The notes under the pieces: generated by a model
The model's database searches: none
What the model saw: the letters and a program-made list of their open reading frames with translations, nothing else
What the model was told of the DNA's origin: nothing
In this document: piece after piece, positions 1 to 64,000 of the stretch
How positions within the stretch are numbered: the stretch's first letter is position 1
Layout of the letters: each line of letters begins with the position of its first letter
Translations under genes and position numbers: made by a program
Source of the DNA: Agreia bicolorata
GTDB taxonomy: Bacteria; Actinomycetota; Actinomycetes; Actinomycetales; Microbacteriaceae
DNA: 64,000 nucleotides
Direction: 5' to 3'
Assembly (NCBI RefSeq): GCF_000938265.1
Contig: NZ_JYFC01000004.1
Span: forward strand, 186,001-250,000

Positions 1-44
1 CTTGAGGCGTGCTGCCGAAGACGGATATCTGTCGGACTGAAAGG

Positions 45-899
45 TCAGTAGGCCTGAGAGTCTTCGGCGGGTGAGGGAGTCACGTCGACCCCGCCGCTCA
101 ACCGGGCGATGGCCTCGTGGGGGTCGTAGTCGGGGTCGGGCTCGATGAAGGCGTCGACAACGCCCACAAAGCCGAGAGAAGCCAGCGACCATGGCTCCAG
201 AGTGTCGCCGGAGGGAATGTCGAGCGGGCGTTCGACCAGGGCGGGAACTGACGCGCGGATGAGGCCGAGGCCTTCGATCACTGCCGCGGCTGTGACGACA
301 AAGGGCTGCCAGTCGCCACCGAAGTGGGGTTTCAATCGGTATCCGACCGTGGGAATCACGTTGCGATAGAACATCTCCATCGTCTCGACGAAAGACATTT
401 CGCTTGCCAAGAGAGCATCAAGGGTGCGCTGCCTGCTGTCGGTCTCAGGGAAGGACATGATTGTCGCGGAGAGCCCCGCGTAGCTGCGCCATGCTCCGGT
501 TGCAGTGACCGCACCGAAGTTGTACTCCGCTGCTGTGCGGATGACATCGACGAGAACCTGCCGACGGCCGCTCGGTGAGAGCAGATCACCAGTTCGTGAA
601 CTCAGATACTGCCACGTAGACAACAGGGTCTCCGTGTCTGCGCGGTCGTCTCTCGCTTTGGCGGCCATCGCCAGGAACGCATCGTCGAGCAGTTCCTGTC
701 GACTGGGCCACGCTCGGTTGAGTTCCGATTTCGTGACCCCGGCCTTTTTAAGCATTGTTTCGAGAACGGCGTCATCAATGCCCAGAGTCAGGCCCGTCAA
801 CTCGATGTGTGACTGAATGATCGCAAGAAGATCCTGCCGTGACTTCGATAGACGATCCGGAATGGCAGCACCAGATGTCCCAAAACGCTTGTCGGCCAC
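45..899 (-). CDS. TetR-family transcriptional regulator
   Basis: A 284-residue protein with an N-terminal helix-turn-helix region of TetR type (roughly residues 20-70, including KKAGVTKSELNRAWPSRQEL) followed by a long helical ligand-binding part. It starts with GTG at 899, preceded by an AGGA-type ribosome site. It is transcribed away from the acyltransferase/E1-like pair beginning at 1105. TetR repressors usually control themselves and the divergent neighbour, so the inferred job is ligand-responsive control of that pair. The protein is longer than the typical 190-220 residues, which leaves room for a large C-terminal effector domain. The ligand cannot be read from the sequence. Confidence 0.8.
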   Translation of the reverse strand: MADKRFGTSGAAIPDRLSKSRQDLLAIIQSHIELTGLTLGIDDAVLETMLKKAGVTKSELNRAWPSRQELLDDAFLAMAAKARDDRADTETLLSTWQYLSSRTGDLLSPSGRRQVLVDVIRTAAEYNFGAVTATGAWRSYAGLSATIMSFPETDSRQRTLDALLASEMSFVETMEMFYRNVIPTVGYRLKPHFGGDWQPFVVTAAAVIEGLGLIRASVPALVERPLDIPSGDTLEPWSLASLGFVGVVDAFIEPDPDYDPHEAIARLSGGVDVTPSPAEDSQAY

Positions 900-943
900 G
901 TTGGTCCTGCTTCCCTCGATTCAGATCATATTCTACGCAGTTT

Positions 944-969
944 GCATATAACGAGGAGTCCTCATATGC
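944..969. promoter_or_regulatory. Dyad, candidate TetR operator in divergent intergenic region
   Basis: The 11-base perfect palindrome GAGGAGTCCTC (953-963) is flanked by GCATAT on the left and ATATGC on the right, giving a larger imperfect dyad. It lies between the TetR-type gene and the acyltransferase gene. On the minus strand a TAGAAT -10-like hexamer lies about 15 bases from the dyad, so a bound repressor could cover the regulator's own promoter. That it is the operator is inference from position and symmetry. Confidence 0.4.
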
Positions 970-1104
970 TCAGATCAGCCAGAGCGTTCTGCACCTTACG
1001 GGAGCAGCCCGGGGAGAGCCCGAGGCGATACACGGCGTGGTCGTGCTGAATGTTGGAGCGTGTTGTGGCTTTGGGTGTATTGCGTCGAATTTCTCTAGAC
1101 GCGG

Positions 1105-1887
1105 GTGACTATGTCGCGCATTGATCGCACCGTTTCGAACCAAGAGGTCATTCCTGTGGTCACGAATTCTCGGGTGTTCGCTGCGAGTCCGGAGTCGAGG
1201 TTGAGCGCCGGCATCCTCGCGATCGACGGACGCGCTGCAGAAGGTCTCGAGGCGGAGTATGCCGCTCACTTTCAACTTCGTCGTCGCGTCTACGTTGACC
1301 AGACCGCCCAGCTGGCCGCCGACGAACTCGACGAGGATGGTACGGACCGGGATCAGGATGATGCCCGCTCAGTGACGTTCGCCGTCTTCGAGCAGACGGA
1401 TGTCGGTGTGCGCATCGTCGGGGTGTCGCGGCTCATCGTCAGGGGCGATCGCCCGCTGCCGGTCGAGGAGTTCTGTCCCGACGCGTTCGGGGATCTTCCT
1501 TTGCGCGGCAACGACGTCGAGGTGTCGCGCGTGATCGCCCGCCACGAGAAGGCTGCGTTGCAGGATCTCGTGCAGTGGCAGCTGTTCGCACTGATGCTCG
1601 CCTACATCCCTCCCCATGGACTCGGGAGGACTTTCGCCATCATCGAGCCGTGGCTCGAACGACACTTGCGTGGAATCATCGCGCTCGAGCGCATCGGCGA
1701 CGTACGCTATATCGCCCACTATCTCGACTACAACGTGCCAATGGAGATCGATATCCCTGCCTCGACGGTGTGTGTCAATACTCGCAACGATTCCTTCATC
1801 GCCGCATTCCAGGCAGCCGAACCCGGGATGGCGTATTTTGGTCGGGTTTCCCGTCGCGCTTCGTCGCCACTCGAGGTCGACGCGTGA
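1105..1887 (+). CDS. LuxI/FeeM-like N-acyltransferase (autoinducer-synthase fold)
   Basis: A 260-residue protein of the GNAT-related family that includes LuxI homoserine-lactone synthases and FeeM N-acyl amino acid synthases. Visible signs are LRRRVYV (58-64), matching the R-x-x-V/F start of the fold, then an acidic stretch, a GVSRLIV strand, and EVSR (139-142), matching the conserved E-x-S-R of LuxI-type enzymes. Family members move an acyl chain from acyl-ACP or acyl-CoA to an amine. The GTG start at 1105 is uncertain; ATG at 1111 is an alternative. Its stop overlaps the start of the E1-like gene by four bases (GTGA), so the two are translationally coupled. The acyl donor and acceptor are unknown, and a plain acetyltransferase cannot be excluded. 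Confidence 0.65.
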   Translation: MTMSRIDRTVSNQEVIPVVTNSRVFAASPESRLSAGILAIDGRAAEGLEAEYAAHFQLRRRVYVDQTAQLAADELDEDGTDRDQDDARSVTFAVFEQTDVGVRIVGVSRLIVRGDRPLPVEEFCPDAFGDLPLRGNDVEVSRVIARHEKAALQDLVQWQLFALMLAYIPPHGLGRTFAIIEPWLERHLRGIIALERIGDVRYIAHYLDYNVPMEIDIPASTVCVNTRNDSFIAAFQAAEPGMAYFGRVSRRASSPLEVDA

Positions 1888-2825
1888 AGACGATCTCGTC
1901 GCCTGAGTTCTCGCGTAACTACGGCTTTTGGAGCGAGGCCGAGCAGGGCGCTCTGATTTCCAGTCGGGTCGCCATCGGAGGGGTTGGCGGAGATGGCTTT
2001 CAACTCGGAGTGAAACTCGCCCGTATGGGAGTCGGCTCGTTCAGCGTCGCCGACCCGGAGGTCTTCGAGGCAGAGAATGTCAACCGCGTGGAGGGGGCGA
2101 AAGCTTCTACGGTCGGACGCGCCAAGGTCGACGTCTTCCGTGAGGCGGTGCTCGATATCAATCCGGCGGCGAGGGTGGATGTCTGGCGAGAGGGTGTGAC
2201 TCGCGACAATACGGCGGAATTCATGCATGGCGCTCACCTCGTTTTCGACGAGTCCGAACTCACTCGTCCCGAGATCGGCACCATGATCGCTCGGCAGGCT
2301 CGACGGCAGGGAATCCCCGACGTTCTCGTCATGAATGTGGGATTCGCCGCCCAGGTCATGTCCTTCGCCCCTCGGAGCGCCTGGACCTTCGAGCGGTTCA
2401 TGGGCTTGTCCACCTCGGAGAACCTGGATCAGATCAGCGCCCGCAGTATCGACTTGAGTCGCTGCCTTCCCTATATTCCGCCGTACACCGATCTGCGCAG
2501 CCTCGTCACGCTGCAGGATGACAAAACAGGCGACGTATCGTTGCCTTCCATTTCGGTTGGCGTTGACATCGCGTCGGCGATCGGCTCCGTGCAGGCATTT
2601 CTGCACCTCACCCGCGGGGTCTCGTCGCGCAGGCGCAGGCAGCCCATATGGGCACCCCGGATGGCCTATGTCGATGCGTATGCTCTCAAGGCTCGTATCG
2701 TCAGGGCATCGAAGTCGACCCATCTGCGCCACCTCGCTGTCGCTGCGGTGCGGCAGAAGCTCAACCGGAATCCGCTGGCGGCGTACACGCCGGCCGACAT
2801 GGCCGCACGCCGCGAGGCATCCTGA
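1884..2825 (+). CDS. E1/ThiF/MoeB-like adenylyltransferase
   Basis: A 313-residue protein starting with GTG inside the stop of the acyltransferase gene. It carries the E1 core: a glycine-rich loop GGVGGDG (32-38), an acidic residue in ADPEV (D57), the ENVNR segment with the arginine finger (R68), a lysine (K81), and a late aspartate in VFDESE (D122). Family members adenylate a C-terminal carboxylate of a small protein or peptide, or a small molecule. Unusually, the protein has one cysteine (C194), so the four-cysteine zinc site of MoeB/ThiF is absent and C194 is the only possible thioester residue. No ubiquitin-like partner, E2 or JAB protease is encoded nearby. The substrate is unknown; a product of the coupled acyltransferase is a reasonable guess. 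Confidence 0.75.
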   Translation: MKTISSPEFSRNYGFWSEAEQGALISSRVAIGGVGGDGFQLGVKLARMGVGSFSVADPEVFEAENVNRVEGAKASTVGRAKVDVFREAVLDINPAARVDVWREGVTRDNTAEFMHGAHLVFDESELTRPEIGTMIARQARRQGIPDVLVMNVGFAAQVMSFAPRSAWTFERFMGLSTSENLDQISARSIDLSRCLPYIPPYTDLRSLVTLQDDKTGDVSLPSISVGVDIASAIGSVQAFLHLTRGVSSRRRRQPIWAPRMAYVDAYALKARIVRASKSTHLRHLAVAAVRQKLNRNPLAAYTPADMAARREAS

Positions 2826-2859
2826 GAACTATTCGGCAGTTTCGCCGATTGACTCGTGT

Positions 2860-2875
2860 TCGAATATGTGTTCGA
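2860..2875. promoter_or_regulatory. LexA (SOS) box
   Basis: The sequence TCGAATATGTGTTCGA matches the actinobacterial SOS box TCGAAC-N4-GTTCGA with one mismatch. It ends eight bases before the ATG of the radical SAM gene at 2884, so LexA bound here would block transcription or initiation. The mycobacterial homologue Rv2578c is, to my recollection, a LexA-regulated gene, which fits. Confidence 0.75.
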
Positions 2876-2883
2876 ATGTCTGC

Positions 2884-3978
2884 ATGCGGTGGAGTAGTCA
2901 GGCGATAGCGGTAACGGAGCCATCGGCTCTGCCCGGTCTGGCCAGACTCAACAATCTCGTGCGTTCGGTGCAGACTCCTGAGTTCGCCGGTGTCACGTTT
3001 CATGAGATCCTCGCGAAATCGGCTCTCAACAAGATTCCCGGCGAGAGCAAGGCTGTTCCTCACGGGTGGACCATCAACCCCTATCGGGGTTGCAGCCACG
3101 CCTGTGTCTATTGTTTCGCGCGGCCGACGCACACGTACCTCGACCTCGACGCCGGCGCCGATTTCGACGCTCAGCTCATCGTCAAGCTCAATGTCGCAGA
3201 CATTCTCGAGAAAGAGCTTCGGCGGCCGTCGTGGCAGCATGCTCCGGTGGCTCTCGGCACGAATACCGACCCGTATCAGAGAGCCGAGGGCAGATACCGA
3301 CTGATGCCGGGCGTTATCGCGACCCTCGCTCAATCGCAGACACCGTTCTCGATCCTTACGAAGGGCACTCTTCTGCGGCGAGACCTGCCGCTTCTGGTCG
3401 ACGCGAGTGCCCGTGTGCCTGTCGACCTGGCCATGTCGATCGCAATCTACGACGACGAACTGCAGCAGTCGATCGAACCGGGCACTCCATCAACCAAGGC
3501 TCGCCTCGCGACCGTCACAGCCGTGCGCGACGCCGGTCTCGATTGCAGCGTATTCCTTATGCCGATCCTGCCCTACCTCACAGACACGAAGGTGCATCTC
3601 GACGAGGCTTTGCGTCAGATTAAGGCGGCGGGTGCGACCACGGTTCTCTACACAGCGCTGCACCTGCGCCCTGGTGTCAAGACGTGGTTCTTCGAGTGGC
3701 TGCAGTCCGCGCACCCCGAACTCGTCGAGCAGTACGGGCGCATGTACTACGGCGCCAACAGCTATGCGCCGAAAGACTATAGAAAGTGGTTGGCGGCGCG
3801 CATCCAGCCGCTCATCAGGGCTCATGGCCTTCAGCGCGGCATCGAAGACGCCGCATCCGGCGGAATTCGCAGCTCGGCCATTGGGCGAAGCAGTCCTCGT
3901 CCGATTCCCGGGTCGACACCATCGGTGGGATCGATCATTCCCGAGGAGATCGACCAGGGGCAGCCCACCCTGTTCTGA
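2884..3978 (+). CDS. Radical SAM protein, Rv2578c family
   Basis: A 364-residue radical SAM enzyme. The 4Fe-4S motif C-x3-C-x2-C is C70, C74 and C77 in GCSHACVYC, preceded by the INPYRG segment typical of the spore photoproduct lyase-like/Rv2578c group. The ATG at 2884 gives the usual family N-terminus (MRWSSQA) and lies just past the LexA box; an in-frame ATG at 2866 falls inside the box and is less likely. The reaction of this family is not established; damage-inducible control and kinship to photoproduct lyases suggest a DNA-damage role (inference). The C-terminus ends in QPTLF, resembling a beta-clamp-binding peptide. Confidence 0.85.
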   Translation: MRWSSQAIAVTEPSALPGLARLNNLVRSVQTPEFAGVTFHEILAKSALNKIPGESKAVPHGWTINPYRGCSHACVYCFARPTHTYLDLDAGADFDAQLIVKLNVADILEKELRRPSWQHAPVALGTNTDPYQRAEGRYRLMPGVIATLAQSQTPFSILTKGTLLRRDLPLLVDASARVPVDLAMSIAIYDDELQQSIEPGTPSTKARLATVTAVRDAGLDCSVFLMPILPYLTDTKVHLDEALRQIKAAGATTVLYTALHLRPGVKTWFFEWLQSAHPELVEQYGRMYYGANSYAPKDYRKWLAARIQPLIRAHGLQRGIEDAASGGIRSSAIGRSSPRPIPGSTPSVGSIIPEEIDQGQPTLF

Positions 3979-4053
3979 GCTCTGTCGGCGACGGCGGCCG
4001 GGCGTTGCGTCGATCGGGTTTGGCCGGATGCGCGAGCAACTACCCTTGGATGC

Positions 4054-4668
4054 GTGGCGAAACTCTACTTCCGGTTCGGGGCGATGAACAGCGGCAAAAG
4101 CACGGCTATGCTTCAAGCCGCCTACAACTATGAGGAGCGCCACCAGAACGTGCTGATCGCCAAGCCTTCGGTCGACACCAAGGGAGATACTCGCATCGTG
4201 TCCCGCCTGGGCGTCACACGCGCGGTCGACTTTCTCGTGACTCCTTCCTCGAACCTTCGTGCAGACTTCATCGAGCGCCGCGACGGGTCGATTGCGGGTG
4301 GTTCGGGGCCGATCTCCTGCCTTCTGATCGATGAGGCTCAGTTCCTCTCGCCCGAGCAGGTCGACGATGCCCTACGCATCGCGATTCTCGACGATGTGCC
4401 GGTTCTCGCTTACGGCATCCGTACCGACTTCCAGACGTCGGCGTTTCCGGGCAGCGCGCGGCTTATGGAGATCGCGCACAGCCTCGAAGAGCTCAAGACC
4501 ATCTGTCGCTGCGGGCGTAAGGCGATCTTCAACTCGCGCAAGATCGACGACGTGTTCGTCTTCGATGGTGCGCAGGTCGCGATCGACGGTGAGCACGTCA
4601 CCTATGAGTCGCTCTGCGGCGTCTGCTACCTCGACGAAAGCGGCGGTGTGCTCGGCAGTGCCTCTTAG
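4054..4668 (+). CDS. tdk: Thymidine kinase
   Basis: A 204-residue type II thymidine kinase, phosphorylating thymidine with ATP in pyrimidine salvage. The P-loop is GAMNSGKS (9-16), the Walker B/DEAQ segment lies at 93-96, and the zinc site uses paired cysteines C151/C153 and C188/C191. The GTG start at 4054 gives the standard N-terminus (MAKLYFRFGAM). Length is normal for the family. It converges with the SGNH hydrolase gene, sharing four bases at the stops. It connects functionally with thymidine phosphorylase at 61894, which breaks thymidine down. Confidence 0.95.
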   Translation: MAKLYFRFGAMNSGKSTAMLQAAYNYEERHQNVLIAKPSVDTKGDTRIVSRLGVTRAVDFLVTPSSNLRADFIERRDGSIAGGSGPISCLLIDEAQFLSPEQVDDALRIAILDDVPVLAYGIRTDFQTSAFPGSARLMEIAHSLEELKTICRCGRKAIFNSRKIDDVFVFDGAQVAIDGEHVTYESLCGVCYLDESGGVLGSAS

Positions 4669-5381
4669 TCTGAAAGGGTGGGCAGCAATCGGTTGAGCAC
4701 CGGGGCGAGGTATTTCGCCATCTCGGCGTGCCCGATGTTTGTCGGGTGCACGCCGTCTGCGCCCACCTGGCCGGTGGGTCCGGCAACCAACCACTTGTCG
4801 GCGATCGTGTCGATGAACGCATTGCCGTCCTGCTGCGCGGCATCCCGCACGGCGTTTCGCGCTGTAGTGATGCCCTTTGGCGCAGGCGATTGGCCGCACG
4901 GCGACGCCACTGCAAGAATGACCGCGCCTGGGGCCTGGTCGTGGATGTTCGCGTAAGTTTCAGCCGCTCCGGCCCGGATGTCCGCCGCCGTGTTGTCGGC
5001 GTCGTCGTCGCTGCCCAGCACAACGACCACTGCAGCATTCTTGGGAACCTGCTTAGCAAGAGTGACGAAGGTGCGCGATTCGGTTCCGGCGGATGCGTAG
5101 CCGGCGCCGTCGGCCGTCAGCGTCATGTACGGGAATTCGAGCTTGGCCGATAGAAGCGAAGGGAAGCGGGCGATGCCACCGGAGTCCATCGCCGAGCCGC
5201 CGGTGAATGAGTTGCCGATGAAGACCACCAGCGGTCGCTTGTCCGCGATGTTCCCTTCGGCGGCCGCGGACTGCGGAGCGGAGAAGATGCCTCCGAACAG
5301 AAGGACCGTCACCGAGGCCACGGCGGTCAGAAGAGTCACGATGCCGTTCCGTCGCGGAGTGCGGCGAGCAAGTGTGTTCAC
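4665..5381 (-). CDS. Secreted SGNH/GDSL hydrolase
   Basis: A 238-residue protein with a Sec signal peptide (basic N-terminus RRTPRR, hydrophobic stretch about 14-34, likely cleavage near SAAA-E). The catalytic block I is GNSFTG with nucleophile S58; the block V pair is D209 and H212 in DGVHPTNIGH. Block III is only loosely conserved (VVVLGSDDD, where G-x-N-D is usual). SGNH enzymes cleave esters of lipids, sugars or wall polymers outside the cell; the substrate here is unknown. It starts with GTG at 5381. The next gene to the right is tRNA-Pro on the same strand, separated by a strong hairpin. Confidence 0.85.
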   Translation of the reverse strand: MNTLARRTPRRNGIVTLLTAVASVTVLLFGGIFSAPQSAAAEGNIADKRPLVVFIGNSFTGGSAMDSGGIARFPSLLSAKLEFPYMTLTADGAGYASAGTESRTFVTLAKQVPKNAAVVVVLGSDDDADNTAADIRAGAAETYANIHDQAPGAVILAVASPCGQSPAPKGITTARNAVRDAAQQDGNAFIDTIADKWLVAGPTGQVGADGVHPTNIGHAEMAKYLAPVLNRLLPTLSD

Positions 5382-5456
5382 TCTCGAAACCTAGCGGAGT
5401 AAGCCGAGTGTCGACCCAGAGCGTGACTACTCTGTTATCTACGAGCACATCAACAC

Positions 5457-5490
5457 AAAAGGCTCCCTCTCATGTGAGAGGGAGCCTTTT
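5457..5490 (-). terminator. Rho-independent terminator after tRNA-Pro
   Basis: A perfect 15-base-pair stem (arms 5457-5471 and 5476-5490, loop ATGT) begins with AAAA and ends with TTTT, so it can stop transcription in both directions. It sits two bases past the CCA end of the tRNA-Pro gene on the minus strand. Confidence 0.9.
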
Positions 5491-5492
5491 GA

Positions 5493-5569
5493 TGGTCGGG
5501 GTAACAGGATTTGAACCTGCGACCTCGTCGTCCCGAACGACGCGCGCTACCAAGCTGCGCCATACCCCG
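5493..5569 (-). tRNA. tRNA-Pro (anticodon CGG)
   Basis: On the minus strand the sequence folds into a full cloverleaf: acceptor CGGGGTA pairing with TACCCCG, a D arm with GCGC stems, anticodon stem CGTCG/CGACG with loop TTCGGGA (anticodon CGG, reading CCG), and a T arm GCAGG-TTCAAAT-CCTGT. The discriminator is A and the CCA end is encoded. A strong terminator follows directly. Confidence 0.95.
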
Positions 5570-5626
5570 ATCAGCCCGAAGGCCTCAATCATCCTAGCCG
5601 ATATCGGCGGGTGCCGCGTGCACCGG

Positions 5627-6571
5627 TCAGCGCGAGGAGGTGAGAGTGAGCAGCGTTGCCTCCGGCAGGCACGAGAAGCGGAAAGGCGCATAGATGGAGG
5701 TGCCGAGACCGGCGGAGACGTTGAGGTAGGCCGCGCGCAAGCCGTGTCGCCACACGCTCAGGCCCTTGACCTGGTCTCTCGGGATGTCGCAGTTGGTGAT
5801 GAGCGCACCGAAGCCGGGCACACACACCTGGCCTCCGTGCGTGTGGCCGGCGAAGATCACGTCGGAGCCGTGGGTCACGAAGGAGTTGAGCACACGCTGG
5901 TACGGCGCGTGCGACACTCCAATGGTGAGATCGGCCGCGTAGTCGTCGTCTTCGTTCTCGCGCAGTTCGTCGAGAGCCCCCGGAATGCGGTCGAGCCGGT
6001 CGTAGTGGCGGTGGGGGTCGTCGACGCCGAAGAACTCGATGCGGGTGCCGTTCACGACCAGATTCGTGGCGCGATTGTTGAGATTCTGCCAGCCCAGGTC
6101 GGCGAAGGTGCTCTCGAGCCTCTTCGTGTCGAGTCGAGTCGGGTCGCGATGCATCTTCGACGGACCCATGAAGTAGCGCAGCGGACTCTTGAACGTCGGC
6201 GCGAAGTAGTCGTTCGACCCGTTGACGAAGACGCCGGGGATGCCGCGGAACGGCTCGAGCGCGTATGCGATCGCCTCATAGGAGTCGATGTGGCCGAGGT
6301 TGTCGCCGGTGTCGACCACTAGGTCGGGCTCAAGCGATGCGAGCCGTCTCACCCACTCCTGCTTGTCGTGCTGCCACGGAGCCATGTGCAGATCCGAGAT
6401 GTGCAACACCCGGATGTCCGCCGCACCGGCAGGCAGCACGGGGGCAGAGACCCGGCGGAGGGTGTAGAGCCGACGTTCGACCAGGGAACCCCACGCGAAA
6501 GCCGTAGCTCCGGCCGCCGCGGCCAGCCCGAGGGCTGTCGCGGCGACCGTCGCCTGGCGGGTCAGTGCCAC
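5627..6571 (-). CDS. Membrane-anchored metallophosphoesterase
   Basis: A 314-residue calcineurin-like phosphoesterase. Metal ligands appear in ISDLH (D60, H62), VDTGDN (D90), the GSND version of the usual GNHD/E block, and GHTHGGQ near the C-terminus. A hydrophobic N-terminal segment (about 8-29) anchors it to the membrane with the catalytic part likely outside. The GTG at 6571 lies seven bases after the stop of the PBP gene, so the two are probably co-transcribed; this pairing is common in actinobacteria. An upstream in-frame start would overlap the PBP gene and adds only low-complexity residues. The substrate is unknown. Confidence 0.88.
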   Translation of the reverse strand: MALTRQATVAATALGLAAAAGATAFAWGSLVERRLYTLRRVSAPVLPAGAADIRVLHISDLHMAPWQHDKQEWVRRLASLEPDLVVDTGDNLGHIDSYEAIAYALEPFRGIPGVFVNGSNDYFAPTFKSPLRYFMGPSKMHRDPTRLDTKRLESTFADLGWQNLNNRATNLVVNGTRIEFFGVDDPHRHYDRLDRIPGALDELRENEDDDYAADLTIGVSHAPYQRVLNSFVTHGSDVIFAGHTHGGQVCVPGFGALITNCDIPRDQVKGLSVWRHGLRAAYLNVSAGLGTSIYAPFRFSCLPEATLLTLTSSR

Positions 6572-6578
6572 CGGGGCG

Positions 6579-9113
6579 CTACTTCTTCTTACAGCCGATG
6601 ACGTACACGCCCTGGCTGGCAGGGTTCGCGAAGGTGCCGACCGCGGGCTCGGTGCCGATCGGTTTCTGCTCATTACAGCCGTCACCTGTCACCTGGTACT
6701 TCGTTCCCGCGAACTTCCAGCCGGCCTGACCCAGCTTGTTCGCTGCGTCGCCGAGGCTGTTCGAACCGGAGATCACATCGGGGATGCTCTTCAGCGCGCC
6801 GTTGCTCGTATAGACGGTGACCGTGGAGCCCTTGGCCACGGTCTCTCCGCCGGCCGGGACGGATCCGGCGGCCGTGCCTGCGGGAGCCTCATTGTCGGTA
6901 GCTCCGCCGTCTTGGAACGTGAAGCCCGCGGCCTCGAGGAGGGACTGCGCCTCGGCAATGGTCTTACCTTGAACGCTGGGGACGGTGGCCTGGGGAGTCT
7001 GAGTGAGCGATCCGTCAGCCTTGGGGAACGCGTCGCCGGGATATTTCTGGTTCGCCGCAGCCATGTACTGCGTCCAGGTCGGCCAGCGCATGTTGTCGAC
7101 CTCGCCGTAGCCGGGCACGCTTGTGTAACGGACGGAGACATCGCCCACTACGTTTCCTACCCAGATAACGGTGGCGAGTTTTGTGGATGCGCCCGCAAAC
7201 CACACGTGCTTTTCGCCGTCCGTCGTTCCGGTCTTTCCGAGTATGGGCACGCCATCGCCGATGCGTGCGCCTGTGGCGGTACCTCCCGCCACAACCTGCT
7301 GCATCGGAATGGCCATTGTCGCTGCCACGTTGGGGTCGACAGCCTGGCTGCATTCTCCGGGGGGGATCGGAACATCGGCTCCGGCGGAGTCGACGATCTG
7401 GTCGATGGCGATGGGCTTGCAGTAGTTTCCCCCAGCCGCGATGCCCGCATATGCGGCTGCGACCGTCAACGGTGCGACCTCGTTGATACCCAGCACAGAA
7501 GAGATGACCTGATCCCAGGGCTTGCCATCCGCGCGGTGCATGCCGAAGGCAGCGGCTGTCTCCGTAATGTCGCACATGTCGAGCTTCTGAGCCATGGCTA
7601 GGTAGGCGTTGTTGACAGACCACTGCGTCGCAGTGGCTACGGTCATCGATCCCGTGGGCCCGCCGTCGTTGGCGGACTTGTAGGTGCCGGAGTAGCCGCC
7701 GGGCTGGCAGCGATTCTTGAAAGTCGACATATTGAACGTCTGCACGCTTCCGTTCACACGCTCGTTGATTGAGTGGCCCGTCTTCAGCCATTGGGCCAGA
7801 GTGAAGGCCTTGTAGGTGGATCCGGAGGCAAACCCTGTCGATCCGCCGTAGTCAAAATCGGTGCTGTAGTTGATGGACGTCTCTTCGGGACCAGCCCCTT
7901 CGGCCGGATTGAAGATCTTGTTCTGAACCATTGCGAGCACGCGTCCTGTACCAGGCTGAACGGTCACCATCGATGATCCGATGTCCAACTCCGAGGCGCT
8001 CTTCGGAACGTGCTCGAACATGGATGTGATCGCCGCAGTCTGCAGGTCGATGTCGAGCGTGGTGTAGATCTTGTAGCCGCCGGTGCGGAACTTCTGCCAG
8101 CGGGTGTCTGAATCCGCGCCGAACACGGGATCGTTCTTGACGATGTACGAGACGTAGTCACAGAAGAAGCCAGCCCCAATGTTGTCGTTCGCGGTCGTGC
8201 AACCGGTCGACGGCTGAACGATATTGGGTGTGACCGGTGTGGCTTTTGCCTCGTCGTACTGGGCCTGGGTGATCTTGTGCTCTTTGAGCATCGCCGGAAG
8301 GATGTTGACGTCGCGCCGGGCCTGGTTGTCGACGATCTTTTCCGGAGAATCCGGCTGGTCGATGCGAAGGCCGTTTGGCTCGTTGACCATGGCGACGAGG
8401 CTGGTCGCCTGTGCCAGCGTCACGTCCTTGGCGGATACTCCGTAGTAGTACTGGGCAGCTGCTTCGATGCCATAGACGGTTCCACCGAAGTTCGAGATGT
8501 TGAGGTAGCCCAGAAGAATCTGATCCTTCGTGAACTCCTTCTCGAGGCCGATGGCCATCTTCATCTCTTTGAGCTTGCGGTCGACGGTGGTCTTCGTGGC
8601 ATCGTCGAAGGCCTTCTTGCGCTCGGCCGGGTCTTGAATCTCCTCGGTCTTCTGAATGAGGATGTTGCGCACGTACTGCATCGAGATCGTCGATGCGCCG
8701 GGGCCGTCGCCTCCTGCTGCACTCTGAGCAGCTGCGCGCGCGGCCGAGATGATGTCGACACCACCGTGTGTGTAGAAGCGGGGGTCTTCGACAGAGACCA
8801 CGGCGTCTTTCACGAACGGCGAGATCTGATCCCAGCCGACCTCTTCGCGGTTCTGGTCGTAGACCGACGCGAGAAGCACCGGGTTTCCGGCGCCATCTTT
8901 TGCATAGATCTCGGACTTCTGCGAAAGCACGTCGGGGCGGATGTTCGACGGCAGGTTCTCGAACATGCCGATCGAGTTGTTCGTGGCGATTCCGGTGACT
9001 GCGAGCGCGGGGGCGACCATGGCGGTGACGAGAACGCCAGCAATGGCGCTCATCCCCACGAGTCCAAGGATCGCTCCGATGACGCCGCTAACCTTAGATT
9101 TCTGGGCAGACAT
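6579..9113 (-). CDS. Class A penicillin-binding protein with two PASTA domains
   Basis: An 844-residue bifunctional peptidoglycan synthase. Order: short cytoplasmic tail, membrane segment (about 10-42), glycosyltransferase domain with catalytic E109 in VEDPRFYTHGG, transpeptidase domain with S432-TY-K435, S499-V-N501 and K627-TG, then two PASTA repeats (about 705-770 and 771-840) and a KKK end. PASTA repeats bind uncross-linked muropeptides. This is the PonA-type enzyme of actinobacteria, making septal or side-wall peptidoglycan outside the membrane. ATG at 9113 is chosen; a start at 9143 would add ten residues. It is divergent from the DUF4177 gene across 50 bases and leads the metallophosphoesterase gene. 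Confidence 0.95.
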   Translation of the reverse strand: MSAQKSKVSGVIGAILGLVGMSAIAGVLVTAMVAPALAVTGIATNNSIGMFENLPSNIRPDVLSQKSEIYAKDGAGNPVLLASVYDQNREEVGWDQISPFVKDAVVSVEDPRFYTHGGVDIISAARAAAQSAAGGDGPGASTISMQYVRNILIQKTEEIQDPAERKKAFDDATKTTVDRKLKEMKMAIGLEKEFTKDQILLGYLNISNFGGTVYGIEAAAQYYYGVSAKDVTLAQATSLVAMVNEPNGLRIDQPDSPEKIVDNQARRDVNILPAMLKEHKITQAQYDEAKATPVTPNIVQPSTGCTTANDNIGAGFFCDYVSYIVKNDPVFGADSDTRWQKFRTGGYKIYTTLDIDLQTAAITSMFEHVPKSASELDIGSSMVTVQPGTGRVLAMVQNKIFNPAEGAGPEETSINYSTDFDYGGSTGFASGSTYKAFTLAQWLKTGHSINERVNGSVQTFNMSTFKNRCQPGGYSGTYKSANDGGPTGSMTVATATQWSVNNAYLAMAQKLDMCDITETAAAFGMHRADGKPWDQVISSVLGINEVAPLTVAAAYAGIAAGGNYCKPIAIDQIVDSAGADVPIPPGECSQAVDPNVAATMAIPMQQVVAGGTATGARIGDGVPILGKTGTTDGEKHVWFAGASTKLATVIWVGNVVGDVSVRYTSVPGYGEVDNMRWPTWTQYMAAANQKYPGDAFPKADGSLTQTPQATVPSVQGKTIAEAQSLLEAAGFTFQDGGATDNEAPAGTAAGSVPAGGETVAKGSTVTVYTSNGALKSIPDVISGSNSLGDAANKLGQAGWKFAGTKYQVTGDGCNEQKPIGTEPAVGTFANPASQGVYVIGCKKK

Positions 9114-9163
9114 ATGCTCGAGAGTAATCGATGATGCTGGCAAATGCCCAGAAAGGAACGCGG

Positions 9164-9334
9164 ATGCCCACTTGGGAGTACGTCACAACACCGCTCATGA
9201 TCCACAACACCACGGGAATCCTGAACACCTGGGGCGCGAAGGGCTGGGAACTCGTGCAGATCGTCACGGGCCCCGAGGGCGGCCTCGTCGCCTACCTCAA
9301 GCGCCCTGTCGAAGCGGCGGGGGAGGCCTCCTGA
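9164..9334 (+). CDS. DUF4177-type small protein
   Basis: A 56-residue protein starting MPTWEYVTTPL with NTWGAKGWELVQI in the middle, the characteristic DUF4177 pattern (W-E-Y ... GWELV). The ATG at 9164 follows a good AAGGA ribosome site; a longer frame from 9131 lacks one. Its stop overlaps the start of the RidA gene (ATGA), so both are made together. In actinobacteria this small protein often sits beside a RidA protein; its function is unknown. Confidence 0.85.
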   Translation: MPTWEYVTTPLMIHNTTGILNTWGAKGWELVQIVTGPEGGLVAYLKRPVEAAGEAS

Positions 9335-9800
9335 TGAGTGTCATCGCCACGCGCCTCGCCGAACTCGGCGTCATCATTCCCACCGTCGTGCCCCCGGTCG
9401 CGGCCTACATTCCCGCCGTGATCTCGGGCAACCTCGTGTTCACCGCGGGCCAGCTTCCGTTCGTCGACGGCAGCCTCGAGTACACCGGCAAGGTAGGAGA
9501 CGGGCACGAGCTTGTCTCACCGTCGATCGCCAAGTCGCTCGCACAGACATCCATTCTTAATGCGCTCGCCGCGGTCGAGAACGTGATCGGCTCGCTCGAC
9601 CGTGTGACGCGGGTCGTCAAGGTGACCGGTTTCGTCGCATCCGACCCGTCGTTCACGGGCCAACCCGGCGTGATCAACGGCGCATCCGAGTTTCTCGTCG
9701 ACCTGTTCGGCGATCGCGGAATCCACGCGCGCTCGGCCGTCGGCGTCGCCGCGCTTCCGCTCGACGCTCCCGTCGAGATCGAGGTGATCGTCGAGTTCGC

Positions 9801-9804
<4 letters not shown>
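9334..9804 (+). CDS. RidA/YjgF-family protein
   Basis: A 156-residue protein of the RidA (enamine/imine deaminase) family. It has ISGNLVFTAGQLPFVDG near the N-terminus and the VGVAALPLDAPVEIE ending typical of the group with a C-terminal extension. Family members hydrolyse reactive 2-aminoacrylate-like intermediates in the cytosol. The arginine usually needed for catalysis (in a C-R-x-x-V context) is not obvious here; the end reads ARSAVGVAALPL, so activity may differ. The ATG overlaps the upstream stop. The stop converges on the acsA stop within a shared CTAG, leaving no room for a terminator. Confidence 0.85.
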
Positions 9805-11756
<1,952 letters not shown>

Positions 11757-11894
11757 GAACTCAGTGCGCTCCTTTGCGACGGCTGGGGCCATCTTAGCCA
11801 GCCTTGGATAGGGCGGAAAGACGGTGATGTTGCGTCACGTTGCCTTCGCGGAGTGCGACTAAGTCGGGGTCCGCTGAGAAAAAGCTGAGGGAAG

Positions 11895-11922
11895 TTGCGG
11901 TTATGTTTCCGGCGAGTAAACT
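11895..11922 (+). promoter_or_regulatory. Putative promoter of the 6C RNA
   Basis: TTGCGG (11895-11900) and TAAACT (11917-11922) are separated by 16 bases, a plausible housekeeping-sigma promoter. It would start transcription near 11929, just in front of the two C-loop hairpins. Confidence 0.5.
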
Positions 11923-11928
11923 CGTTCC

Positions 11929-12029
11929 CACTGGACCTCGTTTCCAGATGCAACGCATATACGGATTCCCCCGATCCAGCGTTGCTACGGCGGCACCTTT
12001 CCCCCCATTAGGTGCCGCCCCTTCTTTTT
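11929..12029 (+). ncRNA. 6C small RNA
   Basis: Two hairpins with cytosine-rich loops. The first pairs GCAACGC (from about 11950) with GCGTTGC (to about 11984), with an inner GGAT/ATCC stem and a loop of five C. The second pairs GGCGGCACCT (11989-11998) with AGGTGCCGCC (12010-12019), has six C in the loop, and is followed by CTTCTTTTT, a terminator. Two C-loops plus a terminator is the signature of the actinobacterial 6C RNA, whose mycobacterial form (B11) also lies near tad genes. Family members base-pair with G-rich ribosome-binding regions. The exact 5' end is estimated from the promoter. Confidence 0.85.
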
Positions 12030-12154
12030 AACCGCTCTCTCTGTGCACGTCTGAGGCCGTGTTCCTGTCCTCCCCACGCGGCCGTCGGGTGAGCAGTCCA
12101 CAGTCTTCGGACTGTACGCGCAACGGTGCCCTTGACGGTTCTACGTTCGTGGAC

Positions 12155-13279
12155 ATGGCGAGCAGACAGTACACGGACGACAGGCCCGACGAGGCAGCGC
12201 ACGGGCGCGAACCCTTCGTCGCAGCTCCCGTGCTGAGCGCGCCTCCACCCGTGCCCGCGCCGCCGTCCCCCACCGCAGGCGCGGGCACGGACTCTGCCGG
12301 AGCACGAGCGCCGACGGCCGCGCCCCGCAGCCGCGCGGGCGCATCCGACTTCGGGCCGCTGGCCGGCTACGTCGGCGATCCCGACGTGACCGATGTCTTC
12401 GTCAACGGTCCTGGCGATCTCTGGATCGACAGGGGAGCTGGGCTCGTGCGGCAGACGGGGTGGTCGTGCCCCAGCGAGGCGAAGCTCAGGGAACTCGCCG
12501 TGGCGATCGTCGCTCGCGGAGGACGCCACATAGACGAGGCCACGCCGTGCGCCGATGTGCGGCTGCACGACGGCATACGGGTGCACGCCGCTCTTCCTCC
12601 AATCGCACCGAGGGGAACTCTGCTCTCCATCCGCATTCCGCCGCTCGATCGTCCGCGTCTCGACTCTCTGGCGGCATCCGGGTTGTTCGGCGAGGGGGCC
12701 GAGGCGGAGGGCGCCCGCGCCCTCATCGACCAGGCCGTGCGAAGCCGGGCGAATCTGCTCATCACGGGCGCCGGTGGTAGCGGAAAGACCACGTTTCTCT
12801 CAGCACTTCTGGCCGCCGCCGATCCATCCGATCGCATCATCGCGGTCGAAGACGTCGCCGAACTCCGCGTCGAGCATCCGCACTTCATTGCCCTCGAGAC
12901 ACGCCAGCCGAACCTCGAGGGGGCAGGCGGGGTCGGACTCGATCGGCTGTTGCGTGAGGCATTGCGCATGCGGCCGGACAGGCTCGTGCTGGGCGAGTGC
13001 CGGGGCGGCGAGATCCGTGAACTGCTCTCGGCCCTCAACACCGGGCATGATGGCGGCGCCGGAACGCTGCACGCGAACTCGCTCGACGATGTGCCTGCGC
13101 GCCTCGAGGCGCTCGGCTCGCTGGCGGCGATGAGCCCGCAGACCGTGGCCAGACAGGCCGTGAGCGCCATAGGGCTCGTGCTCCATCTCGAGCGTCGCGG
13201 TGCGCGCAGGGTTCTGGATGCCGTGGGCCGGTTCGGCATCGATGCCGCCGGTCGGCTGCGGGTCGAGGCGGTCGAGTGA
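12155..13279 (+). CDS. tadA: TadA/CpaF-type secretion ATPase
   Basis: A 374-residue VirB11-superfamily ATPase that powers assembly of Tad (Flp) pili at the inner face of the membrane. Walker A is GAGGSGKTT (about 205-213), the Asp box is near IIAVEDVAEL, Walker B is RLVLGECRG, and the His box is GTLHAN. The N-terminus before about residue 60 is Pro/Ala-rich and disordered. The start is uncertain: ATG at 12155 or GTG at 12149; no clear ribosome site decides. It is the first gene of a compact operon, with the next gene overlapping its stop. The septum-site-like Ssd protein that often precedes it elsewhere is absent. Confidence 0.9.
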   Translation: MASRQYTDDRPDEAAHGREPFVAAPVLSAPPPVPAPPSPTAGAGTDSAGARAPTAAPRSRAGASDFGPLAGYVGDPDVTDVFVNGPGDLWIDRGAGLVRQTGWSCPSEAKLRELAVAIVARGGRHIDEATPCADVRLHDGIRVHAALPPIAPRGTLLSIRIPPLDRPRLDSLAASGLFGEGAEAEGARALIDQAVRSRANLLITGAGGSGKTTFLSALLAAADPSDRIIAVEDVAELRVEHPHFIALETRQPNLEGAGGVGLDRLLREALRMRPDRLVLGECRGGEIRELLSALNTGHDGGAGTLHANSLDDVPARLEALGSLAAMSPQTVARQAVSAIGLVLHLERRGARRVLDAVGRFGIDAAGRLRVEAVE

Positions 13280-14211
13280 TGGCAGCAGATGCTCTGGCCG
13301 TCGAGGCGGTCGCCTCGGTGGTGCAACGGCTCGCGGTGATGCTCGGTGCCGGCGTCGCACCCACGAACGCGTGGCGCTATCTGGGTGACGCGGGCGAATC
13401 GCACGACCAGATCGTCGACACGGTCGCGCGATCTGTCACGGCCGGCGGCTCGATTCCTGCGGCCATCATGAGTGTCGCGTCATCGGCCGATGCCGCCCAG
13501 GCTGGTTCGGCGTGGCGAGCGGTCGCCGCGTCGTGGTTCGTCGCGAACGAGAGCGGGGCGCCGCTCGCGTCGAGCCTGCGCGAGACCGCTGACACTCTTC
13601 GCCAGCTCGGGCAACTGCATCGAGACGTCGATGCGGCGCTGGCCGGTCCCCGATCCACCGCACGGTTCGTCGGCGTGATGCCGGTGCTCGGGCTGGTGTT
13701 CGGAACCCTGTTGGGGTTCGACACGATCGGCGTGCTGTTCGGCACTCCTCTAGGGGTCGGCTGTCTCGTCGCCGGCGCGCTGCTCACCGTGGCCGCAGCG
13801 CGGTGGACATCCAGGCTTGTGGCGCGAGCGAGGCCAGCCGAATCGTCACCGGGACTGACTGCCCAACTGGTGGCCATCGGTCTCGCGGGCGGCGGCTCAT
13901 TGACACGCGCCCGCGACCTCGCGATCGAGGCTCTTAGGCTGCACGATCTCGGTGAATCCGACGATCCACAACGCATCGACCGGGTGCTCGAGCTGTCACG
14001 TGCTGCGGGGGTTCCGGCCGCCGAATTACTGCAGAGCGAGGCCCGGCAGATTGGTCGTGAGGCGACGAGTCGCGCCCAGTCGCGTGCTGCAGCGCTCGGC
14101 ACAACACTGATGATTCCCCTCGGTGTATGCGTGCTTCCGGCATTCATGCTGCTCGGTGTCGCGCCGATGATGATCGCCATCTTCTCCTCCACCGTGGTCG
14201 AACTCTCGTGA
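13279..14211 (+). CDS. Tad pilus membrane platform protein (type II secretion F domain)
   Basis: A 310-residue integral membrane protein with a T2SF-type cytoplasmic helical domain in the middle of each half and hydrophobic segments around PVLGLVFGTLLGF, LVAGALLTVAAA and the C-terminal GVCVLPAFMLLGVAPMM. Its start shares one base with the TadA stop (a GTG three bases earlier is also possible). Such proteins form the inner-membrane platform on which TadA acts. Most actinobacterial tad loci carry two (TadB and TadC); here a single gene is visible, so it may do both jobs or have a partner elsewhere. Confidence 0.8.
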   Translation: MAADALAVEAVASVVQRLAVMLGAGVAPTNAWRYLGDAGESHDQIVDTVARSVTAGGSIPAAIMSVASSADAAQAGSAWRAVAASWFVANESGAPLASSLRETADTLRQLGQLHRDVDAALAGPRSTARFVGVMPVLGLVFGTLLGFDTIGVLFGTPLGVGCLVAGALLTVAAARWTSRLVARARPAESSPGLTAQLVAIGLAGGGSLTRARDLAIEALRLHDLGESDDPQRIDRVLELSRAAGVPAAELLQSEARQIGREATSRAQSRAAALGTTLMIPLGVCVLPAFMLLGVAPMMIAIFSSTVVELS

Positions 14212-14306
14212 GCCCGCACAGATCGAGCCAGGCCGTCGAACGCATTCACCTCCTCGACGAGGCTTGGAGTCCCCACACCACTCGTGCCGAAACCGAAAGA
14301 GAGTGA
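14208..14306 (+). CDS. Possible 32-residue coupled mini-ORF
   Basis: A GTG at 14208 overlaps the stop of the platform-protein gene (GTGA) and opens a frame of 32 residues ending at 14306, three bases before the DUF4244 gene. It exactly bridges the two genes and covers the DUF4244 ribosome site. The peptide is polar (RIHLLDEAW in the middle) and I recognise no family. It may serve only to couple translation, or be chance. Confidence 0.3.
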   Translation: MSPHRSSQAVERIHLLDEAWSPHTTRAETERE

Positions 14307-14309
14307 GCA

Positions 14310-14531
14310 ATGATGAGTGACCTGAATATGACCTGCCTGCGAACGGCGGGGTCAGTCGAGACTGTCGGGCACGCGCTCCGAGACGATGAGGGAGCCGCGA
14401 CGGCAGAGTACGTCGTCGCCACCATGGCTGCGGTGAGTCTGGCAGGCCTCCTCGTGATGCTCCTGCGCGGCGACGCGGTGAAGCAGATCCTCATGGATCT
14501 CGTACGCACGGCCCTGAGCTTCGCCGGATAG
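14310..14531 (+). CDS. DUF4244 Flp-pilin-like protein
   Basis: A 73-residue protein with the pattern RDDEGAATAEYVVATMAAV followed by a hydrophobic helix LAGLLVMLL. The G-x3-AEY stretch resembles the cleavage site of Flp-type prepilins (G before A/T, E at +5), and DUF4244 proteins sit at the pilin position in actinobacterial tad loci. It is therefore the likely major pilin subunit (inference). ATG at 14310 or 14313 can serve as start. No prepilin peptidase gene is in the window. Confidence 0.8.
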   Translation: MMSDLNMTCLRTAGSVETVGHALRDDEGAATAEYVVATMAAVSLAGLLVMLLRGDAVKQILMDLVRTALSFAG

Positions 14532-14544
14532 GCGGGCCAGCACG

Positions 14545-14934
14545 ATGCAGCAGATCCCTGTTCGCGTGGTCGGTATGTCTCACGCGTTCCGCGCACTTCG
14601 AGCCGACCGCGGCAGCGTCACCATGGAGTTCGTCACAGTGCTGCCGGCCGCGCTCGTCATCGTCGCGGCCATACTCGGAGGATTTCAGCTCATTGTGCAG
14701 CAGATGCGGGTCGCCGATGCGGCATCATCGGCGGCCCGACTGCTCGGCCGCGGTGACGACTCGGGTGCGACCGAGACAGTGGTGAAGCTCCTCGGCGGCG
14801 GCGCGGTTCTCTCCTCGAGCATCGACGGCCGATTCGTCTGTGCGACGGTCACCGTCTCGGCGTCGGCCGGCCCGTTCGCGCTCCCCGCCATTCCGGTGAG
14901 CTCGACCACGTGTGCGTTGGGAGGCGGACAATGA
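14545..14934 (+). CDS. TadE-like minor pilin
   Basis: A 129-residue protein with DRGSVTMEFVTVLPAALVI, the TadE signature (G-S-x-T-M-E-F-V followed by a hydrophobic helix), then a small extracellular part with two cysteines that could form a disulfide. TadE proteins are pseudopilins needed for Tad pilus assembly. The start at 14545 is tentative; the ATG at 14575 gives a more usual length. The stop overlaps the next gene's ATG. Confidence 0.85.
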   Translation: MQQIPVRVVGMSHAFRALRADRGSVTMEFVTVLPAALVIVAAILGGFQLIVQQMRVADAASSAARLLGRGDDSGATETVVKLLGGGAVLSSSIDGRFVCATVTVSASAGPFALPAIPVSSTTCALGGGQ

Positions 14935-15689
14935 GTATTCGGCACCGGCTCACCGGCGACGACGGCGCGGGAGGGATGCTGGCTCTGACGGTCGCCGCGG
15001 GGGCCCTGGCCTTCTCTCTCGTCGCCCTGACGTTCTTCTCGGTGATTCCGGCGAAGGCGAGAACCAATGCGGCGGCAGACTCGGCCGCGATCGCGGCCGC
15101 CGAGTCGGCGTCGATTCAGTCGGCCGCCCAGTCGTGCGACATCGCGGCTGAGGCCGCGACCCTCAACCGGGCAACACTGCTGGGCTGCGAGGTGGTGGGA
15201 GATGAGGCCACGGTCACAGTCGGACGTGAGATCTTCACGACAATGTTCTCCGTCACCGCGCGAGCAGCGGTGCCGCGATCGACGCCCCAGACGTCGACCG
15301 CAAATGGAGCGATCCCGACCGAAGACCTGATTGTGATCTCGTATCCGGGAGTCCGTTCCGATCCGCCTGTCTACCTGCGGGCCGACGCGGCCGCCGCTCT
15401 GGTGCAGATGCTTGACGCCTATCACTCGCAGACCGGCAACTACCTTCCCGTCGACGAGGGCTATCGAGACCTCGCTGCCCAGCAGCGTGTCTTCGACGAG
15501 TACGGTTGGCCGCGCGCAGCGATTCCCGGCACGTCGAATCACGGTCAGGCCGTGGCCGTCGACTTCGTGAATCCGCCCGTTGTGCGGGGCGCACCCCCGC
15601 ATGCCTGGCTCACCGACAATGCCGCGCAGTTCGGATTCGAGCCGCTCACCGATCCCGACGAACCGTGGCACTGGGACTACACCCGGTGA
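14931..15689 (+). CDS. TadE-like pseudopilin fused to VanY-type D,D-carboxypeptidase
   Basis: A 252-residue two-part protein. Residues 1-115 resemble the second TadE-like protein of actinobacterial tad loci (Rv3654c type): GDDGAGGMLALT, a membrane helix at about 17-41, then a small Ala-rich part with two cysteines. Residues 130-252 are an M15/VanY peptidase: EGYRDLAAQQRVF, SNHGQAVAVD with zinc ligands H204 and D211, and EPWHWDY with E244 and H247. All catalytic residues are present. Such enzymes remove the terminal D-Ala from peptidoglycan stems. The ATG overlaps the TadE stop. Fusion of pilus and wall-cleaving parts suggests wall trimming at the pilus site (inference). Confidence 0.85.
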   Translation: MSIRHRLTGDDGAGGMLALTVAAGALAFSLVALTFFSVIPAKARTNAAADSAAIAAAESASIQSAAQSCDIAAEAATLNRATLLGCEVVGDEATVTVGREIFTTMFSVTARAAVPRSTPQTSTANGAIPTEDLIVISYPGVRSDPPVYLRADAAAALVQMLDAYHSQTGNYLPVDEGYRDLAAQQRVFDEYGWPRAAIPGTSNHGQAVAVDFVNPPVVRGAPPHAWLTDNAAQFGFEPLTDPDEPWHWDYTR

Positions 15690-15700
15690 CGCCTCGGCTC

Positions 15701-15943
15701 TCAGCCCAGGCGAGACTCGATGAAGCGATAGTCGACGGCCGACGGCAGTGCGGCGTTGTCGCCCTCGCCGTTGTATTCGACGCCGCTGCCGCGCAGATAG
15801 AGGTAACGCTTTGCGGTTCCCGCAGGAATCTCGAGCTGCGCGAGGGGCTCGCCCGCCTCGGTGAACTCCGTTCGAACGGTGCGTCCTTCGAGCGGACCGT
15901 CCGTGAGTTTCGCGGTGTAACTTCCGAATTCTGTCGATGTCAT
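15701..15943 (-). CDS. Conserved-looking small protein of unknown function
   Basis: An 80-residue acidic protein, convergent with the tad operon. The ATG at 15943 is well supported by a GGAGGATG ribosome site. It contains TDGPLEGRTVRTEF, a basic KRYLYLRGSGVEY and no cysteine, membrane helix or signal peptide. The strong ribosome site argues for a real gene. I do not recognise the family. Confidence 0.65.
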   Translation of the reverse strand: MTSTEFGSYTAKLTDGPLEGRTVRTEFTEAGEPLAQLEIPAGTAKRYLYLRGSGVEYNGEGDNAALPSAVDYRFIESRLG

Positions 15944-16167
15944 TTTTGCATCCTCCCCTATGAGGTCGCTTTCCATCTTCCTCACCCGTGCGATATGCGC
16001 AAGGGGTCGGCGTCGCTTCCTCGGCCCTTCCGCAATTAGGCAATCAGGGTAAAGAGGTGTGTATGGTGTGGCAGATGGGCCTTCAGTGCCCTCCGAACCC
16101 CGTCGAAGACGCTTACCCGAGATTCTCGCGAGTGGTTCGACTCTCTTTATTCTTGCTGAGGAGCACA

Positions 16168-19092
16168 GTGCCAGGCCCGAAAAAGCTCGTGATCGTCGAG
16201 TCCCCGACCAAGGTCAAGTCCATCGCCCAGTACCTCGGCGACGGTTTCGAGGTGCAGGCGTCTGTCGGTCACATCCGCGACCTCATCGAGCCCAAGAACC
16301 TGCCCGCTGAGCTCAAGACCGGGTCTCTTGGCAAGTTCTCGGTCGACGTCGAGAAGGGCTTCGCGCCTTACTACGTCGTGAGCGATGCCAAGAAGAAGAC
16401 GGTTGCAGAGCTGAAGAAAGCCCTGGCCGGTGCCAGCGAGCTCTACCTCGCAACTGATGAAGACCGCGAGGGCGAGGCCATCGCGTGGCACCTTCTCGAG
16501 GTGCTGAAGCCCAAGGTTCCGGTGCACCGCATGGTGTTCCACGAGATCACCCGCGAGGCCATCGAGAAGGCGCGTGACAACACCCGTCAGATCGACGGTG
16601 CGCTCGTCGACGCGCAGGAGACCCGGCGGATCCTCGACCGGCTCTACGGCTACGAGGTGTCGCCGGTTCTCTGGCGCAAGATCGGGCCCGGCCTCTCGGC
16701 CGGCCGTGTTCAGTCAGCTGCGACGAGGCTTGTCGTCGAGCGTGAGCGCGAGCGGCTTGCATTCACGGCCGCCGGTTACTGGGACCTCACAGCGCAGCTC
16801 TCCCCGGAACTCGATCAGCTCTCGAAGTCGGAGGGTTTCGAATCGAGGCTTGCGCGGATCAACGGAGAACGCGTGGCCTCTGGCCGCGACTTCGACGAGA
16901 ACGGCAAGCTCAAGTCGAAGGCGACGCCCCTCGACGAGGCAGGCGCGAAGGCGCTCGCAGCGGCGCTCGCTGCTCCCGGCGTGAACATCGCGGTCTCGTC
17001 TGTCGATTCGAAGCCCTACACCCGGCGACCGGCAGCCCCGTTCACTACCTCCACGCTGCAGCAGGAGGCGTCGCGCAAGCTTCGCTTCTCGGCCCGACAG
17101 ACAATGAGCGTCGCCCAGTCTCTCTACGAGAACGGGTACATCACCTATATGCGAACCGACTCACCGTCGCTGTCGCAGCAGGCGCTCAACGCGGCACGGT
17201 CGCAGGCCAAGTCCCTGTACGGAGCAGAGACCGTCCCCGACAAGCCGCGCCTCTACGCAGGCAAGAGCAAGAACGCGCAAGAGGCCCACGAGGCGATCCG
17301 TCCGGCAGGCGAGACGTTCCGCACGCCGACCCAGCTGGCATCCACTCTGCGGGGCAACGACTTCAAGCTCTACGACCTGATCTGGAAGCGCACCGTCGCG
17401 TCGCAGATGGCCGATGCGAAAGGTGTGACGGCATCCGTCACTATCGCCGCCGGCCCGACCATCGTCGAGGGAATGACCGAGCCGGCACTCGCGGAATTCA
17501 CGGCCAGTGGAACCGTCATCACGTTCCGCGGCTTCCTGCACGCCTACGAAGAGGGGCAGGACGAAGACCGCAACGGCCCCACTGAGCCCGCCGAGGCCAA
17601 GCTTCCGCCTTTGAAAGAGGGCCAGCTGCTGCGCGCGGTCTCGGTCGACGCCGCGGGTCATGAGACCTCGCCGCCGCCCCGTTACACAGAGGCGAGCCTG
17701 GTGAAGACGCTCGACGAACTCGGCATCGGTCGTCCGTCGACATATGCGTCCATCATCTCGACCATCATCGACCGAGGCTATGTGTCGCCCCGAGGCCAGG
17801 CGCTCGTGCCGAGCTGGATCGCGTTCTCGGTCGTGCGGCTTCTCGAGGACTACTTCGGCGATCTGGTCAACTACGACTTCACTGCGACGCTCGAGAACGA
17901 CCTCGACCGCATCGCCGGGGGAGAAGAAGACCGCGTCGACTGGCTGAACGGGTTCTACTTCGGCAACGAGGGGCACCGGGGGCTGCGTAACGTCATCGAC
18001 AACCTCGGCGACATCGACGCGCGCACTGTCAACTCGGTGGTCATCGCCCCGGACATCACGCTTCGCATCGGCAAGTACGGTCCGTACCTCGAGGTGCGCG
18101 AAGACGGGGCGGCGGAAGACGCCGTGCCACGCAGGGTGAACATTCCCGCGGATCTCGCGCCCGACGAGCTGACGGAAGCGAAAGCGCGAGAACTTATCGA
18201 CGCTCCCGTGGTCGTTGATCGCGTCATCGGCGTGAATCCCGAGACAGGTAAGAACGTCGTCGCGAAAGACGGTCGATTCGGCCCCTACGTCACCGAGGTC
18301 GACCCCGAGCCCGAGACCCCCGCCGAGGTGACCGCTCCTGCGGCCGAGTCGGCGTCGGCCGTCGTCGCCGACGGAGCGGTCAAGAAGGCACCCGCCCGCA
18401 AGGCAGCGGCGAAGAAGAGCACGGCTCCCAAGCCACGCACCGCGTCTCTGTTCAAGTCGATGGATCTGGCCACGATCGACATCGAGACGGCCCTCCGTCT
18501 GCTCGACCTCCCTCGCGTCGTCGGTGACGACCCTGAATCGGGCGAGCCGATCACCGCGCAGAACGGCAAATTCGGCCCGTACCTCAAGAAGGGCACCGAC
18601 ACCCGGTCGATCACCAGCGAAGACCTGATCTTCGAGATCGACCTGCCGGGCGCACTCGAACTGTTCGCGCAGCCCAAGTACGGGGCGCGGCGAGCATCGT
18701 CGGCCCTCAAGGAGTTCGAGGCCGACCCCGAGAGTGGCAAGCCCATTCGCATCAAAGACGGGCGGTTCGGCGCGTATGTCACCGACGGTGTGACGAACGC
18801 GACCATTCCGAAGGGGGAGACGGTCGAGGAGGTCGACTTCGAGCGCGCGGTGCAGCTGCTGGCAGACAAGCGTGCAAAGGGGCCCGCGGCCCCGCGCAAG
18901 ACCGCCGCAAAGAAGGCGCCGGTCAAGAAGGCGGCCGTGAAGAAGCCCGTGGCAAAGAAGGCTCCCGTCAAGAGGACGACCGCGACCAAGGCCGCCGCGA
19001 CGACTGACGCCTCGGCGACGGCCGCCAAGCCTGCCGTGCGCAAGACTCCCGTGAAGAAGTCCCCGGCGACGAAGGCTGCGCCCACGACGTGA
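16168..19092 (+). CDS. topA: DNA topoisomerase I
   Basis: A 974-residue type IA topoisomerase that relaxes negative supercoils. The Toprim domain begins KLVIVESPTKVKSI, the DEDREGEAIAWH segment carries the metal acidic residues, and the catalytic tyrosine is Y327 in TYMRTDS. The C-terminal part carries repeated topoisomerase C-terminal motifs (GKYGPYLEV, GRFGPYVTE, GKFGPYLKK, GRFGAYVTD) in place of zinc fingers, as in actinobacteria, and ends in a long Lys/Ala/Pro tail (about 905-974), which in mycobacterial TopA supports strand passage. The GTG at 16168 follows a GAGGAG ribosome site. tmk overlaps its stop. Confidence 0.97.
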   Translation: MPGPKKLVIVESPTKVKSIAQYLGDGFEVQASVGHIRDLIEPKNLPAELKTGSLGKFSVDVEKGFAPYYVVSDAKKKTVAELKKALAGASELYLATDEDREGEAIAWHLLEVLKPKVPVHRMVFHEITREAIEKARDNTRQIDGALVDAQETRRILDRLYGYEVSPVLWRKIGPGLSAGRVQSAATRLVVERERERLAFTAAGYWDLTAQLSPELDQLSKSEGFESRLARINGERVASGRDFDENGKLKSKATPLDEAGAKALAAALAAPGVNIAVSSVDSKPYTRRPAAPFTTSTLQQEASRKLRFSARQTMSVAQSLYENGYITYMRTDSPSLSQQALNAARSQAKSLYGAETVPDKPRLYAGKSKNAQEAHEAIRPAGETFRTPTQLASTLRGNDFKLYDLIWKRTVASQMADAKGVTASVTIAAGPTIVEGMTEPALAEFTASGTVITFRGFLHAYEEGQDEDRNGPTEPAEAKLPPLKEGQLLRAVSVDAAGHETSPPPRYTEASLVKTLDELGIGRPSTYASIISTIIDRGYVSPRGQALVPSWIAFSVVRLLEDYFGDLVNYDFTATLENDLDRIAGGEEDRVDWLNGFYFGNEGHRGLRNVIDNLGDIDARTVNSVVIAPDITLRIGKYGPYLEVREDGAAEDAVPRRVNIPADLAPDELTEAKARELIDAPVVVDRVIGVNPETGKNVVAKDGRFGPYVTEVDPEPETPAEVTAPAAESASAVVADGAVKKAPARKAAAKKSTAPKPRTASLFKSMDLATIDIETALRLLDLPRVVGDDPESGEPITAQNGKFGPYLKKGTDTRSITSEDLIFEIDLPGALELFAQPKYGARRASSALKEFEADPESGKPIRIKDGRFGAYVTDGVTNATIPKGETVEEVDFERAVQLLADKRAKGPAAPRKTAAKKAPVKKAAVKKPVAKKAPVKRTTATKAAATTDASATAAKPAVRKTPVKKSPATKAAPTT

Positions 19093-19742
19093 CCGCACCC
19101 GGACTCTTCATCACTCTCGAGGGCGGCGACGGCTCGGGCAAATCCACCCAGGCCGCGCTCCTCGAGCAGTGGCTCGACGGCAAGCACCGAACGGTGGTGC
19201 GCACCCGAGAGCCTGGCGGAACGGACTTCGGCGCGGAGGTGCGCGAGATCGTGCTGCACAGCCGCGGGCACATCAGTCCGCGGGCCGAAGCGCTTCTCTA
19301 TGCGGCCGACAGGGCGCATCACATCAGCACGAAGGTGCGCCCGGCGCTCGAACGCGGTGACGTCGTCATTCAAGACAGGTACCTCGACTCGTCGGTGGCC
19401 TATCAGGGTGCCGGTCGTGTGCTCGACTCGGCCGAGATCAGGAGTCTGTCGCTCTGGGCCGCCGAGGGGCTCCTGCCCGACCTCACGATCCTGCTCGACC
19501 TCGACGAAGACGAGGCACGCACGCGACTCGACGGATCACGTACACGGTTCGATCGACTCGAGAACGAGAAGAGCGAGTTCCACGCCAGAGTCCGAGCAGC
19601 ATTCCTCGCACTCGCGCGGGCCGAGCCCGAGCGCTTCCTCGTTCTCGACGCATCGCAGTCGCCCGAGTCGCTCGCCGCACGGATCCGGGCCGCAGTGGAG
19701 CCGCTTCTCGGCTACGCGTCGGCGGGAACCGACGCATCCTGA
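19089..19742 (+). CDS. tmk: Thymidylate kinase
   Basis: A 217-residue dTMP kinase, ATP + dTMP to dTDP, an essential step for DNA synthesis. The P-loop is GGDGSGKST (12-20), the DRx motif is in QDRYLDSSVAYQGAG, and REPGGT binds the substrate. The GTG start overlaps the topA stop, so topA, tmk, holB and the following peptidase probably form one transcript. Length and motifs are normal. Confidence 0.96.
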   Translation: MTAPGLFITLEGGDGSGKSTQAALLEQWLDGKHRTVVRTREPGGTDFGAEVREIVLHSRGHISPRAEALLYAADRAHHISTKVRPALERGDVVIQDRYLDSSVAYQGAGRVLDSAEIRSLSLWAAEGLLPDLTILLDLDEDEARTRLDGSRTRFDRLENEKSEFHARVRAAFLALARAEPERFLVLDASQSPESLAARIRAAVEPLLGYASAGTDAS

Positions 19743-19776
19743 GGCCTCTGTCGCCGGCTCCAGGTAAGTTGTCTCT

Positions 19777-20934
19777 ATGACCGTGTGGAACGACTTGACG
19801 GGCCAAGACGATGCGATCGCCATCTTCCGAGCCGCGGCAGACCCCGCGAACTCGGGCGATTCGATGACGCACTCCTGGCTCATCACCGGTCCTCCCGGGT
19901 CGGGGCGTTCCAACCTCGCCTACGCGTTCGCAGCGGCACTGCTCAGCAGGCACGGCGCAGACGGCGACCCGGCCACCACGCGCCAGGTCGAGGCGCGCAC
20001 TCATCCCGATCTTGCAGTTCTCACCACCGAGCGGGTCATCATCTCGATCGAGGAGGTGCGCAAGCTCGTCTCGAGTTCGCAGTTCTCACCGTCGGTCGGG
20101 CGCTACCGTGTGATGGTCATCGAAGATGCCGACCGCATGGTCGAGCGAACCAGCAACGTGCTGCTGAAGGCACTCGAGGAACCGCCGGAGCGAACGGTGT
20201 GGATTCTCTGTGCGCCGAGCGAGGCCGATCTCATCCCGACGATCCGCTCGCGTGTTCGTTCGGTTCGCCTGCGGGTGCCTCGGGTCGATGAGGTCGCGGC
20301 ACTCATCGAAAGGCGAGACAACGTCGATCCACAGGTCGCAGAGCGCGCGGCTCGCGAGGCGCAGAGCCATATCGGCATGGCCCACCGCCTCGCCACGAAC
20401 GACGAGGCGCGAGCCCGACGCGACGAAACCCTGAGCCTTGCCCTGGGCATCCAGAACGTGCCGCAGGCCGTCGTCGCGGCCGCGCGGCTCATGGAGATCG
20501 CCGGCGACGACGCCAAGGCGATCACGCTCGAGCGCGACGCCGAAGAGCGCGAGAGCACGCTGCGCTCGATGGGCGTCGAGGCGGGGCAGGCCGTGCCGCC
20601 CGCCCTCCGCTCGCAGATCAAGACCCTCGAAGACGATCAGAAGCGCCGGGCGACTCGGAGCCTTCGCGACGGACTCGATCGCATTCTCGTCGACCTCATG
20701 TCGCTCTATCGAGATATTCTCCTCGTGCAGCTGAGTTCAGGGCTGCCCACCATCAATTCCGCCATCCAACCACGACTCGACGAGATCGCGGCCGGCAGCG
20801 ACCCAGCAGACACGCTTGCGGTGCTCGACGCGCTCGCCGTCGCTCGCCGTCGAATCGCTGCCAACGTCGCGCCCGCGCTCGCACTCGAGGCCGCCCTCAT
20901 CACCGCTACCCGCCAACGAAGGACAACTCCGTGA
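19777..20934 (+). CDS. holB: DNA polymerase III delta-prime subunit
   Basis: A 385-residue AAA+ clamp-loader subunit, downstream of tmk as in many bacteria. It has a P-loop relic GPPGSGRSN in which the catalytic lysine is arginine, as expected for the non-hydrolysing delta-prime, and the SRC-like region at TIRSRVRSVRL. The four-cysteine zinc module usual after the P-loop is missing: the corresponding stretch (GADGDPATTRQVEARTHPDL) has no cysteine. It still carries the THPDL and NVLLKALEEPP landmarks. The stop overlaps the next start. Confidence 0.92.
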   Translation: MTVWNDLTGQDDAIAIFRAAADPANSGDSMTHSWLITGPPGSGRSNLAYAFAAALLSRHGADGDPATTRQVEARTHPDLAVLTTERVIISIEEVRKLVSSSQFSPSVGRYRVMVIEDADRMVERTSNVLLKALEEPPERTVWILCAPSEADLIPTIRSRVRSVRLRVPRVDEVAALIERRDNVDPQVAERAAREAQSHIGMAHRLATNDEARARRDETLSLALGIQNVPQAVVAAARLMEIAGDDAKAITLERDAEERESTLRSMGVEAGQAVPPALRSQIKTLEDDQKRRATRSLRDGLDRILVDLMSLYRDILLVQLSSGLPTINSAIQPRLDEIAAGSDPADTLAVLDALAVARRRIAANVAPALALEAALITATRQRRTTP

Positions 20935-22508
20935 CAGCCACCACTCCGCGCCGCAGGCGACGGTTCGCCTCTCTCGCAGTCGCCGCTCTTGCGGTCACCG
21001 TTCTCGTCTCGGGCTGCACGACGTGGTTCGTCGAGCGCGACTCATCGGGCGGCAGTGACAAGCCGGTGGCGCAGTCGACTCCGGCGGCAGAAGACGTCGA
21101 TGCCGATCTTCGTCCGTTCTACGACCAAGTTCTCAACTGGACCGACTGCGGCGACGGACTCCAGTGCGCCGAAGCCAAGGCTCCGCTCGACTGGCAGAAC
21201 CCCTCGGCGTCCGACATATCGTTGGCCCTTATCAAGCACCCGGCGAGCGCACCGGGCGAGCGTCTCGGCTCCCTGCTCGTCAACCCGGGAGGGCCGGGCG
21301 GCTCTGGCTACGACTTCGTCAAAGACAGCCTCGATTTCGCGGTCAGCGATAAGCTGCAGGCCCAGTACGACGTAGTCGGTTTCGACCCGCGAGGCGTCGG
21401 CCGGTCGTCTGCAGTGACCTGTCTCACCGATAAAGAGATGGACTCGTACCTGTACGACGTGCTTCCCGGCGCGCGGGGATCGCAGGAGTGGCTCGACGCC
21501 TACACCGCATCGTCGAAGAACTTCGCTGCCTCGTGCGAGAAGAACAGTCCGGAGCTGCTGGGGCATGTCGACACGGTCAGCGCCGCGCGCGATCTCGATC
21601 TGCTGCGCGCCACGCTGGGCGACAGCAAGCTCAATTACCTCGGGTACTCCTATGGAACGTTCCTGGGGTCGACCTACGCCGATCTCTATCCGCAGAAGGT
21701 CGGCAGACTCGTGCTCGACGGAGCCCTCGATCCGACCTCGAGTAACTTCGATGTGAGTGTCGGTCAGGCGGTCGGTTTCGAGAACGCGATCAAGGCATAT
21801 CTCGCCGACTGCCTCACGAAGTCGTCGTGCCCTTTCAAGGGCAGCGTCGACGACGGCATGGCCAAGATCGGCGAGCTGCTCGCCCAGGTAGACGCCAGTC
21901 CGATCAGGGCATCGGATGGGCGAGAACTGGGGTCGTCGAGCATGCTCACGGCCATCATCTACCCGCTCTACAACGCAGAGAACTGGAGCTACCTGAGCGA
22001 CATGTTCTCTGACGTCTTCGCGGGCAACGCCGACTACGCCATGCAGTTCGCAGACGGCTATAACGGCCGCGGTTCCGACGGCAAGTACGCCGACAACTCG
22101 ACCGAGGCCTTTATGGCGATCAACTGTCTCGACTACGCGTACACGAACGACCCTGTCGTTGTGCAGAAGCAGAACGCCGACCTCGTTGCGGCCGCCCCGA
22201 CGGTGGGCCCATGGTGGAGCTACGGCGACATCTCGTGCGACGTCTGGCCCGACAAGACCACGCGCACACCGCACGCCGTGACGGCACAGGGCGCGGCGCC
22301 GATCCTCGTCGTCGGCACCACCGGCGACCCGGCGACCCCCTATGCCTGGGCGCAGAGTCTTGCCAGCCAGCTGTCAAGCGGCCAGCTGATCACCTTCGTC
22401 GGAGAGGGACACACGGCATACGGCTCGTCGAGCTGCGTCAAGCAGATCGTCGACGAATACTTCCTCAAGGGCACTGTGCCGACATCCGATCCGCGGTGCA
22501 CGAGTTGA
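20931..22508 (+). CDS. Secreted alpha/beta-hydrolase lipoprotein, TAP-like peptidase
   Basis: A 525-residue exported lipoprotein: basic N-terminus, hydrophobic segment and lipobox LVSGC with lipidated C29. The alpha/beta-hydrolase part has the oxyanion segment VNPGGPGGSG and the nucleophile S240 in GYSYG; the C-terminal TAP-like region ends with GEGHTAYGSSSC, giving the catalytic histidine. It matches tripeptidyl aminopeptidases of the streptomycete SlpD/SlpE type, which trim short peptides outside the membrane. The start overlaps the holB stop (GTGA). The TetR-type gene follows two bases later. Confidence 0.88.
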   Translation: MTATTPRRRRRFASLAVAALAVTVLVSGCTTWFVERDSSGGSDKPVAQSTPAAEDVDADLRPFYDQVLNWTDCGDGLQCAEAKAPLDWQNPSASDISLALIKHPASAPGERLGSLLVNPGGPGGSGYDFVKDSLDFAVSDKLQAQYDVVGFDPRGVGRSSAVTCLTDKEMDSYLYDVLPGARGSQEWLDAYTASSKNFAASCEKNSPELLGHVDTVSAARDLDLLRATLGDSKLNYLGYSYGTFLGSTYADLYPQKVGRLVLDGALDPTSSNFDVSVGQAVGFENAIKAYLADCLTKSSCPFKGSVDDGMAKIGELLAQVDASPIRASDGRELGSSSMLTAIIYPLYNAENWSYLSDMFSDVFAGNADYAMQFADGYNGRGSDGKYADNSTEAFMAINCLDYAYTNDPVVVQKQNADLVAAAPTVGPWWSYGDISCDVWPDKTTRTPHAVTAQGAAPILVVGTTGDPATPYAWAQSLASQLSSGQLITFVGEGHTAYGSSSCVKQIVDEYFLKGTVPTSDPRCTS

Positions 22509-22510
22509 CC

Positions 22511-23149
22511 ATGACTTCTGTAGTCCTAGACGAGAGCGTCGGCCTCCGTGAACGAAAGCGGCGCGCCACGAGCCGCACCATTCAGTTCGCCGTGCTCGAG
22601 CTGGCCGCAGAGCGCGGCCTCGACCAGGTCACGGTCGACGAGATCAGCCGCGTCGCCAACGTCTCGCCTCGCACTTTCTTCAACTACTTTCCCTCGAAAG
22701 AGGCTGCGATGGTGGGCGAGAATCCTTTCGAGGCGCAATCCGAACTGATCGATGCCTTCGTCCAGGGCGATCCCGCCCGCGACATCTTCGACGTACTCCT
22801 CGAGCTGATGCAGCAGGTAGCGCTGCTCGGCACCGGTGATCGAGAGCTGCATCAGCTCCGCCGCCAGGTGCTGCGCGACTATCCAGAGCTGTTGGTCCTG
22901 AAGATCACCGGCATGCGTGGCTTCGAGGCTGCGCTGGCCGAGGCGATCGCGCGCCGCCTGACGGCGCAAGGCGCCGTTTCCGCATCGACGGATGCGGCCG
23001 GCTCGTTCGACGTGCGCGCGAGGCTCACCGCGATGGTCGCCATGGCAGCAATGCGTCACGCCTTCACACTGTGGGCCGACGGAGACGACGACGAGTCGCT
23101 CGCTGAGAAGCTCGTCGAGTCTTTCGCCCTGTTGAGGCAGGTGCTCTGA
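22511..23149 (+). CDS. TetR-family transcriptional regulator
   Basis: A 212-residue TetR regulator with a canonical N-terminal helix-turn-helix (VTVDEISRVANVSPRTFFNYF, about 40-60, the F-F-N-Y-F-P-S-K group often next to transport genes). The ATG at 22511 lies two bases past the peptidase stop, so it is likely read from the same transcript. The operator and effector are unknown; no divergent target lies beside it. Confidence 0.9.
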   Translation: MTSVVLDESVGLRERKRRATSRTIQFAVLELAAERGLDQVTVDEISRVANVSPRTFFNYFPSKEAAMVGENPFEAQSELIDAFVQGDPARDIFDVLLELMQQVALLGTGDRELHQLRRQVLRDYPELLVLKITGMRGFEAALAEAIARRLTAQGAVSASTDAAGSFDVRARLTAMVAMAAMRHAFTLWADGDDDESLAEKLVESFALLRQVL

Positions 23150-23224
23150 GGGAGTGTCAGCGAAGCCTGCCGACATCGGCTAGGATTTGTTGCTGTGCCA
23201 TTCGCTGTGAAATGCGGTGGCCAG

Positions 23225-23300
23225 GCCGCCTTAGCTCAGTCGGTAGAGCGATTCACTCGTAATGAATAGGTCATCAGTTCGATTCTGATAGGCGGCCCCA
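23225..23300 (+). tRNA. tRNA-Thr (anticodon CGT)
   Basis: A full cloverleaf: acceptor GCCGCCT with AGGCGGC, D arm GCTC/GAGC, anticodon stem ATTCA/TGAAT with loop CTCGTAA (anticodon CGT, reading ACG), T arm ATCAG-TTCGATT-CTGAT, discriminator C and an encoded CCA. A terminator follows within ten bases. Confidence 0.95.
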
Positions 23301-23306
23301 CCACGA

Positions 23307-23334
23307 GAAAGCCCGGATGATCCGGGCTTTCTTT
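23307..23334 (+). terminator. Terminator after tRNA-Thr
   Basis: An 11-base-pair stem GAAAGCCCGGA (23307-23317) and TCCGGGCTTTC (23321-23331) with a TGA loop, followed by TTT. It ends the tRNA-Thr transcript before the oxidoreductase gene. Confidence 0.85.
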
Positions 23335-23363
23335 CGTTGAGTGTTCGACTTCGAAGGAGAATC

Positions 23364-24350
23364 GTGTCCACTCCATTCCGCTGGGGAATCCTCGGCACCG
23401 GCGGGATCGCCGAAATGTTCGTGACCGATCTGCGAGCCACGGGCATCCAGGTCGCTGCCGTCGGTTCTCGCAGTCAGGAGTCCGCAGACGCGTTCGGCGC
23501 CCGTTTCGACATCGCCGCTCGGCATCCGACGTACGAGGCTCTGGTCGCCGATCCTGACATCGATGCGGTCTATGTGGCCACGCCGCATCCGATGCACGCC
23601 GAGAACGCTCTTCTCGCCATCGAGGCGGGCAAGCACGTGCTGGTCGAGAAACCCTTCACTCTGAACGCGGGCGAAGCTGCCGAGGTAGCCGAAGCGGCAC
23701 GTCGCGCCGGCGTAGTTGTGCTCGAAGCCATGTGGACGAGGTTCTTGCCGTCGATGGTGCGCATCCGCGAGATCATCGCCGCCGGAACCCTCGGCGACGT
23801 GCGCACGCTCATCGCCGACCATGACCAGTTGCTGCCCTCCGACCCCCAGCACCGCATCAACAACCCTGAACTGGGCGGCGGCGCGCTGCTCGACCTCGGC
23901 GTCTACCCCGTGTCATTTGCCGTCGACCTGTTCGGCGCACCGACCTCGGTCACCGCCAGGGGCGACAAGACGGCGACGGGTGTCGACCGGCAGGTGGCAC
24001 TGATTCTCGAACACGCCGGTGGTGCGATCTCCGTTCTGCACACCGCACTCGACACCCGGGGGGCGAATACCGCCACCGTCGTGGGCACCGAGGGGCGAAT
24101 CGAGATCGACTCCGTCTGGTACAACCAGGCGAGCTTCACCGTGTACGCGGGCAAAGACGGCGGGGTGGCCGAGCGCTACGACGAGAAGGTCGTCTCGCGA
24201 GGCATGCAGTTTCAGGCGTGGGAGCTCGAGCGCATCGTGCGGGACGGGCGTCGTGAAAGCGCCCTCCTCCCCATCGACGAGAGTGTGGCGATCATGGCTG
24301 TGCTCGATGAGGCGCGTCGCCAGGTCGGTGTCGCCTACCCCGGCGAATAG
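23364..24350 (+). CDS. Gfo/Idh/MocA-family oxidoreductase
   Basis: A 328-residue NAD(P)-dependent sugar or cyclitol dehydrogenase. The Rossmann loop is GILGTGGIAE at the N-terminus; the EKPFTLN segment carries the catalytic-site lysine of the family, and DLGVYPV is the usual substrate-domain motif. The GTG at 23364 follows a GAAGGAGA ribosome site. It is flanked by a tRNA terminator and the PBP4 gene, so neighbours give no hint of the substrate. It resembles trans-dihydrobenzenediol/xylose dehydrogenase-like members, but specificity cannot be set from sequence. Confidence 0.88.
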   Translation: MSTPFRWGILGTGGIAEMFVTDLRATGIQVAAVGSRSQESADAFGARFDIAARHPTYEALVADPDIDAVYVATPHPMHAENALLAIEAGKHVLVEKPFTLNAGEAAEVAEAARRAGVVVLEAMWTRFLPSMVRIREIIAAGTLGDVRTLIADHDQLLPSDPQHRINNPELGGGALLDLGVYPVSFAVDLFGAPTSVTARGDKTATGVDRQVALILEHAGGAISVLHTALDTRGANTATVVGTEGRIEIDSVWYNQASFTVYAGKDGGVAERYDEKVVSRGMQFQAWELERIVRDGRRESALLPIDESVAIMAVLDEARRQVGVAYPGE

Positions 24351-24393
24351 AAGTCCCCGGGGCCGAATTCCAGGCCCGGGTTAGCATGGAGCG

Positions 24394-25851
24394 ATGTCCG
24401 AGACGCCTGTATCGAAGCTGCGGTCCGCGCGGCTGAACGGAATCGTTCGGCGCGCCCGATCGCATCCGCGGGCTTTCGCCGCGACCGCCGCAGCGGCCGC
24501 GCTTCTCGTTCTCGGCGGCGGCGGACTCCTGGCGGGAGCCGCGGTCGGCACGCCGAACCCCGAGAATGTCGCCCGACTCTCTACGCTCCCGAGCGCCTCG
24601 GCCGCGGCGACCCCGACTGCAGTCCCGACCAAGACCCCGACCGCGCGTCCTGTGCCGGCCGCCGCGCTTCCGGCTCAGCCTGTGCGCACCTGTTCGATCG
24701 CCGAGGCGGCATCCGACTCGCGCCTCGGCACGTTCTCTGGCAGCGTGCGCAACGCGACCACCGGCGAGATCCTCTATGACCACGCGGGCGGCACATACTC
24801 ACGCACGGCGAGCGTCATGAAGGTGCTCACCAGCGCGGCGGCACTGGCCGTGCTCGGCCCCGACTATCGTGCGACCACCACCGTCGTCGCCGGCACGCAG
24901 CCCGGCCAGGTCGTGCTGGTGGGCGGCGGAGACATCACCCTGGCCAGCGGATCCTCCAACATCTATCCCGGCGCCGCCAGCATGCTCGATCTCGCCGCGC
25001 AGGTGAACGCGTCTCTCGGGGGTGCGCCGGTCACGTCGATCGTTCTCGATTCCTCGGCGTTCTCGGGCGACGCGTGGCAGCCGTCGTGGAACCGCAAGGA
25101 GCTGTTCGACGGCTGGTCCTCCGAGGTGACGGCGCTGCAGGTCGACGGCGACCGCGCCGACCCGTCGAGCAGTCAATCGGCCCGCAGCGAAGACCCGATC
25201 GGTCGAGCGGGCGCTGCGTTTGCCAGCGCGCTCGGGGCGTCGGGGGTGCCGATCAGCCAGGGCATCGCTCCGGCTGGCGCGGCAACCCTCGGCACGGTGC
25301 AGTCGGCGCCGGTGTCGACGATGGTGCAGGACGCCCTTCTTCGCTCCGACAACACCGAGGCAGAGATGCTGGCACGCCTCACTGCAATCGCGCAGGGCTC
25401 GGGCAACACGTTCTCGGCGCTCGGCGCATCCACCCCGGCAGCTCTCGCGAGCTACGGTCTCGATACCGCGGGCCTCGTGATCGTCGACGGATCCGGGCTG
25501 TCTGACGACAACGGTGTCTCGCCGAACTTCCTCACCGCGCTGTTCACCAAGATCGCGGCTCGTGAGGCAAACCTCGGCATCATCGCCGACGGCCTGCCCG
25601 TGGCAGGCGAGAGCGGCACGCTCGCCGGTCGCTTCACCGGCTCGAATTCGGATGCCGCGGGCCAGGTGATCGCGAAGACCGGCTGGATCGACACGGGCTA
25701 CACCCTGTCGGGCATCATCCACGCTGCCGATGGCTCCGTTCTGACTTTCGCTTTCTTCGCCCTCGACAACGTTTCGGATAGCTCGAAGCAGGCCCTCGAC
25801 ACGATTACGACCGCGGCCTATCGTTGCGGAAACAACCTGTCGAATCAGTGA
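24394..25851 (+). CDS. dacB: D-alanyl-D-alanine carboxypeptidase/endopeptidase, PBP4 type
   Basis: A 485-residue class C penicillin-binding protein acting on peptidoglycan outside the membrane. An N-terminal hydrophobic segment (about 27-51) anchors or exports it, followed by a Pro/Thr-rich linker (60-98). The active-site motifs are S140-VM-K143, SDN in LRSDNTEAE, and KTG in AKTGWIDTG. The PBP4-specific inserted domain lies between the first and second motifs. It is followed by a region with a dyad before the nicotinamidase gene. Confidence 0.92.
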   Translation: MSETPVSKLRSARLNGIVRRARSHPRAFAATAAAAALLVLGGGGLLAGAAVGTPNPENVARLSTLPSASAAATPTAVPTKTPTARPVPAAALPAQPVRTCSIAEAASDSRLGTFSGSVRNATTGEILYDHAGGTYSRTASVMKVLTSAAALAVLGPDYRATTTVVAGTQPGQVVLVGGGDITLASGSSNIYPGAASMLDLAAQVNASLGGAPVTSIVLDSSAFSGDAWQPSWNRKELFDGWSSEVTALQVDGDRADPSSSQSARSEDPIGRAGAAFASALGASGVPISQGIAPAGAATLGTVQSAPVSTMVQDALLRSDNTEAEMLARLTAIAQGSGNTFSALGASTPAALASYGLDTAGLVIVDGSGLSDDNGVSPNFLTALFTKIAAREANLGIIADGLPVAGESGTLAGRFTGSNSDAAGQVIAKTGWIDTGYTLSGIIHAADGSVLTFAFFALDNVSDSSKQALDTITTAAYRCGNNLSNQ

Positions 25852-25861
25852 CTCCGTGCTC

Positions 25862-25891
25862 TAGAATCGATTAGTAAGCTGGCTGACTAAT
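25862..25891. promoter_or_regulatory. TAGAAT hexamer and ATTAGT/ACTAAT dyad before pncA
   Basis: A -10-like TAGAAT (25862-25867) is followed at once by an inverted repeat ATTAGT (25870-25875) and ACTAAT (25886-25891) with a 10-base spacer. The dyad would lie at the transcription start, a common repressor position. No good -35 hexamer is present, and the binding protein is unknown. Confidence 0.35.
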
Positions 25892-25951
25892 TCGACCGGT
25901 GGCATAGGATTCGACGGCATCGCGTCGACGAGCAAGAGAGAGTGAGACGTC

Positions 25952-26545
25952 ATGGGTCGGGCGCTGTTCATCATCGACGTGCAGAACGACTTCACCGAGG
26001 GCGGTGCCCTGGGCGTCGAAGGCGGAGAAGCAGTTGCCGCCGGCGTCTCGGCTCTTCTTGCCGAGCACCGTGGCGCCTACGATCTGGTCTTCGCCTCCCG
26101 CGACTGGCATGACGCAGACAATGACAACGGCGGCCACTTCGCTACCGATGAGGCTCCAGACTTCGTCGACACCTGGCCGGTGCACTGCGTCGCCGGTACA
26201 TTCGGAGCTGAGTACCACGACGACCTCACGACCCGGTCGATCGATTTCCACATCCGCAAGGGGCAGGGCAAGCCCGCATACTCGATCTTCGAGGGAACGG
26301 CGGAGGAGGGCGGTTCGGTAGTCGAGCTCCTCGAGACGCACGGCATCACGCAGATCGATATCGCCGGACTTGCGACCGACTATTGCGTGCGCGCATCGGC
26401 CCTCGATGCCCTGGGTCACGGGCGTGACGTGCGCGTCATCACCGATCTCGTAGCTGGAGTCGCCCCCGAGTCGAGCCGCGAGGCGCTTGCCGAGATGGCG
26501 CGCGCGGGTGCCGAGCTGGTGCTCGCCGATCAGATCGAAGGCTAG
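25952..26545 (+). CDS. pncA: Nicotinamidase
   Basis: A 197-residue isochorismatase-fold amidase, converting nicotinamide to nicotinate for NAD salvage. The catalytic triad is D9 (FIIDVQNDF), K103 (in RKGQGK) and C145 (TDYCVR). The metal site is visible as SRDWH (D51, H53) and VHC (H78). Length and motifs match mycobacterial PncA, which also activates pyrazinamide. The MMPL gene starts two bases after its stop, so both are probably co-expressed. Confidence 0.93.
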   Translation: MGRALFIIDVQNDFTEGGALGVEGGEAVAAGVSALLAEHRGAYDLVFASRDWHDADNDNGGHFATDEAPDFVDTWPVHCVAGTFGAEYHDDLTTRSIDFHIRKGQGKPAYSIFEGTAEEGGSVVELLETHGITQIDIAGLATDYCVRASALDALGHGRDVRVITDLVAGVAPESSREALAEMARAGAELVLADQIEG

Positions 26546-26547
26546 AC

Positions 26548-28776
26548 GTGCGCGTCCCGCGGTGGCTGAGAATCCTCCTCCCTGCCGCGCTGATTCTCGT
26601 GTGGTTGACCGCGGCATCGATCGGCGGCCCGTACTTCGGCCGCATCGACGAGGTGTCGAGTAACGATCAGACCAGCTATCTGCCAGCCAGCGCCGACGCG
26701 ACCCGCGTCAGCGCACTGCAGAAGCAGTTCACCGACTCCGATGCCATCCCCGCGATCGTTGTGTTCCGCACCGATGACGGAGCCGAGCTCACCGATGAGC
26801 AGCGTGCCGACATCCAGAAGCAGATCAACGGTCTCTCATCGGTCGTGGGCGTAGCCGATGGCATCTCGCCGGCGATTCCGTCGCAAGACGAGCAGGCGGT
26901 CGAGGTGTTCGTGCCCATCGACGCCTCCGGTGAAGTGCGCGACACCGTCGATTCGATGCGCTCGTTTCTGCTGCGCGAGGGATCGATCGACGGCGTCACG
27001 GCGTTCGTCACCGGGCCGGCCGGTTTCACGGCCGACATCGGCGACGCGTTCGCGGGCATCGACGGAATCCTGCTGCTGACGGCCCTGGGCGCCGTCTTTG
27101 TGATTCTGTTCATCGTCTACCGCTCGCCGCTGCTGCCCTTCCTAGTGCTCGGTACGTCGCTCTTCGCGCTGACCACGAGCCTTCTCACCGTCTGGTGGCT
27201 CGCGAAGGCCGGAGTCTTCACGCTGAACGGGCAGGTGCAGGGCATTCTGTTCATCCTCGTCATCGGCGCGGCCACCGACTACTCGCTGCTCTACGTCTCG
27301 CGCTACAAAGAGGCTCTGCGCACTCACGAGAAGCGGTGGGAGGCGACCTGGGCGGCCCTGCGCGTGTCTCTCGAGCCGATCGTCGCCTCGGGCGGAACGG
27401 TCATCGCGGGACTTCTCTGCCTGCTCTTCTCCGATCTCAACTCGAATAAGGCGCTCGGCCCTGTCTCGGCGGTCGGCGTGGCCTTCAGCGTGCTCGCGTC
27501 GCTCACCCTGCTGCCCGCGCTGCTGCTCGCCTGCGGCCGCGCGTCGTTCTGGCCGCTGCGGCCCACGTACATGGCACCGGATGGGGCGGCCGTGCGCGTC
27601 GACGCCGAGCCCGCCCGTCACGGTTTCGCCGCGCACAAGACCGTCCATGGCGCGCCGAAGGGGTTCTGGCCCAAGCTGGAGTCTTTCATCGCGTGGCGAC
27701 CCAGAGCGATCTGGATCGTGACCACGGTCGTGCTTCTCGCTGCAGGCACGGGTGTGCTGCAGTTGCAGGCCAACGGCGTTCCGCAGAGCGACCTGATCCT
27801 CGGTCAGTCCGAGGCGAGAGACGGGCAGGTCGCTCTGGGAGAGCACTTTCCGGGCGGCTCGGGAAGCCCGGCGCTGATCGTCGCGCCCGAGGCGGATCTC
27901 GGCGACGTCGCATCCACGATTCTGTCGACCGACGGCGTGACCTCGCTCACGGTGACGAGCGCGAACTCGCCTTCGGGGTCGGCGAACGTCGACAGCGACG
28001 GCGTGCTCTCCGCCCCGGGCGGTGCGCAGACGCTCGTCGCGGTCGAGCCCACCGTCGTCGACGGCGATGTGCTCCTTCAGGCCACGCTCTCGGATGCCGC
28101 CGACTCGGATGCCGCCAAAGACACCGTGCGCGCGTTGCGTTCTGCTCTGGCCGACGGCTCATCAGGTGCGCTGGTCGGGGGAGTGACCGCCACTGCCATC
28201 GATTCGGATACGGCCGGCCTGCACGATCGCAACACGATCATCCCGATCGTGCTGGTCGTCATCCTGCTCATTCTGATGCTGCTCCTGCGGTCGATCCTCG
28301 CTCCGGTGCTGCTGATCCTCAGCGTCGTCGTGTCGTTCGCTGCCGCGCTGGGCGTCTCCGCGCTGGTCTTCAACCACCTCTTCCAGTTCCCCGGGGCCGA
28401 TCCGTCCGTGCCGCTCTACGGCTTCGTCTTTCTCGTGGCCCTCGGCATCGACTACAACATCTTCTTGATGACACGCGTGCGAGAGGAATCGATCGCGCAC
28501 GGCACGCGTGCGGGCATCCTGCGCGGTCTGACCGTGACCGGCGGGGTCATCACATCGGCAGGAATCGTGCTGGCGGCGACATTCTCGGCACTCGGGGTCA
28601 TTCCGGTGCTCTTCCTGGCCCAGATCGCATTCATTGTGGCGTTCGGTGTGCTGCTCGACACTCTTCTTGTGCGGTCGCTTCTTGTGCCCGCGCTGGCCTA
28701 CGATCTGGGCCGAGTCGTGTGGTGGCCGAGTAAGCTGGCGAAGGCGCCTGAGGGCGTCGAAACCACATCTCGCTAG
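26548..28776 (+). CDS. MMPL-family (RND superfamily) transporter
   Basis: A 742-residue membrane protein with the MMPL layout: one membrane helix, a large external domain, five helices, a second external domain and five helices. Landmarks are GAATDYSLLYVSRYKE in the first half and ALGIDYNIFLMTRVREE in the second, each with the D-Y pair used for proton coupling. MMPL proteins export lipids or other hydrophobic compounds using the proton gradient. The GTG at 26548 lies two bases after pncA. Substrate unknown. Confidence 0.9.
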   Translation: MRVPRWLRILLPAALILVWLTAASIGGPYFGRIDEVSSNDQTSYLPASADATRVSALQKQFTDSDAIPAIVVFRTDDGAELTDEQRADIQKQINGLSSVVGVADGISPAIPSQDEQAVEVFVPIDASGEVRDTVDSMRSFLLREGSIDGVTAFVTGPAGFTADIGDAFAGIDGILLLTALGAVFVILFIVYRSPLLPFLVLGTSLFALTTSLLTVWWLAKAGVFTLNGQVQGILFILVIGAATDYSLLYVSRYKEALRTHEKRWEATWAALRVSLEPIVASGGTVIAGLLCLLFSDLNSNKALGPVSAVGVAFSVLASLTLLPALLLACGRASFWPLRPTYMAPDGAAVRVDAEPARHGFAAHKTVHGAPKGFWPKLESFIAWRPRAIWIVTTVVLLAAGTGVLQLQANGVPQSDLILGQSEARDGQVALGEHFPGGSGSPALIVAPEADLGDVASTILSTDGVTSLTVTSANSPSGSANVDSDGVLSAPGGAQTLVAVEPTVVDGDVLLQATLSDAADSDAAKDTVRALRSALADGSSGALVGGVTATAIDSDTAGLHDRNTIIPIVLVVILLILMLLLRSILAPVLLILSVVVSFAAALGVSALVFNHLFQFPGADPSVPLYGFVFLVALGIDYNIFLMTRVREESIAHGTRAGILRGLTVTGGVITSAGIVLAATFSALGVIPVLFLAQIAFIVAFGVLLDTLLVRSLLVPALAYDLGRVVWWPSKLAKAPEGVETTSR

Positions 28777-28797
28777 CGCTCAGCAGTACGGAGAATC

Positions 28798-30264
28798 ATG
28801 ACATCGTCGTCGGAATCCACGCTTCTCGAATCGGTGCCGAATCAGCTCTACATCGGTGGGCATTGGATCGACGCGGAGGGCGGCCGCACCATCGAGGTCG
28901 ACGACCCGGCCACGGGTCGGTCGATCCGTACGATCGCCGATGCCAGCCCGGCCGACGGCATTCGAGCTCTGGATGCCGCTGTCGCGGCTCAGGCCGAGTG
29001 GGCGGGCACGGCACCCCGTGTGCGCGGTGAGATTCTGCGCCGCGCCTTCGACTTGCTGCAGGAACGCAAGGCCGAGTTCGCGCTGCTGATGACGCTCGAG
29101 ATGGGCAAGCCCCTGGCCGAGGCGGCCGGCGAGGTCGCATACGGAGGGGAGTTTCTTCGCTGGTTCAGTGAGGAGGCCGTGCGCATCTCTGGTCGCTACG
29201 GCCAGAACCCCGAAGGAACGGGAACGATGGTCGTGTCGCAGCGGCCGGTCGGCCCGTGCTTCCTGATCACCCCGTGGAACTTCCCCCTCGCCATGGCCAC
29301 TCGCAAGATCGCTCCCGCTCTGGCGGCCGGCTGCACCGTGGTCGTCAAGCCGGCAGAGCTGACGCCGCTCACGACTCTGTTCTTCGCGAAGCTACTCGAA
29401 GACGCCGGCCTGCCCGCCGGCGTGCTCAACGTGATCACCACGTCGACGTCGGGCGCCGTCTCAGAGCCGATCATCTCCGACCCGCGCCTGCGCAAGCTCA
29501 GCTTCACCGGCTCGACAGGGGTCGGCCAGAAACTCATCGCCCAGTCGGCCACCAACGTTCTGCGCACCTCGATGGAGCTGGGCGGCAATGCGCCGTTCGT
29601 TGTGTTCGACGACGCCGACCTCGACAAGGCCGTCGACGGCGCCATGCTCGCCAAATTCCGCAACATCGGCCAGGCATGCACGGCCGCCAACCGCTTCATC
29701 GTGCACGAGAAGGTGGCTGACGAGTTCGCCCGGCGCATCGCCGAGCGCGTGAAGAGCCTGGCGATCGGTCGCGGCACTGAGCAGGGCATCGACATCGGCC
29801 CGCTGATCAACGACAAGGCCGTCGACAAGGCCGACGACCTTGTTCAGGACGCCGTGTCGCGAGGTGCTCAGCTGGTCGCCGGAGGAAAGCGTATCGACGG
29901 CCCGGGCAGCTTCTACGAACCCACCGTCGTGTCCGGCGTCGTCGCGGGCAGTGACATCCTGCGCGAGGAGATCTTCGGGCCCGTCGTGTCGATCGTGACG
30001 TTCGCCGACGAAGACGAGGGTGTGCGGCTCGCCAACGACACCCAGTACGGCCTCGTGAGCTATGTGTTCACCGCAGACCTGGCTCGCGGTCAGCGCATGA
30101 TCGAGCGCCTCGAGACCGGAATGATGGGCCTCAATGTCGGTGTCGTCTCAAACGCGGCGGCACCGTTCGGCGGTGTGAAGCAGTCGGGTCTGGGTCGTGA
30201 GGGCGGACTCGAGGGAATCCACGAGTACCTGTCGACGAAGTACACGCTCATCCCGAACAGCTAG
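28798..30264 (+). CDS. gabD: NAD(P)-dependent succinate-semialdehyde dehydrogenase
   Basis: A 488-residue aldehyde dehydrogenase. It has the Rossmann motif FTGSTGVGQ, the catalytic glutamate in MELGGNAPF, the catalytic cysteine in GQACTAANR, and the C-terminal APFGGVKQSGLGREGG of the SSDH group. It would oxidise succinate semialdehyde to succinate, feeding the TCA cycle, but related aldehydes are possible. No GABA transaminase is adjacent. It follows the MMPL gene by 21 bases. Two hairpin elements lie downstream. Confidence 0.88.
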   Translation: MTSSSESTLLESVPNQLYIGGHWIDAEGGRTIEVDDPATGRSIRTIADASPADGIRALDAAVAAQAEWAGTAPRVRGEILRRAFDLLQERKAEFALLMTLEMGKPLAEAAGEVAYGGEFLRWFSEEAVRISGRYGQNPEGTGTMVVSQRPVGPCFLITPWNFPLAMATRKIAPALAAGCTVVVKPAELTPLTTLFFAKLLEDAGLPAGVLNVITTSTSGAVSEPIISDPRLRKLSFTGSTGVGQKLIAQSATNVLRTSMELGGNAPFVVFDDADLDKAVDGAMLAKFRNIGQACTAANRFIVHEKVADEFARRIAERVKSLAIGRGTEQGIDIGPLINDKAVDKADDLVQDAVSRGAQLVAGGKRIDGPGSFYEPTVVSGVVAGSDILREEIFGPVVSIVTFADEDEGVRLANDTQYGLVSYVFTADLARGQRMIERLETGMMGLNVGVVSNAAAPFGGVKQSGLGREGGLEGIHEYLSTKYTLIPNS

Positions 30265-30572
30265 AGCCCGTTCCCTGAGCTTGTCGAAGGGAACCCCGAT
30301 GGGCGGATTTCCCATCGGCGGGATGGGCGGAGATCCGTTCAATCGGCGCCATATTCGCCTCGGATGTGCCCTTCTCCGCCCGTTCCTCCCTGGGCGCTGA
30401 TCCAGTGACGATAGGTGCGGAACGCAGCCGTTGCTAAATGAGGACAGGCTGCTAGGGCAGAACAGTCCGGGCGATTCAGCCCCGGATTTCCGCGCCTCGG
30501 CGCGAGGTGGAACGAAGTTGTCCTCAGTAGGCCGTCGGACTCGTCGACCACATCGTGCTCCTCGAGACCCGC
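30265..30572. other. 308-base intergenic region with hairpins, no gene seen
   Basis: Between the convergent gabD and ABC exporter genes. It begins with a dispersed palindromic repeat (30271-30293) and a second hairpin pairing CGATGGG (30297-30303) with CCCATCG (30311-30317), which may together end transcription from gabD. Open frames inside have no recognisable product or ribosome site. I see no RNA gene in the remainder. Confidence 0.5.
30271..30293. repeat. REP-like palindromic repeat, copy 1
   Basis: The element reads TTCCCTGAGCTTGTCGAAGG followed by GAA, with outer arms TTCCC and GGGAA. The same 21-base core occurs at 45550-45570, and a related fragment lies at 54807-54819. All copies are intergenic. 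Confidence 0.75.
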
Positions 30573-32405
30573 TCAGACCAGCAGCTGGTGCTTCGCGAGG
30601 TCTTTGTACAGCGGTGTCGACACGACGAGTTCCGAGTGCGTACCCACGCCGACCACGCGGCCGTGCTCGAGCACCACGATCTGGTCGGAGTCGACGACGG
30701 TCGAGAGCCGGTGCGCGATCACGATGAGCGTGCGGTTCTCCGCCACGGCGTCGATGGCCTCGCGCAGCATCTGCTCGTTCAGCCCGTCGAGGCTCGACGT
30801 CGACTCGTCGAGCAGCAGGATGGGCGGGGCCGCGAGCAGGGCCCGGGCGATGGCCAGCCGCTGTCGTTCTCCCCCCGACAGCATCACGCCGTCTTCGCCC
30901 ACGGCGGCGTCGAGGCCCTTGTCGTTGCGATCGAGCACCTCGCCGAGGTTCACGGCGTGCAGCACCTCGATGCACTGCTCATCGGTCGCGTCGGGGGAGG
31001 CGAGCAGCAGGTTCTGCCGAATCGTTCCGGCGAGCACCGGCGCGTCCTGCTCGACGTAGCCGATCTGCGACCGTAGCGTCTCGCGGTCGATCGCCTTGAG
31101 GTCGATTCCGCCGAGGCGCACGGTTCCCGAGGTCGGATCGTAGAAGCGCTCGATGAGCGCCAGCATGGTGCTCTTGCCGGCTCCCGACGGGCCGACCAGC
31201 GCCGTGCGCTGACCCTGGCGGGCCGCGAAGCTCACGCCGTGCAGAACGCCGGATGCCATGGGTCCGCCCGCGGGCACGTCCGCGTCGTCGACAGGTGCTC
31301 CGGCATACGCGAAGTGCACGTCGTCGAACTCGAGCGCGACACCGTCGGATGCGAGGGGAGGCGCCGCGGTGCGCGCGATCTCGGCGTCGAACTGCGTCTC
31401 GACGGGAAGGTCGATGATCTCCTGGATGCGGCCGAGGGCGCCAAGCGCCTGGTTCACGGAGTTGAGCGCCCCGAACGCCTGGCCAAGCGGCATGATCATC
31501 ATGAAGAGAAAGAGGATGAACGAGATCAGGTTGGCGATGGTGATCGAGCCGTCCGCGACGCGGAACCCGCCCACGCCGAGCACGACCAGCAGCGACACCT
31601 GCAGGGCGATGCCGGCGATGGGCACGACCAGGGCCGAGATCTTCGCGACTCGCACTCCCATGTCGAACGCGCCCCGCGCATCCGTTTCGATGGCCGCGAT
31701 CTCGCGGTCGGTGGCATTGGATGCGCGCACGGTGCGGATCGCGCCGAGCGAGCGCTCGACCGATGCCGCGAGGTCGCCGACCTTCTCCTGCTGCTTGCGG
31801 CTCGCGGTGCGCACGCGGCCCGAGATGAGGACGACCGTGACGACGGAGACGGCGATGACAGCGACGGTGAGGCCGAGCAGCACGGGATCGATGATGAGCA
31901 TGGCGATCAGGGCGCCGAAGAAGACGAGCGAGCCGCCGATGGCGTCGACGAGACCCTGGGTGATGACGGCGTAGAGAAGCGTGGTGTCGCTGCCGACGCG
32001 GCTCACGAGGTCGCCGGTTCTGCGCACGTCGAACTCGCGGATCGGAAGGCGCAGCATGCGGCGCACCAGTTGGCGGCGGGCCGACAGTACGACAGCCGTG
32101 CCTGTGCGCTGCAGCAGATAGTGCTGGAATCCGCTGATGAGACCCGACACGACCACGAGGGCGACGAGAGCCGCGACGAGGGTGCCGAGAGGGTCTCCCG
32201 CCTGAACCACGGTGATGACCTGGCTCACCAGCAGGGGCTGGGCGAGGCTGGCCGCCGCACCGAGGATACTGAGCACGATGACCACGGCGAGGATAGGCCG
32301 ATGTTCTGCGAGGTAGGGCAGCAGCTGGCTGAACCGGGCTCGGGGGCCGTCGTCAGGCTTCGGCGATCGGCCCAGTCGGCGTCGTGGCTGTGTACTCGTG
32401 CTCAT
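30573..32405 (-). CDS. ABC exporter, fused membrane and ATPase domains
   Basis: A 610-residue half-transporter of the ABCB type: six membrane helices (about 40-310), then an ATPase domain with Walker A GPSGAGKST, signature LSGGERQR and Walker B ILLLDEST. It would work as a homodimer exporting drugs, lipids or peptides. ATG at 32405 is chosen over an upstream in-frame start at 32453 because an AGAGAG site precedes it and the extra residues look random. It is convergent with gabD. Substrate unknown. Confidence 0.92.
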   Translation of the reverse strand: MSTSTQPRRRLGRSPKPDDGPRARFSQLLPYLAEHRPILAVVIVLSILGAAASLAQPLLVSQVITVVQAGDPLGTLVAALVALVVVSGLISGFQHYLLQRTGTAVVLSARRQLVRRMLRLPIREFDVRRTGDLVSRVGSDTTLLYAVITQGLVDAIGGSLVFFGALIAMLIIDPVLLGLTVAVIAVSVVTVVLISGRVRTASRKQQEKVGDLAASVERSLGAIRTVRASNATDREIAAIETDARGAFDMGVRVAKISALVVPIAGIALQVSLLVVLGVGGFRVADGSITIANLISFILFLFMMIMPLGQAFGALNSVNQALGALGRIQEIIDLPVETQFDAEIARTAAPPLASDGVALEFDDVHFAYAGAPVDDADVPAGGPMASGVLHGVSFAARQGQRTALVGPSGAGKSTMLALIERFYDPTSGTVRLGGIDLKAIDRETLRSQIGYVEQDAPVLAGTIRQNLLLASPDATDEQCIEVLHAVNLGEVLDRNDKGLDAAVGEDGVMLSGGERQRLAIARALLAAPPILLLDESTSSLDGLNEQMLREAIDAVAENRTLIVIAHRLSTVVDSDQIVVLEHGRVVGVGTHSELVVSTPLYKDLAKHQLLV

Positions 32406-32512
32406 TCGAAACTCTCTGATGCGTGAAGCGGGGCAAACGAATCCGCGCGACATCGACGGAATCGGTCGCGGTGTTCTTCAGTAATTGTGCACCGCGCTCG
32501 GTGCGCGCAAGG

Positions 32513-32707
32513 TCACTGCACGGTGACGACGACCGACGAATCATCGATTAGCGGGGCCGGAGTCGAGACCGGGGGAGCGAGGAGAAGAGCAGCAAGCATC
32601 AGACCGCCGAGGCCGGATGCGAGGAGCCAGGTGAGAACGGCGCGATGCGGCTCGGCGCCCCGCCACGGGCCGGCGTGCTGCCACGGCGTGCCCGGATGAG
32701 TCGACAT
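32513..32707 (-). CDS. Small single-pass membrane protein, hypothetical
   Basis: A 64-residue frame with a polar N-terminus and one strong hydrophobic helix (AVLTWLLASGLGGLMLAALLL), then a short Pro-rich outer tail. No clear ribosome site precedes the ATG, so it is tentative. It lies between the ABC exporter and the MHS transporter on the same strand. Confidence 0.45.
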   Translation of the reverse strand: MSTHPGTPWQHAGPWRGAEPHRAVLTWLLASGLGGLMLAALLLAPPVSTPAPLIDDSSVVVTVQ

Positions 32708-32721
32708 GGTCGAACCATACG

Positions 32722-32771
32722 CCGCGAGCCTGCGAACTGCCGCACAGTGACGGTGGTTCGCAGGCTCGCGG
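32722..32771 (-). terminator. Long perfect inverted repeat after the MHS transporter
   Basis: A perfect 16-base-pair dyad, CCGCGAGCCTGCGAAC (32722-32737) and its complement (32756-32771), with an 18-base loop. It starts 18 bases past the transporter stop. There is no T run, so it may act as an mRNA-stabilising hairpin or as a Rho-assisted terminator. Confidence 0.6.
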
Positions 32772-32789
32772 ATGCGCTTGGTTGCGGGG

Positions 32790-34190
32790 TCAGGAGACGT
32801 TCGCCTCGTAGTCGACGTCTTTCGTCTCCTTGCTGAGAAGGAGGGCGATGAGCGTGATCACGGCTGCGGCGCTGAGGTAGAGACCGACAAGCCATGTGCT
32901 GCCGCCTGCGAGGGTCCATAGGTAGACAGCGATGAATGGCGCGACAGCGGCACCGAGGATGCTCGCGACGTTGTAGCTGATCGCTGATCCGGTGTAGCGG
33001 ACGTTGGTCGGGAAGAGCTCGGGCAGCACGGAACCCATCGGTCCGAAGGTGAGTCCCATGAGGGTGAAGCCGATGATGAGCAGCGCCATCACGCCCACGA
33101 ATCCGCCTCCGAAGAGTGGCACGAAGAGCAGGCCGAACACGATGATGCCGATGGTCACCCAGATGAGCGTCTTGCGGCGTCCGAACTTCTCGGCGAGTGG
33201 CCCGGCGACCAGGGTGAAGACTCCGAAGAACACGACGCCGATGATGAGCATCACGAGGAAGTCGTTTCGCGGGTAACCGAGTCCGGCGACGAACGCGTCT
33301 GCTGAGAACGGCTTGCCTGCCTTCTCAGCGGCAGCCTTGCCGGCCTCGACCGTCGACGGCGTGGTGCCGAACGTGAGGGTGAAGGTGGTCATCAGGTAGA
33401 ACAGCACGTAGGTGGCGAGCATGATGAACGTGCCGAGAATGAGCGGCCGCCAACTGGTCTTGAACACGCGTGCCAGTGGAAGCTTGGCGACCTCGCCCTT
33501 CTCGACGACCTTCTGGAAGGCCGGCGTCTCGATGAGTTTGAACCGCACGTAGAGGCCGACCGCGACGAGCAGTGCGCTGCCGAGGAACGGGATGCGCCAG
33601 CCCCACGCTGCGAAGTCCTCGGGACTCAGACCGAGCGAGAGCCACAGGAACACACCGTTGGCGACGATGAATCCGATGGGCGCACCCAGCTGGGGGAACG
33701 TGCCGTAGATGGCGCGTTTGCCCTTCGGCGCGTTCTCGGTCGCCAGCAGTGCAGCGCCGCTCCACTCGCCGCCGAGGCCGAGACCCTGGCAGAAACGCAG
33801 AATGACGAGGAAAGTCGGGGCGAGCACGATCCAGCCGTCGACGCTCGCGGTCGGCAGACATCCGATGAGAACCGTGGCGATTCCCATCGTGAGCAGTGAG
33901 GCGACCAGGGTGCCCTTGCGGCCGATCCTGTCACCGAAGTGGCCGAAGATGATCGAGCCGATCGGGCGCGCGACGAATGCGGCGCCGAACGCGGCGAAGG
34001 AACTCAGCAGCGCGGTTGTGTCGTCGGCATTAGGAAAGAAGAGCTTCGGGAAGACCAGAACGGCCGCTGTCGCGTAGACGTAGAAGTCGTAGAACTCGAT
34101 CGACGTGCCGATGAGGCTGGCGAGGACGACGCGCGAGCGCGGATTGGTCTTGGGAGCGGGCGCGGTTGCGGCCGGGGCTGCGGATGACAT
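32790..34190 (-). CDS. MFS transporter, metabolite:H+ symporter (MHS) family
   Basis: A 466-residue twelve-helix transporter. The MHS signatures are IGTSIEFYDFYVYATAA in helix 1, RPIGSIIFGHFGDRIGRK after helix 2, and a long loop after helix 8. Members import citrate, ketoglutarate, shikimate, proline/betaine or aromatic acids with protons. Substrate cannot be assigned. It is divergent from a PfkB-type sugar kinase gene across 275 bases in which I see no gene. Confidence 0.9.
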   Translation of the reverse strand: MSSAAPAATAPAPKTNPRSRVVLASLIGTSIEFYDFYVYATAAVLVFPKLFFPNADDTTALLSSFAAFGAAFVARPIGSIIFGHFGDRIGRKGTLVASLLTMGIATVLIGCLPTASVDGWIVLAPTFLVILRFCQGLGLGGEWSGAALLATENAPKGKRAIYGTFPQLGAPIGFIVANGVFLWLSLGLSPEDFAAWGWRIPFLGSALLVAVGLYVRFKLIETPAFQKVVEKGEVAKLPLARVFKTSWRPLILGTFIMLATYVLFYLMTTFTLTFGTTPSTVEAGKAAAEKAGKPFSADAFVAGLGYPRNDFLVMLIIGVVFFGVFTLVAGPLAEKFGRRKTLIWVTIGIIVFGLLFVPLFGGGFVGVMALLIIGFTLMGLTFGPMGSVLPELFPTNVRYTGSAISYNVASILGAAVAPFIAVYLWTLAGGSTWLVGLYLSAAAVITLIALLLSKETKDVDYEANVS

Positions 34191-34465
34191 GGGGGCTTTC
34201 GGTGAGTGTGTCGAGTGTCGACGAGAGGGGACACAGGTGCGCTGCTCGATAGACCGGCGTTGTTCGTCGGGCCTCGCGAGGCGTCATCGGTGCGGTGGGA
34301 ACAAGATCGGCCCGGGTTCTGAGCCCTGGCTATTTTAGGTTGTTTCTCAGCAACGGGTGCCGACTCGTGCCGCGGCACCTCCATCGGTCGCTCTCGGAGT
34401 GGGCCTACGGCTCGCCTAGGATTGTGCCGGGCACGCCACCGGAGGCCGCCCAGGATGGATCGACA

Positions 34466-35281
34466 ATGCCCCGCGTCTACGTCGTCGGCTCGCTCAACAT
34501 CGACTCGGTGGTCGAGGTGGAGCGGCATCCACTGCCCGGAGAGACGTTGATGGGCGGCGATGTAGCCACCTTCTTCGGCGGCAAGGGCGCCAACCAGGCG
34601 GTCGCGGCGGCCGCTGCCGGTGCCGACGTGCTGTTCATCGGACGTGTCGGCGACGACTCTGGCGGCCACGACTACATCGACCGGCTCCGCGCTCGCGGCA
34701 TAGATGCCAGCGGGGTCACGGTGACGCCCGGGTCGTCCACGGGTCACGCGATGATCGCTCTGGATGCCCGGGCCGAGAACACCATCATCGTGTCGCCCGG
34801 GGCGAACGCGCGTCTCGGCACAGCCGATCTAGGGCCGCTCGAGGGCATGCAGCCGGGTGATGTGCTGCTCGCGCCGCTGGAATCCGACCTCGACGTGATC
34901 GCCGAGGCCGCTCGAATGGCCCGATCGCGCGGAGCTCGCGTCGTGCTGAACCTCGCACCGTTCGCCGAGCTTCCCGCCGACATTCTCGCGCTGGCAGACC
35001 CCGTGGTGGTCAACGAGCATGAGGCGCAGCAGCTCGAGCGCTCCGGCCTGTCGCCGCAGTCGCTGCTGGTGACCCTCGGCTCTGCAGGTTCGCGCTGGGG
35101 CTCGATCGACGTCGAGGCCGCGCGTGTCGAGAACGTCGTCGACACCACGGGTGCAGGAGACAGCTACTGCGGCACGCTCGCCGCCGGCCTGGCAGCGGGT
35201 CTGGATGCGCGGGCCGCGATGCAGGCCGCGAGCGACGCGGCGGGTCGCGCCGTCGCCTGGGTCGGCGCCCAGGCCGACTGA
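34466..35281 (+). CDS. PfkB-family carbohydrate kinase (ribokinase-like)
   Basis: A 271-residue sugar kinase. The first PfkB signature is FFGGKGANQAVAAAAAGA and the second is DTTGAGDSYCGTLAAGLA, containing the catalytic base D in GAGD. The substrate motif SLNIDSVVEVERHPLPGET is ribokinase-like. It is somewhat shorter than E. coli ribokinase (309). The ATG at 34466 gives the standard N-terminus. It converges on ribH with 22 bases between the stops. Ribose is the likely but unproven substrate. Confidence 0.85.
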   Translation: MPRVYVVGSLNIDSVVEVERHPLPGETLMGGDVATFFGGKGANQAVAAAAAGADVLFIGRVGDDSGGHDYIDRLRARGIDASGVTVTPGSSTGHAMIALDARAENTIIVSPGANARLGTADLGPLEGMQPGDVLLAPLESDLDVIAEAARMARSRGARVVLNLAPFAELPADILALADPVVVNEHEAQQLERSGLSPQSLLVTLGSAGSRWGSIDVEAARVENVVDTTGAGDSYCGTLAAGLAAGLDARAAMQAASDAAGRAVAWVGAQAD

Positions 35282-35303
35282 TCGGCCGCGTCGGCTAGCG
35301 GTC

Positions 35304-35783
35304 TCAGGCGCGCAACTGCATGATCGTCTGGATCGCGCGAGCCGTGGCGATCGCGGCTTCGGCCGCCTCTGCGCCCTTGTCCTCCTTCGAATCGGGCAGC
35401 CCGGCTCGGTCGAGTCCCTGCTGCTCGTCGTCGAGGGTGAGAACGCCGAATCCGACGGGCTTTCCCGTCTGGATGCTGACGTGCGTGAGGCCGGAGGTCG
35501 CGGCATCCGACACGTATTCGAAGTGCGGCGTGCCGCCGCGGATGATCACGCCGAGCGCCACGACCGCGTCGGCCCCGGCCTCGAGAGCCGCCTTCGCCAC
35601 GACGGGCAGCTCGAAGCTGCCCGGCACGCGGATCTCGGTGACCTCGGCTCCGGATGCGTCGAGCACGCGATGCGCGCCGGCCAGCAGGCCATTCGTGATC
35701 GTCTCGTGCCACATACCGGCCACGATCGTGATCTTGAGGCCGCTGCCGTCGATGTTCAAAGTGGGGGATCCTGCACCGCTCAT
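35304..35783 (-). CDS. ribH: 6,7-dimethyl-8-ribityllumazine synthase
   Basis: A 159-residue lumazine synthase, the penultimate step of riboflavin synthesis, joining the RibA/D-derived pyrimidine with dihydroxybutanone phosphate. Motifs: PGSFELP, GVIIRGGTPHFEYV (with the catalytic histidine) and PVGFGVLTLDDEQQ. The ATG at 35783 overlaps the ribBA stop by four bases. It is the last gene of the rib operon. Confidence 0.96.
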   Translation of the reverse strand: MSGAGSPTLNIDGSGLKITIVAGMWHETITNGLLAGAHRVLDASGAEVTEIRVPGSFELPVVAKAALEAGADAVVALGVIIRGGTPHFEYVSDAATSGLTHVSIQTGKPVGFGVLTLDDEQQGLDRAGLPDSKEDKGAEAAEAAIATARAIQTIMQLRA

Positions 35784-37126
35784 GATGAGGGCCTTTCGTC
35801 GGGGGTGGTGGGGTTCGTGCGGGTTTCGGTAATCCATGCGGGGATGACATGGCCCATTCGGGCGGCTTTTGCCGAGAGGTATCCGGCGTTCGCGGCGTCG
35901 ACGCCGACGATGAGGGGTACCCGTTCCGAGACGGTCACCCCATGCTGCTCGAGCTGGCTGACTTTGTCGGGATTGTTCGTCAGCAGTCGAATCGATTGCA
36001 GTCCGAGGTCTTCAAGGATCGCAACGGCCGCCCCGTAGTCTCGTGCATCGGCCGGCAGACCGAGCGCGAGGTTCGCATCGAGCGTGTCGAGCCCGTCTTC
36101 CTGAAGCCGGTACGCCCGTAGCTTGTTGAGCAGGCCGATACCTCGACCCTCGTGGCCGCGGAGGTAGATGACCGCTCCTCCGGTGGCGTGCACCTGATCC
36201 AGGGCCTCCTGAAGCTGAGGCCCGCATTCGCATTTCAGCGAACCGAACGCCTCTCCGGTGAGGCATTCGGAATGGATCCGCACGACAGAGGACTCTGCCG
36301 CCGGATCGCCCGAGATCAGGGCGAGATGCTCGTACCCCGTGGTGGTGTCGTGATAGGCCCTGATACGGAAATCGCCGTGAACGGTGGGAACTGTCGTCTC
36401 GACTTCGAAAGTGACGCGTAGAGGTTTGGCGGAGGCCTCGGGGGCGGCCACGATGGCTTCGGGCGCCGTGCCGACGAGCCGAGCCGCGGCATCCACACCG
36501 TCGAGATACTCGATGAGAGCGGCGATCGTCGTGACCGGCAGCCCCGCCTCCGCGCCGAGGGTGAGGAGACCGGGGAGCCTCATCATCTCTCCGTCGTCGG
36601 CGACGATCTCGCCGATGACCCCCACCGGCGTGAGGCCTGCGAGCGTGAGCAGGTCGACGGTCGCTTCAGTATGACCCGGGCGCACGCGCACACCGCCGGA
36701 GACGGCGCGCACCGGCAGAACGTGCCCGGGCCGGATGAAGCTCTGCGGAGTCGATTCCGGATCGGCCAGGCGGCGGAAGGTCTCGGCCCTGTCGGATGCG
36801 CTGATTCCTGTCGTGATGCCCGACGACGCATCGACGGTCACGGTGTAGTCGGTGCGCAACGAGTCCTCATTGCGCTCGACCATGCCCGGCAGCCCGAGAC
36901 GGTCGCTCGTCTCCCGGGTCATCGGCGCGCACAGGAAGCCCGAGGTGTGCCGTACCATCCAGGCGATCCACTCAGGGCTTGCGAGCTCGGCCGCGAGGAT
37001 CGCGTCGCCCTCGTTTTCGCGATTCTCGGCATCGGCGACGATTACGGGGCGCCCCGACCTCAGGGCGTCGAGCACGTCTGGCATCGGAGAGAGGGGTGTG
37101 GCCACGGCCGAGAGCGCTGCGCTCAT
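35780..37126 (-). CDS. ribBA: Bifunctional DHBP synthase / GTP cyclohydrolase II
   Basis: A 448-residue two-domain protein. The N-terminal half (about 1-210) is 3,4-dihydroxy-2-butanone-4-phosphate synthase, with DAENRENEGD, the GISASDRAET loop and RPGHTEA. The C-terminal half is GTP cyclohydrolase II, with the zinc cysteines in SECLTGEAFGSLKCECG and RGHEGRGIGL. Together they supply both starting compounds of riboflavin synthesis. The ATG overlaps the ribE stop (ATGA), and ribH overlaps its own stop. Confidence 0.96.
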   Translation of the reverse strand: MSAALSAVATPLSPMPDVLDALRSGRPVIVADAENRENEGDAILAAELASPEWIAWMVRHTSGFLCAPMTRETSDRLGLPGMVERNEDSLRTDYTVTVDASSGITTGISASDRAETFRRLADPESTPQSFIRPGHVLPVRAVSGGVRVRPGHTEATVDLLTLAGLTPVGVIGEIVADDGEMMRLPGLLTLGAEAGLPVTTIAALIEYLDGVDAAARLVGTAPEAIVAAPEASAKPLRVTFEVETTVPTVHGDFRIRAYHDTTTGYEHLALISGDPAAESSVVRIHSECLTGEAFGSLKCECGPQLQEALDQVHATGGAVIYLRGHEGRGIGLLNKLRAYRLQEDGLDTLDANLALGLPADARDYGAAVAILEDLGLQSIRLLTNNPDKVSQLEQHGVTVSERVPLIVGVDAANAGYLSAKAARMGHVIPAWITETRTNPTTPDERPSS

Positions 37127-37734
37127 GAGCGTGCTCCGAACGCCAGGAGCCGCTCCACGTGTCTGGCGAGGATGTCGGTCTCGATGTTCGCCCGATCGCC
37201 GGGCGCAAGCGTTCCGAGGGTCGTCGCCGACAGTGTTTCGGGAATGAGCGAGACTTCGAACCACTCGCCTTCGTCGCCGCGGCCGATCGACGACACGGTG
37301 AGGGAGACTCCCGAGATGGCGATCGATCCCTTGTCGACGACGAGGCGCGCGAGGTCGTCGGGAAGGCTGAAGCGCAGCACGCTCCACGCCTCTCCTGGAG
37401 AGACCGAGACGACGGTCGCCGTGCCGTCGATGTGCCCCTGCACGATGTGGCCGCCGAGCCTGTCGCCGACCAGCGCGGCACGCTCGAGGTTGACCTCGGC
37501 CCCTGAGACCAGCGAGCCGATCGTCGACATCGCCAGCGTCTGGGCCATCACATCTGCGGTGAAGGTGTCCTCCGAGCGATCCACGACGGTGAGGCATACC
37601 CCGTTCACCGAGATGGAGTCGCCGTGCCGGGCATCCGACACCGACAGGGGGCCGCGAACGGTCAGCCGAAGCGCGTCATGCGAAGAAACGACGTCGATGA
37701 CGGTTCCGCGCTCTTGGATGATTCCGGTGAACAT
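37123..37734 (-). CDS. ribE: Riboflavin synthase alpha chain
   Basis: A 203-residue riboflavin synthase that converts two lumazines into riboflavin and a pyrimidine. It begins MFTGIIQERGTV, the invariant N-terminus, and shows the internal duplication: SVNGVCLTV in the first barrel and AISGVSLTV in the second, with HIVQGHIDGT between. One base separates its ATG from the ribD stop. Confidence 0.96.
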   Translation of the reverse strand: MFTGIIQERGTVIDVVSSHDALRLTVRGPLSVSDARHGDSISVNGVCLTVVDRSEDTFTADVMAQTLAMSTIGSLVSGAEVNLERAALVGDRLGGHIVQGHIDGTATVVSVSPGEAWSVLRFSLPDDLARLVVDKGSIAISGVSLTVSSIGRGDEGEWFEVSLIPETLSATTLGTLAPGDRANIETDILARHVERLLAFGARS

Positions 37735-37735
37735 G

Positions 37736-38791
37736 TCAGTCGTCTTCTTTCGTGGTGTGCATGTGGTTCATGGTGAGGGGTCTGGCGACGAGCAGAACGT
37801 CGTCGCCGAGCAGCTCGACGTGGTCGAAGCGCATCCGGGCCTGCTCCGAGATGGTGCTCACGCCGATGTCGGTGATGGCGGTCAGCGGCCCGCCCAGCAC
37901 GGTGGGAGCGACATAAACGAGTACCTCGTCGGCCAGCCCGGCGGCGAGAAATGCGCTCGCAACGGTCGGTCCTCCTTCGACGAAGACGTGGCGCACGTCG
38001 CGCGTGGCGAGGACCTCGAGCAGGCCTGGCAGGTCGCGACTCGGATACTCGATAACACCGGCCGGATGCGCGAGGACGCGCGAGTCGCGCGGCACGGATC
38101 GGCGGCCGACGATCACGGGAATCGGCTGTTCCGGGAGCTCTCGGCCGTCGGCGTCCCGCGCCGTCAGACTGGGGTCGTCTGCAATGACTGTGCCCGTGCC
38201 GGCGACGATTGCTCCGGCCTCTGCACGACGGCGGTGCACGTCGGCCCGAGCGGACGGCCCGGTGATCCAACGGCTGGTGCCGTCAGCGGCCGCCACGCGG
38301 CCGTCGAGGCTGGATGCCCACTTGACCGTCACGAATGGAGTGCCGCGGCGCATCGCAGTGAGCCACGGGCGAATGTTCTCTTCGCCCTCGTTGACGAGAA
38401 GCCCTGCTTCGACGTCGATCCCGGCCTCCCTCAGCCGCTCTGCGCCGCCCGACGACGACGCTCCCGGGTCGGCGACCGAGTAGACGACGCGGCTGACGCC
38501 GGCGTCGATGAGCGCCTCGCTGCACGGCCCGGTGGTGCCGGTGTGGTTGCACGGCTCGAGCGTGACGACAGCCGTGGCGCCGATGGCAAGAGACCGATCC
38601 GTGAGGGCGCTGAGCGCTGCGACCTCGGCGTGATCCGTGCCCCGGCCGCGGTGCCAGCCTTCGGCGATGACGCGGCCCGACGCATCCAGAATCACACAGC
38701 CGACGCGCGGATTAGCGCCGTTGGCGGGTCCTCGCCGCGAGAACTCGATGGCGCGACGCATCGCGTCGGCCTCGTGTCTCTGGCTGGTCAT
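37736..38791 (-). CDS. ribD: Riboflavin deaminase/reductase
   Basis: A 351-residue bifunctional enzyme. The deaminase half has the zinc site TDHAEVAALSAL (H-A-E) and PCNHTGTTGPCSE; the reductase half has KWASSLDGRVAA and FVEGGPTVASAFL. It does the second and third steps of riboflavin synthesis. The ATG at 38791 follows GGAGACCGG. It is the first gene of the operon and lies about 90 bases after an FMN riboswitch, so operon expression falls when FMN is plentiful. Confidence 0.95.
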   Translation of the reverse strand: MTSQRHEADAMRRAIEFSRRGPANGANPRVGCVILDASGRVIAEGWHRGRGTDHAEVAALSALTDRSLAIGATAVVTLEPCNHTGTTGPCSEALIDAGVSRVVYSVADPGASSSGGAERLREAGIDVEAGLLVNEGEENIRPWLTAMRRGTPFVTVKWASSLDGRVAAADGTSRWITGPSARADVHRRRAEAGAIVAGTGTVIADDPSLTARDADGRELPEQPIPVIVGRRSVPRDSRVLAHPAGVIEYPSRDLPGLLEVLATRDVRHVFVEGGPTVASAFLAAGLADEVLVYVAPTVLGGPLTAITDIGVSTISEQARMRFDHVELLGDDVLLVARPLTMNHMHTTKEDD

Positions 38792-38881
38792 CCGGTCTCC
38801 GTCTAGTTGACGCATTCCGGGGCCCGTCATTCGACGAGTTCGCATGATGCAGCCGCGCGAGGGCGAGAAACTGCAGGTGCG

Positions 38882-39050
38882 CGTGCATCCTCTCATCCGG
38901 ACTTTGGAGGCGAAGAATCTCGCCTCGTTACCGTCGGTCCTGGAGTTTCACCAGGTCAACCGCAGGGTGTTCGTTCTCGAGGTGAGAACGCGTCGTCTGC
39001 GGCTCGCGGACTATAACCGCCGGTTCGGAATTCCACCGACCCCGGAGCAC
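38882..39050 (-). promoter_or_regulatory. FMN riboswitch (RFN element)
   Basis: On the minus strand the conserved RFN blocks appear in order: GGTGGAATTCCGAACCGGCG, then GTTATAGTCCGCGAGC, a variable arm, CCTGGTGAAACTCCAGGACC, GACGGT, and AAAGTCCGGATGAGAGGAT. The ends GTGC (39050) and GCAC (38882) pair as the basal stem. It precedes ribD in the same direction. No T-rich terminator follows; the leader to the ribD start is GC-rich, so control is more likely at translation (inference). Confidence 0.93.
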
Positions 39051-39084
39051 GTAGTGCAAAAGCTCGACCTGCCTTGCGGCGAGG

Positions 39085-39858
39085 TCACTTACTACTTATA
39101 CCCCCAACGCCGGGGCGTCGCGAATATTCCATGTCGCCACGTGACGAGCCGAAGCGGTCGGTGAGGCCCCACGAGGTGACTTTGAGGAGCGCCTCGATGA
39201 CGATCGCGGAGCTCATCTTCGAGGCGCCCTCGACTCGCTCGACGAAGGTGATCGGGAACTCTCGAACGTCTCCGCCGGTCTTCTCGATGAGCCAGGCCAT
39301 CTCGATCTGAAAGCAGTAACCCTGGCTGGCGACGCTGTCGAAGTCGATCTTTCGTAGGGTCTCGACTCGGAATCCGCGGAACCCCGAGGTGATGTCGTGC
39401 AGTCTCGATCGAAGCAGAATGCGCGCGTACACGGTGCCTCCGCGTGAGATGAGGCGTCGGTACAGGGGCCAATTGCGGGTCTTGCCGCCCGGAATCCAGC
39501 GGGCTCCGATCGACAGGTCTGCTCCACGCTCGAGTTGCGCGATCATCAAGGGCAGTTCTTCGGGTTGGTGCGAACCGTCGGCGTCCATCTCGATGATGAA
39601 GTCGACATCGTGATCTTCGGCCCAGCGGAACCCGGCGATGTACGCGGCTCCGAGACCGTTCTTCTCAGAGCGATGCATCACGCTCACGCGGTCGTCGCGT
39701 GCGGCGATCTCGTCGGCGAGGCGCCCGGTGCCGTCGGGACTGTTGTCATCGACGACGAGGATGCGGGTGGTCGGCACGGCGCGTAGCGTGCGATCGATCG
39801 CCTCGGGCAGGGCGCGCAGCTCGTTGTACGTCGGGATGACGACAAGGGTGGATGACAT
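39085..39858 (-). CDS. Polyprenol (dolichyl)-phosphate mannosyltransferase-like GT2
   Basis: A 257-residue family 2 glycosyltransferase of DPM1/Ppm1 type, moving mannose (or glucose) from a nucleotide sugar to polyprenyl phosphate at the inner membrane face. It shows VVIPTYNE at the N-terminus, DDNSPDGTG, the metal-binding EMDADGSHQPEE and the GSRYVPGG-like segment IGARWIPGG. There is no fused apolipoprotein N-acyltransferase domain and no C-terminal membrane helices. ATG at 39858. It is divergent from a GtrA gene 279 bases away, in which I see no gene, and ends 34 bases before the FMN riboswitch. Confidence 0.88.
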   Translation of the reverse strand: MSSTLVVIPTYNELRALPEAIDRTLRAVPTTRILVVDDNSPDGTGRLADEIAARDDRVSVMHRSEKNGLGAAYIAGFRWAEDHDVDFIIEMDADGSHQPEELPLMIAQLERGADLSIGARWIPGGKTRNWPLYRRLISRGGTVYARILLRSRLHDITSGFRGFRVETLRKIDFDSVASQGYCFQIEMAWLIEKTGGDVREFPITFVERVEGASKMSSAIVIEALLKVTSWGLTDRFGSSRGDMEYSRRPGVGGISSK

Positions 39859-40137
39859 GGGGTGCCTCTCTGACAAAACCGTACGGCAGCCGATCGCGGC
39901 TGGAGCAGTGGTCACTCTAGGGGGCAGTACCGCCGAGAAAGCTGGGCGTTGCCTGGTGTTCTGTTGAGTGCGGCGAGGTGCATGGCCCAACAGGTGTCGC
40001 GGAGATGGACTCTGTGTGAACGCAGGGTCAAGCCTGGGCTGGTTCACAGTATTGACTGGGCCGCCGTTGCTAACCTCGAAGAGAATTCGACAGCGCCGTT
40101 GATCCACCCCAATTCTCCTTTTGCGTTTGGAACACCC

Positions 40138-40668
40138 ATGGCTTCGATCGACCTGCTCGGCTTCGTGCCTTCGCGCTACCGCAAGATCGTGCTCGAACTC
40201 GTGCAGTTCGGCATGGTCGGCGGACTCGGATTCGTCGTTCAGGTCTCTGTGTTCAATGGTCTGCGTTCCACGGTGTTTTCGCCCACGGTTATCCACCTTG
40301 GGCCGATCTTCGCGATGCTGGTCTCGACACTGCTCGCCATCGTCGTCAACTGGCTCGGCAACCGCTACTGGACTTTCCGTTCGAAGCGGCAGACGAAGAT
40401 CGTGCGCGAGAGCGTCGAGTTCTTTGCGGTCAGTGTTGTCGGCATGATGATCGGCCTCGGATGCCTCTGGTTCTCGCACTACGTGCTCGGGTTCCGCACC
40501 GTGCTGGCCGACAATATCTCGGGCAACGTCATCGGCCTGGTGCTCGGCGCGGCATTCCGCTTCGTCCTGTACCGGTTCTGGGTCTTCAATGCCTCGCGCT
40601 CGCTCGACACCGTCTCGGTCACCGCTCCCGTCGCCGTTGTCTCCGAGACCGCAACTCGCTCCTCCTGA
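40138..40668 (+). CDS. GtrA-family membrane protein
   Basis: A 176-residue protein with four membrane helices, beginning VLELVQFGMVGGLGFVVQV and carrying NWLGNRYWTFRS and FRFVLYRFWVF, the GtrA hallmarks. GtrA proteins are thought to help move polyprenyl-phosphate sugars across the membrane. Being divergent from the DPM-like transferase fits a shared role in envelope glycosylation. ATG at 40138 is chosen because upstream residues of the longer frame are not membrane-like. Confidence 0.85.
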   Translation: MASIDLLGFVPSRYRKIVLELVQFGMVGGLGFVVQVSVFNGLRSTVFSPTVIHLGPIFAMLVSTLLAIVVNWLGNRYWTFRSKRQTKIVRESVEFFAVSVVGMMIGLGCLWFSHYVLGFRTVLADNISGNVIGLVLGAAFRFVLYRFWVFNASRSLDTVSVTAPVAVVSETATRSS

Positions 40669-40765
40669 CCCGGTCGCATCTCCGCGCTTTCGGCGCACCG
40701 GTTGACCAATTTGCGTGTACAGTGAAGCCGTTCGACCGCAGATGCTTTCACAGGAGATGGCACAC

Positions 40766-41518
40766 ATGACCGCACGGCTTGAGGCAAAAACCGCACTCGT
40801 CACGGGTGCCGCATCGGGAATCGGCCGTAGCGTCGCAGACAGTTTCGCCCGCGAGGGCGCTCGAGTGATCTTCTCCGACCGTGACCTCGCGGCCGCGGAA
40901 TCCGCTGCCACAGCCTGGCCCACTGCGATCGCCATGCAACTCGATATCTCCGACGAGCACAGCGTCTCCGCGGCGTTCGACAAGCTCAATGCCGACGGCT
41001 TCGCTCCCGATGTGGTCGTGGCCAACGCCGGAGTGCAGCTCTTCGGGCAGGATGCCAAGATCGCAGACCTCGACCTCGAGGTATTCAAGCGCACGATCGA
41101 CATCAACCTGACCGGCACGTTTCTCACGGTCAAGCACGCCGTGCGCTCGATGCTCGGGCGCGGCGGCTCGATCATCCTCACCGGAAGCCCGACGGGCCTC
41201 AACGGAGAAGGGCAGGATTTCACTGCCTACAGCGCCTCAAAGGCGGGCATTCACGGCCTCGGCCGCACAGTCGCCGCCGCGTACGCGTCCGAGGGCATCC
41301 GAGTCAACACCGTTGTACCCGGCTACACGGAGACGCCGCTGGTGACAGCCATCTCCGGTGACGAGTCGGCGCGCGCGGCGATCGTCTCGCGCATTCCTCT
41401 GGGACGTGCGGGCCAGGCATCCGATGTCGAGGGCATCATGATCTACCTTGCCAGCGACGAGTCGAGTTTTGCCACGGGCGCTTTGTTCCGCGTCGACGGC
41501 GGCATGACGACGCTGTAG
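40766..41518 (+). CDS. Short-chain dehydrogenase/reductase
   Basis: A 250-residue classical SDR. The cofactor loop is TGAASGIG, followed by VIFSDRDL (the aspartate favours NAD), then NAG, and the catalytic serine and YSASK tyrosine/lysine. The ATG at 40766 has AGGAG at proper distance; the ATG at 40757 is too close to it. The next gene, 27 bases away, is D-apionate-lactonase-like, so the pair may oxidise a sugar to a lactone and open it (inference). Confidence 0.9.
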   Translation: MTARLEAKTALVTGAASGIGRSVADSFAREGARVIFSDRDLAAAESAATAWPTAIAMQLDISDEHSVSAAFDKLNADGFAPDVVVANAGVQLFGQDAKIADLDLEVFKRTIDINLTGTFLTVKHAVRSMLGRGGSIILTGSPTGLNGEGQDFTAYSASKAGIHGLGRTVAAAYASEGIRVNTVVPGYTETPLVTAISGDESARAAIVSRIPLGRAGQASDVEGIMIYLASDESSFATGALFRVDGGMTTL

Positions 41519-41545
41519 ACGTCGAACACACTGACGCGGCCGACG

Positions 41546-43372
41546 ATGTCCAGCGCTCCTCCTCGCGATCTGCTCCGCCCCGACGAGCAGACGACGTCTC
41601 TCGTGCGCCGAGGCCCCTGGACGATCGAGCTGCGCGCCGGCGGGCTCGAGAACATCCGCCACCTCGGCCTGCTCGTGCTTCGCAGTGTGCGCTCCGTGGT
41701 GCGTGACGAGAACTGGCGCACCGTGCCGTCGATCGTCGACCGTGTTCACGGTGCTGAGCTGGATGCCGGTTCCCTGGTCATCGAGGGGCGAACGCGAGAT
41801 GAGCGGGCCGCGTTGCCGTGGCGCCTCGATATCGCGGCAGACGGCGACGAGTTGAGCATCGCCTATCGAGCCGAAGCCGAGAGCGACTTCCTTCGCAACA
41901 GGCTGGGTCTGGTCGTGCTGCATTCGCCCGAACTGGCCGGCACGGCCGTTGAGGTGCGCCACACGACTGGCGCCGTGACCTCGACCGTCTTCCCCGGCCA
42001 GATCTCCCCGCATCAGCCGGCCGTCGACATCCGTGGTCTCGACTGGGTCGTGGCTGGCGATGGCCGCAGCACGAGCTGCCGACTCGACTTCGTGGGCGAC
42101 GTGTTCGAAATGGAGGATCAGCGCAACTGGACCGACGCGTCGTATAAGACCTATTCCACCCCGCTCTCGGTTCCGTTCCCTGTGCCCGTGCGGGTGGGAG
42201 ACATCATCGAGCAGTCGGTCGTGCTGCGTTGTGCGTCGCGCAGCCCCGCGTCGGCGATGATGCCTGTTACCCCTGACGATGTCGAGCTCGTCGTCGGCGA
42301 CATCATGCGAGAGGTCGTCGTGCCTGCGCTTACGACGACCGCGTCGACGGCGGGCTCGGAGGAGTCTCCGGGCGGCGGCGGGCGGCCGTTCTGGGCCCGT
42401 GCCCTTCTCGTCGAGCTCGATCCCTCGTGGAGCAACTGGCCGTCGGCTCTCGCCAGGGCGATTGCGGATGCCGATGGTCGCCCCCTCGACGTTCGTCTGG
42501 TCGCCGACGGTGTCGACGAGGCCGGGCCCGTTCTCGATGCGCTCGCCGAGCATCCGGCACTCGAGATCGTGCGCATCGCTCTGTTCGACCGAGAAGAAGG
42601 CCACCTTGCCGACCCCGAGACGGCACGGTCGCTCCTGGGTGCGCTCGACGACCGTGGGCTCGATATCCAGGTGATCGCGGGAACCAGAGCGCACTTCACC
42701 GAACTCAACCGCTCGATCGATCGGTTCGACTCGTGGCGCGGACCGATGACGTTCAGCATGACCCCTTCTATGCATGACACGTCCGGTCACCAACTGGTGG
42801 AATCGATCGCCATGCAGCGGGAGGTGGCAGAGAACGCCCGGCGTCTCGCAGGCGGCCGGCCGCTGCATATCGGGCCGATCACGCTGGGCGCCCGGTTCAA
42901 CGCCGTAGCCACGATGCCTGCACCGACGCCTACGGGGCATGACCTCGGGGAGGGCTACGCAGCCGCGCTGGTAGCCGGCGCGACCGACGCCCGGAGCGAA
43001 GCCGCATCATTGGCCGCCTGGTTGCTCGCGAGCGTCGCGGCACTGGCGGGCCCGAAGGTTCTCTCGGTGTCGTACCTCGAGGAGTGGGGTCCACGATCGC
43101 CCGCCCATGAATCGGCGACCCAGGTTCTCTCCTGGCTGTCAGAACTCGAGGGCCGGCCTGTTCGATCGGTGCGAGCGCCCGGACTCACCGTGTTCGCAGC
43201 GCGCGGCGTGGGCCGGCCCTCCACGATCGTTCTCGTCGGCAACCTCCACGCCGAGCCGCGCGAGGTTCGCTTGCCTGGCAGCGAGGTGCCCATCGTGATC
43301 GGTTCCGGCGAAGTCCGTCGATTCGAGCTGCCGCCCGGAGCCTACGTCAGTGATCGGTTGGCCGAGGAATAG
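41546..43372 (+). CDS. D-apionate lactonase-like protein
   Basis: A 608-residue cytosolic protein with no signal peptide. The segment VFEMEDQRNWTDASYKTYST (about 190-209) and the start VRRGPWTIELRAGGLENIRH followed by VVRDENW match what I recall of ApnL (D-apionate lactonase) proteins, long called hypothetical. Known ApnL opens D-apionolactone in D-apiose breakdown. No RuBisCO-like or apiose dehydrogenase genes are adjacent, so the true substrate may be another aldonolactone. ATG at 41546. It follows an SDR and precedes a FUSC-type gene by nine bases. Confidence 0.7.
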   Translation: MSSAPPRDLLRPDEQTTSLVRRGPWTIELRAGGLENIRHLGLLVLRSVRSVVRDENWRTVPSIVDRVHGAELDAGSLVIEGRTRDERAALPWRLDIAADGDELSIAYRAEAESDFLRNRLGLVVLHSPELAGTAVEVRHTTGAVTSTVFPGQISPHQPAVDIRGLDWVVAGDGRSTSCRLDFVGDVFEMEDQRNWTDASYKTYSTPLSVPFPVPVRVGDIIEQSVVLRCASRSPASAMMPVTPDDVELVVGDIMREVVVPALTTTASTAGSEESPGGGGRPFWARALLVELDPSWSNWPSALARAIADADGRPLDVRLVADGVDEAGPVLDALAEHPALEIVRIALFDREEGHLADPETARSLLGALDDRGLDIQVIAGTRAHFTELNRSIDRFDSWRGPMTFSMTPSMHDTSGHQLVESIAMQREVAENARRLAGGRPLHIGPITLGARFNAVATMPAPTPTGHDLGEGYAAALVAGATDARSEAASLAAWLLASVAALAGPKVLSVSYLEEWGPRSPAHESATQVLSWLSELEGRPVRSVRAPGLTVFAARGVGRPSTIVLVGNLHAEPREVRLPGSEVPIVIGSGEVRRFELPPGAYVSDRLAEE

Positions 43373-43381
43373 GCTGGCCGT

Positions 43382-44515
43382 GTGACGCATTCGCCGGCAG
43401 CCGACAGCCCAAGGCGCGGCGCGTTCGCCCGTCGTATGGTCGAGGCGGGTCTGGCGCCCGCGCGCTACGCGCGGGTGCTGCAGGCCGACGACAGGGCGCC
43501 CCTGCTGCAGATCGTGAAGACGGGGGTCGCGGCATCCCTCGCCTGGATCGTCTGCCTGGCAATCCTGCCGGCGCAGGTGCCGGTGTTTGGAGCCATCGCG
43601 GCGATCATCGTCGTTCAGCCGAGTGTGAACCAGTCGTTCGCCAAAGCCCTCGAGCGCACGGTCGGAGTGATCGTCGGGGTGGTCATCGCCTACCTCGTGG
43701 GGTTGGCGTTCGGCCCGTCGACGTGGATCATTCTGCTCTCGATCATTCTCGCTCTTCTCACGGGCTGGGCGCTTCGCCTGAGCCAGTCGACGACCGTGCA
43801 GCTGCCGATCAGCGCGATGCTCGTTCTCGCGATCGGCGCCCAGACACCGGGCTATGCGGCCGGTCGCATCGTCGAGACCGCGTTGGGGGCTGTGGTCGCC
43901 GTCGTGATCAATCTCGTGATCGTTCCGCCAGTGCGTCTCCAGCCTGCGCACGACGCCGTGGCGGCCCTCGGACGCGAGACGGCGGCGTGCCTCGATGGGC
44001 TCGCCCGGCTGCTCACCGAGCCGTCGACCGAGGCCGACCGCAACCGCGCACTCGTCGAGGTGCGATTGCTGGCCCCGATGCTGGCGAAGGCCCGCGCAGC
44101 CGTCACCGGCGCCGAGGAGAGCCTGCGGTTCAACCCTCGCAGGCGCGCCAACTCCGACGCATTGGAGCTCGACGACGACCTGCTCGCCATGCTGGGGGTC
44201 ATCGTGGGTCGTGTGCCCGGCATGGTGCGCGGGCTCGCCGACAATTACGACGAGTCGCTGCACACCGAGAGCACCGTCGTCGGCCTCGCCGATGAGATGA
44301 GAAAAGCGGCGCATGATCTGCGCCTTGTGATGCAGGAGTCGGATCTTCAGGCTGCGGAGCCACTGCCGCGCACGGCCGAGATGCCCGCCTTGACGGCACC
44401 CTTCCAAGTCGTCACTCCGAGTCCCACCCATTGGATTCTCATCGGCTCACTCATCGAAGACCTGCGCCGCGTGCACGAGGTCGTCGTCGAAGCGGGCCAG
44501 AGCGTGGGGCGCTGA
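43382..44515 (+). CDS. FUSC/aromatic-acid-exporter-type membrane protein
   Basis: A 377-residue protein with about six hydrophobic segments in the first 180 residues (VAASLAWIVCLAILP, VFGAIAAIIVVQPSVNQSF, TVGVIVGVVIAYLVGLAFG and following) and a helical cytoplasmic C-terminal half. The VVQPSVNQSFAKALERTVGVIVG segment is the FUSC/ArAE hallmark. Members are linked to efflux of aromatic acids. GTG start at 43382, nine bases after the lactonase-like gene. Confidence 0.85.
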   Translation: MTHSPAADSPRRGAFARRMVEAGLAPARYARVLQADDRAPLLQIVKTGVAASLAWIVCLAILPAQVPVFGAIAAIIVVQPSVNQSFAKALERTVGVIVGVVIAYLVGLAFGPSTWIILLSIILALLTGWALRLSQSTTVQLPISAMLVLAIGAQTPGYAAGRIVETALGAVVAVVINLVIVPPVRLQPAHDAVAALGRETAACLDGLARLLTEPSTEADRNRALVEVRLLAPMLAKARAAVTGAEESLRFNPRRRANSDALELDDDLLAMLGVIVGRVPGMVRGLADNYDESLHTESTVVGLADEMRKAAHDLRLVMQESDLQAAEPLPRTAEMPALTAPFQVVTPSPTHWILIGSLIEDLRRVHEVVVEAGQSVGR

Positions 44516-44533
44516 CCTCGCTTCGCGCTTCGG

Positions 44534-45544
44534 TCAGCTCGACCGCGGCAGGAACCCGACTTTGTCGTAGACGTCGGCGAGCGTCGCTGAGGCCACCTCG
44601 TTGGCGCGGTCGGCATTCGCGGCGAGGATGCGATCGAGCTCGGCGGGGTCGGCTAGCAGCTCGAGCGTGCGCTCGCGAACCGGGCCGAGGGTCGACTCGA
44701 CGACCTCGACCAGAGCCTTCTTGAGGTCTCCGTAGCCGCGTCCGGCGAAGTCCGCCTCGAGGGTGGCGATGGGGATGTCGCCTAGCACCGAGAAGATCGT
44801 CAGCAGATTGGCGACCCCGGGCTTCGCCTCACGGTCGAAGACGACCTGGCCATCGGCATCCGTGACCGCCCGCATGATCTTCTTCGCCGTGGTCTTGGCA
44901 TCGTCGAGCAACCACACGATTCCGGCCGGCGACTCCGACGACTTCGACATCTTCGACTGCGGGTTCTGCAGGTCGAAGATCTTGGCCGTCTCCTTGAGAA
45001 TGTAGGGCTCGGGGATGCGGAAGGTCTCGCCGTAGCGCGAGTTGAACCGGGTCGCGAGATCACGGGTCAACTCGATGTGCTGGCGCTGGTCTTCGCCCAC
45101 CGGCACCTCGGCCGCCTGGTAGAGCAGGATGTCGCCGGCCTGCAGGATGGGATAAGTGAACAAGCCGACCGACGCCGTGTCAGACCCCTGCTTGGCCGCC
45201 TTGTCCTTGAACTGGGTCATGCGGCTCGCCTCGCCGAAGCCGGTGAGGGTGTTCAGTACCCAGGCCAGTTGCGCGTGCGCGGGCACCTGCGACTGCACGA
45301 AGAGGGTCGACTTCGATGGGTCGATTCCGGCTGCGATGTACTGGGCGGCCGTGCGACGCGTATTCTCGCGCAGGGCGACCGGGTCTTGTGGCACGGTGAT
45401 CGCGTGCATGTCGGCGAGAAAGAAGAAGGCGTCGTGGGTCTCCTGCAGTGCTTTCCAGCTCAGCAGAGCGCCGATGTAGTTGCCGAGGTGCAGGGACTCG
45501 GCGGAGGGCTGCATACCCGAGAAGAGGCGGGGTTTCGTGGTCAT
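44534..45544 (-). CDS. trpS: Tryptophanyl-tRNA synthetase
   Basis: A 336-residue class I aminoacyl-tRNA synthetase charging tRNA-Trp. The HIGH-type motif is [13 protein letters not shown] and the KMSKS motif is in [17 protein letters not shown] and QAGDILLYQ are usual TrpRS landmarks. ATG at 45544. A dispersed repeat separates it from xth upstream. Confidence 0.96.
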
Positions 45545-45549
45545 GATCG

Positions 45550-45570
45550 TTCCCTGAGCTTGTCGAAGGG
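45550..45570. repeat. REP-like palindromic repeat, copy 2
   Basis: The 21-base core TTCCCTGAGCTTGTCGAAGG plus G is identical to that at 30271. It lies five bases upstream of the trpS start codon, between xth and trpS, and could fold in the trpS ribosome-binding region. Confidence 0.75.
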
Positions 45571-45590
45571 GCCCGTATGAGGGCGAGGAG

Positions 45591-46439
45591 TCAGATGGCG
45601 TAGTCGACGACGACCGGAGCGTGGTCGCTCCAGCGCTCGGCATAGCTTGCTGCGCGGTCGACCGTGTAGTTGGTGACCTTCGCCGCGAGTTCGGGGGTGG
45701 CGAGTTGGTAGTCGATGCGCCAGCCCGTGTTGTTGTCGAACGCCTGTCCGCGAGCAGACCACCAGGTGTACGGCCCCTCGACCTCTCCGGCCGCGCGTCG
45801 TCCAATGTCGACGAAACCGAAGCCTGCGCCCGCGTTGTAGTCCGGGTCGCCCTCGGCGCCGAGAAAGCGGTCGAAGTATGCACGCTCGTCGGGCAGGAAG
45901 CCGGCGCGCTTCACATTGCCCTTCCAGTTCTTGATGTCGAGCGTGCGGTGACCCACGTTGAGGTCGCCGACGATCACGGAGAGGGGATTGTGCTCCATCA
46001 GTCGGGGGAGCCTCTCGACCATGGCGTCGAGGAACTTGTACTTCTCGACCTGCTTCGGCGTGTCCGCCTCGCCCGAGTGAACGTAGGTCGACACCACGGT
46101 AACGACCTTGCCGCCCACCTCGTAGTCAGCCTCGAGCCATCGCCCCGCGCTGTCGAAGTCGTCGGCGCCCAGGGCGACGCGGTGAATGGAAGCTTTGTTG
46201 CGACTCGCGAGCGCCACACCGGCCCGGCCTTTGGCCGTGGCCGCGTCGTGCAGGATGTCCCACTCGTCTCCGAGCAGCTCCTCGAGGTGGCTCGTCTCCG
46301 CACGCACCTCTTGCAGCGCGAGGATGTCGACCTCGCGCTTATCGAGCCAGGCACCCATGCCGTTGCGGAATGCGGCGCGAACACCGTTGACGTTGACAGA
46401 TGCGATGCGAAGGGACGTGCCGGTTTTCGACGAAGACAT
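45591..46439 (-). CDS. xth: Exodeoxyribonuclease III (AP endonuclease)
   Basis: A 282-residue exonuclease-endonuclease-phosphatase enzyme for base-excision repair. Motifs: [10 protein letters not shown], the metal glutamate in [28 protein letters not shown], and the catalytic histidine in RWSDHAPVV. Full length for the family. Nine bases separate it from the upstream BrkB-family gene, so these and trpS probably share a transcript. Confidence 0.94.
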
Positions 46440-46448
46440 CCCCCTAGT

Positions 46449-47558
46449 TTAGTGAGGCGGAGTGGTCTCGTCCTTCAATCGTGACTCCTCCCGAACGGCC
46501 GCCTTGAGCTTGCGAGAGATGCCTCTGCGGCGTAAGCCGCGAGCCTCGCGAAGCGCGTCTTCGAGACGTGCTCGCTCGGCCGCGGCGACCACCACCCGAG
46601 CCTCCGCTTGCTTCAGCTGGGCCTCGGCCTCGAGCTGATCGGGTGAGAGGCCGCGTAGGTCGATGCCCACGTCTGCAACTCCGACCGAGATCCACGCGGC
46701 CGTGATGAGGATGACCTGGCAGACGAGGTTGAAGAAGATCAGCAGACCGGCGATCACGGCGAACGACGCGATCAGGGGGTTGTTGCTGGCTCCTCCGAGC
46801 AGCAGGCCACCGAGCGCTTTCAGCACCCCCAGTGCCGCTGCACCGATGAGCGCACCGCTGATGACGCGCCGAAAGGGAATCCTGATGCCCGTCAACACTC
46901 GGTAGAAGACAAGAAGCACGAGCGCGTCCAACGCGAACGAGATCAGCAGGCCGATGATGCGGGCCACGACCACCGCGAAACCGGACGTGTTGTCGACCCC
47001 GATCAGATCGAACGCCAAGCCGATGAGCGTCGTGCTGCCGATGCTGATGCCCGCCGAGACGACGAGCACGATGCCGAACCCGATTGCTAGCCCGGCATCC
47101 TTCAGTTTGAGAAGCAGAAAGAACGTCGTGTCGGGGCCGACCGAGAAGATGCGGCGGATGGCGTCACGCGCAGAGGCGAGCCACCCGAGGGCCGTGAACG
47201 CGAGTCCGATCAGGGCGATGACGCCCGACCAGCTCAATGCCGGGGTATTCAGCAGGGCATCCGCATCGACGGCGCCGCCCTCGCCGATGAGCCCCGGAAC
47301 CGCGCTGCTGATGATTGCGATCAGTTCTTCGAGCAGCGGCCTGTTCGAGGCGAGCACGAGCCCCGCGATCGAGAAGCCCGCCCACAGAGCGGCGAACACA
47401 GCGAAGAGGGCCTGATACGACATGCCGGCTGCCATCAGCGGTCCGCCATTCGAGGCGTAGTGCTGGAACACCCGCACGGGCTTGAGCTTCATCACCTTCT
47501 GCACGAGGGCGGGGATGCCGGTGGCTGATTTCTCGGAGTCGTCGCTGCTGTTGCTCAC
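46449..47558 (-). CDS. YihY/BrkB-family membrane protein
   Basis: A 369-residue protein with six predicted membrane helices between about 40 and 290 and the early AAGMSYQALFAVFAAL segment typical of YihY (often misnamed ribonuclease BN). The C-terminal 75 residues are charged and likely a coiled coil (QLEAEAQLKQAEARVVVAAAE). Function is unsettled. It is divergent from the DUF559 gene. Confidence 0.88.
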   Translation of the reverse strand: MSNSSDDSEKSATGIPALVQKVMKLKPVRVFQHYASNGGPLMAAGMSYQALFAVFAALWAGFSIAGLVLASNRPLLEELIAIISSAVPGLIGEGGAVDADALLNTPALSWSGVIALIGLAFTALGWLASARDAIRRIFSVGPDTTFFLLLKLKDAGLAIGFGIVLVVSAGISIGSTTLIGLAFDLIGVDNTSGFAVVVARIIGLLISFALDALVLLVFYRVLTGIRIPFRRVISGALIGAAALGVLKALGGLLLGGASNNPLIASFAVIAGLLIFFNLVCQVILITAAWISVGVADVGIDLRGLSPDQLEAEAQLKQAEARVVVAAAERARLEDALREARGLRRRGISRKLKAAVREESRLKDETTPPH

Positions 47559-47624
47559 CCTCCAACCCTATTGACCCGGCGCACATCCGCGCCCCCGCTT
47601 GACGCCCGCTCGCCCGCCCGCGTT

Positions 47625-47679
47625 GAGTGGGCACTTTCTGCCGGTGAGGGCTGATCCCACCGACAAGAACTGCACACTC
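47625..47679. repeat. Imperfect inverted repeat upstream of the DUF559 gene
   Basis: GAGTGGGCACTTTCTGCCGG (from 47625, arm to 47646) pairs with the arm 47658-47679 ending CTGCACACTC at 17 of 22 positions. The outer GAGTG-TGCAG sequence also forms the arms of the hairpin downstream of the gene (48672-48726), so related elements flank it. Confidence 0.55.
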
Positions 47680-47748
47680 GACACGCGGGGGAGTGGCGAG
47701 CTGGGGATAACTTCTGCAGGGCCGTGGCGACATGGGCATCATCGACGG

Positions 47749-48663
47749 GTGAATCGACGAGCAGAACTGCCCAGCGGGCTCGATGGGCGCGCATTCTCCG
47801 TGCGCGACGCCCTCGATCTCGGAGTCTCGCCGGGGCGGCTCCGGCGACGTGACCTGGCGGCGCCGTTCCACGGCGTTCGCATGCCCGCGGTCGTGGGGAG
47901 TCCAGATCTGTGGTCTCGATGCCGTGCTTATGCGGCACGGATGCCTCGCGGCCAGTTCTACTCGCACCTCACGGCGGCCGCCATGCACGGATTGCCCGTG
48001 CCTCGAAGGTTCGATGCAGGATCATTGCACGTGTCGACGATCTCACCGGCGCAGAGTCCGCGTGCGGCAGGAATCATCGGACACAGGCTGAGCCCTGGCG
48101 CCGCCGACATCGGTTCGCTTCGGCGGCTGCCCGTCGTATCGATCCTCGACGCCTGGTGCCAGTGCGCGACGCTGCTGTCGATAGACGAGCTCGTCATCAC
48201 TGGCGACCACATCATCGGCGACCGTTACCCGCAGAAGACCGGTGAGCAGCTATGGCAGGCCGTCGAATGTCGGAAAGGCTCTCGGGGCGTCCGGTCTCTC
48301 GTGGCGGCGGCCGAGCTCATTCGGCCAGGCTCCGAGTCTCCGAAGGAGACCGAGTTGCGTCTGCTTCTCATTCGTGGTGGCCTGCCGGAACCCGAGCTCA
48401 ACGTGGACGTGTTCGGCAAGAGTGGCCGTTTTATCGGGAGAGGCGACCTTGTCTATCGTGGACACAAGGTGCTCGTCGAATATGACGGCTCCCAACACGC
48501 CGATGACCGCCGCCAGTTCCGTCGCGACGTCGACCGCCTCGAGGATTTCGCGGCCGATGACTGGCGCGTCGTGCGTGTGCTCAAGGAGCATATGAACGCA
48601 GACCGCGCGGATATCGTCACCCGGGTCCGCAATGCTCTGACCTCCCAAGGATGGCGCCCCTAA
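47749..48663 (+). CDS. DUF559 (Vsr/PD-D/E-x-K nuclease-like) protein with AbiEi-like N-terminus
   Basis: A 304-residue protein. The first part (SVRDALDLGVSPGRLRRRDL) resembles a winged-helix AbiEi-like domain. The last 110 residues form a DUF559 domain with the nuclease-fold pattern GRGDLVYRGHKVLVEYDG (an acidic residue, then V-E-Y-D-G) followed by QHADDRRQFRRDVDRLEDF. GTG at 47749 is the best start; longer versions read through a GC-rich repeat. Such genes are frequent accessory genes in actinobacteria, and a toxin-antitoxin or defence role is often proposed but unproven. No partner toxin gene is adjacent. Confidence 0.75.
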   Translation: MNRRAELPSGLDGRAFSVRDALDLGVSPGRLRRRDLAAPFHGVRMPAVVGSPDLWSRCRAYAARMPRGQFYSHLTAAAMHGLPVPRRFDAGSLHVSTISPAQSPRAAGIIGHRLSPGAADIGSLRRLPVVSILDAWCQCATLLSIDELVITGDHIIGDRYPQKTGEQLWQAVECRKGSRGVRSLVAAAELIRPGSESPKETELRLLLIRGGLPEPELNVDVFGKSGRFIGRGDLVYRGHKVLVEYDGSQHADDRRQFRRDVDRLEDFAADDWRVVRVLKEHMNADRADIVTRVRNALTSQGWRP

Positions 48664-48671
48664 AAGGTACT

Positions 48672-48726
48672 GAGTGTGCAGAAAAGGCCCGTGCGTATCA
48701 ACGCGACGGGCCTTTTCTGCACACTC
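48672..48726. terminator. Bidirectional 21-bp hairpin
   Basis: A perfect 21-base-pair inverted repeat (arms 48672-48692 and 48706-48726) with an extra inner GCGT/ACGC stem. It lies between the convergent DUF559 and sdhB genes, nine bases from the first stop and 13 from the second, and likely ends both transcripts. Confidence 0.85.
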
Positions 48727-48739
48727 GAGGGAGCAGCCG

Positions 48740-49498
48740 CTACGGCTTGCCTCGCATGATCGCCTGCTTGACCTCGGCGATGGCCTGGGTCACCTGAATG
48801 CCGCGGGGGCATGCCTCGGAGCAGTTGAAGGTGGTGCGGCAGCGCCACACGCCCTCTTTGTCATTGAGGATGTCGAGGCGCACGTTGGCGCCCTCGTCGC
48901 GGCTGTCGAAGATGAAGCGGTGGGCGTTGACGATGGCGGCCGGACCGAAGTACTGTCCGTCGGTCCAGAAGACGGGGCAGCTCGACGTGCACGCGGCACA
49001 GAGGATGCACTTGGTGGTGTCATCGAAGCGCGCGCGCTCCGTGGCCGACTGCAGGCGCTCCTTCTCGGGCTTCGACGACGCGATGAGGAACGGCTGCACC
49101 TCGCGGAACGACGCGAAGAACGGCTCCATGTCGACGACGAGGTCCTTCTCGAGCGGCAGGCCCTTGATGGCCTCCACGTAGATGGGCTTCGTGATGTCGA
49201 GGTCTTTGATCAGCGTCTTGCAGGCCAGGCGGTTGCGGCCGTTGATGCGCATCGCATCCGAACCGCAGATGCCGTGTGCGCACGAGCGGCGGAAGGTCAG
49301 CGAACCGTCCTGCTCCCACTTGATCTTGTGCAGAGCGTCGAGCACGCGATCGGTCGGGTACATCTCGACATCGAAGTCCTGCCACGTGGGCTCGTCGTCG
49401 GTGTCGGGGTTGAACCGGCGAATGATGAGCGTGACGGTGAATGTGGGGATGACGTCGTCAGCGGGAGCCGGCGGAGAATCCAGGGTTGCTGTACTCAC
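48740..49498 (-). CDS. sdhB: Succinate dehydrogenase iron-sulfur subunit
   Basis: A 252-residue electron-transfer subunit of complex II. The 2Fe-2S cysteines are in SCAHGICGSDAM with a later NRLACKT; the 4Fe-4S and 3Fe-4S ligands are in CILCAACTSSCP and CSEACPRG. It passes electrons from the flavin of SdhA to menaquinone at the membrane. The GTG start follows the sdhA stop with no gap. Confidence 0.97.
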   Translation of the reverse strand: MSTATLDSPPAPADDVIPTFTVTLIIRRFNPDTDDEPTWQDFDVEMYPTDRVLDALHKIKWEQDGSLTFRRSCAHGICGSDAMRINGRNRLACKTLIKDLDITKPIYVEAIKGLPLEKDLVVDMEPFFASFREVQPFLIASSKPEKERLQSATERARFDDTTKCILCAACTSSCPVFWTDGQYFGPAAIVNAHRFIFDSRDEGANVRLDILNDKEGVWRCRTTFNCSEACPRGIQVTQAIAEVKQAIMRGKP

Positions 49499-51301
<1,803 letters not shown>

Positions 51302-51312
51302 ATCAGCGGCCG

Positions 51313-51765
51313 TCAGCTCGCCGAGCAGAACGAGGCGAGGAGGTCGGCGGGTGCGCCGGCGGGGCAGGGGTCGAACGTGAAGATCACAAGAGTTCCGAGC
51401 GTTATGAGGACGATGACTGAGAAGAGAAGGGCGCCCTTGAGGATGCCCCGGGTTGTGCGGTGCGACGCGTAGTCGTTGACGAGGGTGCGCATGCCGTTGG
51501 CGCCGTGGATCATGGCGAGCCACAACATCAGGCAGTCCCACACCTGCCAGAACGGGTTCGACCATTTTCCTCCGACGAAGGCGAAGTCGATGGCCTTGAT
51601 GCCGTCACCGAGAACGAGGTTCACGATGAGGTGGCCGAAGATGAGCACAACGAGCACGAGGCCCGAGGCGCGCATGTACATCCATCCCCATTTCTCCCAG
51701 TTGACGCCGCGGGATCGCGGTGCGCGGGAGTACGGGCTGCGAGGAGCTTCGATCGTGGTGGACAT
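51313..51765 (-). CDS. sdhD: Succinate dehydrogenase membrane anchor
   Basis: A 150-residue hydrophobic subunit with three membrane helices ([36 protein letters not shown] and [17 protein letters not shown]). The GH-x-I-V-N and MIHGANG histidines are candidate heme ligands. Its ATG shares one base with the sdhC stop (TGATG), typical of this operon. Confidence 0.94.
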
Positions 51766-52199
51766 CAGTGCCCCATTTCGCTGAAGACGTTGATGAGGTG
51801 GCGGGGAACGAATCCGGCCATCGTCACGACCCACAGGCCGATGACGACGTAGAACATCACCTTCTGGTACTTCGGACCCTTGGTCCAGAAGTCGATGAGG
51901 ATGATGCGGATGCCGTTGTAGGCGTGGAACGCGATGGCGCCGACGAGCGCGGTCTCACCAAGCCCCATGATCGGGTTCTTGTACGTACTCATCACGGCGT
52001 TGTACGCCTCGGGAGCGACACGCACCAGTGCGGTATCGAGGATGTGCACGAGAAGGAAGAAGAAGATGGCGATACCCGTGATGCGGTGCAGCACCCAAGA
52101 CCACATTCCTTCTCGTCCGCGGTACAGAGTGCCCTGGGGCCTCTTGCCCGTAGGCGCAAGGGAACCCGGCGCGTGGGTTCCTGTCTCAGTTCTGGACAC
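51765..52199 (-). CDS. sdhC: Succinate dehydrogenase cytochrome b subunit
   Basis: A 144-residue membrane subunit. It carries WSWVLHRITGIAIFFFLLVH, the SdhC signature with the heme/quinone-site S/H/R residues, and a second helix with AFHAYNGIR. GTG at 52199 is chosen because AAGGAGG lies seven bases upstream; a TTG at 52205 is too close to it. First gene of sdhC-D-A-B. Confidence 0.94.
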   Translation of the reverse strand: MSRTETGTHAPGSLAPTGKRPQGTLYRGREGMWSWVLHRITGIAIFFFLLVHILDTALVRVAPEAYNAVMSTYKNPIMGLGETALVGAIAFHAYNGIRIILIDFWTKGPKYQKVMFYVVIGLWVVTMAGFVPRHLINVFSEMGH

Positions 52200-52358
52200 G
52201 AACAACCCTCCTTGGTTGAGAAAGCCATGATCTCGAAAGTGGAGATCATCGATGGAGATGGCTCGTCGCGGTCGTGCCGGTCTTCTCGTGCAGGTTCATC
52301 AGGATCGGGCGAAGGCGAAGATGGTTCCCAGTTTATAAGTTCTGGCAGCCCATGTTTG

Positions 52359-52377
52359 TTAGGCGCCCCTAAGCCGA
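52359..52377. promoter_or_regulatory. TTAGG-N4-CCTAA dyad upstream of sdhC (possible DtxR/IdeR-like box)
   Basis: TTAGGCGCCCCTAA (52359-52372) has perfect TTAGG/CCTAA arms with the spacing of the first two half-sites of the actinobacterial iron box TTAGGTTAGCCTAACCTAA, but the third half-site is poor. A TTATAA (-10-like on the minus strand) lies about 20 bases nearer sdhC. It overlaps a larger GGCGCC dyad reaching the end of the next gene, so it could also be a terminator. Confidence 0.3.
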
Positions 52378-52385
52378 GAAGGCGC

Positions 52386-53537
52386 CTACACTGCCTCGAC
52401 GACGGGAACGGGCTGTCGAGCGGCGATGACACGCGCGTAGTGGCCGAGCAGTTCGGTGCAGACAGAATTCCAGGTGGTCGCACGCACGGCGCGCCGTCCC
52501 GACTCTCCCATGCGCAGGCGCAGGTCTCGTGACACCACGAGGTCCTCGACCAGCGTGCGCATGCTCGAGGCTCCCGTCAGTGCGTCGGGGTCGAAGAGGT
52601 AGCCGTCTCCGCCGTCGTGCACCAGGTCGACAGGGCCGCCGGCGCGCGGAGCCACGACCGGAAGACCTGCCGCGTGCGCCTCCTGAATCGTCTGGCCGAA
52701 GGTCTCCTCGGTTCCGGTGTGCACGAACACGTCGAAGCTCGCGTACGCCACGGCGAGGCGTTCCCCGCCCATTCGCCCCAGCCAGGTCACGGGCATCCCG
52801 CGCAGCAGTCGCCCGACCGATGCGGTCGAGGGGCCGTCGCCGACGAGTGCGAGCGAGATGCCGTCGATGCCGCGCAGCTGGTCGAAGCGCTCGAGCTGCT
52901 TCTCCGGCGCGACGCGGCCGACGTAGCCGAGCACGACCTCGCCGCCCGGTGACAGGCGTGCGTGCAGGTCGACGGCATCCGGATGTGTGCGCAACCGCGG
53001 GTGGTATCGCTCGGTGTCGACGCCCCGGCCCCACCGCGCCAGGCGGGTCACCCCTGCGGCGACGAGGTCGCGCTCCGAGCTCGATGAGGGGACGAGGGTG
53101 AGATCGGCGGCCTCGTGGATCCAGCGCACGAAGCGCCAAGCCAGGGCGGCGGCCTTGCCGAGGTGATTGCGTTTGGCGTACCCGGCGACATCCGTCTGGA
53201 AGATCGCGACGCTCGGCACACCGATGCGGTTCGCTGCGGCGATCGCCTGGGCGCCGAGGAGGAAGGGTGATGCGGCGTGCAGCACATCGGGGGCGAACGC
53301 GCTCAGCACCTTCTGCACCTGGGGGTGGGGGAGCCCGACGGGAAACTGCCGATAGGCGACCGCGGGCACCGCATGCACGGTGAAGCCTCGATAGCTGGAG
53401 GGCGTGTTCCGGGCGGCCGGTGCGATGAGAATCGCTTCGTGCCCCGAATCTGCAAGAAAGTCGAGCACCTTGCAGACGCTGTTGGTGACTCCATTGACCG
53501 TGGGTAGAAAGCTCTCCGTGACGACGGCGACTCTCAT
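52386..53537 (-). CDS. GT4 mannosyltransferase, MgtA type
   Basis: A 383-residue family 4 glycosyltransferase that likely adds mannose from GDP-mannose to an envelope glycolipid. It begins AVVTESFLPTVNGVTNSV, has the donor-binding LGYVGRVAPEKQLER and the E-x7-E motif in TEETFGQTIQEAHAAGLPVV, all typical of MgtA/PimB-like enzymes of actinobacteria. It is divergent from manC, which makes its donor. ATG at 53537. Confidence 0.88.
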   Translation of the reverse strand: MRVAVVTESFLPTVNGVTNSVCKVLDFLADSGHEAILIAPAARNTPSSYRGFTVHAVPAVAYRQFPVGLPHPQVQKVLSAFAPDVLHAASPFLLGAQAIAAANRIGVPSVAIFQTDVAGYAKRNHLGKAAALAWRFVRWIHEAADLTLVPSSSSERDLVAAGVTRLARWGRGVDTERYHPRLRTHPDAVDLHARLSPGGEVVLGYVGRVAPEKQLERFDQLRGIDGISLALVGDGPSTASVGRLLRGMPVTWLGRMGGERLAVAYASFDVFVHTGTEETFGQTIQEAHAAGLPVVAPRAGGPVDLVHDGGDGYLFDPDALTGASSMRTLVEDLVVSRDLRLRMGESGRRAVRATTWNSVCTELLGHYARVIAARQPVPVVEAV

Positions 53538-53678
53538 GGGCTGCTCCCGTCGGCCCGGGGATGCACCGGGCACGCTTCGAACGCTACGAGCGGCGGGTGG
53601 CGCAGGGGTTAATGGACGGTGGCGGCGAGGTGAGCATTCGTTCAATCGCGACGGCGCTCGGGTGGGTATGGTGGGGCC

Positions 53679-54797
53679 ATGGCTGAGAACTCTGCGATGG
53701 ACCGTTTCTACAGCGTCATTCCAGCCGGGGGGATCGGCTCGAGACTCTGGCCCCTCTCCCGCGCCGACGCGCCCAAGTTTCTGCACGACCTGAGCGGGTC
53801 GGGCCGCAGTCTGCTGCGCGACACGTGGGAGCGCCTCGCTCCTATCTCCGGTGAGCAGCGGGTGATGGTCGTCACCGGGCGAGCACACCGCGCTGCCGTC
53901 GAGCAGCAGATTCCCGAGCTGGCCGATATCAACGTGGTGCTCGAGAGCGAGCCGCGCGAGTCGTCCGCAGCCATCGGATTGGCTGCCGCCATCCTGCAGC
54001 ACCGCGAGCCGGGAGTCATCATCGGCTCGTTCGCCGCCGATCACGTGATCACGCAGACCGAGGCGTTTCGCGACACCGTGGTCGAGGCCGTCAACGCGGC
54101 CGACGCGGGCTACATCGTGACCATCGGCATCACGCCCACGGAGCCGTCTGTGGGCTTCGGCTACATCCTCACCGGTGACGCACTTGATCTGCCCGGCGCC
54201 TCGACGGCCATGGTCGCCAAGCGCTTCGTCGAGAAGCCCGATCTCGAGACGGCCAAGAAATACCTGAAGAGCAAGAAGTACCTCTGGAACGGCGGAATGT
54301 TCATCGCCCGTGCCGACAAGCTGCTCGAGCAGCTCGGCAAGGCCGAACCCGAGCTGCTCGCGGGTCTGCTCGAACTGGCCGAGGCGTGGGACACTCCGCG
54401 CCGGGGCGCCGTCGTCGATCAGGTCTGGCCCAAACTCAAGAAGATCGCTATCGACTACACGGTGGCCGAGCCTGCTGCCCTCGATGGCACGCTCGCGGTC
54501 GTTCCCGGCGACTTCAGCTGGGACGACGTGGGGGACTTCGCCTCCATCGCGAAGCTTCACTCCACGGGCCGAGGCTCCGAGCTTGCCATTCTGGGCAAGA
54601 ACGCCCGCGTGCTCTCCGACTCGTCGAGCGGTGTCGTGGTCTCGCAGAGCGGTCGCGTGATCAGCCTCATCGGCGTGAAGGACATCGTGGTCGTCGATAC
54701 TCCGGATGCGCTGCTCGTCACCACCAGTGAGCACGCTCAGCGGGTCAAGTCGGTGGTCGACGCGCTGCGCCTCGGCGGTTCTGGCGACGTTCTCTGA
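53679..54797 (+). CDS. manC: Mannose-1-phosphate guanylyltransferase
   Basis: A 372-residue enzyme making GDP-mannose from GTP and mannose-1-phosphate. The nucleotidyltransferase signature is PAGGIGSRLWPLSRADAPKF; the sugar-site FVEKPD and the GDFSWDDVGD segment are in place. It lacks the C-terminal phosphomannose isomerase domain found in longer ManC proteins. It supplies the divergent mannosyltransferase and probably the DPM-like enzyme at 39085. Confidence 0.94.
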   Translation: MAENSAMDRFYSVIPAGGIGSRLWPLSRADAPKFLHDLSGSGRSLLRDTWERLAPISGEQRVMVVTGRAHRAAVEQQIPELADINVVLESEPRESSAAIGLAAAILQHREPGVIIGSFAADHVITQTEAFRDTVVEAVNAADAGYIVTIGITPTEPSVGFGYILTGDALDLPGASTAMVAKRFVEKPDLETAKKYLKSKKYLWNGGMFIARADKLLEQLGKAEPELLAGLLELAEAWDTPRRGAVVDQVWPKLKKIAIDYTVAEPAALDGTLAVVPGDFSWDDVGDFASIAKLHSTGRGSELAILGKNARVLSDSSSGVVVSQSGRVISLIGVKDIVVVDTPDALLVTTSEHAQRVKSVVDALRLGGSGDVL

Positions 54798-54839
54798 CCC
54801 TGCGGTTCAGGGAACGGGCCACCTACTAGTCTTTTGGCC

Positions 54840-55895
54840 ATGTCGACCTCTTCTCTCCTGCGCGCCGCCGCTGTTGTCGCCGCCTCTGCGCTCATGTTGG
54901 CCGGATGCGCGCCGGCGCCCGAGACCACCGATACGGCCAGCGGCTACTGCGCCCGAATGGTCACGAACTCCGGCGGCCTCGAGGATCGTTCATTCAACCA
55001 GTCGAGTTGGGAAGGCCTCGAGAAGGCCAAGTCCGATCTGTCGATCGACGCCGAGGTCATCGTGTCGACCAACGAGACCGACCTCGCGCCCAATGTGACG
55101 CAGGCCGTCGACAGCGGATGTCAGTTCGTGCTGACGGTCGGCTACGAGCTGGCCGACGCGACGGCAGCTGCAGCCAAGGCGAACCCCGATGTGCACTTCG
55201 CGATCGTCGATGAGCAGGTCGACGGCGCGAACATCAAGCCGATCGTGTTCGACACAGCGCAGGCGGCGTTCCTGGCCGGCTACCTCGCCGCGGGAACGAG
55301 CGCGACCGGCAAGGTCGCCACGTTCGGCGGCGGCAACCAGCCTCCCGTAACACTGTTCATGGACGGCTTCGTCGACGGTGTCGCGAAGTACAACGCCGTG
55401 CACGGAACCGCCGTGCAAGCCCTCGGCTGGAGCAAGGACGCCCAGGATGGCGTCTTCACGGGAGATTTCGAAGACATCAACAAGGGCAAGGTCACGACCC
55501 AGGCGTTCATCGATCAAGGCGCCGACGTCATCCTTCCCGTGGCGGGCCAGGTCGGAGAAGGTGCCGCCGCAGCGGCGCTCGAGAACCCCAACGTGTCGAT
55601 CATCTGGGTAGACAACGACGGCTACGAGACGCTCCCGGCGACGTACAAGCCGATCGTCCTCACGAGTGTGCTGAAGAACACCGGCGATGCTGTCGTGCAG
55701 ATCGTGGGCGACGACGTCGACGGCTCATTCGATAACTCGCCCTTCGTGGGCACCCTCGACAACGGGGGAGTGGCTCTTGCTCCGTACCACGACAAGGCTT
55801 CTGCCGTCACGCCGGAGCTGCAGGCCGAGCTCGACGGGCTGAAGAGCGACATCGTCTCGGGTGCACTCGAGGTCACCAGCCCCAGCACGCCGTAG
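54840..55895 (+). CDS. BMP-family nucleoside-binding lipoprotein, paralogue 1
   Basis: A 351-residue substrate-binding lipoprotein: signal peptide with lipobox LAGC, then the BMP/PnrA fold with GGLEDRSFNQSSWEGLE, VLTVGYELADAT, and VDNDGYETLP near the C-terminus. In PnrA-type proteins the conserved N-terminal D/N and a C-terminal VDxD aspartate hold the nucleoside. Here the motif reads VDND. ATG at 54840 is chosen over a TTG two codons earlier. It is followed 215 bases later by a paralogue, and I see no gene between. Confidence 0.9.
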   Translation: MSTSSLLRAAAVVAASALMLAGCAPAPETTDTASGYCARMVTNSGGLEDRSFNQSSWEGLEKAKSDLSIDAEVIVSTNETDLAPNVTQAVDSGCQFVLTVGYELADATAAAAKANPDVHFAIVDEQVDGANIKPIVFDTAQAAFLAGYLAAGTSATGKVATFGGGNQPPVTLFMDGFVDGVAKYNAVHGTAVQALGWSKDAQDGVFTGDFEDINKGKVTTQAFIDQGADVILPVAGQVGEGAAAAALENPNVSIIWVDNDGYETLPATYKPIVLTSVLKNTGDAVVQIVGDDVDGSFDNSPFVGTLDNGGVALAPYHDKASAVTPELQAELDGLKSDIVSGALEVTSPSTP

Positions 55896-56110
55896 CCGAT
55901 TCCTCAAACGATCGCCGCGCGGCGCATCCGGCGTCTTTTCAGGCTTTTTGGCGGTGAACATTTCGGGGTTGTTTCGGTGCGAACGCGTCTTTGTAACGAC
56001 TGGGCGGCGATGCCGGCTGCTGGCTGCTTGGCCCGCGTCACATTAGGTAACGTGAGAGACCACACAGCCCTGCGCTCCGCTACTTCGCGGGGCAATCCTT
56101 GGAGGACATC

Positions 56111-57190
56111 TTGAGCAAGACCATTCGCCGTGCCGCCATGGGCGGCATCGCCACCCTCGGCTTCGCCGCACTCCTCGCCGGTTGCGCATCCGCGCCGGCC
56201 GAAACCGGTTCGACCAACGCCGCCGCTTCGAACGCACTTCCCTGCATGGTGTCAGACGCCGGTGGTTTCGACGACAAGTCCTTCAACCAGGCAGGCTTCG
56301 AGGGGCTGAATGACGCCGCCAAGAAGATTGGCGTCGAGCCCATCACGGTTCAGTCAGACTCCGAGACCGCTTTCGCGCCCAACATCTCGAGCCTTGTAGA
56401 CCAGAACTGCACGCTTATCGTCACGGTCGGCTTCGCCCTGGCCGACGCGACCAAGGCTGCCGCCGAGGCAAACTCCGACATCGACTTCGCGATCATCGAC
56501 GACGCCTCCATCACGGCCGACAACGTCAAGCCGATCACGTTCGACACCGCCGGCGCCGCCTTCCTCGCGGGCTACGCCGCCGCCGACTACTCGAAGTCAG
56601 GCATCGTCGCGACCTGGGGCGGCATGAACTTCCCCACCGTCACCATCTTCATGGACGGCTTCGCACAGGGTGTCAAGTACTACAACGAGCAGAAGTCCAA
56701 AGACGTCAAGGTTCTGGGCTATGACCTGACGGCCCCCGACTCTGCGACGTTCACCGGTGGCTTCGAGGCCAACGACGTCGCCAAGACGACCGCTCAGAAC
56801 TTCATCGACCAGGGTGCAGACGTTCTGCTGCCCGTCGGTGGACCGATCTACCAGAGCGCTGGCGTCGCCATCCAGGAGTCCGGCAAGGACATCGCACTCG
56901 TCGGTGTCGACTCCGACCTCTACGAGAGTGACCCCACCTACAAGGACCTCTACCTGACGTCGATCCTCAAGGGCATCAAGACGGCCACCGACACGGTCGT
57001 CACCGACGCCGCCGCCGGAAACTTCACGAGCAAGCCCTACGTCGGAACACTCGAGAATGACGGAGTCGGCATGGCGCCGTTCCACGACTTCGAGTCGAAG
57101 GTCAACTCGTCGCTCCAGGGCGAGATCGATGACCTCAAGGCGAAGATCATCTCGGGCGACGTCAAGGTCTCCTCGTACCTGAACAAGTAG
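56111..57190 (+). CDS. BMP-family nucleoside-binding lipoprotein, paralogue 2
   Basis: A 359-residue lipoprotein closely related to the one at 54840: lipobox LLAGC, GGFDDKSFNQAGFEG, LIVTVGFALADATKAA and VGVDSDLYESD. The TTG at 56111 has a GGAGGA site four bases upstream, making this rare start credible; an earlier TTG lies inside that site. It delivers nucleosides to the ABC importer encoded next. A strong hairpin separates it from the ATPase gene, suggesting the binding protein is made in excess. Confidence 0.92.
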   Translation: MSKTIRRAAMGGIATLGFAALLAGCASAPAETGSTNAAASNALPCMVSDAGGFDDKSFNQAGFEGLNDAAKKIGVEPITVQSDSETAFAPNISSLVDQNCTLIVTVGFALADATKAAAEANSDIDFAIIDDASITADNVKPITFDTAGAAFLAGYAAADYSKSGIVATWGGMNFPTVTIFMDGFAQGVKYYNEQKSKDVKVLGYDLTAPDSATFTGGFEANDVAKTTAQNFIDQGADVLLPVGGPIYQSAGVAIQESGKDIALVGVDSDLYESDPTYKDLYLTSILKGIKTATDTVVTDAAAGNFTSKPYVGTLENDGVGMAPFHDFESKVNSSLQGEIDDLKAKIISGDVKVSSYLNK

Positions 57191-57217
57191 TCGCACACAC
57201 CGTTCCACCCGCGTGAA

Positions 57218-57249
57218 ATCGGGGGACCAGCCACGGCTGGTCCCCCGAT
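57218..57249 (+). terminator. Hairpin between binding-protein and transporter genes
   Basis: ATCGGGGGACCAG (57218-57230) pairs perfectly with 57237-57249 around a CCACGG loop that can itself add pairs. There is no T run, so it may be a partial terminator or a 3'-end stabiliser that raises lipoprotein mRNA over the permease mRNA. Confidence 0.7.
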
Positions 57250-57298
57250 CGCGTTAAGCCCGCTCTTCACGCATCGACCAGATGGGTAGATTGTCTCT

Positions 57299-58834
57299 AT
57301 GAAGCTTGAACTCCGCGGCATCACGAAGCGCTTCGGCGCCCTCACTGCCAACGACCACATAGACCTCACCATCGAACCGGGGGAGATTCACTGTCTCCTC
57401 GGTGAGAACGGTGCCGGCAAGTCGACGTTGATGAACGTGCTCTACGGTCTCTATAAGGCCGAAGAGGGTGAGATTCTGCTCGACGACGTCGTGCAGCACT
57501 TCGCGGGCCCAGGCGACGCCATGGCCGCGGGAATCGGCATGGTGCACCAGCACTTTATGCTCATCCCCGTGTTCACCGTGGCCGAGAACGTGATGCTCGG
57601 CCACGAGAAGGCGAACGCTGCCGGCGTACTCGACCTCGGTGCGGCCCGCGAGAAGGTGCGCGAGATCAGCGAAAGGTTCGGCTTCCATGTCGATCCGGAT
57701 GCGCTGGTCGACGACCTGCCGGTCGGTGTGCAGCAGCGGGTCGAGATCATCAAGGCCCTGTCGCGCGACGCCAAGGTTCTGGTCTTCGATGAGCCCACTG
57801 CCGTGCTCACCCCTCAAGAGACCGACGAGCTCATGACGATCATGAGGCAGCTGAAGGCCGCCGGCACATCCATCGTCTTCATCACCCACAAACTGCGCGA
57901 GGTGCGCGAAGTCGCCGACCGCATCACGGTCATTCGCCTCGGCAAGGTCGTCGGCGAGGCGTCGCCCACGGCGACGAACGCAGAACTGGCCTCGCTCATG
58001 GTCGGTCGCGCCGTCGAGCTCACCGTGCACAAAGACCCGGCCACCCCCGGGGCCGACGCCTTCGTCGTCTCCAACCTCTCGGTGGTTGACCCCCACGGCC
58101 AGCTGGTCGTCAACAACGTGAGCTTCGACGTGCGGGCCGGCGAGATCCTCGCGATCGCCGGAGTGCAGGGCAACGGGCAGACCGAGCTCACCGAGGCCAT
58201 CATGGGACTGCAGCAGCGTGTTCGTGGAGAAATTACCCTCGATGGCAAGTCGATCCGTGGTCTGTCGGTGAAGCAGGTGCTCGCCTCGGGAATCGGCTTC
58301 GTGCCGGAGGACCGAAAAGAAGACGGTCTCGTCGGCGAGTTCACCATCGCCGAGAACCTGATGCTCGACCGAAGCGACGGCCCGCCGTTCGTCAAGGCGG
58401 GAACCCTGCAGTTGAACTACCTCAAGGAATTCGCTGAGCAGAAGTCGAAGGAGTTCGACGTTCGCAGCCAGGGCATCACTACGCCCGTAGGGCGCCTCTC
58501 CGGTGGAAACCAGCAGAAGGTCGTGCTCGCCCGCGAACTCAGTCGCGACCTCCGCCTCTTTATGGCGGCCCAGCCCACCCGAGGCATCGACGTCGGCTCG
58601 ATCGAATTCGTGCACAAGCGCATCGTGGCGACCCGCGACTCCGGCATTCCGGTGATCGTTGTGTCGACCGAGCTCGACGAGGTCGTCGCGCTCGCCGACC
58701 GCATCGCCGTGATGTACCGCGGAACCATTGTGGGCATCGTGCCGGGTGACACTCCTCGCGACGTGCTCGGTCTCATGATGGCCGGCGAAGTACCCGATTC
58801 CGTCATCTCCCCACCCGAAGGAGCGGCCGCGTGA
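57299..58834 (+). CDS. Nucleoside ABC importer ATPase (two ATPase domains)
   Basis: A 511-residue tandem ATPase of the sugar/nucleoside (carbohydrate uptake type 2) group. The first domain has GENGAGKSTLMNVLYG and a VGVQQRVEI signature; the second has a degenerate P-loop GVQGNGQTEL and LSGGNQQKVVLAREL. This matches YufO/NupA-type ATPases that work with BMP lipoproteins. ATG at 57299. The permease gene overlaps its stop. Confidence 0.93.
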   Translation: MKLELRGITKRFGALTANDHIDLTIEPGEIHCLLGENGAGKSTLMNVLYGLYKAEEGEILLDDVVQHFAGPGDAMAAGIGMVHQHFMLIPVFTVAENVMLGHEKANAAGVLDLGAAREKVREISERFGFHVDPDALVDDLPVGVQQRVEIIKALSRDAKVLVFDEPTAVLTPQETDELMTIMRQLKAAGTSIVFITHKLREVREVADRITVIRLGKVVGEASPTATNAELASLMVGRAVELTVHKDPATPGADAFVVSNLSVVDPHGQLVVNNVSFDVRAGEILAIAGVQGNGQTELTEAIMGLQQRVRGEITLDGKSIRGLSVKQVLASGIGFVPEDRKEDGLVGEFTIAENLMLDRSDGPPFVKAGTLQLNYLKEFAEQKSKEFDVRSQGITTPVGRLSGGNQQKVVLARELSRDLRLFMAAQPTRGIDVGSIEFVHKRIVATRDSGIPVIVVSTELDEVVALADRIAVMYRGTIVGIVPGDTPRDVLGLMMAGEVPDSVISPPEGAAA

Positions 58835-60135
58835 GCCAGCCCTCAGTCCCACCCGTCGAATCTGGCCCACCCGTCGAATCTGGCCCACCCGTCGCATCTT
58901 CGCCCGAGGGCCCAGACGCCTCCGTCGCCGAGCCGCGTTGGCACGGCGTTATGCGCGAGATCGTGGGCGGCAGCGCCATGATCTCGGTGCTCGCGGTCGT
59001 GCTGGCGATGCTCGCCGGAGGAATCCTGATCGCTCTCACCGACGACAAGGTGGCTGCTGCATCCGGGTACTTTTTCGCTCGGCCCGGCGACCTGATCAAG
59101 GCCGTGTGGGATTCCGTCTCGGGCGCCTACACCTCGCTGTTCCAGGGGGCTGTCTATAACTTCAAGCGCCCCGGCTTCATCGCCGGCATCAAGCCGCTGA
59201 CAGAGACACTCACCTTTGCCACGCCGCTCATCGCGGCCGGCCTCGGAGTCGGTCTGGCCTTCCGTGTCGGCCTCTTCAACATCGGTGGCCGCGGTCAGAT
59301 GCTCATCGCCGCCGCGTGCGCCGGGTGGGTCAGCTGGTCGTTCGAGCTGCCCTACGGGCTTCACCTCATCCTCGCCGTTGCGGCAGGTGTCATCGGCGGT
59401 GCCCTGTGGGGCGGACTCGTCGGATTGCTCAAGGCGAGAACGGGAGCCCACGAGGTGATCGTCACGATCATGCTCAACTTCGTGGCCCTCTACCTGGTCT
59501 CGTTCATGCTGAAGACGCCCGGCCTGCTGCAGGCCCCTGGCTCGAACAACCCCAAGACGCCGGCGGCCCTCCCCACGGCTGTCTTCCCCGACCTCCTCGG
59601 CTCGCAGTTCAACCTGCACTGGGGCTTCATCTTCGTGATAGCGGCCACGGTCTACGTCTGGTACCTGCTCAACAGGTCGAACCTCGGGTTCCAGTTCCGG
59701 GCTGTCGGCGAGAACCCGAACGCGGCTCGCGTCGCGGGGATCAGCGTCAACAAGATGTACATCTACGCGATGCTCCTGTCTGGTGGCCTTGTAGGACTCG
59801 CCGGCGTGGCGCAGGTGCTCGGCACCGTGACCACAGGATTCAGCTCTGGCATCGACGCGGGCATCGGCTTCGATGCGATCACCGTGGCGCTGCTCGGCCG
59901 ATCCAAGCCGTGGGGCATCTTCTTCGCCGGCATCCTGTTCGGCGCGTTCAAGGCCGGTGGCTTCGCCATGCAGGCATCGGAGGGCATCCCCATCGATATC
60001 GTGGTCGTGATCCAGTCGCTCATCGTGCTCTTCATTGCGGCGCCCCCGCTCGTGCGTGCGGTGTTCCGATTGCCGAAGCCCACCGGCGTCGGCCTCAGAC
60101 GACCGCGTACCCAGACTGCTGAGGTGACCAAGTGA
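58831..60135 (+). CDS. Nucleoside ABC importer permease 1
   Basis: A 434-residue permease with a cytoplasmic Pro-rich N-terminus made of a short tandem repeat (about 5-22), then eight to ten membrane helices. It has GLAFRVGLFNIGGRGQMLI and FRAVGENPNAARVAGI, typical of BMP-dependent (YufP-type) permeases. The GTG start overlaps the ATPase stop and its stop overlaps the second permease. Confidence 0.92.
   Translation: MSQPSVPPVESGPPVESGPPVASSPEGPDASVAEPRWHGVMREIVGGSAMISVLAVVLAMLAGGILIALTDDKVAAASGYFFARPGDLIKAVWDSVSGAYTSLFQGAVYNFKRPGFIAGIKPLTETLTFATPLIAAGLGVGLAFRVGLFNIGGRGQMLIAAACAGWVSWSFELPYGLHLILAVAAGVIGGALWGGLVGLLKARTGAHEVIVTIMLNFVALYLVSFMLKTPGLLQAPGSNNPKTPAALPTAVFPDLLGSQFNLHWGFIFVIAATVYVWYLLNRSNLGFQFRAVGENPNAARVAGISVNKMYIYAMLLSGGLVGLAGVAQVLGTVTTGFSSGIDAGIGFDAITVALLGRSKPWGIFFAGILFGAFKAGGFAMQASEGIPIDIVVVIQSLIVLFIAAPPLVRAVFRLPKPTGVGLRRPRTQTAEVTK
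58848..58900 (+). repeat. In-frame 18-base tandem repeat
   Basis: CCCACCCGTCGAATCTGG occurs at 58848-58865 and 58866-58883, with a third, diverged copy at 58884-58900. It encodes PPVESG repeats at the N-terminus of the permease, before the first membrane helix. Repeat number could change by slippage without breaking the frame. Confidence 0.9.
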
Positions 60136-61436
60136 GCATTCAAGACGCGCCCGTGCAGCACAACCACCCGGATTCGCTGCCTCCAGCGCTCGAGACGACC
60201 GTCGTCAAGAGCTGGAAGGCGCCGATCGCATTCGGCATCTTCTCGATCGTCGCCATCCTGCTCTTCATCGCCTTCGGGCGCGAGGGCATCAGCGGGTTCC
60301 GTCTGTCGACCGATTCCGACTTCGTGCAGATTCCCACGATCGAGGCGCCGACGCGTGCGACGGGCGTTGTGCTGACCGTTCTGTTGGTGGCCCTGGCCGC
60401 CTACAGCGCGTTCCTCGTATCGCGCAACCGGCCGGTCCGGCTCTGGGTCACGGTCGTGTTCGCCGTTCTGTTTCTCGTCGCCTTCCTCACCTGGGCCGCC
60501 GCCGGCGAGACGATTCCTGTGCCAGGCCTGCTGGTCGGAGCGGTCGGACTGAGCGTTCCGCTCGTCTTCGGAGCCCTTGGCGGGGTCATCTCCGAACGTG
60601 TCGGTGTGGTGAATGTGGCCATCGAGGGGCAGCTGCTCGCGGGTGCGTTCGTCTCGGCCATCGTCGCTTCTGTAACCGGCCAGCCCGTGCTCGGACTTAT
60701 CTCGGCAATGGCGGCCGGAGTGCTCGTATCGTTCGTGCTGGCGGCGTTCTCGATCAAGTACTTCGTCGATCAGGTCATCGTGGGTGTTGTGCTCAACGTT
60801 CTGGTTACGGGGCTCACGAGCTTCCTCTATTCGCAGGTCCTGACCAAGAACACCGATCTCCTGAACAACAGCGCCACCATCAGACTGCCCCGACTGCCCA
60901 TTCCCGGGCTCAGCGAGATTCCGATTCTCGGCCCGGTGCTGTTCCGGCAGACGATCATCGTGTACATCCTCTACGTTGCGGTCGCCGTGGTCTTCTTCGC
61001 GCTCTTCAAGACGCGTTGGGGTCTGCGTCTGCGCGCCGTGGGAGAGCACCCGCAGGCTGCTGACACCGTGGGCATCAACGTGGCCCGCACACGGTTCTGG
61101 AACGTCTCTCTCGCCGGCGCGATCGCGGGTCTCGGTGGTGCGTACTTCACCATGGGCTCGGTCGGGTCGTTCAACAAGGAGATGACTGCGGGTGCCGGAT
61201 TCATCGCGCTCGCGGCGGTGATCTTCGGGCGCTGGGATCCGATCAGGGCGACGCTGGCCGCACTGTTGTTCGGTTTCGCGTCGAACCTGCAGAGCGTGCT
61301 GAGCATCATCGGTTCGCCCGTGCCGAGCGAGTTTATGCTGATGCTGCCCTACCTCGTCACGATCTTCGCGGTCGCGGGGGTGGTCGGCCGCGTCCGAGGG
61401 CCAGCAGCCGCCGGTAAACCGTACATAAAGTCCTAG
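60132..61436 (+). CDS. Nucleoside ABC importer permease 2
   Basis: A 434-residue permease of YufQ type with about ten membrane helices. It shows ISERVGVVNVAIEGQLLAGA and LRAVGEHPQAADTVGI, the paired motif of the other permease. The GTG start overlaps the previous stop (GTGA). Cytidine deaminase follows after ten bases, so uptake and breakdown of nucleosides are in one operon. Confidence 0.93.
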   Translation: MSIQDAPVQHNHPDSLPPALETTVVKSWKAPIAFGIFSIVAILLFIAFGREGISGFRLSTDSDFVQIPTIEAPTRATGVVLTVLLVALAAYSAFLVSRNRPVRLWVTVVFAVLFLVAFLTWAAAGETIPVPGLLVGAVGLSVPLVFGALGGVISERVGVVNVAIEGQLLAGAFVSAIVASVTGQPVLGLISAMAAGVLVSFVLAAFSIKYFVDQVIVGVVLNVLVTGLTSFLYSQVLTKNTDLLNNSATIRLPRLPIPGLSEIPILGPVLFRQTIIVYILYVAVAVVFFALFKTRWGLRLRAVGEHPQAADTVGINVARTRFWNVSLAGAIAGLGGAYFTMGSVGSFNKEMTAGAGFIALAAVIFGRWDPIRATLAALLFGFASNLQSVLSIIGSPVPSEFMLMLPYLVTIFAVAGVVGRVRGPAAAGKPYIKS

Positions 61437-61446
61437 GGGAGCCGAT

Positions 61447-61872
61447 ATGACCGACACCGAACAGGCATCCGGTATCGACTGGGGCGTGCTGCACGCCGAG
61501 GCTCTCGTGGCCATGAAGAAGGCCTACGTGCCGTACTCGACGTTCCCCGTCGGGGTCGCCGCGCTTGTCGATGACGGCCGTGTGATCTCGGGCTGCAACG
61601 TCGAGAACGCGAGCTACGGGCTCACGCTGTGCGCCGAGTGCGCACTCGTCTCGGCGCTGCACATGACGGGCGGGGGGCACCTGATCGCCTTCGTCTGCGT
61701 CGATGGCGACGGCAACGCACTAATGCCCTGCGGACGTTGCCGTCAGCTGCTCTACGAGCACTCCGCGCCGGGCATGCTGCTGCAGACCGTCTCGGGCATC
61801 CGCACCATCGACGAGGTGCTGCCGGATGCCTTCGGCCCGCGCACGTTGCAGGCATACGTCGAAACGCACTAG
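61447..61872 (+). CDS. cdd: Cytidine deaminase
   Basis: A 141-residue zinc enzyme converting cytidine and deoxycytidine to uridine forms. The zinc site is C62-A-E64 and P-C95-GR-C98; E64 is the proton shuttle. ENASYGLT is the substrate segment. The small homotetrameric type. It stands between the importer permease and thymidine phosphorylase. Confidence 0.96.
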   Translation: MTDTEQASGIDWGVLHAEALVAMKKAYVPYSTFPVGVAALVDDGRVISGCNVENASYGLTLCAECALVSALHMTGGGHLIAFVCVDGDGNALMPCGRCRQLLYEHSAPGMLLQTVSGIRTIDEVLPDAFGPRTLQAYVETH

Positions 61873-61893
61873 CTCCAACGAAAGGCTCCACCC

Positions 61894-63183
61894 GTGTCAG
61901 AATCCTTCGACGTCGTCGACCTGATCCGCACCAAGCGCGATCACGGAACCCTCAGTACCGCCGAGATCGACTGGCTGGTGGATGCGTACACGCGCGGCTT
62001 CGTCGGCAATGAGCAGATGGCCGCCATGGCCATGGCCATCGTGCTCAACGGCATGGAGCGCCAGGAGATCCGCGACCTCACACTTGCGATGATCGCGTCA
62101 GGCGAGCGTATGAGCTTCGCCGGTCTCGGCAAAGTCACGGTCGACAAGCACTCCACGGGCGGGGTGGGCGACAAGATCACCCTGCCGCTTATGCCGTTGG
62201 TCGCATCGTTCGGCGTCGCGGTGCCGCAGCTCTCCGGTCGCGGACTCGGCCACACAGGCGGAACCCTCGACAAGCTCGAGAGCATCCCGGGATGGCGCGC
62301 AGACCTCACGAACGACGAGATGTTCACCCAGTTGCGCGATGTGGGCGGTGTGATCTGCGCCGCCGGTTCCGGACTCGCGCCGGCAGACAAGAAGCTCTAC
62401 GCGCTGCGTGACATCACCGGAACGGTCGAGGCCATCCCGCTGATCGCATCCAGCATCATGTCGAAGAAGATCGCCGAGGGCACCGACTCGCTCGTTCTCG
62501 ACGTGAAGTTCGGCTCTGGCGCATTCATGGTCGACATCGAGAAGTCACGCGAGCTCGCCCGCACCATGGTCGACCTCGGCAACGATGCCGGCGTGGCCAC
62601 CACGGCCCTCTTGACCGACATGAACGTTCCGCTCGGGCTGGCCATCGGCAACGCCAACGAGGTGCGCGAGTCGGTCGAGGTGCTTGCGGGTGGCGGCCCC
62701 GCCGACGTGGTCGAACTCACGGTGGCTCTGGCGCGGGAGATGCTGCGCCTCGCCGGGCAGCCTGACGCCGACGTCGAGAAGGCGCTGGCCGACGGCCGTG
62801 CCATGGACACCTGGCGCAGGGTCATCGAGGCTCAGGGCGGCGATCCGGATGCCGCGCTGCCGGTCGCGCGCGAAACTCACGTCGTGACCGCCGACCGTGA
62901 CGGCGTGCTTCTCACGCAGGAGGCGCTTCCCTTCGGCATCGCCGCGTGGCGGCTCGGGGCGGGTCGGGCACGCGCTCAGGATCCGGTGCAGCATGCCGCG
63001 GGCATCGACCTGCACGCGAAGCCCGGCGACACGGTGAAGGCTGGCCAGCCGCTGTTTACGCTCTCGGCCGACGAGCCCGAACGCTTCGAGCGCGCACTCG
63101 AGGCCGTCGAAGGAGCCTGGAGCATCGGCGATGCCGCCGACTGGACGCCGAGAGGACCGCTGGTAGCCGAGCGCATCGAGTAG
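61894..63183 (+). CDS. deoA: Thymidine phosphorylase
   Basis: A 429-residue pyrimidine-nucleoside phosphorylase splitting thymidine or deoxyuridine with phosphate. The family signature SGRGLGHTGGTLDKLE is intact, as are KHSTGGVGDK and the phosphate-site residues. The C-terminal PYNP domain is present. The GTG at 61894 follows GAAAGG. It uses the products of the upstream importer and deaminase. Confidence 0.96.
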   Translation: MSESFDVVDLIRTKRDHGTLSTAEIDWLVDAYTRGFVGNEQMAAMAMAIVLNGMERQEIRDLTLAMIASGERMSFAGLGKVTVDKHSTGGVGDKITLPLMPLVASFGVAVPQLSGRGLGHTGGTLDKLESIPGWRADLTNDEMFTQLRDVGGVICAAGSGLAPADKKLYALRDITGTVEAIPLIASSIMSKKIAEGTDSLVLDVKFGSGAFMVDIEKSRELARTMVDLGNDAGVATTALLTDMNVPLGLAIGNANEVRESVEVLAGGGPADVVELTVALAREMLRLAGQPDADVEKALADGRAMDTWRRVIEAQGGDPDAALPVARETHVVTADRDGVLLTQEALPFGIAAWRLGAGRARAQDPVQHAAGIDLHAKPGDTVKAGQPLFTLSADEPERFERALEAVEGAWSIGDAADWTPRGPLVAERIE

Positions 63184-63200
63184 TCCGCGTGACGCGGCGG

Positions 63201-63268
63201 CATCCGCGCCTTTACGGCGCATCCGCTACCGGACGACCCGGCGCGGGTGCGCCGAACCGGCGCGGATG
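63201..63268. terminator. Possible terminator region between convergent genes
   Basis: CATCCGCGCC (63201-63210) can pair with GGCGCGGATG (63259-63268), and shorter GC hairpins lie inside. It separates the convergent deoA and nucleoside hydrolase genes. No T run is present. Confidence 0.4.
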
Positions 63269-63276
63269 TGTTCGCG

Positions 63277-64000
63277 TCAGCGCGCGGGTTCTCCAATGCG
63301 GCGCAGGGCGTCTTCGATGAGGGCCCAGAACTTATCTGTGTCAAGGTCGACCGCCACCTGGGTCGTGCAGTCCGCGGGTGGGGGAGAGCGGAAATCGGCC
63401 ACCGTCATGCCGAGCGTCAGCGTGCCTGTGAGCTCTACATCGAGCGGTGTCTTGCGCACGGTCATCACACTCGGGTCGATCACGTAGGCAACTGCGCATG
63501 GGTCATGCACCGGCGGATGCGTGAACCCTTGCGTTTCGAGGTAGGTGCTCGCGAAGAATTCGAGTAGCTCGCCGACGAAGCGCGACGGCGCGGTGCCGAC
63601 GGCGTCGATTCGTGCCCGGACCTCGGGGGTGGCGAGTGCCTGATGGGTGAGATCGAGGCCCACCATCGTGAGCGGCCACGCCTCGTTGAAGACGATGTGA
63701 GCGGCCTCGGGGTCGATGATGATGTTGAACTCCGCGGTGGCCGACCAATTTCCGACGTGGAAGCCTCCGCCCATCAGCACTACTTCCCGCACCCGAGAGA
63801 CGATGCGCGGTTCTTTGCGCACAGCCAGCGCGATGTTCGTGAGCCCGCCCGTGGGCACGAGAGTGATCTCGCCGGGCTCGCTCGCCATGATCGTGTCGAT
63901 GATCAGATCGACCGCGTGGCGGCCGTCGAGTTCACGGGTGGATTCGGGAAGTTCAGGGCCGTCCATGCCGGATTCACCGTGGATATCGGCGGCCACTTCG
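63277..64000 (-). CDS. Nucleoside hydrolase, partial (5' end outside the window)
   Basis: The C-terminal 240 or so residues of an inosine/uridine-preferring nucleoside hydrolase; the frame runs off the window, so the N-terminal DTDxGxDD calcium site is not seen. Visible are AADIHGESGMDGPELP, PTGGLTNIALA, VVLMGGGF, AEFNIIIDPEAA and VHDPCAVAYV, whose aspartate is a metal ligand. It cleaves nucleosides to base and ribose, completing the salvage set next to deoA and cdd. It is convergent with deoA. Confidence 0.93.
   Translation of the reverse strand, partial: EVAADIHGESGMDGPELPESTRELDGRHAVDLIIDTIMASEPGEITLVPTGGLTNIALAVRKEPRIVSRVREVVLMGGGFHVGNWSATAEFNIIIDPEAAHIVFNEAWPLTMVGLDLTHQALATPEVRARIDAVGTAPSRFVGELLEFFASTYLETQGFTHPPVHDPCAVAYVIDPSVMTVRKTPLDVELTGTLTLGMTVADFRSPPPADCTTQVAVDLDTDKFWALIEDALRRIGEPAR

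Follow-up and report, generated by a model that had tools for sequence, protein, structure and literature searches.

A LuxI-like acyltransferase paired with an E1-like activating enzyme and a likely sensor gene: a possible signalling cassette related to acyl-oxazolone biosynthesis

Acyl-oxazolone biosynthesis in bacteria employs a FeeM/LuxI-type N-acyltransferase encoded next to a ThiF-type cyclase, together with a flavin desaturase of the nitroreductase superfamily. The described examples are OxzAB from Pseudoalteromonas rubra, and TyzABC and TrzAS from mycobacteria and Rhodococcus (PMC10404671, PMC12856293). In these pathways N-acylation is followed by ATP-dependent cyclisation, reported for TyzB, OxzB and TrzS with N-acyl aromatic amino acids. 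The combination of TyzA and TyzB without the desaturase gave no detectable cyclised intermediate, and the role of the bacterial oxazolones is described as a major unresolved question (PMC12856293). Acid and alcohols open oxazolones (PMC12856293). LuxI-type AHL synthases and the N-acyl amino acid synthase FeeM share the fold of the first enzyme, although LuxI itself needs no E1 because SAM provides the leaving group. TcdA, an E1 relative which acts on tRNA, carries out ATP-dependent ring closure on an N-acylated threonine. Two further systems are relevant with regard to sensing. Gamma-butyrolactone and avenolide autoregulators pair a synthase with a TetR receptor, whilst in CPR bacteria 18 LuxI homologues have been reported beside a sensory kinase and taken as AHL synthases, with no occurrence of ThiF in the main text (PMC7567580); these may overlap the loci described below.

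A related but distinct gene set was examined in Agreia bicolorata (Microbacteriaceae; assembly GCF_000938265.1, contig NZ_JYFC01000004.1, positions 186,001 to 250,000), this 64,000-nucleotide stretch being referred to as the window. A TetR-type gene (899-45, minus strand, 284 aa) diverges from a gene for a predicted LuxI/FeeM-type N-acyltransferase (1111-1887, plus strand, 258 aa), which is followed by a gene for an E1/ThiF-like protein (1884-2825, plus strand, 313 aa). An alternative acyltransferase start lies at 1105, but the ATG at 1111 is likelier because relatives align from it. The initial annotation described this arrangement, with an intergenic dyad and a GTGA overlap between the enzyme genes, and the observation is confirmed, save that the dyad is weak. 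The 4-nt overlap is real. Of 18 loci compared, that of the window included, 10 have a 4-nt overlap, 6 a 1-nt overlap and 2 a gap of 4 or 11 nt, with starts chosen by script.

The two enzymes are tightly associated. In 299 Microbacteriaceae genomes both occur in the same 18, are adjacent in 18 of 18, and are accompanied by the adjacent, divergent TetR gene in 17 of 18. A second, partly overlapping scan of genome contigs gave 37 loci, including Saccharibacteria and Acetobacterium, in all of which the enzymes are paired, and in 28 of which the TetR gene is present beside them. The enzymes are fused in a Patescibacteria-type genome (locus L142, 551 aa), and the pairing is kept despite reversed gene order in loci L143 and L146. 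A profile of the 24-sequence E1 alignment was also used to search the order of Acetobacterium. Here 34 of 67 genomes matched at 1e-30, but only Acetobacterium itself matched below 1e-100. The rest were 9e-38 or weaker and mostly partial matches in frames of about 225-270 aa, that is, ordinary-looking E1s, so that the profile is not specific at 1e-30.

The acyltransferase alone has no Pfam hit and only a sub-threshold match to the PEP-CTERM acyltransferase model TIGR03694 (1.2e-5). As a 26-sequence profile, however, its best PDB matches are AHL synthases (BjaI, 6e-14), and the first 18 PDB fold matches of its predicted structure (pLDDT 92) in a Foldseek search are AHL synthases and FeeM. Residues R57, D81, D84, R107, I109, P117, E137, S139 and R140 are invariant in a 25-member alignment, and R57, D81, D84, R107, E137 and R140 correspond to the R/D/D/R/E/R signature of LuxI. 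The protein differs from LuxI-type synthases and FeeM in about 40-50 extra N-terminal residues and in its E1 partner, and no LuxR was seen among the window genes read.

The E1-like protein matches the ThiF family (PF00899, E 1.5e-23). The GxGGxG motif, D57, N65xN67R68, K81 and D122 are kept in all 18 sequences of the close alignment, but no cysteine is invariant either in these 18 or in a wider set of 24. Asp122, the presumed adenylation residue, is retained in 20 of the 24 and is Asn or Glu in the other four, two of which belong to the core clade (L071 and the second E1 of L067) and three of which lie in loci counted below for their sensors (L071, L144 and L152). The nearest solved structure is TcdA, although TcdA is separate in the tree, on a long branch. 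The best NCBIfam scores are to PRK08223, PRK14851 and PRK14852, above ThiF and MoeB, all being below cut-off. In the same tree, which did not include OxzB, TyzB or TrzS, the core clade of these E1s is separate from the one FeeM–ThiF–nitroreductase fusion included. Three conditions had been named in advance as grounds for rejecting the initial annotation: that the genes are rarely adjacent elsewhere, that the first is a routine acetyltransferase, and that the second is a lone MoeB relative. All three were examined and none was borne out, the acetyltransferase being excluded by the fold matches and the lone MoeB/ThiF relative by the family scores and the tree.

In contrast to the oxazolone pathways, the pair has a dedicated TetR gene, and no desaturase is found beside the pair in the window. 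A query with the Desulfovibrio vulgaris desaturase domain, which was used without a positive-control genome, matched 2 of 24 pair-bearing genomes, neither at the pair. In genome G014 the match (6e-17, 31% over 157 residues) is an Acg-like nitroreductase-family protein 1.9 Mb from the pair, and in G155 it scores 8e-4. A search with PF00881, which was positive in 14 of 14 control genomes, found some nitroreductase in 20 of the 24 and none in the other four, for which completeness values were lacking.

The regulator is weak against Pfam TetR_N (0.08), but its 17-member profile matches TetR proteins of the PDB (4jl3, 5e-6). Its predicted structure has a mean pLDDT of 77.6, with only one of five models above 55, and gives weak Foldseek matches, those listed being TetR-type; the match to the autoregulator receptor AvaR1 is weak (2e-3). 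A divergent TetR gene beside a possible lipid-signal synthase is shared with the autoregulator systems, but their synthase chemistry is different. In the divergent promoter region (900-1110) the dyad at 944-969 has 11-nt arms which are 82% complementary. It is not better than shuffled sequence by the score used (best palindrome of the region, P 0.84), is eroded in the nearest relative (L021) and is unconvincing as an operator. Thirteen Herbiconiux-like loci have TTGRGAC-N5-GTCYCAA, which is the best palindrome of the region in 12 (shuffle P 0.00-0.42). This is suggestive at best, since its arms match in 7 loci whilst one position is unmatched in 6. A second TetR paralogue is found elsewhere in 14 of the 18 pair-bearing genomes without an obvious regulon. 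Its neighbourhoods were uninformative, with the paralogue missing from the gene calls in two of 13 stretches (L167, L169).

In relatives the TetR is replaced by other sensors. A membrane histidine kinase, usually accompanied by receiver proteins, is encoded on the same strand beginning 26-96 nt after the pair in 9 of 9 loci with a supported acylase, chiefly Patescibacteria-type, against 74 HATPase_c matches in about 10.2 Mb of 12 genomes. The nine are L063, L065, L066, L071, L142, L143, L144, L146 and L147, of which L071 is from a MAG of unstated phylum, and L143, L144 and L147 have only modest acylase matches (4e-7, 5e-5 and 1e-11 in small sets). Left out were L148, where the FeeM match is below cut-off, and L149, where no acylase is in view and the contig starts just upstream, both having a kinase, and L145, which has a PlsC-type acyltransferase and no kinase. 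With these included the count is 11 of 12; L153 yielded no usable gene calls and was dropped. In an actinobacterial family (L150-L152; 3 of 11 genomes) membrane GGDEF-HD proteins lie next to, or one small ORF from, 3 of 3 pairs, against 45 GGDEF matches in 7.3 Mb, although in L151 the acylase is convergent with the E1 and in L152 it is 0.6 kb from it. No adjacent sensor was seen in three of 15 loci outside the Microbacteriaceae (L067, L072 and L074, the last on a 5.1-kb contig) or in the Rathayibacter locus.

Taken together, the three genes are tentatively best explained as a self-contained small-molecule signal cassette, though on present evidence this is no better than an even proposition. 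In this view the E1-like enzyme adenylates with ATP the free carboxylate of an N-acyl amino acid and lets it close on itself, as reported for TyzB, OxzB and TrzS and as TcdA does with a threonylcarbamoyl group. A saturated 5-membered ring would result, either an azlactone or, if the side chain attacks, a lactone or lactam, and no desaturation would follow. The product, or its precursor, would be the ligand of the divergently transcribed TetR protein, which would control the pair and perhaps other genes, whilst in relatives the kinases or GGDEF-HD proteins would fill the receptor slot. The analysis itself establishes the conserved pairing, the predicted fold and signature of the acylase, the family and motif of the E1, the lack of a desaturase at the pair and the sensor neighbours; substrates, ring closure, the sensing of a ligand and release from the cell are all inferred. 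Given the TyzA and TyzB result, a pair lacking the desaturase may stop at the N-acyl amino acid or make something else, and the adjacent sensors could simply switch the pair on in response to an unrelated cue. The incomplete conservation of Asp122 and the imperfect Herbiconiux palindrome slightly weaken the signalling reading and slightly favour its main rival. The interpretation in the initial annotation is partly supported. A LuxI/FeeM-type acyltransferase, an E1-like adenylyltransferase, their coupling, a TetR-type neighbour and an acylated signal or metabolite as the best guess are upheld. Its suggestion that the enzymes might tag something is disfavoured by the lack of an invariant cysteine, and the combination, which it could not place among the ubiquitin-like or CBASS systems, has described relatives in the acyl-oxazolone pathways. 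Neither the lack of an accompanying desaturase nor the change of sensor with lineage could be seen from the sequence alone.

A bolder proposal, which is unlikely but cannot be excluded, is that LuxI/FeeM–E1 pairs form a separate class of cell-to-cell signalling system: a desaturase-free branch of oxazolone-type chemistry whose ring-closed N-acyl amino acid is read by interchangeable receptors, namely TetR in Microbacteriaceae, membrane histidine kinases in Saccharibacteria and other ultrasmall bacteria, and membrane GGDEF-HD proteins in another actinobacterial family. Because the E1s of Saccharibacteria and Microbacteriaceae are close kin, the signal may even be shared between ultrasmall epibionts and actinobacterial hosts. 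A conserved sensor gene beside a desaturase-free version of the pathway makes a signalling role directly testable in culturable bacteria such as Agreia, Herbiconiux and Leucobacter. It also bears on what the LuxI-like genes of CPR bacteria make since, with an E1 partner, the product need not be a homoserine lactone.

The strongest alternative, although itself less likely, retains the chemistry without the signalling. The pair would make an acyl-oxazolone-like or N-acyl-amino-acid lipid or antibiotic used for stress or competition, with the TetR or kinases only regulating its production. The known oxazolone pathways have no shown signalling role, TetR regulators commonly control biosynthetic or efflux genes, and the second TetR paralogue has no obvious regulon. 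Against this, in the loci whose neighbours were read the most constant third gene is a sensor, and its type differs between lineages, although a transporter shared by the Microbacteriaceae pairs beyond the five window genes is not excluded. It is more doubtful that the product is a true AHL analogue, with N-acyl homoserine or diaminobutyrate closed to a lactone or lactam by the E1. The LuxI signature is consistent with this, and a distant ThiF and GNAT operon on a Rhizobium etli plasmid sits with a gene annotated as diaminobutyrate transaminase and an acyl-CoA ligase, which could supply diaminobutyrate and acyl-CoA. However, the genes just after the window pair are not such supply genes, LuxI has no need of an E1, and the Rhizobium acylase is only a weak match to this family (1.6e-7 in a 10-protein set), with FeeM below cut-off. 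Activation of a protein or peptide, as in a minimal ubiquitin-like, CBASS or microcin-like system, is very unlikely. PADLOC E1–E2 models hit the shared domain (1.8e-14) but cover only about 45-125 residues of the E1, no cysteine is invariant, the partner is a LuxI-type enzyme in 18 of 18 and 37 of 37 loci, and the two genes following the E1 in the window encode a radical-SAM protein and thymidine kinase. That two unrelated housekeeping enzymes merely happen to be neighbours is refuted by the co-occurrence data.

This small gene set of soil and plant bacteria is mobile. Matches to the E1 query were found in 6 phage records, none covering 80% of the query, and in 43 plasmid records, 1 covering at least 80%. 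Of five plasmid loci opened, those of Bdellovibrio and Staphylococcus have no acyltransferase listed or found, whilst the other three have one: adjacent to the E1 in Rhizobium, one IS256-family transposase gene away in Rhodococcus, and in Desulfovibrio within the FeeM–ThiF–nitroreductase fusion.

The window lies in a contig of an Agreia-type member of the Microbacteriaceae, the closest named locus being that of Agreia sp. Leaf210, which is 87% identical in the E1. A regulator of 284 residues runs leftward (899-45, minus strand) and is separated by 211 bases from an acyltransferase of 258 residues (1111-1887, plus strand), whose stop codon overlaps the GTG start of a ThiF/E1 protein of 313 residues (1884-2825, plus strand). 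Downstream lie a radical-SAM protein of the Rv2578c family and a thymidine kinase. The observation made in the initial annotation, of a regulator divergent from two coupled enzymes, thus holds, and the comparative evidence takes it further than could be shown from the sequence alone.

The pairing of the two enzymes is conserved. When 299 Microbacteriaceae genomes were searched with the E1 and, separately, with the acyltransferase profile, each was found in 18 genomes from 6 of 85 genera, and these are the same 18. In 18 of 18 the two genes are adjacent and in the same order, and in 17 of 18 the TetR gene is divergent beside them. The regulator profile matches 22 of the 299 genomes: the 18 with the pair, although in one of these, G045, only paralogues away from the pair are matched, and 4 others, all in the genus of G045. 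A second member of the TetR family is found in 14 of the 18 pair-bearing genomes (G000:C1:440765-441544, locus L160, and loci L161-L172), and some genomes of the G045 genus have two such genes side by side, also where the pair is absent. A motif-based scan of named genomes, partly the same strains, gave 37 loci, all of which hold an acyltransferase match just upstream of the E1, albeit a partial one in locus L074 and, at a contig start, in locus L051. These loci come from Agreia, Leucobacter, Herbiconiux, Cryobacterium, Rathayibacter, three Saccharibacteria, Acetobacterium dehalogenans, MAGs and an Uhrbacteria contig, and TetR is present in 28 of the 37. In A. dehalogenans (locus L067, 8313-13905) three acyltransferases, one of them split into two frames, and two E1 genes are arranged around a protein of the DegV family, whose members bind fatty acids. 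The scatter across phyla, the 52-57% E1 identity between the window and Saccharibacteria, and the high-scoring presence in 1 of 67 genomes of the Acetobacterium order point to horizontal spread. The G+C content of window positions 1-4000, 0.612 against 0.632-0.675 in the other 4-kb blocks of the window, is in line with a foreign origin of the cassette.

The window acyltransferase alone hits no Pfam family, but relatives do: the Uhrbacteria copy hits FeeM at 1.3e-14. A 26-member profile finds autoinducer synthases in the PDB (BjaI at 6e-14, TofI, RpaI, LasI and EsaI), and the structure predicted from a 25-member alignment (pLDDT 92, pTM 0.89) matches AHL synthases and FeeM in its first 18 PDB hits, with ordinary GNATs appearing from 2e-5 on. 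Residues R57, D81, D84, R107, I109, P117, E137, S139 and R140 are invariant, of which R57, D81, D84, R107, E137 and R140 are equivalent to the LuxI signature. The E1 keeps GxGGxG, D57, N65-x-N67-R68, K81 and D122 in all 18 close relatives, without any invariant cysteine. In a wider set of 24, N65, R68 and K81 are invariant, but D122 is Asn in L071 (from a MAG), in L152 (from an actinobacterial family) and in the second E1 of the Acetobacterium locus, and Glu in L144 (from a relative of the Saccharibacteria in the same phylum), so that some relatives may be altered or inactive. The nearest solved relative of the E1 is TcdA (4e-17). In a tree of 29 rows the window E1 belongs to a clade of 11 (support 100/100) with Saccharibacteria, Acetobacterium, Rathayibacter and MAG sequences, whilst E. 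coli MoeB, ThiF and TcdA stay outside (96/92, with long branches flagged). The regulator is a divergent TetR.

The coupling of this kind of acylase with an E1 is already known. OxzAB, TyzABC and TrzAS combine a FeeM/LuxI-like acylase, a ThiF-like ATP-dependent cyclase and a nitroreductase-type desaturase to make acyl-oxazolones (PMC10404671, PMC12856293), and on a Desulfovibrio plasmid the three are fused (FeeM 5e-44, ThiF 3e-49, nitroreductase 2e-8). The present cassette differs from these in two respects, the first being that no desaturase accompanies the pair. A search of 24 pair-bearing genomes with the Desulfovibrio desaturase domain gave 2 matches, neither of them at the pair. The only sizeable one, in genome G014 (6e-17, 31% over 157 residues; locus L154, 4627-5898, minus strand), lies 1.9 Mb away in a frame which reads as a 423-residue Acg-like protein of the nitroreductase family with, by eye, a Tat-type N-terminus; the other, in genome G155, scores 8e-4. 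A nitroreductase of any kind (PF00881) was found in 20 of the 24, whilst none was found in the assemblies, of unstated completeness, of the three Saccharibacteria and of L071.

The second difference is that a sensor gene is the usual third partner, and that it changes. In Microbacteriaceae it is the TetR. In nine loci where the acylase is supported by tblastn, profile or Pfam, the operon is followed, 26-96 nt downstream on the same strand, by a membrane histidine kinase. These nine are the three Saccharibacteria (L063, L065 and L066), L071, and loci L142, L143, L144, L146 and L147 from a search of the phylum around L063, in which 9 of 332 genomes matched. The 7TM sensor domain PF16927 passes its cut-off in the kinases of L143, L144, L146 and L147, is just below it in L142, and was not reported for L063, L066 or L071; these figures leave out the L065 kinase, which runs off the contig end. 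CheY-like receivers lie in the locus in most cases, as checked with Pfam in L063, L143, L146 and L147 and judged by eye in the others. Twelve such genomes hold 74 HATPase_c matches, gyrase-type ones probably included, in about 10.2 Mb, which is under 1% of genes if there is about one gene per kb, so the adjacency is far above chance even allowing for kinship. The gene order is acylase-E1, E1-acylase (L143, L146) or a fusion (L142), yet the kinase stays. A further Patescibacteria-type E1 (L145, 9265-11812) is without a LuxI-like partner, but lies beside a PlsC-type acyltransferase identified with Pfam and, by eye, a phosphopantetheinyl transferase and a carrier protein. In an actinobacterial family where 3 of 11 genomes have the pair (G346, G333 and G358; loci L150, L151 and L152), membrane GGDEF-HD proteins lie next to, or one small ORF from, the pair in 3 of 3, against 12, 19 and 14 GGDEF matches in these genomes; in L151 the acylase is convergent with the E1. 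The trzAS genes, too, lie next to cyclic-di-GMP genes (PMC12856293). LuxI homologues have been listed in CPR bacteria, 18 of them beside a sensory kinase, although ThiF does not occur in the main text of that report (PMC7567580). No paper describing the E1 partner in CPR, a TetR-linked pair or a desaturase-free version was found in searches of open-licence literature.

Most likely the acylase makes an N-acyl amino acid and the E1 activates its carboxylate so that it cyclises, the product being sensed by the neighbouring receptor. Homologous enzymes are known to carry out the two chemical steps, whereas the substrates, the type of ring and the sensing of the product are inferred here. Against this view, TyzAB without TyzC showed no cyclised intermediate (PMC12856293), so the product could differ. 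Other amino acids, and lactam rings, are possible, as suggested by a distant operon on the Rhizobium etli plasmid pRetIE4771a (locus L176, 3803-10352). In this operon ThiF and a weakly FeeM-like GNAT acyltransferase stand in a row with an alpha/beta hydrolase, a DMT transporter, an annotated diaminobutyrate transaminase and a long-chain acyl-CoA ligase, with a LysR-type gene divergent; it could be a route to an acylated diaminobutyrate, perhaps a lactam analogue of AHL. The finding of a conserved, mobile acylase-E1 cassette, a desaturase-free variant of the FeeM-ThiF kind with swappable sensors, is sound, while its role in signalling is a supported hypothesis and not a demonstration. The interpretation offered in the initial annotation, of an acylated signal or metabolite made under control of a ligand-sensing TetR protein, is supported in part.

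The dyad which the initial annotation placed between the regulator and the acyltransferase is weak. Thirteen Herbiconiux-like loci share TTGRGAC-N5-GTCYCAA, the arms of which match in 7 (once with both arms changed, in L052) and mismatch at one position in 6. Shuffle P for single Herbiconiux-like loci is 0.00-0.42, with one further locus (L031) where another palindrome scored best, and the Leucobacter locus L048 has TTGGTACATCGTACCAA (P 0.31); these elements are suggestive only. ThiF genes are also found in other settings on plasmids. On a Rhodococcus plasmid (locus L076, 5846-8729) acyltransferase and ThiF genes are separated by an IS256-family transposase gene. On a Staphylococcus epidermidis plasmid (locus L177, 2826-4632) a ThiF-family gene overlaps a gene annotated as aspartate carbamoyltransferase, with an MFS transporter and an ArsR-type regulator nearby, and 14 Staphylococcus plasmid records match the E1 query.
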